DNA from: a virus
Length of the DNA stretch: 25,113 nt
Strand: one strand, 5' to 3'
Virus record (IMG/VR): IMGVR_UViG_3300018080_008435
Span: 1 to 25,113 of that record
The notes beneath the pieces were generated by a model. The model was given only the letters and a program-made list of their open reading frames with translations. It did not search any database and was not told where the DNA came from. A program made the position numbers and the translations under genes. This document shows positions 1 through 25,113 of the stretch, in pieces; within the stretch, counting starts at the first letter, position 1; the number at the start of each line of letters is the position of its first letter.

Positions 1-897
1 ATGGAAGAAAAAAAAGCAACAATCGGGGGAAGCGAAATTTCTATTGTGCTGGGCCTCAATAGATGGAAAACGCCTTTAAGACTTTGGGCCGAAAAGACTG
101 GGAAAATTAAAACAGAGGATATTTCAGACAGAGAATATATACAGCTGGGGAATGAGCTTGAAGATTTTGTGGCCCGGAAATTTGCCCGGATAACAGATAA
201 AAAGGTAAGGAGAGATACCAAAACATTCAGACACAAAGGCTATCCTTACATGATAGGCCATATTGACCGCCGGATTGTAGGGACCGATGAATTATTAGAA
301 TGTAAGACTTGCAATGCCTGGAAAGCTCATGAGTGGGAAGGAGACGAAATTCCTCAAGAATATATACTCCAGGTTTTATGGTATCTCGGTATTTTAGGAA
401 TGTCAAAGGGGTATATTGCTGTTTTAATCGGCGGCCAGAAATTTACCTGGAAAGAGATTGCTTTTGATAAAGACCTTTTTGACAAAATGGTAGAAGCGGC
501 GAAAGAATTTGTTGAGCATTACATAGAGGAAGATATAGCGCCGGTAGCGATGTCTGGTGATAGCTCAACGCTTAACAGGATATTCCCGGAGCAAAAAGAA
601 GATATTATCCAAACCGAAGATAAAGATATAGTCGTATTACTTGATGAGCTTCAAGCTTTAAAAAGGATAATTGCTGATACTGAAAAAGAAAAAGAAGAAA
701 AAGAAGCAAAGCTAAAACAGAAGATAGGAGAATCAGAGGGATTGGAAACTCCTTTATATAAAGCTGTTTGGAAGGCTCAGACGTTTTCTCGCGTGGATAC
801 CAAAAAATTAAAAGCGGATGGAATCTACGATAAGTATTTAGTTGAAACACCAACAAGAGTGTTACGGATAAACAAAAAGAAGAAAGGAGATAAATAA
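1..897 (+). CDS. YqaJ/lambda-exonuclease-family recombination nuclease
   Basis: A 298-residue member of the YqaJ viral recombinase (lambda exonuclease) family. Such enzymes resect one strand of linear dsDNA for single-strand annealing recombination. The N-terminus has the family opening GGSEISIVLGLNRWKTP (residues 9-25). Catalytic PD-(D/E)xK residues are visible: Asp89 in GHIDRR, Glu100-x-Lys102 in LLECKT, and Tyr121/Gln124 in PQEYILQ. A charged coiled-coil-like stretch covers about residues 205-245. The partner annealing protein RecT follows after 2 nt, the usual phage pairing. The window begins exactly on this ATG, so its ribosome binding site is not visible and an upstream start cannot be excluded. 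Family assignment is firm; polarity and processivity are inferred from the family. Confidence 0.92.
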   Translation: MEEKKATIGGSEISIVLGLNRWKTPLRLWAEKTGKIKTEDISDREYIQLGNELEDFVARKFARITDKKVRRDTKTFRHKGYPYMIGHIDRRIVGTDELLECKTCNAWKAHEWEGDEIPQEYILQVLWYLGILGMSKGYIAVLIGGQKFTWKEIAFDKDLFDKMVEAAKEFVEHYIEEDIAPVAMSGDSSTLNRIFPEQKEDIIQTEDKDIVVLLDELQALKRIIADTEKEKEEKEAKLKQKIGESEGLETPLYKAVWKAQTFSRVDTKKLKADGIYDKYLVETPTRVLRINKKKKGDK

Positions 898-899
898 AG

Positions 900-1946
900 A
901 TGGCTAAGTTGAATGAAGTTAAAAAAGCAGTTACAACAACAAACAAAACAGATTTGCCGACTCTTATAAAAAATAGTGTTGGGGAGCTTAAAAAAGCATT
1001 GCCGCAACATATGAATGCTGAAAGATTGGTTAGAATTGCCTTAACTTCTATGAGGCTCAATCCAGAGTTATATAAATGCACATCAGAAAGTTTTTTGGGT
1101 GCTTTGTTTCAGTCGGCCCAACTTGGATTAGAGCCGAATATTGAAGGGCAGGCATATATTTTGCCTTTCAACAATAGGCGTAAATTCGGGGAAAGGGATT
1201 ATAGAACAATTAAAGAGGCGCAGTTCTTAATTGGCTATAAAGGGTATGCAGAGCTCTTTTATAGGCACCAAAGCTCCATCTCCCTTTCGATGGAAATAGT
1301 CAAAGAAGGAGATGACTTCGATTTTGCTTTAGGAACGGACAGCTATTTAAAGCATAAACCGGCAGAAAAAGACAGAGGAGAGGCCAGGGGCTATTATGCG
1401 ATAGCAAAACTTAAAAACGGGGCTGTCCTTTTTAAATATATGACAAAAGATGAATGCATGGAACATGGAAAAAAATATTCTAAATGCTTTGATAAGAAAA
1501 AGGGGGAGTTCTACGATTATACCCCCTGGAAAACTAACCCGGATTCCATGTGTCTTAAAACAGTATTATTGCAGTTGATGAAGCTATTGCCAAAATCGAT
1601 CGAGATACAAAGGGCTTTGGCAATGGATGAAACGATAAAGACTAAGGTTGATGATGATATGTTTCAGGTCCCAGATGTTACGGATTGGAATCATGAGCCG
1701 GAAGCAATTGAGGAAAAAACGACAGTAGAGGACAATTTACCTATCAGCGATGAACAACAGAGGAAGCTGGAATTGCTTAGAAAAGAGAAGAAAGTTAAGC
1801 CGGAAGATTTATTAGAGTATTTGTCAATTAACTACCTAAATAAAGAAGGAAAACCAATAAGTAAGATAAGTGAAATTCTGAATAAGGATTATGAAGAAAT
1901 TTACACCTGGACTAAAGAAATCGGGGAGATGCAAAATTATCAATAA
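900..1946 (+). CDS. recT: RecT-family single-strand DNA annealing protein
   Basis: A 348-residue RecT-type recombinase that would anneal the single strands exposed by the upstream exonuclease. The RecT core is recognisable at about residues 33-95, including the MRLNPELYKC segment and SAQLGLEPNIEGQAYILPF, followed by the FLIGYKGYAELFYR and GARGYYAIAKLKNG-like strands. The C-terminal third (from about residue 260) is acidic and lysine/glutamate-rich and is probably not part of the catalytic core. The start has an AAAGGAG site at the end of the exonuclease gene, so the two are co-translated. Functionally the pair resembles lambda exo/bet or Rac recE/recT. Confidence 0.93.
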   Translation: MAKLNEVKKAVTTTNKTDLPTLIKNSVGELKKALPQHMNAERLVRIALTSMRLNPELYKCTSESFLGALFQSAQLGLEPNIEGQAYILPFNNRRKFGERDYRTIKEAQFLIGYKGYAELFYRHQSSISLSMEIVKEGDDFDFALGTDSYLKHKPAEKDRGEARGYYAIAKLKNGAVLFKYMTKDECMEHGKKYSKCFDKKKGEFYDYTPWKTNPDSMCLKTVLLQLMKLLPKSIEIQRALAMDETIKTKVDDDMFQVPDVTDWNHEPEAIEEKTTVEDNLPISDEQQRKLELLRKEKKVKPEDLLEYLSINYLNKEGKPISKISEILNKDYEEIYTWTKEIGEMQNYQ

Positions 1947-1954
1947 AAATTTGT

Positions 1955-2048
1955 GGGTGGTTGCTCTGGTCCCTTCTTTTGCTTTTTTCTTCTGGATCAG
2001 GCCTTCTGAAATATAAGGTTGAGAACAGAAGGCTTTAAGCGACCACCC
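1955..2048 (+). promoter_or_regulatory. Structured leader RNA: three-way junction upstream of the replisome gene
   Basis: The 121-nt gap after recT folds on paper into a compact three-way junction. P1 pairs 1955-1964 with 2039-2048 (10 bp with one G-T; 1965/2038 adds an eleventh). P2 pairs CTGGTCC 1966-1972 with GGATCAG 1994-2000 (7 bp, one G-T) around a pyrimidine-rich 21-nt loop. P3 pairs GCCTTCTG 2001-2008 with CAGAAGGC 2026-2033 (8 bp) around a 17-nt loop, and stacks directly on P2 without a linker. There is no T-run, so it is not a terminator. I do not recognise it as a known riboswitch class. Read from pairing only. Confidence 0.5.
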
Positions 2049-2070
2049 CTCATTAAATCAAAAGGGGGTG
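2044..2070 (+). promoter_or_regulatory. Ribosome binding site with a competing anti-SD strand
   Basis: The AGGGGGTG site (2063-2070) serves the ATG at 2074. CACCCC at 2044-2049, which is mostly the 3' strand of the P1 helix in the leader, can instead pair with GGGGTG at 2065-2070 across a 15-nt loop. The two pairings exclude each other: P1 formed leaves the site free, P1 open lets it be masked. The same ribosome site also occurs before the genes at 2841 and 3227 without this leader, so the match may partly be coincidence. Confidence 0.4.
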
Positions 2071-2073
2071 AAA

Positions 2074-2823
2074 ATGGCTCATAAAAGATTTACTGATATT
2101 GAAAAATGGAAAGATGAATGGTTTTTAGAACTTAACAAAGAAGAAAAGATTGTTTGGGTTTACTTGGTAGATACTTGCACAAATGGGGGACGATGGAAAA
2201 AAAGTTTTAAGCATCTTAATTTTTCTTGTGATACCACTCTAAAAGAGGATGATTTGGAAAAGATATTTGCTGGTAGACTTTTTGATTGCGGTTCATTTTA
2301 TTTTATTCCTAAGTTCCTTAAATTCCAATATCCAAAAGGACTAAACTCAAAAAAGCCTGCGATACTCTCTGTTAGAAATGAGATTTTAGAATATAACCTT
2401 TTGACAATAGTTAGAGAACGATTAGGTAATGATTTTTTAATCATTAAAGAAAAGGATAAAGAAAAGGATAAGGATAAGGATAAAGAAAAGGATAAGAGGA
2501 TTGTTAAGGAGAGAAGGAAAAACAAAAATAAGTATGAGGATTTTGTTTATCTTACACAAGATGAATACCAAAAGCTTGTAGATAATTTTGGGAAAACTAA
2601 AACCAAAGAATTAATTCAAGCCCTTAATGATTATATCGGGTCTAAAGGGAAAAGATATAAATCGCATTACCATACTTTATTAGTTTGGACCCGGAAGAAC
2701 GGAATATTACAAATACCTAAGAGCGAACATATACCAGACAAAAAACCAGATTGGAAGCCTATTCCTAAAGAAGCGGAAAAGAAAATAAAGGAACTAACCG
2801 GGAAAATCGGCCAAAAGATTTAA
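2074..2823 (+). CDS. DnaD-like phage replisome organiser / replication initiation protein
   Basis: A 249-residue protein resembling phage replisome organisers that bind the phage origin and recruit helicase. The N-terminal domain (residues 1-115, starting MAHKRFTDIEKWKDEWF) looks like the winged-helix N-terminus of this group. A highly charged linker of Lys/Asp/Glu repeats (about 124-150) connects to a C-terminal domain with the family pattern YLTQDEYQKLV, ALNDYIGSKGKRYKSHY and LLVWTRKN (about 155-210). I chose ATG 2074; a GTG at 2068 in frame lies inside the ribosome binding site AGGGGGTG and is unlikely to be used. Its location after the recombination pair fits a replication module. Function is inferred from domain layout. 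Confidence 0.72.
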   Translation: MAHKRFTDIEKWKDEWFLELNKEEKIVWVYLVDTCTNGGRWKKSFKHLNFSCDTTLKEDDLEKIFAGRLFDCGSFYFIPKFLKFQYPKGLNSKKPAILSVRNEILEYNLLTIVRERLGNDFLIIKEKDKEKDKDKDKEKDKRIVKERRKNKNKYEDFVYLTQDEYQKLVDNFGKTKTKELIQALNDYIGSKGKRYKSHYHTLLVWTRKNGILQIPKSEHIPDKKPDWKPIPKEAEKKIKELTGKIGQKI

Positions 2824-2840
2824 ATAAGGGGGTGAGGTAG

Positions 2841-3212
2841 ATGTGTCAATTTATGTCATTTTTTCACAATCCAATCAATGGGGACATAGCTGTTTCAGAT
2901 GTTAATTCTCACGGCAATACCGAAAAGGAGTTAAGTTTAAATTTAAACATTTGGAGAGAAGGACATTATCTCCCGGACGGGAAGGTTGAATTAAGGGTTA
3001 CCGATAAAGATAGAATGACACAAAAAGAATGCGAAGAGAGATTTTTAACCCAATATCCGACTTTTGTTTCTTTTTTTAATTGGACAATGGCGAAAAAGAA
3101 AAAATATGACGATTCGCTTGACCTGAGGAGTTTAACTTCAGCTAAAGGATTGGTTCTTCCTAAAGAGATAGGTGGTTGGCTTTACCTAAAAGATAAAGTA
3201 TTGAAAATATAA
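2841..3212 (+). CDS. Conserved-looking phage protein of unknown function
   Basis: A 123-residue protein preceded by AGGGGGTG eight to ten bases before ATG. It opens with MCQFMSFFHNPINGDIAVSD and continues with a SHGNTEK segment and REGHYLPDGKVELRV, a layout I associate with small early phage proteins without assigned function. It is moderately polar, with no membrane segment or signal peptide. It sits between the replisome organiser and a tiny basic gene, in an early operon. No catalytic motif is evident, so I assign no activity. Confidence 0.65.
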   Translation: MCQFMSFFHNPINGDIAVSDVNSHGNTEKELSLNLNIWREGHYLPDGKVELRVTDKDRMTQKECEERFLTQYPTFVSFFNWTMAKKKKYDDSLDLRSLTSAKGLVLPKEIGGWLYLKDKVLKI

Positions 3213-3226
3213 GGGGGTGAAGAAGA

Positions 3227-3382
3227 ATGCTTCGTGATTACGCCTGTTTGTTTAAAAATTCAACACCAGTTTATCTAAAAAGAATGAATAGGAAGTTAGA
3301 AAAACAAAGGAAAAAGAAAGAAAAAGAAGAAAGAAAGAGATTAGTTAGCCTGGCTTACCGGATAGGGGGAGTAGTGCAATGA
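3227..3382 (+). CDS. Small basic protein (51 aa), unknown function
   Basis: A short gene of 51 codons starting MLRDYACLFKNS and containing a run of lysine, arginine and glutamate (about residues 22-39) that should be one charged helix. The ribosome binding site AAGGGGGTG lies about 9 nt before the ATG. Its stop overlaps the next start as ATGA (3379-3382), a translational-coupling arrangement that supports it being real. The charge suggests nucleic-acid or protein binding, but nothing specific can be claimed. Confidence 0.6.
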   Translation: MLRDYACLFKNSTPVYLKRMNRKLEKQRKKKEKEERKRLVSLAYRIGGVVQ

Positions 3383-3909
3383 GAAAAGAAAAAAGGGTAG
3401 ACTTTTTTGGTCTGTTTATTCTTACTGTCTATTTCCTGGGTTTAGTATTTATCGGTGACCCACTATTTGAATTACAACAGATGGAAGGAGAAATTAGTAT
3501 GGAGAAAATCAAAGCACCTGAAAATCTTTGGAAAGGAATAATCGGAGAGGCAGTCAGCGAAGGCTTTTGCGGTATGTATGCGGTAGCTTGTTGTTACCGG
3601 AACAGAATAGCAAAAGGACTGCCTCTCGGCTGTGTGGCCTTGAAACGAAAGGATTTGGATGAATTTATTGAGAGGGAGGCTGGAGTTGGGGCCAGCTCAA
3701 TGGCTCAGGGCATTATAAAGGCTGTTTTTGAGTTCGAAGGGAAAGATATTACCAATGGCTCAACCCATTATGAGAATATAGAAAAATATGGAGAGCCTTA
3801 TTGGGTCAAGGGAATGGAAATAGTGGCAAAGATAGGATGTCATACATTCTACCGGGGAAAAAGGGAAAATGAAAGCCAAAATAACGAAAATCCAGGAAAA
3901 ACCATCTAA
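3379..3909 (+). CDS. SleB-type cell-wall hydrolase with N-terminal membrane segment
   Basis: A 176-residue protein with a Hydrolase_2 (SleB) domain, a family of lytic transglycosylases/cortex-type enzymes that cut peptidoglycan glycan strands. Visible family landmarks are IIGEAVSEGFCGMYAVA with the likely catalytic Glu57, YRNRI, then GSTHYEN and IGCHTFYRG near the C-terminus. Residues 9-27 form one hydrophobic segment without a clear cleavage site, so the enzyme is probably a membrane-anchored or signal-arrest-release form. Translation is coupled to the preceding small gene by ATGA. It is the only endolysin candidate in the window, although it sits among early genes. A role in lysis is inferred; entry or cell-wall remodelling is possible. 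Confidence 0.75.
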   Translation: MRKEKRVDFFGLFILTVYFLGLVFIGDPLFELQQMEGEISMEKIKAPENLWKGIIGEAVSEGFCGMYAVACCYRNRIAKGLPLGCVALKRKDLDEFIEREAGVGASSMAQGIIKAVFEFEGKDITNGSTHYENIEKYGEPYWVKGMEIVAKIGCHTFYRGKRENESQNNENPGKTI

Positions 3910-4129
3910 ATACGGGGGAATGTTTTATTATGTTTTCTTCAAATCGGATGATCCGCCGCCGAATTCCTTTAAGACTTGTATTTATCCCCAGAATGCGAAT
4001 TTTCAAAGATGGCTTGAACCTATAAGGGCTTATTTTACCGGGCAGGAAGTTTGGCTGGATAATCTCATATTAAAGGGAAACAGACAAAAAAGGCTAATAG
4101 ACGCGGACAGCTTATTCATAATTACTTAA
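3869..4129 (+). CDS. Hypothetical protein, 86 aa
   Basis: An 86-residue protein starting MKAKITKIQEKPSKYGGMF, overlapping the end of the hydrolase gene by 41 nt in another frame. A purine-rich site (GGGGAAAAAGGG) precedes the ATG. The alternating strand pattern (KITKIQEK, YYVFFK, EVWLDNLIL) would suit a small beta-barrel such as an OB-fold, which would fit the neighbouring DNA-processing genes, but this is only a suggestion from composition. No motif identifies it. Confidence 0.55.
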   Translation: MKAKITKIQEKPSKYGGMFYYVFFKSDDPPPNSFKTCIYPQNANFQRWLEPIRAYFTGQEVWLDNLILKGNRQKRLIDADSLFIIT

Positions 4130-4139
4130 AGGAGAATAT

Positions 4140-4349
4140 ATGTCAATTTTTCGGAAAAAGCAAAAAGAAGAATTTTGTGTTTTTTTAGGATTTCATAAAA
4201 AACAGCCGGCTTTAATTGTTGCGGATGATAAAAGAAAATATCAATTCCCAATTACGATGAATGAGCCGGCTACAATCGACCAACTAACTAAGGCTATTGG
4301 AATAACAATCGTGAATATAAAGAGAATAAAAAGGGGACAGAAAAAATAA
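4140..4349 (+). CDS. Hypothetical small basic protein, 69 aa
   Basis: A 69-residue basic protein (MSIFRKKQKEEF start) with an AAAGGAG site seven nt before ATG. Its stop overlaps the next ATG as TAATG, so the next gene is probably translated by re-initiation. The C-terminus (IVNIKRIKRGQKK) is strongly positive. No family recognised. Confidence 0.6.
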   Translation: MSIFRKKQKEEFCVFLGFHKKQPALIVADDKRKYQFPITMNEPATIDQLTKAIGITIVNIKRIKRGQKK

Positions 4350-4711
4350 TGTCAAACCGGTATCCCGGACAATATAAAGTCAAACGGTATAACAAATACA
4401 AAAACAAAAAAGTAAAAGTCGGGGATTTAACCTTTGACAGCATAAAAGAGTATCATTATTTTATACATCTTCAAACGGAAAAAAAACAGGGAAGGATAAA
4501 GGGTTTTGAGAGACAGGTTAAATATATTTTATTGCAGAAAAACGATAAATTCAGGGCAGTTACTTATAGAGCTGATTTTGCTGTTCATCATAATGACGGG
4601 AGCAAAGAAGTGATTGACATTAAAAGTTTGATGACAAGAAAATTAGAGGGCTATATTTTAAGAAAAAAAATGATGTATGCGTTTTTCGGGATAGAGATAA
4701 AGGAGATTTAA
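4349..4711 (+). CDS. DUF1064 phage nuclease-like protein
   Basis: A 120-residue protein matching the DUF1064 pattern: NKYKNKKVKVGDLTFDSIKE at the start, then a hydrophobic strand after GRIKGFERQ, YRADFAVHHNDGSKEVIDIKS in the middle and a C-terminal helix before IEIKEI. DUF1064 has a PD-(D/E)xK-like restriction-endonuclease fold and is often suggested to process branched DNA. Here the putative active-site residues are Asp in RADF and Asp-x-Lys in VIDIKS. This fits a recombination/replication module as a junction-processing enzyme. The fold assignment is good; the activity is inferred. Confidence 0.78.
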   Translation: MSNRYPGQYKVKRYNKYKNKKVKVGDLTFDSIKEYHYFIHLQTEKKQGRIKGFERQVKYILLQKNDKFRAVTYRADFAVHHNDGSKEVIDIKSLMTRKLEGYILRKKMMYAFFGIEIKEI

Positions 4712-4714
4712 AAA

Positions 4715-4975
4715 ATGCGAATTAAACACGATTTTAGGATCGGAGATGCCGTATCAGTCAAAGTTAGATATGGGTATGTTCAATCAATAATAGAAAAAAT
4801 CAATCATAAGACTTGCTGGGTTCGGCTTCCTGATAATAATTTAATCAATAAAAAATGGAAAGCTATAAAGGAATATACCGATAACATTATTCAAGAAATT
4901 AAAGCCAATGAATTAAAAATTACATGGCTGGACAGACTGGTTAAATGGCAAAAAATAAATTCAAAAAAGTTCTAA
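4715..4975 (+). CDS. Hypothetical protein, 86 aa
   Basis: An 86-residue protein starting MRIKHDFRIGDAVSVKVRYGYV, three nt after the preceding stop with an AAAGGAG site. The N-terminal half (DAVSVKVRYGYVQSIIEKI, CWVRLPDNNLI) looks like a small SH3-like barrel; the C-terminal half is helical and basic. The 3' end overlaps the following lipoprotein gene by 31 nt. No function can be assigned. Confidence 0.55.
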   Translation: MRIKHDFRIGDAVSVKVRYGYVQSIIEKINHKTCWVRLPDNNLINKKWKAIKEYTDNIIQEIKANELKITWLDRLVKWQKINSKKF

Positions 4976-5163
4976 TAAAAGAGCATTTATTGGGATGGCT
5001 TATTTTAATAATCGGAATGGGATGTCTTTGCGGCTGTATATTTCCACACCAAAGCCAGAAAGAAAAGGACATCAGAAAAAGATTGAATTTTGAATTAGAG
5101 GAATTTTTAAAAGAGCCGCCAATTTTGAATAAAGAGGAAATAGAAAAATTATTGCGAGAATAA
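4945..5163 (+). CDS. Small predicted lipoprotein, 72 aa
   Basis: A 72-residue protein with a basic N-terminus (MAKNKFKKVLIKEH), a hydrophobic segment (LLGWLILIIGMG) and a lipobox-like CLCGC, followed by a charged helical tail ending NKEEIEKLLRE. This suggests a lipid-anchored or single-pass membrane protein with an extracytoplasmic helix. It overlaps the previous gene, and its ribosome site is weak, so translation probably depends on coupling. It is the first of three consecutive genes with lipoprotein signals. A spanin-like lysis role is conceivable because of its size and anchor, but no partner gene is evident. Confidence 0.55.
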   Translation: MAKNKFKKVLIKEHLLGWLILIIGMGCLCGCIFPHQSQKEKDIRKRLNFELEEFLKEPPILNKEEIEKLLRE

Positions 5164-5167
5164 GTAA

Positions 5168-5914
5168 ATGAAAAAGCTTTGTGGTTTGTTATTGCTATTA
5201 TGCTTAACTGGGTGTATGGCTAAATCAATTTTAGCCAAAGATTCTGTTGTCATATTTTCTCATGGCTCTAATGAAGCAGGATATAGAATGCCCTTTTATC
5301 AAACCCTAAAGGGGAAATTTGAAGAAAAAGGGTATATTGTGTATATGTTTGATTATACCGGATTCGGCGAAGCCCCGGATCCGGTAGATATCGAAAAGGC
5401 AGAAAGCTATCATTTTAAAGAAGATTTGGAAAAGGCAATCAATGAGGTTTATTTGCGATATAATCCGGAAGAAGTGATTTTGATAGGCCATTCCTTCGGA
5501 GCCTCTCCAACTTTGGCCGTAGGGGCAGATAATCCCTATGTTGATAAAGTAATTTGTATAGCGCCTCCCAGGCGAATGAAAGAGCTGTTTTTCTCGGAAC
5601 AGCCCAAAAGAGGGCTGGAATGGTTGCAACAGAGAATAAAGGATGATATGGAGTTAGATAGGTATCCGCCGAAGGATATATTATGGGATATCCATAAAGA
5701 GATAATTCTGGAGAACTTTGAAGGGTATCAGTTTAATAAACCGGTTTTATTCATAGATGAAGGCTCAGCTACAGTGGAAGATTTAGACTTTATGATAAGG
5801 CTATGTAAAAGCACAAAAGGGAATGTTTTGCATATGTTCATACCGGATACAGACCATTATTTTGGCAATTCTACGGATAGGTTGGTGGATCTGATAGATA
5901 AGTGGATAAAATGA
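5168..5914 (+). CDS. Lipoprotein alpha/beta hydrolase
   Basis: A 248-residue alpha/beta-hydrolase with a type II signal peptide: MKKLCGLLLLLCLTGC gives a lipobox LTGC with Cys16 as the predicted lipidated residue. The fold landmarks are complete: oxyanion segment FSHGSNEAG (about 30-38), DYTGFGEA (62-69), nucleophile elbow GHSFG with Ser109, acid Asp198 in FIDEGSA, and His230 in DTDHYFG. It resembles serine-aminopeptidase-like or esterase hydrolases. The start is 4 nt after the previous stop with little ribosome-site signal, so coupling is likely. A lipid-anchored esterase is unusual for a phage; it may alter the host envelope (lysis aid, receptor masking or superinfection exclusion). The substrate cannot be read from the sequence. 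Confidence 0.75.
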   Translation: MKKLCGLLLLLCLTGCMAKSILAKDSVVIFSHGSNEAGYRMPFYQTLKGKFEEKGYIVYMFDYTGFGEAPDPVDIEKAESYHFKEDLEKAINEVYLRYNPEEVILIGHSFGASPTLAVGADNPYVDKVICIAPPRRMKELFFSEQPKRGLEWLQQRIKDDMELDRYPPKDILWDIHKEIILENFEGYQFNKPVLFIDEGSATVEDLDFMIRLCKSTKGNVLHMFIPDTDHYFGNSTDRLVDLIDKWIK

Positions 5915-5923
5915 TAATTTTCC

Positions 5924-5951
5924 TTGACAAAAACTGGCTATATGCTATTAT
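5924..5951 (+). promoter_or_regulatory. Sigma-70-type promoter
   Basis: A perfect -35 TTGACA (5924-5929) is followed after 16 nt by TATTAT (5946-5951), a 5/6 match to the -10 consensus. It lies just after the hydrolase stop codon, so transcription would start near 5958 and enter the folded leader and terminator. It is the best plus-strand promoter I found in the window. Confidence 0.6.
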
Positions 5952-5975
5952 AAAATTATGGTGATTAAAATTTGA

Positions 5976-6046
5976 TACACAAGATAGGGGAATAGGGTTA
6001 AGAAGTAAATCTTTTTAACCTTTGAAACCAATTTTGTGTAGGTCCC
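5976..6046 (+). promoter_or_regulatory. Folded leader between promoter and terminator
   Basis: Two nested helices are visible: TACACAA (5976-5982) with TTGTGTA (6034-6040), 7 bp, enclosing GGTTAAGAAG (5996-6005) with CTTTTTAACC (6011-6020), 10 bp with one G-T and a TAAAT loop. Between them lie purine-rich strands (GATAGGGGAATAG and TTTGAAACCAA). GTCCC at 6042-6046 can pair with GGGAC 6059-6063, the 5' part of the terminator stem, giving a weak alternative. It could be an attenuator or the body of a ~145-nt small RNA. No known riboswitch class recognised. Confidence 0.4.
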
Positions 6047-6058
6047 AGACAAAAGAAG

Positions 6059-6106
6059 GGGACACTTACTTGAAGAAGAAAAGTAGGTGTCCCTTTTTCT
6101 TTTTTT
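6059..6106 (+). terminator. Intrinsic terminator
   Basis: GGGACACTTACT (6059-6070) pairs with AGTAGGTGTCCC (6082-6093), 12 bp with one G-T, around an 11-nt purine loop, followed immediately by TTTTTCTTTTTTT. This is the strongest terminator in the window. It lies only about 20 nt before the next lipoprotein gene, so expression of that gene needs read-through. The palindrome could alternatively derive from a REP-like host repeat. Confidence 0.8.
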
Positions 6107-6126
6107 CCCCAGAAAGAGAGGTCGCA

Positions 6127-6303
6127 ATGAAAAAGCTGTTTTTCTTCGGATCACTCCTGATTTTATTCCTTGCCGGATGCACTACCACAGAAACAGGGCT
6201 TTTTTCGAATTCAATACTCCCGGATATTAATCTTCAAGTGAGAAGCATAGAAGATATTGATACTTTGGAATTGAAGGTTGATACTAAGGACTTTCAAAAG
6301 TAA
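6127..6303 (+). CDS. Small predicted lipoprotein, 58 aa
   Basis: A 58-residue protein starting MKKLFFFGSLLILFLAGC: a classic lipoprotein signal with lipobox LAGC and lipidated Cys at residue 18. The mature part is only about 40 residues and ends in a charged tail (LKVDTKDFQK). I chose ATG 6127, with GAGAGG six nt upstream; a longer in-frame reading from 6022 crosses the terminator hairpin and lacks sense. It is the third lipoprotein of this cluster and is cut off from upstream transcription by the terminator. Function unknown; small phage lipoproteins often act in lysis or superinfection exclusion. Confidence 0.6.
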   Translation: MKKLFFFGSLLILFLAGCTTTETGLFSNSILPDINLQVRSIEDIDTLELKVDTKDFQK

Positions 6304-6393
6304 AGGATGGTAAAGCCGCAACCAGGCGGGCTAGCCCTTACCATCTCCTTAAGTTATGGGCTTAAGGCGCTCTACTTGAGCTATAGTTGCGGT
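6296..6393 (-). ncRNA. tRNA-like structured RNA on the minus strand
   Basis: Read on the minus strand, a 77-nt cloverleaf is apparent. The acceptor-like helix is CCGCAACTA (6392-6384) with TGGTTGCGG (6324-6316), 9 bp with one U-G. Then come TA, a D-like arm GCTC/GAGC with loop AAGTA, one G, a 7-bp anticodon-like arm CCTTAAG/CTTAAGG with 7-nt loop CCCATAA (6360-6354; CAU at the anticodon place), a 4-nt variable region, and a T-like arm (6342-6325; GGT/GCC and GGG/CCC with an AA bulge). Spacers follow tRNA rules. Not a normal tRNA: U33 is C, the D-loop lacks GG, there is no TTC T-loop and no CCA. A promoter lies directly upstream and the 3' side is T-rich. The G-U pairs become C-A mismatches on the plus strand, favouring minus-strand RNA. 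Confidence 0.5.
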
Positions 6394-6399
6394 AGAGAT

Positions 6400-6427
6400 A
6401 TTATAACAAAAAACGAAGAATTAACAA
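6400..6427 (-). promoter_or_regulatory. Sigma-70-type promoter for the minus-strand RNA
   Basis: On the minus strand, TTGTTA (6427-6422) is followed after 16 nt by a perfect TATAAT (6405-6400). Transcription would start near 6393, exactly one base before the acceptor-like helix begins. This coincidence of start and RNA structure is the main support for a real minus-strand transcript in a window whose genes all run the other way. Confidence 0.55.
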
Positions 6428-6440
6428 TTGCATTTATGGG

Positions 6441-6469
6441 GTGCGTTATGATTTTGAATGGCAACGCAC
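6441..6469 (+). promoter_or_regulatory. Hairpin in the methyltransferase leader
   Basis: GTGCGTT (6441-6447) pairs perfectly with AACGCAC (6463-6469) around a 15-nt loop. The loop contains the upstream in-frame ATG at 6458, so this start would be partly occluded. No T-run follows. Possible translational control, seen only as an inverted repeat. Confidence 0.3.
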
Positions 6470-6476
6470 AATCCAA

Positions 6477-6554
6477 TTCAATGGCATAGCGAGAAAAGAA
6501 TGATATCAGAACTTCTTCAATGGCATAGCGAGAAAAGAATGATATCAGAACTTC
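6477..6554 (+). repeat. Perfect 39-bp tandem duplication across the methyltransferase start
   Basis: Two identical adjacent copies of a 39-bp unit occupy 6477-6515 and 6516-6554. Each contains the ribosome-site-like GAGAAAAGA and an ATG (6500 and 6539). The length is 13 codons, so both ATGs stay in one frame. Perfect identity points to a recent slip, or to an assembly artefact. Confidence 0.9.
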
Positions 6555-7822
6555 AGCTTGCTGAATATAATCCACGCCAGGCTTCCGAAAAAGATACCCG
6601 AGATTTAACTACTTCTTTACAAAAATTCTCCTTAGCAGCCCCCATTGTTATAAATAAGAATAATCGAGTAATAGGTGGACATTTCCGGCTTAATATTTTG
6701 AAGCAGAAAGGAGTAATTGAAGTAGATGTCCGGGTCCCTAATCGATTGCTTAATGAGCAAGAGGAAAAAGAGCTAAATTTACGCTTAAATAAGAATCTGG
6801 GAACTTGGAATTTTGATTTGCTTGCTAATTATGATGAAGTTGTTCTTAAAGATGTAGGATTTGATAGTGAAGAATTAGATAAGATTTTTGATTTAGATTT
6901 AAGTGAACCGGAGCAATTTAACCTACAAAAGGAGCTTGAAAGGCTTAAAATAGGGCAAATTCGGGTCCAAAAGGGAGATATTTGGGAATTAGGGCATCAT
7001 AGGCTAATGTGCGGCAGTTCGACAAATCCAGCGGATCTGTGCAAGCTTATAGGGGATCAGAGAATGGACTTTTGTTTTACAGATCCCCCTTATATTTTGG
7101 ATTATTTACATACCAAATACAAAGGGAAGCCAAATTGTAAGGGGTTTGGTTACCGGGCCAATAGGCGATATCTGGAAACAGATGAAGATCCTACCTTTGA
7201 AAAGTGGATCCCCCATATAGCTAAGCTTTTAAAAGAAAATGCAAATATTATGATTTTTGAGAATTGGAAAAATGTTATTCCCCTCTGGCAAGAGATGGAG
7301 AAACATTGGAAAATCAGGAATTTAGTCATTTGGCATTTATCTAATAGGGTTCAAGGATTCGCGGCAAAATATAAATTTTTTAATAAATATGATATAGCGA
7401 TGTTAGGGACCCAAGGAGAAACAGAGCTTAATTTGGAAAGCGAAGAAGAATTATTGCAGAACGAATTTGAAACAGCGCTTTATGCGACTGTGGGAAAACC
7501 CCATTGGGAATCTTATGGAAAAGGTAAAAAATATTGCCCAACTGATGTAACTACATTTAGAGCAAGTGACACAACCCATTCGGGACAAGGTATTATATTT
7601 GGAACGAAGCCCATCGAAGTCTTAATTCCTTATCTTAAGGTTTTGACAAAAAGGGGAGATAATGTAATTGAGCCATTTGGTGGGTCCGGATCAACCTTAA
7701 TTGCTTGTGAAAAGATGAAACGTAAATGTTTTGTAATGGAGCTAGTGCCAACCTATTGTGAAGTAATTATGGCAAGATGGAAGAAACTAACCGGACAGGA
7801 TGCAATAAAGATAAATGAGTAA
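6539..7822 (+). CDS. ParB-domain DNA methyltransferase (N4/N6 type)
   Basis: A 428-residue fusion from ATG 6539. Residues 1-60 are a ParB/Sulfiredoxin-like domain (LAEYNPRQAS, then VIGGHFRLNIL at about 44-54). From about 140 there is a DNA amino-methyltransferase: motif IV DPPY at 182-185 precedes the SAM-binding motif EPFGGSGST at about 379-387, the beta-class order. It would methylate adenine-N6 or cytosine-N4 in a specific site. No restriction enzyme is adjacent, so it is an orphan phage methylase, probably protecting phage DNA or marking it for control. In-frame ATGs at 6500 and 6458 add 13 or 27 residues; I prefer 6539 because the ParB homology begins there. It overlaps the small-terminase gene by 8 nt. 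Confidence 0.85.
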   Translation: MISELQLAEYNPRQASEKDTRDLTTSLQKFSLAAPIVINKNNRVIGGHFRLNILKQKGVIEVDVRVPNRLLNEQEEKELNLRLNKNLGTWNFDLLANYDEVVLKDVGFDSEELDKIFDLDLSEPEQFNLQKELERLKIGQIRVQKGDIWELGHHRLMCGSSTNPADLCKLIGDQRMDFCFTDPPYILDYLHTKYKGKPNCKGFGYRANRRYLETDEDPTFEKWIPHIAKLLKENANIMIFENWKNVIPLWQEMEKHWKIRNLVIWHLSNRVQGFAAKYKFFNKYDIAMLGTQGETELNLESEEELLQNEFETALYATVGKPHWESYGKGKKYCPTDVTTFRASDTTHSGQGIIFGTKPIEVLIPYLKVLTKRGDNVIEPFGGSGSTLIACEKMKRKCFVMELVPTYCEVIMARWKKLTGQDAIKINE

Positions 7823-8390
7823 AAAAGATACAGTTTTTACACAAAAAAATACTGTTCAATTAATTGAGTTGATTCAGCGCAAAGAATTGAACCCTCGTAA
7901 CTTAAGACGGAAAGAAAGATTGCAAGTAGTAGCTTTTCTACGAAATGAAGGTAAAAGCGGATATGAGATAGCTCGATTTTTAAATTTTTGCGATAAAACG
8001 ATTTGGAATGATATCAAACTTATCAAGAGAAACGCCGCTTATTTAGTAGATGAAATCTCAATTAAGAGGGTTGCAGGGGATCTGATTAGAGAAGCGGATG
8101 TTTTAATAAATAAAGCAAAAAATGGATTAGATTATACGTTGGCTTGGCGGATAAAATGCGATCTAATTGAAAAACTTCAATCGATGGGATTCGTTTATAA
8201 AGCCCCGGCCGAATTAAAACACTCTGGGGAAATCAAGGGGGTTGCAGAGCAGAAGATTTTTGCCCTTATAATCAACAAAAAAGATGAAGAAATTAATAAT
8301 CTTCTAACCAGCCGGCCATTGTTGCAACTGGAAAAGCCAAAAGAAGCAGGAGAAAAGGGTGACAACAGCGATTCAGGAAACGGTAGATAA
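7815..8390 (+). CDS. terS: Probable small terminase subunit
   Basis: A 191-residue protein with a helix-turn-helix-like region at about residues 35-65 (RLQVVAFLRNEGKSGYEIARFLNFCDKTIWNDIKLIK), followed by helices and a polar tail. Small terminase subunits bind the packaging site through such a motif and load the large subunit. The assignment rests on this motif plus position: its end overlaps the large terminase by 32 nt. No direct sequence family match is obvious to me. Confidence 0.65.
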   Translation: MSKKDTVFTQKNTVQLIELIQRKELNPRNLRRKERLQVVAFLRNEGKSGYEIARFLNFCDKTIWNDIKLIKRNAAYLVDEISIKRVAGDLIREADVLINKAKNGLDYTLAWRIKCDLIEKLQSMGFVYKAPAELKHSGEIKGVAEQKIFALIINKKDEEINNLLTSRPLLQLEKPKEAGEKGDNSDSGNGR

Positions 8391-10236
8391 ATTAAAATAT
8401 AAAGCAATAGCTAAAAAGTATCTTGATGAAGGCATAAAAAGTGAGCTTGCTTTAAAGAATCTATTATTAGCTCTTAAAGAGCCAAGGATATCAACTAAGG
8501 TGAATTGTGGCAAAAATCATAATTCGCCTTTTGCTTTTTTATATGATGTTTTAAGTGGCGCGGTGACAAAATTTATCGTTTGGGCTAACCGGTCAGGAAG
8601 CAAATCATACTTGGCCGGATTGATGACTTGGTTTCAATCTGGGAGTCACAATTTAACTGAAACTTGCATTTTAGGCGGTTCAGAAAGCCAGGCAGAGAAA
8701 TCATATAAAGCTATGAATGATTTCTGGCGGATTACAGATTTACAAGAGGATTACCTGCTTAAAGAACCGATGATAACCAAAACAATGTGGCAAAATGGAT
8801 CAGTGGCATCAATTTTAACCGCTTCCCAAAGAAGCGTCCGTGGGCCCCATCCGCAAAAGCTAATATTGGATGAGGTTGATGAAATGGATTATACCGTTTT
8901 TGAAGCTTCTTTAAGCCAGCCTCAAAGTAAGCATAATGTGCCGGCTTCGATTGGAATATTCTCTACCAATCATAATATCGATGGGACTATGGATAAAGCA
9001 TTAAGATTGGTAGAAAAACACGCATACAGGCTATACAAATGGTGTGTTTGGGAAGTTTTAGAAAGTTGTCGGGATTTTAGCTGTTCTACTTGTAAATTAA
9101 GCTCAATTTGTCCCGGGAAGCACATGAAAGAAGCAAATGGATATTATAAAATTCAGGATTTTATAGATAAGCTTTATCTGCTTTCTTGGGATTCTTTACA
9201 AAGAGAATGGCTTTGTGAAAAGATAGGCCGGGGAGATTTAGTCTATCAGCATCAATTTGATGAGGATTTGCATTTTATTAATTGGCCTTTTGATAAAAAC
9301 AAAGAGGTTTTTTTGTCTATTGATTGGGGTGGTGTTCATCCTTTCTCAATAGGGGTGTGGCAGAATTTCGAGGAGTGGGGCTGGGTTCGGGTTGATGAGG
9401 TATATAGAGGAAATACGACCAATCCTTTAATTATCAAAGAATGTAAAGAAAGACCTTGGTGGGAAAACATCAATTCAGGGGTAGCCGATCCATCAAGAGC
9501 AGATTTAAGAAAAGAATGGGAAGATAAGGGGATATCTATTTATCCAGCCGATAATGATGTGGACTCCGGGATTGAAGCGGTAAAAAACGCATTAAAGCCG
9601 GTTTTGGGGAATCCAAAGATATATTTTAATCGGATTTGTCTTGATACAAAAAGAGAATTTTTGTCTTATAAAATTAAGAATAAAAAAATTGTTAAGGAAA
9701 ACGACCACACTTGCGTTGCAGGAGATAGTTTAATTAATACAACAAGTGGAGATATCCCCATTAGGGATTTGGTAGGTAAAGAAGGTTATCTTTATGCTTA
9801 CAACGGAAATAGGATTTGCGCGGCTAAATTTAACGAAGTTAGAAAAACGGGGATACAAAAGGAAGTATGGAAGGTTACGTATACTGATGGGAAAAGCATA
9901 ATTGCAACTCCAGACCACCCTTTTATGCTTAGAAATGGCAATTATAGATGTGTGAAAGAATTGAAAGCTGGAGATAGTTTAATGCCATTTTATAAGCGTA
10001 TTGACCATTCAGAATCCCGGGTGCTTGTGAATCATAAAATAGCTCGGATTGAATTTTATGGGTATGAAGATGTCTATAATTTAACAGTCGAGAAATATCA
10101 TAATTTTGCTTGCCATGGAATTATCATACACAACTGCGATGAAATAAGGTATTTCGTCAAGTGGAAAATAAAAGAAGGAAAAGTATTTGCACTTACCACG
10201 GATGATGATGGTGATTTTGATGTTATGCCGAAATAG
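8359..10236 (+). CDS. terL: Large terminase subunit interrupted by a mini-intein
   Basis: A 625-residue precursor. Without the intein (residues 452-592) the mature protein is 484 residues, the usual large-terminase size. ATPase part: Walker A-like ANRSGSKS (76-83), Walker B LILDE (168-172), coupling-type FSTNHN (201-206). A four-Cys cluster at 237-251 may bind zinc. RNase-H-like nuclease: Asp322 in SIDWG, Glu347 in VDEVYRG, Asp377 in ADPSR, and the last motif NDHT-CDEIRY, which is re-formed only by splicing. It powers DNA packaging at the portal and cuts concatemers. Start is GTG 8359 with AGGAG six nt upstream. Deviation: the Walker A is the RSGSKS variant rather than GxxxxGKS. Confidence 0.92.
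   Translation: MTTAIQETVDKLKYKAIAKKYLDEGIKSELALKNLLLALKEPRISTKVNCGKNHNSPFAFLYDVLSGAVTKFIVWANRSGSKSYLAGLMTWFQSGSHNLTETCILGGSESQAEKSYKAMNDFWRITDLQEDYLLKEPMITKTMWQNGSVASILTASQRSVRGPHPQKLILDEVDEMDYTVFEASLSQPQSKHNVPASIGIFSTNHNIDGTMDKALRLVEKHAYRLYKWCVWEVLESCRDFSCSTCKLSSICPGKHMKEANGYYKIQDFIDKLYLLSWDSLQREWLCEKIGRGDLVYQHQFDEDLHFINWPFDKNKEVFLSIDWGGVHPFSIGVWQNFEEWGWVRVDEVYRGNTTNPLIIKECKERPWWENINSGVADPSRADLRKEWEDKGISIYPADNDVDSGIEAVKNALKPVLGNPKIYFNRICLDTKREFLSYKIKNKKIVKENDHTCVAGDSLINTTSGDIPIRDLVGKEGYLYAYNGNRICAAKFNEVRKTGIQKEVWKVTYTDGKSIIATPDHPFMLRNGNYRCVKELKAGDSLMPFYKRIDHSESRVLVNHKIARIEFYGYEDVYNLTVEKYHNFACHGIIIHNCDEIRYFVKWKIKEGKVFALTTDDDGDFDVMPK
9712..10134 (+). other. Mini-intein in the large terminase
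   Basis: A 141-residue in-frame protein intron. It starts with Cys452 in block A (CVAGDSLINT), has block B with TPDHP (His520), block F (VYNLTVEKYHNF) and block G GIIIHN, with His591-Asn592 followed by Cys593 as the +1 nucleophile. All class 1 splicing residues are in place. There is no room for a homing endonuclease and no LAGLIDADG or HNH motif, so it is immobile by itself. It sits within the conserved DHxxD/E...RY nuclease motif of the host protein. Confidence 0.93.
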
Positions 10237-10247
10237 GAGAAGATAGA

Positions 10248-10592
10248 ATGTCTCAAAATTTTGAGGAATATAGAGGTGATACGGTAACACTGACTTTGAC
10301 TTTTAAAGATTCGAATGGGGCGGCGCAAGATATAACCGGTTGGACTGTATTTTTTACTTTGAAAATAAATAAACAAGACACTGATGATAATGCAGTTATA
10401 AAGAAAACGATAACCGAACATACCAATCCTGAAGGGGGGATTACGACTATAACCCTTACCGCTTCGGAAACTGTTGATTTATTAGGGGGGTATTTTTATG
10501 ATATTCAATATAAAACGGATGAAGGTGTCATTAAAACTGTATTAGAGGGAGAATCTAAATTTTTAGAGGATGTGACAAGGAGAACAGAATAA
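10248..10592 (+). CDS. BppU-like virion protein (Ig-like domain)
   Basis: A 114-residue protein starting MSQNFEEYRGDTVTLTLTF. The pattern RGDT..LTLTFKD..G.A.DITGW..FFTLK, TLTASETVDLLGGYFYDIQY and a C-terminal VTR resembles the N-terminal domain of phage baseplate upper proteins and similar small all-beta virion proteins. It likely serves as a structural adaptor or decoration. AGGAGAAG precedes the ATG. The position directly after the terminase, before the portal, is unusual for a baseplate gene. Confidence 0.6.
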   Translation: MSQNFEEYRGDTVTLTLTFKDSNGAAQDITGWTVFFTLKINKQDTDDNAVIKKTITEHTNPEGGITTITLTASETVDLLGGYFYDIQYKTDEGVIKTVLEGESKFLEDVTRRTE

Positions 10593-10593
10593 A

Positions 10594-10812
10594 ATGTCCG
10601 AATTGAATGTTACTGTAACCGTTGCACAGGCAACCCCGGTAAATGTAAGTTGTGTTGTTTCTGAAGAAATTACAGTTGAGCAAAATCAGGTCGATGTAAT
10701 ACATTCAAGCAATCATGCTTCATTGAATAATCTTGATTATGAAAATTCTGGGCATAGTGGATTTCAAAAAGAATTGCAGTTTGATGAGAAATATAAATGT
10801 TATTTAATTTAA
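10594..10812 (+). CDS. Small virion-associated protein, 72 aa
   Basis: A 72-residue protein one nt after the preceding stop. A beta-rich N-terminus (MSELNVTVTVAQATPVNVSC) is followed by NHASLNNLDYENSGHSGFQK, a short H-x-x-L-x-N-L...GH-x-GF motif found in phage fibre and neck-type proteins. It probably belongs with the neighbouring surface proteins. Its exact role cannot be told. Confidence 0.55.
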   Translation: MSELNVTVTVAQATPVNVSCVVSEEITVEQNQVDVIHSSNHASLNNLDYENSGHSGFQKELQFDEKYKCYLI

Positions 10813-10838
10813 GAAACTAAAAGAAAGGATGGTAAAAA

Positions 10839-11480
10839 ATGGCTAATTATCGCGTTCCTGTTTTAGAACATTTCAGTTGGCAGCCGTCTGTAAAGGATCG
10901 AACTAATACGCCGCCTGGGGTTCCAGCAAAGGGAGACCGTTATTTAGTGACTTCTGTGGCTGATGGAGACTGGACAGGGCATGAGAATGATATTGCTTAT
11001 TGTTCTAATGCGAGTGGTCCTGTTTGGTCTTTTGATAGTCCAATGGAAGGGATGATAGTCTGGGTTGATGATGAGAACAAGTATTACAACTTCGATGGTT
11101 CATCTTGGTCAGAATATCTGGGGCAAGCAGGACCTACGGGACCGACAGGACCCACTGGGTCGGCAGGTGCAACTGGACCAACAGGGCCAACGGGCGCCGC
11201 AGGACCAACAGGAGCGGCTGGTCCTACGGGATCTGCCGGAGCCACGGGGCCGACTGGTCCCACCGGAGCTTCAGGAGCCACAGGGCCGGCAGGAGATACA
11301 GGGCCGGCTGGGCCTACTGGATCCGCTGGACCGACCGGTGCCGCCGGGCCGACTGGTTCGGCAGGACCTACGGGGCCCACGGGTTCCGCAGGTGCAACTG
11401 GACCAACAGGACCAACAGGACCGACCGGGCCAGGGGCAAGCTATGATTCTGATTATGGATGCTTGATTATAAGTGGTTAA
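10839..11480 (+). CDS. Collagen-like surface protein with DUF2793-type N-terminus
   Basis: A 213-residue protein in two parts. Residues 1-94 are a DUF2793-like domain ([36 protein letters not shown]), shared with the gene at 13003. Residues 98-199 are 34 unbroken Gly-x-y triplets, about half GPT, with Thr in the third position in about 22. A short tail with one Cys ends the protein and there is no obvious trimerisation domain. It should form a triple-helical fibre on the virion. GPT repeats of Bacillus BclA are O-glycosylated on Thr, and here a methyltransferase and glycosyltransferase follow directly. The repeat DNA is much more GC-rich than its surroundings. Confidence 0.8.
11130..11435 (+). 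repeat. Collagen triplet repeat (34 Gly-x-y units)
   Basis: Thirty-four nine-base units each encoding Gly-x-y, mostly GPT with GSA, GAT, GAA, GPA, GAS and GDT interspersed, ending in GPG. Codons vary between units, so this is not a fresh slippage product. Opposite-strand and shifted open frames across it are artefacts of the repeat. Confidence 0.95.
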
Positions 11481-12012
11481 CTATCGGCATTTTGAGGAAT
11501 TATGGAAAATAGCTCCACCGGGACAAGGCAAGATGGAATTTTTCCTGTTTTTGTCCTTTGCAAAGGATTATCTTACTTGGCGAGGGGTTTTAAATCCGAC
11601 TGTATTAGAAATAGGGGTTAGAAATGGAAACCAAAGGGCTTTTTATAAAGAACTGCTTCAAGCGAATTATCTTGGAATTGATATTCGTGAAAAAGAAGGA
11701 GATAATTTCATTCTTGGAGATAGCAGTAAAATAGAGACATTAGAAGCCCTTAAAATGCGGTTAAAAGGTAAGAGGATTGATTTGTTATTCATAGATGGGA
11801 ATCATACATATAGCGCGGCTAAAAAAGATTGGGATTTATATAGCCCTTTGACTTCTTGTCTTGTGGCCATCCATGATATTTTATGGGATTGTTTTGGAGT
11901 TAAAAAACTATGGAGCGAGCTATGCCAACATAAGCATCAAGTGATAGAATTTAAATGTCCACAGAGAGATAATAGAAATAAGGACGATGGTTTAGGAGTT
12001 GTATTATTATGA
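11473..12012 (+). CDS. SAM-dependent methyltransferase (Methyltransf_24-like)
   Basis: A 179-residue class I methyltransferase. Landmarks are [10 protein letters not shown] (SAM-binding glycine motif, about 45-54), [11 protein letters not shown] with the acidic ribose-binding residue, [16 protein letters not shown] (about 107-122) and VAIHDI. This D-G-x-H-x-Y subgroup is common in sugar and natural-product O-methylation. It starts at GTG 11473, overlapping the collagen stop by 8 nt, with no good ribosome site, which suggests coupling; the next in-frame Met is about 20 residues later. Its stop overlaps the next gene as ATGA. The substrate is unknown; a sugar on the adjacent collagen-like protein is a hypothesis. 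Confidence 0.75.
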
Positions 12013-13064
12013 AAGCTATTCTTTGGGGCTATAGATTTAGTAATATGAGGGAAACTTGGTATAAACGAGTGCAGTGGATGGTTAATTCCCTATTGAAATA
12101 TGGAATAGAGGTAAAACCGCATCCTAATTTTAAATGCAGGGGGCTAAATTTACCTTTATATGATTTTACCAAGGATCATAATGCCGATATCTGTATTTAT
12201 AATCATGCAGATATTTCTTGTTTAACAGGGAATGTGTTGCAGGTAAAAAAGAATTGGTTTTTTAAGCCTACAGTCCCGGATGAAAACCATACAACATTGG
12301 ATGAAATGGGTTATGGCCCCTATTCTTCTATTACATATAAAAAACCGAATTTTGAACAAATGCCCCAAAGAAAAGTTAATAAATTCTTCAGCACAAAAGT
12401 AAAGAATTGGATTACTAAAAAAACGACCAAATGGGGGAATCGATTCAAAAATGATACCCAAAAAATAGAGGAAACAGATTATCACCTTATTTTAGGACAA
12501 TGTGGGGGCGATGAAGTAGTAACAAGACATGATTTTGGCCATTATTTTACTAAAATGAAACAGATAGTAAGAGAACTTGCGCGGATAGACAATCGATTAA
12601 TCATTGTTAAATTACATCCTTATACAGATGGGGAGCATGCAACAAATAACAATTTTTCAATGATGTTAAAACAGGAAATTGAAGCAATAAATCCCGCAGT
12701 TCGGGTATTTACAGGAAAAGTCAATATTCACAATTTTATTAAAAATGCTCGTTGTATTTTCCTTGCTAATTCGGGAGCTGGATTTGAAGCAATGATGCAC
12801 CATAAACCTATTATTTCTTGGGGATATCCTGAATATCATTGGGTTACTTATGATTTAAGGCACTTAGCTGATTTATTAAGAGCAATCAGGCTGGATTGGT
12901 TTAATGCAGAAAAATCGGATAAATTTCTATATTGGTATATGGAAAAACACTGTTTTTATAATCAGGAAACATCTGATAGGAGAATAAAGGAGCTTTTAGA
13001 GAATGACGGATTACAAAGTCCCGGTATTGGAGCAACACGAGTGGCAACCGCCGGTATTAGATAA
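12009..13064 (+). CDS. Capsule-type glycosyltransferase (GT-B, KpsS/CDP-glycerol-transferase-like)
   Basis: A 351-residue protein with the C-terminal half of a capsule-synthesis GT-B enzyme: DYHLILGQCGGDEVVTRHD, then IIVKLHPYTDGE (about 198-209), a phase with RVFTGKVNIHNFI, and FLANSGAGFEAMMHHKPIIS (about 250-270), which is the nucleotide-sugar-binding signature of Kdo/capsule and glycerophosphate transferases. It is translationally coupled to the methyltransferase by ATGA. The last about 20 codons overlap the next gene in another frame. It probably transfers a sugar or polyol phosphate to a phage or host surface acceptor; donor and acceptor are not readable. Confidence 0.7.
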   Translation: MKAILWGYRFSNMRETWYKRVQWMVNSLLKYGIEVKPHPNFKCRGLNLPLYDFTKDHNADICIYNHADISCLTGNVLQVKKNWFFKPTVPDENHTTLDEMGYGPYSSITYKKPNFEQMPQRKVNKFFSTKVKNWITKKTTKWGNRFKNDTQKIEETDYHLILGQCGGDEVVTRHDFGHYFTKMKQIVRELARIDNRLIIVKLHPYTDGEHATNNNFSMMLKQEIEAINPAVRVFTGKVNIHNFIKNARCIFLANSGAGFEAMMHHKPIISWGYPEYHWVTYDLRHLADLLRAIRLDWFNAEKSDKFLYWYMEKHCFYNQETSDRRIKELLENDGLQSPGIGATRVATAGIR

Positions 13065-13635
13065 AGATTTAACAGCGCCACCCGGTGGAGAATCAAAAGG
13101 AGATAGATATATTGTCGGCTCAGGGGCAAGTGGGGCTTGGTCCGGTGAAGATGGGAATATAGCGGTATATAATGGTTCGGGTTGGGATTTTATTGATAAG
13201 AAAGAGGGAATGCTTTGTTATGTTGCTGATGAAAATAAACTTTATTGGTATATATCGGGCTGGGCTATTTTCGTAGGCCATCGTCGTCATTTTAGACTGA
13301 CGATTCTTGACCCGCATTCAGCTTACGATATTGACCATGAATTTTGTATTGTTCCTAAAACGGATGCGGCTTTGACGATTACTAATTTAGAAGTTACTTG
13401 TGATGCTGACCCTGATACAGAAGTAGCTGGGGATTTAAAATATGCGGATTCTTTTATAGGACTTGCCAATGCTACTTTGATTAATGATTTTGACACGGCC
13501 AGTGGTGTTCGTTCGGACAGTTCTATCAGTAGTGGGTCTGTGGCGGCAGGTAAATGTATTTATATAGTTTTTGATTCACAGCCGGCGGAAGCGATTAAGC
13601 AAATAAGTTTCGATATTTCTTTTGATTATGATTAA
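13003..13635 (+). CDS. DUF2793-type virion surface protein, paralogue of the collagen-like protein
   Basis: A 210-residue protein whose first about 90 residues (YKVPVLEQHEWQPPVLDK, SKGDRYIVG, YVADENKLYWY) are clearly related to the N-terminus of the collagen-like protein at 10839. Instead of collagen triplets it carries a beta-rich domain (HFRLTILDPHSAYDIDHEF to ISFDISFDYD). AAAGGAG lies ten nt before ATG 13003, inside the preceding glycosyltransferase gene. The shared N-terminus probably docks both proteins on the same virion site. Confidence 0.65.
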   Translation: MTDYKVPVLEQHEWQPPVLDKDLTAPPGGESKGDRYIVGSGASGAWSGEDGNIAVYNGSGWDFIDKKEGMLCYVADENKLYWYISGWAIFVGHRRHFRLTILDPHSAYDIDHEFCIVPKTDAALTITNLEVTCDADPDTEVAGDLKYADSFIGLANATLINDFDTASGVRSDSSISSGSVAAGKCIYIVFDSQPAEAIKQISFDISFDYD

Positions 13636-13649
13636 TAAGGAGGATAGAA

Positions 13650-14267
13650 GTGGAGTTTCAAGCATTGGTGGTTAAAGGGAATATAAATGCTGTTGGTCAG
13701 ATATCTTGTGTAAAAAAAGCTCCTTGTGAGTGGGGGAGAAAAGAAAGGCCACCAAGGTTTGAAATTGTGGCGATAAATTTGACGAGTAAGCATTCTGCGG
13801 AATGTGTGCAGAGGGAATGTCGTTATGATTTTAGCCAGGAACAGTTTGTATTTAAAGAGAGTGGAGAAGTCTTTAAGGAATCTGATTTAATAAAGAAAAA
13901 GGAATTTGACGAGGCATCTGGTAATTTACGTAATGCGGCCTTGGTCTCGAAAGTAGCGTCTGGGAATGTGGAGAATCCTTGTTTGTATCTGTATCCTGAC
14001 TATGGGTGGGCCAAAACAGGTGAGGATTTTAATGAGGCTAAAAAGTATTGGTTGCGTAAGATTTTTCCTTTTAGAAATCTACCTGGTATAGCTGAGGTAA
14101 GGGAGAGTATCAAATATGGTTATTACTGCGATGTGGCAGATAGTTTTAATGCCCTTCCTGCAGTGACACAGCAGAAGTTTTGGTCTGAAGTTTCTTTTAC
14201 TAATGAAGATATTAAGTATCTGAAGGAAAAGTTGTTAGTTAAGAGTAATTGGTTAAAGGATAAGTAG
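13650..14267 (+). CDS. Hypothetical protein, 205 aa, in the virion-surface block
   Basis: A 205-residue protein starting at GTG 13650 with AAGGAGG seven nt upstream. It has several Cys residues in the first half (SCVKKAPCEWG, ECVQRECRYD), then a helical, polar second half with WLRKIFPFRNLPGIAEV. No membrane segment or known motif. It lies between two surface-protein genes, and the next gene starts immediately after its stop. Confidence 0.55.
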   Translation: MEFQALVVKGNINAVGQISCVKKAPCEWGRKERPPRFEIVAINLTSKHSAECVQRECRYDFSQEQFVFKESGEVFKESDLIKKKEFDEASGNLRNAALVSKVASGNVENPCLYLYPDYGWAKTGEDFNEAKKYWLRKIFPFRNLPGIAEVRESIKYGYYCDVADSFNALPAVTQQKFWSEVSFTNEDIKYLKEKLLVKSNWLKDK

Positions 14268-15299
14268 ATGGCTACAGTAGAATCAATACAAGCAAGTGGT
14301 GGAGACTATACCACCCCACAGGCGTGGTTTGATGCTCATAAAGGCGACATAACCAGTGACGCAAACGCTCCATATATTGGGGAGATGGCGGCGGAAGATT
14401 TTACTACTGGATTAGTGGCTACTGATGTTAGCACAGTAACAGATAGCACGCATTATTTTCATCTTCGAGCCAAATCTGGTGCAGAATTTAAAGGGGATTT
14501 TGATGCAAGCTATCCTGTTATAAAAGCTCATGCCGGCTTCTCCAGCTCTGCTATTGAGTTAGGTGCTACTTTAAATTATACAAGAATAGAGCATATTGTT
14601 TGTGGTGAAGATGACTCCATGAACGTAGGTATATATATTGGGTCGGCGACACATTGTTTAATAGATAGTGTTGGTATTCATGATGTAACATATTCTGTGA
14701 ATGAGCAGTGGGGAACTGTGTCTGGTGGAATTCGTGTAGAAACAGCAGATTATACAGATATACGAAATTGTGTTGTGGGGGATTTTTCATCAGAAAATAC
14801 CAAAATTGATGGGGATGGGTATACGTTTGGTATATATGTTTATGATTCTGAAAATGTAACGGTTTATAACAACTCAATTCAAAACATGATTTCTATTGCA
14901 ACATATCCCTTTGCAGTGGGAATTGATTTAGGTCACTTAGTCGACCATGACACCGATATAGTAAAAAATAATGTTGTTGGAACTGTAACCGGAGGTAGTG
15001 CCCTGTGCTTCAGGTGGTCTGATGCTGTCCATGATTATAACGCTTCATCTGACTCAACGGCTACAGGGACAAACTCAATAACAGGTATAACCCCTGGTGA
15101 CGAATTTACAGATACAACCCCGGCTACACTGGACATACATTTAAAATCTGGAGCTTCCTGCAGAGGAGCGGCAGTAGATTTATCAGGGACATTTACGGAT
15201 GATATAGATGGAGAAACCAGAGATCAATGGGATATAGGTGCAGATGAATATGTAGTCCCAGCGGAGGCACATCCCCAAATTGTCATGATATCAGAATAA
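14268..15299 (+). CDS. Right-handed beta-helix protein, possible tailspike or surface fibre
   Basis: A 343-residue protein with no gap to the preceding stop. The opening (ATVESIQASGGDYTTPQAWFDAH) and the central run of short strands (IRVETADYTDIRNCVVGDF, FGIYVYDSENVTVYNNSI, DIVKNNVVGTVTGG) are typical of parallel beta-helix proteins; the end DDIDGETRDQWDIGADEY is a motif common in pectate-lyase-like surface proteins. It could bind or degrade host polysaccharide, but catalytic residues are not evident. Placement next to DUF2793 proteins suggests a virion component. Confidence 0.65.
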   Translation: MATVESIQASGGDYTTPQAWFDAHKGDITSDANAPYIGEMAAEDFTTGLVATDVSTVTDSTHYFHLRAKSGAEFKGDFDASYPVIKAHAGFSSSAIELGATLNYTRIEHIVCGEDDSMNVGIYIGSATHCLIDSVGIHDVTYSVNEQWGTVSGGIRVETADYTDIRNCVVGDFSSENTKIDGDGYTFGIYVYDSENVTVYNNSIQNMISIATYPFAVGIDLGHLVDHDTDIVKNNVVGTVTGGSALCFRWSDAVHDYNASSDSTATGTNSITGITPGDEFTDTTPATLDIHLKSGASCRGAAVDLSGTFTDDIDGETRDQWDIGADEYVVPAEAHPQIVMISE

Positions 15300-15313
15300 A
15301 AGAGGAGAGAAAA

Positions 15314-16687
15314 TTGAATATATTTAAATCAACTATAAATCATTTTAAGAAAACTATAGAAATCAAAGAATTAGAAATGACAAGAGAAATTGCTGAAATT
15401 CAGCATGATATAAACATTTTAATCTCTGGAGCAGTTGGAAATACGACTTATACGGGAAGCACTTACAAAACAGCTTCAGCGGCTATAAGTGAATTAGCCA
15501 AAAAGTATGATGGGTCTGCCGATTGGGGTAATCAGCAAGCAAGGAATATTATCGATTTAAGAGCCGCATTTATTATTGGACAAGGATTAAAAATTTCAAA
15601 AAAAGAAGAAAAATTTGATAAAGAATTAGAATTTATCAAAGACTTTATTGATTATAACGATTTAGATGAAGAAATGCCTCAAGAATTTGCGAAAGAAGCT
15701 GAAATTGAAGGCAGATTTTTATGCAGATTATTGCCGGACAAAGAAAAGAAAAATATCAATCTTCAGTTTATTTCTTACACGACAAATAATTACGAAATAA
15801 AAACAGATTCAAATGATTACAAAAAATATCTTGAGGCAAAATATACAAAGTCAAAAACATCGGAGAAAGTTATTTTAAAACCTGATGAATTTATATATAA
15901 AAAATTTGGCGGACGAACAAATAAGGTAAATGAAATAAAGCCAAAAACTGCGATGATTTTGGTTCAATTAGAAAATTTAGACAAAGCGCTTTGGGATTGG
16001 AGAAAAATCAATCATCTTTTTTCTGCACCGACACCATATTTTAAGACTGAAACAGAAGAAGAAGCAAAAAAATTATATGACCGGTTAAATGCGATTCATT
16101 GGAATATAGGGAAATTACTGGTTTCCAAATACGAGTATGTCCTTAAAGGAATTGAGGGAAGTGGTGGTATCGAATCTTTAGAAAAAGAAATTGTTACTTT
16201 GGCAAAAGTGATTTCCGGGGCAACTGGAATACCGGTCCACTTTTTAGGATTGCCCGATTTAATGAGTAATAGAGCTGTTTCAACTGATTTATTCGAGTTA
16301 ATTGTTGGCTCTACATCAAAAGAAAGACATGTCTGGGTAGGGTGCTATGAAGAAATATTCAATAAAGCAATTCGTATGGCAAACAAGGAATTTAAAAGGA
16401 ACTTTAACGAAAATAGTATCAATGTCGAAATTCCTTATGTTACTGCTCAGAAATTAAAGGAAATAGCCGAAATATGGTTCCCCTTGTATCAAGATAGAGC
16501 TATATCTTGGGAATTCTTTATCTCAAAGATTCCAGAAGCTGATGCAGATGAAATGAAAAGCCAATTAGAGAAAAAGGAAGAAGAAAGCGCAAAGAAGGTA
16601 TTAGAGAGTATCAAAAAAGCAGAAGAAGAAAGAAACAAAGAAAACGAAAACGAAAATAACGAAAATGAGGAAAACGAAAATGAATAA
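15314..16687 (+). CDS. Phage portal protein
   Basis: A 457-residue portal protein, the dodecameric ring through which DNA is packaged. Recognisable parts are the N-terminal region with GNQQARNIIDLRAAFIIGQGL, the central ENLDKALWDWRKINHLFSAPTPYFKTET, and the stem-like GATGIPVHFLGLPDLMSNRAVSTDLFELIVG. The C-terminus is an extremely acidic Asn/Glu repeat (about 440-457). It starts at TTG 15314 with AGGAG about 7 nt upstream; this rare start may tune its dose. It lies 5 kb from the terminase, separated by the surface block. Confidence 0.85.
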   Translation: MNIFKSTINHFKKTIEIKELEMTREIAEIQHDINILISGAVGNTTYTGSTYKTASAAISELAKKYDGSADWGNQQARNIIDLRAAFIIGQGLKISKKEEKFDKELEFIKDFIDYNDLDEEMPQEFAKEAEIEGRFLCRLLPDKEKKNINLQFISYTTNNYEIKTDSNDYKKYLEAKYTKSKTSEKVILKPDEFIYKKFGGRTNKVNEIKPKTAMILVQLENLDKALWDWRKINHLFSAPTPYFKTETEEEAKKLYDRLNAIHWNIGKLLVSKYEYVLKGIEGSGGIESLEKEIVTLAKVISGATGIPVHFLGLPDLMSNRAVSTDLFELIVGSTSKERHVWVGCYEEIFNKAIRMANKEFKRNFNENSINVEIPYVTAQKLKEIAEIWFPLYQDRAISWEFFISKIPEADADEMKSQLEKKEEESAKKVLESIKKAEEERNKENENENNENEENENE

Positions 16688-17798
16688 ATTATATTTTAAA
16701 GCAGAAATACAAAATATGGGTAAAGAGGAAATTCTTAAAATGATTGCCCCGGATACACTGGAAAGAATTAAAAAGACAGATAAAAGTCCTTTGATAAAAG
16801 TTTTCGCTGTAGGCCATGAAGGAGAAGCCCACGGGAAAATGATAGGGAAGGGGTTAGCAGTATTGAGATATCTTAAAAATGTCATTGTCGAATTAGCGCA
16901 AAAAATCAAAATTGGGCTTCAAATTTTCTATGATCACGCAGAGACTAATTTGCACGCCGGCAGGGAAATAATAGGCGAAGTTATCGGCAAATCATTACAG
17001 ATGATTGACGATAAACTTTATAGTCTGGCTGCGGTTTACATATATCCACAATATCGAACAATGCCATTAGATATTGCTTCAATCGAAGCGAATATCACCT
17101 TTGATACTAATTCAGAGGTATTAAGTATAGATGAGGTTTCCGGGATCGCTTTAGGTAATTCTAAAATTGCTCAGCCGGGATTCCCAGGGGCAAAACTATT
17201 AGGGGCATTGCAGGCTTTTGTTAAGAAAGGAGAAGGTGACAAAATGACGTTAAAAGAAATTCAGGAAGCAATAAAAGAAGGTAATTATAAAATTGAGGAC
17301 GTTTTTACTGACGAGGAAATTGGTAGCCATCCAAAAGTTAAAGAGTTAGAGAAAAAACACAAAGACGAACAGGAGCACGCTAAAAGAGTAGAGAAGAAAT
17401 ACGGAGAGGAAAGAGAAGCCCATCTGGCAACACAAAAAGAAAACGACACATTAAAAGAAAGTAACAAAAAGCTGAACGAAATCAAAAACAAAACGTCTGT
17501 AAATAGCTTATTTGAAAAAGAGGTAAAGGACAGGAAATTGAACGAAAAGGAGACTGCTTTTATAAAGAAAAACCTTGATAAATTCACTTCCGGAAAAGAG
17601 GGGGATGAATTAGACAGGGAATTTTCCGATTTTATGGATAAGCAGGTTGATGAATTCGGAGAAGTTAAAAAAATCGTAATGGGTGAAAAAGATAATGATA
17701 AGGATAAAGATACGAAGAAAAAAGGAGAAGGTGCGGATGATAAGGATAAAGATAAAGACGATTTAACCAATCCAGAAAATAACGATTTTATACCATAA
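16680..17798 (+). CDS. Head maturation protease/scaffold candidate
   Basis: A 372-residue protein between portal and capsid genes. The N-terminal ~190 residues form a globular domain (VFAVGHEGEAHGK, FYDHAETNLHAGREIIGEVIG, LDIASIEANITFD, GIALGNSKIAQPGFPGA) that I read as a probable prohead protease from its position and its His/Ser-containing segments; no family is certain. The C-terminal half is a charged coiled coil with a Lys/Asp repeat tail, as in scaffolds. I chose ATG 16680, overlapping the portal stop; an ATG at 16665 is also in frame. An internal strong start at 17244 separates the two halves. Confidence 0.65.
   Translation: MNKLYFKAEIQNMGKEEILKMIAPDTLERIKKTDKSPLIKVFAVGHEGEAHGKMIGKGLAVLRYLKNVIVELAQKIKIGLQIFYDHAETNLHAGREIIGEVIGKSLQMIDDKLYSLAAVYIYPQYRTMPLDIASIEANITFDTNSEVLSIDEVSGIALGNSKIAQPGFPGAKLLGALQAFVKKGEGDKMTLKEIQEAIKEGNYKIEDVFTDEEIGSHPKVKELEKKHKDEQEHAKRVEKKYGEEREAHLATQKENDTLKESNKKLNEIKNKTSVNSLFEKEVKDRKLNEKETAFIKKNLDKFTSGKEGDELDREFSDFMDKQVDEFGEVKKIVMGEKDNDKDKDTKKKGEGADDKDKDKDDLTNPENNDFIP
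17244..17798 (+). CDS. Scaffold protein from an in-frame internal start
   Basis: Within the preceding gene, AAAGGAGAAGGTGAC (17226-17240) stands before an in-frame ATG at 17244, giving a 184-residue product beginning MTLKEIQEAIKEGNYKIED. It would be mainly coiled coil (about residues 30-90) with an acidic/basic tail of KD repeats, the composition of an internal scaffold. The layout copies the lambda C/Nu3 arrangement, in which protease-scaffold fusion and free scaffold share one frame. The ribosome site is seen; the separate product is inferred. Confidence 0.5.
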   Translation: MTLKEIQEAIKEGNYKIEDVFTDEEIGSHPKVKELEKKHKDEQEHAKRVEKKYGEEREAHLATQKENDTLKESNKKLNEIKNKTSVNSLFEKEVKDRKLNEKETAFIKKNLDKFTSGKEGDELDREFSDFMDKQVDEFGEVKKIVMGEKDNDKDKDTKKKGEGADDKDKDKDDLTNPENNDFIP

Positions 17799-17846
17799 GA
17801 TTTTAAATCTCATTTCCGGGACGGAAATAAAAAAAGATTTAAAATC
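17799..17846 (+). promoter_or_regulatory. Stem-loop with GGGAC loop before the capsid genes
   Basis: GATTTTAAATCT (17799-17810) pairs perfectly with AGATTTAAAATC (17835-17846), 12 bp. Nested within it, ATTTCC (17812-17817) pairs with GGAAAT (17823-17828) around the loop GGGAC. It begins right after the scaffold stop codon. No T-run follows, so termination is unlikely; mRNA stabilisation or a protein-binding site fits better. Confidence 0.5.
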
Positions 17847-17857
17847 AAGTGGTTAGA

Positions 17858-17874
17858 TTCTCCGGGATGGAGAA
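17858..17874 (+). promoter_or_regulatory. Second stem-loop with GGGAT loop
   Basis: TTCTCC (17858-17863) pairs with GGAGAA (17869-17874) around GGGAT. It repeats the apical pattern CC-GGGAY-GG of the hairpin just upstream, although the outer stem bases differ. Lies 37 nt before the start of the DUF2190 gene. Confidence 0.45.
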
Positions 17875-17911
17875 GGATATAAACATAAACCAATAAAAAG
17901 GAGATAAAAAA

Positions 17912-18271
17912 ATGAGTGCAACTAATTTAAAAATCAGAAGCGATAATTGGCGCTCTGTAGAAGTTACTTTGGGTGCTACTAAAGTTGCCGGGGCCATGGA
18001 TAAAATTGAAGATTTGGTCGGTGTATATATGGAAGGCGGCGATAGTGGTGATGAAGTGGCTTTTTGCTACGACTGCGAAAAAATCACATTGCCGAAGTCA
18101 GTAGATACTGGGGACGTCTTTGCTAAGGGTGATAAGGTCTATTTTGACAACAGTGCAAAGAAACTCACTGCGACTTCAGGTGGTAATACTTTATGTGGCC
18201 GGGCATTGGAAGCGGTTATCGCAAGTGATACGGAAGTATTGGTTGATTTTAAAGGGAACATCGAGGCTTAA
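17912..18271 (+). CDS. DUF2190-type capsid decoration/stabilising protein
   Basis: A 119-residue protein of the DUF2190 type, with a beta-rich sequence and the recognisable SGDEVAFCYDCEKITLPKS and GDKVYFDNSAKKLTATSGG..LCGRALEA segments, ending in VLVDFKGN. Such proteins commonly precede the major capsid gene and stabilise the head. AAGGAG is placed eight nt before ATG. The location between scaffold and capsid genes agrees. Confidence 0.8.
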   Translation: MSATNLKIRSDNWRSVEVTLGATKVAGAMDKIEDLVGVYMEGGDSGDEVAFCYDCEKITLPKSVDTGDVFAKGDKVYFDNSAKKLTATSGGNTLCGRALEAVIASDTEVLVDFKGNIEA

Positions 18272-18322
18272 AATTTAGCACGATTCAACACACAGGTTAA
18301 CAATTACAAAGGAGAATGAACA

Positions 18323-19315
18323 ATGAAAGGCAAAATAATTAAAGATTGGACTAAGGTTGATTTGAACAGTCCGGAAAGCTGGAAGAAGATAACCGGAGCG
18401 ATTAATCACTTCTTTAGACTTCCAGAAGATGCCAAATTCAAGGCCGCAATGCAGATGTTTGCGATGAAAGGGGATTTTCCGGATAATGTCTTGCAGATTT
18501 TAGAGAAATACCATGCTATACCTGATTATGATTTGGGCTACGAACAAATTTTTGACATCAGGGATTTCACCGGGACCAATGAATCGGGCTTTAAAATTCT
18601 TGATGTTGAAAGCGGTTTGACTTTTGCGAAAGTGAAATCAGGCGACAAAGCTAAAGTATTTAAGTTTGAAGGTGCGGTAACTTCGGTTACTTTTGATAGA
18701 TATGGCGGTGCTTTGGGCTGGGATAGAGAATTAATGGATGATAGGCAGTATTGGACATTAGAGGATAATGCTATTGCTTTCAGAAATAAGGCCTATTCTT
18801 CCAGGGCAGAGTCTTTTTACGACCTGATTGAGGCCTTAGGAGCTGGATATAATCTTGCATGGCAAAATCCTACTCCTGCTGGTTTGGCGAATACTGACGC
18901 GCAATATACAGCTTCCAGAGATGCCAATACGATAAATAAGGCTTGTGAGGAGATTCTTCTGGCATTAAAAGATAAGGGAATGGGTGTAACTGCTAATAGT
19001 GAATTTATCGTTTTAGTGCCTATTCAGCTTAAAGGAAGGATTCAGGCCGCTTTAACTAAGTTAAACCAGCCGGTAGTTGGGGCAACCAAACAGACTTATT
19101 ACAACGTGAAACCGGTATATACATTGATGTTAGATACTACAAATGTATATTATGTAATTATGCCTAAAAAGAAACTTAAAGGCGGTTACAGAATGGATTT
19201 AACTCTATATTCACAGTTTGACATCTTGGCTTATTCAGATACTGTTGCCGGGTGGATGAGATATGGTGGGGCGATTGGTGAAAGCGATCAGTTGCGTAGA
19301 TGTGCAACTGCCTAA
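18323..19315 (+). CDS. Major capsid protein
   Basis: A 330-residue protein, the probable HK97-fold shell protein. Support comes from place (after portal, scaffold, DUF2190), length, and features such as VTFDRYGGALGWDRELMDDRQYWTLEDNAIAFRNKAYSSRAESFYDLI, where a long helix follows the strand-rich region, and the late ILVAL/VPIQLKGRIQAAL region typical of the A-domain. AAGGAG occurs before ATG. No separate N-terminal delta domain is obvious; the scaffold is encoded upstream. Confidence 0.8.
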   Translation: MKGKIIKDWTKVDLNSPESWKKITGAINHFFRLPEDAKFKAAMQMFAMKGDFPDNVLQILEKYHAIPDYDLGYEQIFDIRDFTGTNESGFKILDVESGLTFAKVKSGDKAKVFKFEGAVTSVTFDRYGGALGWDRELMDDRQYWTLEDNAIAFRNKAYSSRAESFYDLIEALGAGYNLAWQNPTPAGLANTDAQYTASRDANTINKACEEILLALKDKGMGVTANSEFIVLVPIQLKGRIQAALTKLNQPVVGATKQTYYNVKPVYTLMLDTTNVYYVIMPKKKLKGGYRMDLTLYSQFDILAYSDTVAGWMRYGGAIGESDQLRRCATA

Positions 19316-19330
19316 GATAACAATGGAAAA

Positions 19331-19361
19331 AGGGGGTGAGGCTTTTCTTACCTCACCCCTT
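19331..19361 (+). terminator. Strong hairpin after the capsid gene, possible partial terminator
   Basis: AGGGGGTGAGG (19331-19341) pairs with CCTCACCCCTT (19351-19361), 11 bp with one G-T, loop of 9. The following bases (CACCTTAAAA) contain no real T-run, so it may be a leaky terminator or an mRNA end stabiliser. The stem also hides an SD-like GGGGGTGAGG and a GTG. Confidence 0.45.
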
Positions 19362-19380
19362 CACCTTAAAAAGGGTTGAA

Positions 19381-22011
19381 ATGGGCGAAGTAATTTTGAT
19401 GTCAGATTTAAAAAGACGGAAAGCTGAGCGAAAAGCCAGAGAGCATATAGGCATAAAGCCAGAGATGTTATGGGAAGTATTGCCTAATAATTCTTGGAAA
19501 GGACAACGATGTTTTATCATCGGTGGCGGTTTTTCTCTTAATAGATTTGATTATTCTTTATTAAAGGACGATTTGACTATTGGTATAAATCGTGCATTTG
19601 AGAAGTTTAATCCAACTATATCTTTTTTTTCGGATACGAGATTTTGGGGGTGGTTAGAACAAGGACATTTTGGGGAAGGGACAAAAGAGAAGTTTAAAAG
19701 TCAAAAAATCAAGGTTGCATTTAATTATATTGATTTTCCCTATCCGGACGGAGTTTTGAAAGTAAACGAATATCAAAATGATTATATTAGTTTTGATTTA
19801 AATAATGGGATTATGTTGGGTGATAACTCTGGGTTTGCCGCTTTAAATTTGGCGATATGCTTGGGGGCTAATCCGATATATCTTTTAGGGTTTGATATGA
19901 AAAATATTAATGGCCGGGCTAATTGGCATGAGGGATATCCAGAAAAGGCCCCGGGGAATATCTATGATTTATATCTTAAGCATTTTGAAAGAAATGCCGG
20001 ATTAATTAAAGAAAGAGGATTTAAGGTTATTAATTTAAACCCCAAAAGCGAACTTAAATGTTTTGAATTTGGAAATATTGAAGATGTTTTCAAAGAAGAA
20101 AAAAAACCGTTATACATGGAAGGCTATGCCGGCATTGGCGATAATTTTTGGCAGAGGCCATTTATAAAAGAAATATGTAAAGATAATGTTTTATATCTGA
20201 TGACTTTTACTCCCCAGATATATTGGGATATACCTAATCTTAAATTCATACGGACGCCTTATCCTAATTTCGATAGCCATAATAAAATAGCAGATAGATT
20301 ATCGAAAACTGTATGGTCTAAATTACCGGACAATTTCACTACTTTAAAAAAACCTTCTTATTGGCTTGGCTTTAAATATGGATTAACTATATCGGACCAA
20401 TTCGAAAGTTTATTCAAAATAACCGATTATGATTTTTCGTTTCCAGTTAAAGAGGAATGGATAGATAGAGCCAGGGAGATATTAAGCAAATTATATATTG
20501 GGAATAGGAAAATATGTATTATCAGATTCCCGGTTAATAGAAAGGAATGGAAATGCCCGGCCAGAGAACCAAAGCCTGAGTATTTACAGATGTTAGTTGA
20601 TAGATATAAAGATGAATATTACTTTATATCTCTTGCGGAAATGTCATCTAATAATGAATATTTTATCGAAGAACCCCAGAATATAGATAAAGCGTTTCAT
20701 AAAGGAGAGCTTTCTTTGGGAGATATTTTCGGGCTTGTAAAATTAGCTGATATGGTTATTGCTGGAAATTGTTTTTTGCTTCCTATGGCCTTGGCTATTG
20801 GAACAAAGACTTTTGCGATATTCGGGGGTTGTCAACACCCGGAATTGTTTCTTGATAAGCGAATGGATTTGTCTAATTTTGCTTATGTCCTGCCGGAGCC
20901 TTTTTGTAATTGTTTGAACCCCGGGCATGACTGCAAAAAAGACATTTCGGAAGGGAAAATAATAACCGCTTTTGAAAATTTGAAATCAAAGGATACTAAG
21001 TCTCGTTTTGATTATACCGGACTTGTAGATTTGACCGGCACTTATACAAAGGAGAATTTATTAATATATAAGGTCGGCCGCATATATCATCAAGGTTTTA
21101 AAAATAATGAGTATCTGAATGCAAAATATAATCTTATTTTTGAAATGAATATAGAAGATATTGAAAATTATATTAAAGATTATGATATAAAGGCCGTGAT
21201 AAGCGTTGATTATCCACCGGAAAGAGTGAAGGATATATGCAAAAGACAGAATGTTAATTATTTGTTTTGTGAAGCATTTCTGGGGCAAGAATGTGTTTTT
21301 GATAGAATCGGGGCTCATTTTTCGCCTTATAATGAAATAAAAGAATTTGTTGAAAAAACACCAATGCTTAAAAGCCCTAATATCCCTACTTGGACAAAAG
21401 TAAAACAACCTAAAATAATTACCAAAAGGGAAATGTATCGTAAATATGGGCTAAATAATGCCGATAAATATATTATCATTTTAGGACAGGAAATAGACGA
21501 TAAAAGTTTAATTTTTAGTAAAAACGAAAATGTAAGGAATTTTCAAGATTATATTAATCTAATTGTAATGAATAATCTGGATATTAGATTTTTATTTAAA
21601 CCTCATCCGGTATATAAAACTATCAAGGCTCATAAATCAAAATGTATGGATTTCGTTTATAATTATAAAAATGTGATTGTGATAGACGAAAATATACAGT
21701 CTTTATTCAATATTTTTACTCATTTTACCGCTTTTAGCTCAACGACTATATTTGAAGGGCTGATGAAAAATAAAAAATTTGCTACGGTAGGATATCATTT
21801 TTGCGATGACGATAGATTAGTTTTGCAATTAAGAAAAGAGGAGAATGCTAAAAATCTATATAGAAAAATATCTGAATTTGAAATAAACCAGGAAATCAGA
21901 AATAGATACATTTATTTTTTATGTAATTATTATTCAATCCCAATGGAAGATAAAAAATTGGTTGATAGGCTGGAAATGGATTCAACCGAATATTACAGAA
22001 GGGGGTATTAG
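19381..22011 (+). CDS. Multidomain glycosyltransferase-like protein (DUF115 + GT9-like + capsule-GT-like)
   Basis: An 876-residue protein with three apparent units. Residues about 40-240 resemble DUF115/MAF-type sugar-transfer accessory domains (FIIGGGFSLNRFDYSLL, IGINRAF, GDNSGFAALNLAICLGANPIYLLGFDM). Residues about 370-530 resemble heptosyltransferase-type GT9 (RKICIIRFPVN; IAGNCFLLPMALAIGTKTFAIFG). Residues about 570-840 resemble a capsule/glycerophosphate GT-B domain (FLFKPHPVYKT near 738, AFSSTTIFEGLMKNK near 784). I chose ATG 19381 with AAGGG five nt upstream; the longer reading from 19336 starts inside a hairpin. It interrupts the capsid-to-connector gene order, and is followed by two methyltransferases. 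Confidence 0.7.
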   Translation: MGEVILMSDLKRRKAERKAREHIGIKPEMLWEVLPNNSWKGQRCFIIGGGFSLNRFDYSLLKDDLTIGINRAFEKFNPTISFFSDTRFWGWLEQGHFGEGTKEKFKSQKIKVAFNYIDFPYPDGVLKVNEYQNDYISFDLNNGIMLGDNSGFAALNLAICLGANPIYLLGFDMKNINGRANWHEGYPEKAPGNIYDLYLKHFERNAGLIKERGFKVINLNPKSELKCFEFGNIEDVFKEEKKPLYMEGYAGIGDNFWQRPFIKEICKDNVLYLMTFTPQIYWDIPNLKFIRTPYPNFDSHNKIADRLSKTVWSKLPDNFTTLKKPSYWLGFKYGLTISDQFESLFKITDYDFSFPVKEEWIDRAREILSKLYIGNRKICIIRFPVNRKEWKCPAREPKPEYLQMLVDRYKDEYYFISLAEMSSNNEYFIEEPQNIDKAFHKGELSLGDIFGLVKLADMVIAGNCFLLPMALAIGTKTFAIFGGCQHPELFLDKRMDLSNFAYVLPEPFCNCLNPGHDCKKDISEGKIITAFENLKSKDTKSRFDYTGLVDLTGTYTKENLLIYKVGRIYHQGFKNNEYLNAKYNLIFEMNIEDIENYIKDYDIKAVISVDYPPERVKDICKRQNVNYLFCEAFLGQECVFDRIGAHFSPYNEIKEFVEKTPMLKSPNIPTWTKVKQPKIITKREMYRKYGLNNADKYIIILGQEIDDKSLIFSKNENVRNFQDYINLIVMNNLDIRFLFKPHPVYKTIKAHKSKCMDFVYNYKNVIVIDENIQSLFNIFTHFTAFSSTTIFEGLMKNKKFATVGYHFCDDDRLVLQLRKEENAKNLYRKISEFEINQEIRNRYIYFLCNYYSIPMEDKKLVDRLEMDSTEYYRRGY

Positions 22012-22012
22012 T

Positions 22013-22591
22013 ATGGCACTCGTATTAAGAAAGTCTCAAGAATTTGTTAAAGCTCACACCAAAGGAAATTTGATTATGGCGGAAGTGGGAGTATTTCAGG
22101 GGGGGAATGCTTTAAGAATGTTAAGTTTAGGAGCCGAAAAATTATTTTTGGTTGATCCTTATTTGGCGTATAAACAATTCAATCAACCTGATTATACATA
22201 TAATCAAAAGCAATTAGATGAAGCATTATTAGTGATGCTGGGAAGATTAAGGCCGTGTATAAATAAAACAACAATTATTTTACAATATTCAGTTATTGCG
22301 GCAACATTATTCCCTGACAAATATTTTGATTTTGTTTATTTAGATGGGGATCATTCTTATAAATCAGTAATGGATGACTTAATTGCTTGGTATCCTAAAG
22401 TAAAAATTGGCGGATTTTTAGGTGGACATGATTTTGTTACGCCTGATGAAGCAAAGGCATGCAGGGAATTTGCTGAAAAAAAGAAACTTGATTTAAAATA
22501 TTGGGTTGATCCAAAAGATTACAAACCCATAGATTTTAAAGAAGGTGTAACTTTAGATGGAGATAAAGACTGGATAATGATAATAAGATGA
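22013..22591 (+). CDS. SAM-dependent methyltransferase (Methyltransf_24-like)
   Basis: A 192-residue class I methyltransferase: AEVGVFQGGNALRML (SAM motif, about 24-38), LFLVDPYLAYK (acidic residue), FDFVYLDGDHSYKSVMDDL (about 104-122) and GGFLGGHDF. It shares the D-G-x-H-x-Y organisation with the gene at 11473. Start ATG 22013 is preceded by AGAAGGGGG overlapping the glycosyltransferase stop; an in-frame ATG at 21962 is less likely. The downstream gene is coupled by ATGA. Sugar O-methylation is a reasonable but unproven role. Confidence 0.75.
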   Translation: MALVLRKSQEFVKAHTKGNLIMAEVGVFQGGNALRMLSLGAEKLFLVDPYLAYKQFNQPDYTYNQKQLDEALLVMLGRLRPCINKTTIILQYSVIAATLFPDKYFDFVYLDGDHSYKSVMDDLIAWYPKVKIGGFLGGHDFVTPDEAKACREFAEKKKLDLKYWVDPKDYKPIDFKEGVTLDGDKDWIMIIR

Positions 22592-23367
22592 AAACTTACA
22601 TGATTATTGATTTCCCTGATGGCAGTAGCACTGACGGCCATATAGACTATCGCAAAGAGCCGGTTAGATTAAATCTTGATGCTATTGATTTACATGGAGA
22701 TAGAATTCTTGATATAGCGGCAAATGATGGATTTTGGTCTTTTTGGGCGGAAAAAAGAAACGCCTCCGAGGTTTTGGCTATAGATATTGATGATATCGAA
22801 AATTATGATTGGGGTTATAAAAAGACTGATTTCTCTAAATATTTACCCTTAGACCGTTCGGAAAACTTTTACAAAATTAAAAAAATTCTTAATTCAAAAG
22901 TGGAACGGAAAAAAATAAGTGTTTACGATTTGGATGTAAAAGAAATAGGAATTTTTGATTTAATTTTTGTTTATGGATTGATTTATCATTTAAGACATCC
23001 GCTTTTAGCAATAGATAAAGTGAGAACGGTTTGTGATTCAACAATGATAATAAGAACAAATGTTATTAATTATGGCGCAAATATTCCACTTTCGGTATTT
23101 TATGAAGATGATGTTTTTAACGGGCCGACTAATTGGAATGGTGCAAATATTAGCTGTATCTTGCATTGGCTTAAAAATGCCGGGTTTGAACATCTTTTTA
23201 TTGAAAAGAAAAATATTAATATTTATGGAATGGTTACTTTTTGTGCTTGTTTAAAAAAAGATAAATTTTATAATCATTTTAAAAAATCTAATATTCTTCT
23301 TGAAATTAACAAAGATTATTTTTTAAAAGCAAGAGGAGAAATACAAGACCTTTTAAAAAGGAGATAA
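22588..23367 (+). CDS. SAM-dependent methyltransferase, CmoB/DUF1698-like
   Basis: A 259-residue methyltransferase with ILDIAANDGFWSFWAEKRNASEVLAIDID (SAM motif, about 40-68) and LIFVYGLIYHLRHPLLAIDKV (about 126-146), the Y-H-L-R-H-P arrangement of the CmoB/DUF1698 group. CmoB itself modifies tRNA wobble uridine, but phage and capsule-locus relatives of this group usually sit with sugar genes. It is coupled by ATGA to the methyltransferase before it and belongs with the glycosyltransferase cassette. The gene is noticeably AT-rich. Confidence 0.72.
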   Translation: MKTYMIIDFPDGSSTDGHIDYRKEPVRLNLDAIDLHGDRILDIAANDGFWSFWAEKRNASEVLAIDIDDIENYDWGYKKTDFSKYLPLDRSENFYKIKKILNSKVERKKISVYDLDVKEIGIFDLIFVYGLIYHLRHPLLAIDKVRTVCDSTMIIRTNVINYGANIPLSVFYEDDVFNGPTNWNGANISCILHWLKNAGFEHLFIEKKNINIYGMVTFCACLKKDKFYNHFKKSNILLEINKDYFLKARGEIQDLLKRR

Positions 23368-23371
23368 GCTT

Positions 23372-23812
23372 ATGGCTATAACAGTCGACACAAATTCATT
23401 TGTAACATTAGTGGAAGCAAATAGTTATTTTATTTCAAGGTATGGAGCGCCGGATTATTGGAATGATGATTTAACTCAGCAAGACAAAGAGGCATCTTTG
23501 ATAACCGCATATAATCAATTAAATAATTGTGGGATATTTAGTTTCCCAGAAGAAACAACGCAAATCGTTAAAGATGCACAATGTGAGCAGGCCTTATTTT
23601 TGCTCATACATGGTAAGGATATCGATAGAAGAATAGGGTTGCAGGCTCAAGGGGTTAAATCTTCTAATGTAGTTGGAGAGACATATAAAGATAAATCCGG
23701 GGGAGAAATTGTCATTGCCCCAATAGTAGAAAAGATGTTAAGCGATATAAAAACTAAACATGGGTTTTATGGAGTTACTCTTGAAAGAGACGAAGAAGAA
23801 GATGTTTTATAA
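23372..23812 (+). CDS. Head-tail connector-like protein
   Basis: A 146-residue protein starting MAITVDTNSFVTLVEANSYF, an opening found in phage head-tail adaptor proteins (often labelled DnaT-like). The middle is helical (DKEASLITAYNQLNN, KDAQCEQALFLLIH), as in gp6/gp15-type connectors, and the end is acidic. AAAAGGAG comes before ATG, overlapping the previous stop region. It returns the map to normal morphogenesis order. Confidence 0.7.
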   Translation: MAITVDTNSFVTLVEANSYFISRYGAPDYWNDDLTQQDKEASLITAYNQLNNCGIFSFPEETTQIVKDAQCEQALFLLIHGKDIDRRIGLQAQGVKSSNVVGETYKDKSGGEIVIAPIVEKMLSDIKTKHGFYGVTLERDEEEDVL

Positions 23813-23833
23813 CATTTAGAAAGGAGTAAAAAA

Positions 23834-23989
23834 ATGACAATTATAAGAAAACCACCACAAAATGGACAAGGGAAAGGAATCGGAATGCCAGGCGGTGGCA
23901 GAAGAAATCAAAATATTAAGCCTTGTCCTTCTGGTGGCCCCGGATATGGAAAAGGTAATGGCCAGGGAAATGGTAAAAATAGGGGGTAA
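23834..23989 (+). CDS. Glycine-rich basic peptide, 51 aa
   Basis: A 51-codon gene with AAAGGAG seven to eight nt before ATG. The product is almost entirely Gly, Asn, Gln, Lys, Arg and Pro (MPGGGRRNQ, PSGGPGYGKGNGQGNGKN) with one Cys. It should be unstructured and positively charged. Its stop TAA directly follows five G bases and precedes an out-of-frame coding-like stretch. Confidence 0.55.
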   Translation: MTIIRKPPQNGQGKGIGMPGGGRRNQNIKPCPSGGPGYGKGNGQGNGKNRG

Positions 23990-24105
23990 ATGAGGAAAAA
24001 CAGGGTCAATTCACTTTTGAGGCTAAAAAAGGCAAGCCAGGATGGGCTACAATCAACTATTCTAAGAGGAATAAGGATATAATATTATGGCTTTTAGAGA
24101 ATTAA
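23986..24105 (+). other. Coding-like stretch without its own start (frameshift candidate)
   Basis: In the -1 frame relative to the glycine-rich gene, 39 codons read VNEEKQGQFTFEAKKGKPGW and on to IILWLLEN before a stop at 24103. The frame has no start codon, yet its composition looks like a normal protein. It joins the glycine-rich gene at AGGGGGT (23981-23987), where a -1 slip or a lost G would fuse them. Either a programmed frameshift, a decayed gene, or chance. Confidence 0.3.
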
Positions 24106-25031
24106 GGGGTATTGAGAAAGAACTCTACTTAAATGCGAAGATTGAGCAATTAAGAAAGCTCTATCTGAAGGCTCAGAAGAATTTAGCTCAACGGCTTAAG
24201 AAAATTGACTTGACTGATTTTCAGAAAGCAAGGACAGAGGCAATTCTAAAAGAAATCAATCAGGAGATAATGGCTTTAAATAGGCAATGTTATAAATGGA
24301 CAAAAACAGCTATTCCTTATGGATATGAAAGAGGGATTGATTTAGCCGCGGAAAGGTTAAAAGCTTTGGGAGTAACAAGATTTATTAAACAGGATGCACA
24401 GATTCATACCTCAGCAGTCGGAATATTGGTTGATGATATCAATATTGATTTAATTACCGCTAACCAGACAATGAAAAATAACTTTAACCGATTTATAAGA
24501 AAGACACAACAGAGGATTTTAGAAGATAAGGCTATATCGAAAGCGATAGCAGAAGGGGTAATTGAGGGAGAAACGAGAAATGCGGTATCAGACCGGATAC
24601 TTAATGAACTTGGAAAGAAAATGAAAAATGAGCAATTTATTACTATAAATGGCCGGAATTATAGGCCAAGTTCTTATTCTGAATTATTGGCGCGGACCCG
24701 GACAAGAGAAGCTACAACACAAGGCACGATTAATACTGCTTTATATTACCGGATGGATTTGGTTCAATTAGACGCACATCTTGAAATATGTTCATATTGT
24801 CAACAGTTTTCAGGAAGAATATATTCTATTAGTGGTAATCATCCCGATTTCCCTATGTTAAAAGAAAAACCCCCTTTTCATCCTAATTGTCGATGTGTAT
24901 TATTACCTATAACAGAAGAAAGCATAAAGGAACGTGGCTATTACGATAATTTGGTTAAATTAAGCAATTCACCATTAACCAAAGTGGATTCGTTCAGCAG
25001 ATTTGAAGATTTAATTTTAGAAGGAGTTTAA
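24087..25031 (+). CDS. SPP1 gp7-like head morphogenesis protein
   Basis: A 314-residue minor head protein of the phage Mu F / SPP1 gp7 family. The typical C-terminal part is clear: ARTRTREATTQGTINTAL (about 202-219), LDAHLEICSYCQQFSGRIYSISG with a CxxC pair, and PPFHPNCRCVLLPI (about 258-271). The N-terminal two thirds are mostly helical. Such proteins associate with the portal and affect DNA exit. It usually follows the portal directly; here it is 7 kb further on. Confidence 0.88.
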   Translation: MAFRELRGIEKELYLNAKIEQLRKLYLKAQKNLAQRLKKIDLTDFQKARTEAILKEINQEIMALNRQCYKWTKTAIPYGYERGIDLAAERLKALGVTRFIKQDAQIHTSAVGILVDDINIDLITANQTMKNNFNRFIRKTQQRILEDKAISKAIAEGVIEGETRNAVSDRILNELGKKMKNEQFITINGRNYRPSSYSELLARTRTREATTQGTINTALYYRMDLVQLDAHLEICSYCQQFSGRIYSISGNHPDFPMLKEKPPFHPNCRCVLLPITEESIKERGYYDNLVKLSNSPLTKVDSFSRFEDLILEGV

Positions 25032-25032
25032 A

Positions 25033-25113
25033 TTGTTTAATACATATATGGTAGATACGGTAATTATCAAGACTATCACAATAGATGAGTGGGGAGAACC
25101 GACAGAAACGGAA
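25033..25113 (+). CDS. Partial gene: probable head-closure/head-tail joining protein
   Basis: The window ends within this gene. It starts at TTG 25033 with AAGGAG six nt upstream (25021-25026); an in-frame ATG at 25048 is closer but badly spaced. The visible 27 residues contain TYMVDTVIIKTITIDEWGEP, an opening typical of small head-closure proteins. Order after connector and gp7-like protein supports this. Confidence 0.55.
   Translation, partial: MFNTYMVDTVIIKTITIDEWGEPTETE

Follow-up and report, generated by a model that had tools for sequence, protein, structure and literature searches.

Gene context of the element

The window, meaning the whole analyzed stretch of 25,113 nucleotides (nt) from IMG/VR virus record IMGVR_UViG_3300018080_008435, carries a putative small RNA gene on its minus strand, placed just before a DNA methyltransferase gene on the plus strand. 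The plus-strand features around this element are:

5924-5951, plus: probable upstream promoter TTGACA-16-TATTAT, 11/12 matches, extended -10
5924-6107, plus: leader and strong terminator hairpin (6059-6071 with 6081-6093, plus T tract), from the sequence
6428-6464, plus: predicted leader hairpin, TTGCATTT (6428-6435) with GAATGGCAA (6456-6464)
6434-6440, plus: putative target site UUAUGGG in the leader of the methyltransferase mRNA; it overlaps the Shine-Dalgarno sequence GGGGTG (6438-6443)
6458-7822, plus: ParB-like/N6_N4 DNA methyltransferase, the probable regulated gene (Pfam N6_N4_Mtase; ParB-like N-terminal part by PHROGs)
7815-8390, plus: HTH/small-terminase-like protein, downstream of the methyltransferase
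8359-10236, plus: large terminase, downstream of the methyltransferase

In the window and in two related viral contigs, L002 and L003, the methyltransferase gene is followed by one further gene and then by the large terminase. The large terminases belong to different families, phrog_2 in the window and phrog_38 in L002 and L003. A strong plus-strand promoter with 11 of 12 matches lies upstream, at an equivalent place, in both the window and L003, and a terminator hairpin precedes the element in all three, an arrangement like that of a late-operon leader. The terminator of the window has a 13-bp stem and a long T tract, and the leader is about 100 nt long; the stretch is possibly a separate small RNA or a late-operon attenuator. 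A small lipoprotein-like open reading frame (ORF; 6127-6303) lies between terminator and element in the window, and a further plus-strand promoter, TTGAGC-17-TATTAT, falls inside the element.

The methyltransferase leader has a possible 8-bp hairpin. Its 3′ strand would contain the methyltransferase AUG (6458-6460), and its loop would contain the Shine-Dalgarno sequence together with another AUG (6448-6450). The stem is possible in L002 and L003 too, where both sides of one pair have changed, and its 5′ strand TTGCATTT is conserved (the L003 version is ATGCATTT). The fold model thus suggests that the start codon can be buried. The second AUG is out of frame and lies 10 to 11 nt before the methyltransferase AUG (10 in the window, 11 in L002 and L003). 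The Shine-Dalgarno sequence, 14 nt from the methyltransferase AUG and well spaced for the out-of-frame AUG between them, could serve either. Translational coupling, known for icd and ant of P1, may also operate here.

Three further features of the window were seen in passing. Near the 5′ end of the methyltransferase gene (6480-6557), about 39 bp (AATGGCATAGCGAGAAAAGAATGATATCAGAACTTC) are duplicated in tandem, which doubles QWHSEKRMISEL; homologues have at most one copy of this unit. The large terminase frame contains an apparent intein (CVAGDSLINTTSGDIPIRDLV... to ...HNC) with a split nuclease part. Positions 10839-11480 encode a collagen-like GPTGPTG repeat protein.

A predicted structured RNA with its own promoter

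The element is laid out on the minus strand as follows, in 5′ to 3′ order of the RNA:

6400-6427, minus: sigma-70-type small-RNA promoter (-35 TTGTTA at 6427-6422, 16 nt, extended -10 TG-n-TATAAT at 6405-6400)
6384-6392, minus: 5′ strand CCGCAACTA of the 9-bp acceptor-like stem P1, pairing with 6316-6324
6369-6381, minus: D-arm-like hairpin GCTC-AAGTA-GAGC, preceded by UA (6383-6382)
6347-6367, minus: anticodon-arm-like hairpin with a 7-bp stem, five pairs changed on both sides
6354-6360, minus: 7-nt anticodon-like seed loop CCCAUAA, complementary to the Shine-Dalgarno region 6434-6440
6338-6345, minus: 5′ strand GATGGTAA of the pseudoknot helix P4, pairing with 6306-6313
6328-6337, minus: T-arm-like hairpin GGGCUAGCCC, a self-complementary 10-mer, from alignment and sequence
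6316-6324, minus: 3′ strand TGGTTGCGG of P1, partner of 6384-6392
6306-6313, minus: 3′ strand TTACCATC of P4, just beyond the acceptor-like stem
6295-6305, minus: U-rich end CUUUACUUUUG, the probable RNA terminus, from the sequence

An earlier sequence-only reading of this DNA had described a promoter-driven, tRNA-like structured RNA on the minus strand, and both the promoter and the fold are borne out in three lineages. The minus-strand TTGTTA-16-TATAAT is present with 10 of 12 matches and an extended -10 TG, and an extended -10 promoter occupies the equivalent location in L002 (TTGCCA-17-TAAGAT) and L003 (TTGCCC-17-TAAAAT). The cloverleaf begins 7 nt past TATAAT, and the predicted RNA start, A6393, lies at the base of the acceptor-like stem. 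No formal terminator for the small RNA was called in the window. A U-rich stretch occurs at the equivalent position in L002 and L003 as well, and we infer that the RNA terminates there, just 3′ of P4, which would make it about 100 nt long. We also considered reading the element as a terminator: in L003 the P1 3′ strand takes part in a hairpin with a T run behind it, but L002 has no such arrangement, so this reading is not general.

Folding of the window sequence gives the 77-nt cloverleaf (6392-6316, minus) as the minimum-energy structure, at -29.9 kcal/mol (z = -2.4); among 200 shuffled sequences, 4 gave an equally good fold. The plus strand over the same interval reaches -28.1 kcal/mol (z = -1.6). 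Single-sequence folding is only moderately better than chance and is suggestive only; we take the fold as real because of compensatory changes in homologues.

Close homologues of the methyltransferase are found on three viral contigs (L002, L004, and L003; 75% and 66% identical in alignment A1), each with the element directly upstream of the methyltransferase gene on the opposite strand. L002 and L004 are identical over the stretch read. The family is counted as three independent lineages (window; L002/L004; L003) on four contigs, with one copy each. In alignment A3, all 23 cloverleaf pairs are standard in all three lineages (68/68 cells paired), and 12 of the 23 are changed on both sides; none of 500 shuffles did as well. 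Sliding the partner strands in A3 gave only 31 to 55% pairing. Helix lengths are conserved among the lineages, 7 of the 9 P1 pairs are changed on both sides, and the D-arm region TAGCTYAAGTAGAGCG is near-invariant in all three. The sequence-only reading had called for covariance across related phage contigs and would have given way had homologues lost the pairings without compensation. They keep them, which favors the structure, and its 77-nt cloverleaf with a 9-bp acceptor stem can be regarded as real.

The plain cloverleaf is nonetheless incomplete. All of its pairs hold, but it missed P4, a helix of 7 to 8 bp that every lineage has and in which 3 of 8 pairs show changes on both sides (shuffle chances, counting Watson-Crick pairs only, of 0.0042, 0.0018, and 0.0015). 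Because P4 crosses the acceptor-like stem, the overall fold is a pseudoknot. An HDV-like ribozyme, suggested by a similar P1/P4 strand order, was rejected: Rfam gives no match, and the linker before the P4 3′ strand has no catalytic segment of the known kind. The T-like hairpin is palindromic in L002 too (GGGUCGACCC) and contains a G·U in L003 (AGGUCGGCCU); the 10-nt palindrome is possibly an RNA dimer contact.

Judging from A3, the minus RNA is the molecule under selection, because its four G-U cells (position 12 in the window, 11 in L002, and 11 and 19 in L003) would all be A-C mismatches on the plus strand. They occur on the minus strand only, as had been proposed from the window alone.

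The family appears to be small. Viral-contig scans with five patterns (D-arm; 5′ end and D-arm; D-arm and P4; P4 and T-like hairpin; leader motif) recovered nothing beyond the same contigs except hits in coding sequence or in tRNAs. Scanning genome contigs for the D-arm pattern added no family members, nor did methyltransferase profile and covariance model searches, and there was no DNA match among phage records. The RNA is absent from methyltransferase homologues of 58% identity or less, among those whose upstream region was examined. The RNA and the special leader motif co-occur on exactly the same contigs and on no others.

The anticodon-like loop matches the methyltransferase Shine-Dalgarno region

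The seed loop of each lineage is complementary to its own methyltransferase leader. In the window, CCCAUAA matches UUAUGGG (6434-6440) over all 7 nt; in L002, CUCACAA fully matches UUGUGAG; and in L003, CCUCGAA matches UUCGGGG with one G-U. The target lies at an equivalent location in all the phages, 4 nt past the first base of a conserved GCATTT and 17 to 19 nt before the methyltransferase AUG. Four loop bases (positions 33 to 36) vary among the phages, and the bases around the Shine-Dalgarno sequence vary likewise; no loop fits the leader of another phage. The loop therefore shows what is expected of a Shine-Dalgarno–occluding small RNA: an unpaired seed that is complementary to the Shine-Dalgarno region and covaries with it.

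The chance of finding a loop site anywhere in a shuffled leader was 0.0043, 0.0031, and 0.0123 for the window, L002, and L003, respectively; the product of the three is 1.6 × 10−7, which ignores the coincidence of the site in all three. Note that these chances are post hoc, because the match was spotted by reading and then tested, and that an exhaustive scan is the fairer control. When all 6- and 7-nt segments of the RNA were compared with all leader offsets, the single contact common to all three lineages was that between loop and Shine-Dalgarno; the same scan revealed no second conserved RNA-leader contact. A stricter null, which permits G-U and holds C32, A37, A38, and the site constant, still puts the joint chance at 3 × 10−5.

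The target (6434-6440) lies outside the RNA gene, upstream of the RNA promoter, and the match is thus not a by-product of antisense overlap. This refines the earlier proposal of an RNA antisense to the methyltransferase leader: an antisense regulator is probable, but the conserved contact is a separate 7-nt Shine-Dalgarno site and not the overlap. The loop-target duplex has 7 bp and a predicted energy of -7 to -8 kcal/mol, and would count as short unless a helper protein or a further contact assisted it. The leader site itself is predicted to be partly paired, and mostly paired in L002 and L003. Read on the plus strand, loop and target form a direct repeat, with TTATGGG at 6354 and again at 6434. 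The two L003 copies show a single-base difference, one that G-U pairing in the minus RNA would accommodate.

Resemblance to tRNA

The element resembles tRNA (RF00005) in its UA spacer, its GCUC/GAGC D-stem, and its 7-nt loop with C32, A37, and A38, loop positions that are conserved across the lineages. It differs in that the T-loop, the D-loop GG, and CCA are missing, as had been noted before. In A3, the D-loop reads AAGUA, the T-like loop has 4 nt, and the anticodon-like stem has 7 bp where tRNA has 5; the acceptor-like stem has 9 bp, and the 3′ end is held in a pseudoknot. ARAGORN found no tRNA in the window, Rfam at the gathering threshold found nothing there, and RF00005 did not recognize the element at E ≤ 10. 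A remodelled tRNA, which the sequence-only reading had offered as an alternative, finds no support in these searches. Below threshold, the top Rfam hit was Flavi_NKV_xrRNA, whose score of 13.5 bits (cut-off, 50; E = 3) is attributable to chance.

The 16-mer TAGCTYAAGTAGAGCG occurs also in real tRNAs and tRNA-like RNAs. Searches with R1, a covariance model built on the element whose E-values are rough, matched tRNAs among loci that had been preselected by a tRNA-like pattern, whereas its hits in six whole genomes were not tRNAs. For these reasons descent from tRNA is unproven. By its sequence, the element looks tRNA-like without being a tRNA, and such a descent is possible.

A separate, conserved tRNA-like RNA was noticed in Clostridia (L024, L041, L042, L063-L065, and about 19 other genome loci; e.g., L041:206-268, plus strand). 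Its 25 aligned loci have the TAGCTTAAGTAGAGCG D-arm as in the element, a reduced anticodon arm, and a T-like arm, and it lies just upstream of a small zinc-ribbon protein gene (MYEDKTLICKECG...) on the same strand. Rfam tRNA scores were 30 to 37 bits in three tested, and ARAGORN called none of two tested. The RNA resembles a 5′ leader that mimics tRNA.

Proposed function and alternatives

We propose, with a probability of roughly 0.7, that the element is a phage antisense RNA gene whose pseudoknotted product masks the ribosome-binding site of the methyltransferase. The comparison shows the fold, strand, promoter, gene linkage, and loop/target covariation; from these we infer transcription, pairing, repression, timing, and an effect on the terminase genes. 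The minus-strand gene would be transcribed into a tRNA-shaped, pseudoknotted antisense RNA of about 100 nt. Its scaffold, comprising the 9-bp acceptor-like stem, the D-arm-like and T-like hairpins, and a second helix holding the 3′ end in place, would present the anticodon-like loop, keeping these 7 nt exposed and both RNA ends protected. Pairing of the loop with the Shine-Dalgarno region of the methyltransferase leader would block 30S binding and lower methyltransferase translation, and perhaps, by coupling, that of the terminase genes behind it.

Loop-to-mRNA pairing leaves the invariant D-arm unexplained, and its near-invariance suggests a further partner. A broader scheme, possible although we hold it only tentatively, would make the element a phage-remodelled tRNA: the anticodon loop reads a Shine-Dalgarno sequence, the pseudoknot replaces the T half, the D-arm recruits a host tRNA-handling factor, and lineages re-tune loop and target together, giving private, interchangeable specificities.

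Other readings explain parts of the same evidence. If methyltransferase mRNA is made by read-through, as the upstream plus promoters (window, L003) and the terminator just before the element suggest, its 5′ leader would overlap the RNA over 6295-6393. Full complementarity across the overlap is automatic, and as for ColE1 RNA I, kissing followed by a duplex could lead to RNase III cleavage or attenuation. Such cis-antisense control is unlikely, as it leaves the second-site loop match at the Shine-Dalgarno region unexplained in all three lineages, its duplex region lies at least 60 nt from the start codon, and a rigid pseudoknot would be an unusual form for such an RNA; transcription from the plus promoter inside the element would leave no overlap at all. 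The conserved D-arm TAGCTYAAGTAGAGCG and C32, A37, and A38 could instead point to a trans-acting tRNA mimic or decoy that binds a protein (a tRNA-processing enzyme, a synthetase, or an anticodon nuclease), with the Shine-Dalgarno match incidental. We find this decidedly unlikely: the variable loop positions change together with the Shine-Dalgarno region, tRNA models fail to recognize the element, and T-loop, D-loop GG, and CCA are missing.

The TTATGGG repeats raise the question of whether the plus strand is the functional one, the leader's second Shine-Dalgarno 7-mer being a decoy site for the ribosome or a repressor. This seems improbable given that the G-U pairs exist solely in the minus RNA, that the L003 repeats differ exactly where such a pair permits, and that promoter and U-rich end indicate the minus strand. 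Position alone, two genes before the large terminase with the order RNA, methyltransferase, next gene, large terminase in all three, would fit a packaging RNA similar to phi29 pRNA. We give this very little weight, since the same RNA accompanies terminases of phrog_2 (window) and phrog_38 (L002/L003) and its loop matches the Shine-Dalgarno region. Least probable, to the point of being negligible, is a decayed tRNA gene or a chance fold: the single-sequence z is just -2.4, yet compensatory changes run throughout, helix lengths are conserved, and tRNA searches are negative. Coding readings (ORFs 6307-6489, plus, and 6381-6575, minus) were also set aside, as the helices account for the conservation.

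Relation to known regulatory RNAs

ColE1 RNA I, an antisense RNA of about 100 nt with tRNA-like loops, had been suggested as precedent for the element. It acts on the overlapping RNA II and not on a Shine-Dalgarno sequence. In lambda aQ and P22 sar, pairing likewise extends across the stretch where the two genes overlap, whereas the conserved contact of the element is a separate site. Lambda aQ is an example of phage-encoded antisense control of a phage gene (PMC12197685), and P22 sar is named as a phage antisense RNA in titles among the references of that article.

C4 of phages P1 and P7 is a nearer precedent than ColE1 RNA I, because the conserved contact of the element is a separate Shine-Dalgarno site and lies outside the overlapping stretch. 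C4 is a small structured phage RNA (about 77 nt when mature) with variable loops on a conserved scaffold, and its loop b′ partly covers the ribosome-binding site of a neighboring gene (PMC5320573; PMC12197685). The element shares with C4 (RF01695) a hairpin loop that is complementary to, and predicted to occlude, the ribosome-binding site of the adjacent phage gene. According to the phage P1 annotation, the C4 target sites a2 and b2 are 7 and 8 nt long, and C4 is on the plus strand with icd and ant. C4 and its targets thus share one strand and one transcript, whereas the element (minus) faces the methyltransferase (plus) from the opposite strand and has its own promoter. C4 also has three stems and two contacts, with icd and ant as targets; the element has a tRNA-like pseudoknot and one conserved contact, before a methyltransferase. 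The C4 precursor is described as an RNase P substrate (PMC5320573, citing Hartmann et al. 1995); here, the predicted start A6393 adjoins the acceptor-like stem, so 5′ processing may be unneeded. At E ≤ 10, RF01695 matched none of the four records, while C4 of phage P1 itself scores 68.8 bits and membership is set at a covariance model match above 45 bits. By analogy, the element would work like C4 while standing outside the RF01695 family.

A second parallel lies in small RNAs with C-rich loops (Staphylococcus aureus RNAIII and related RNAs; E. coli CyaR), in which a loop complementary to the G-rich Shine-Dalgarno sequence masks the ribosome-binding site (PMC2837412). As in the element, a hairpin loop is directed against a Shine-Dalgarno sequence; these RNAs differ in being trans-encoded with several targets. 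To our knowledge, none of them has a tRNA-like scaffold.

Phage antisense RNAs for which both fold and target are defined are few, and a wider class with C4 as its possible prototype has been suggested (PMC12197685). If our reading is correct, the element would be an RNA unrelated to C4 that works in a similar way, placed before a methyltransferase-terminase gene set. The three loop/Shine-Dalgarno pairs form a ready-made swap set, and the RNA would be a compact scaffold whose target is set by a 7-nt loop.
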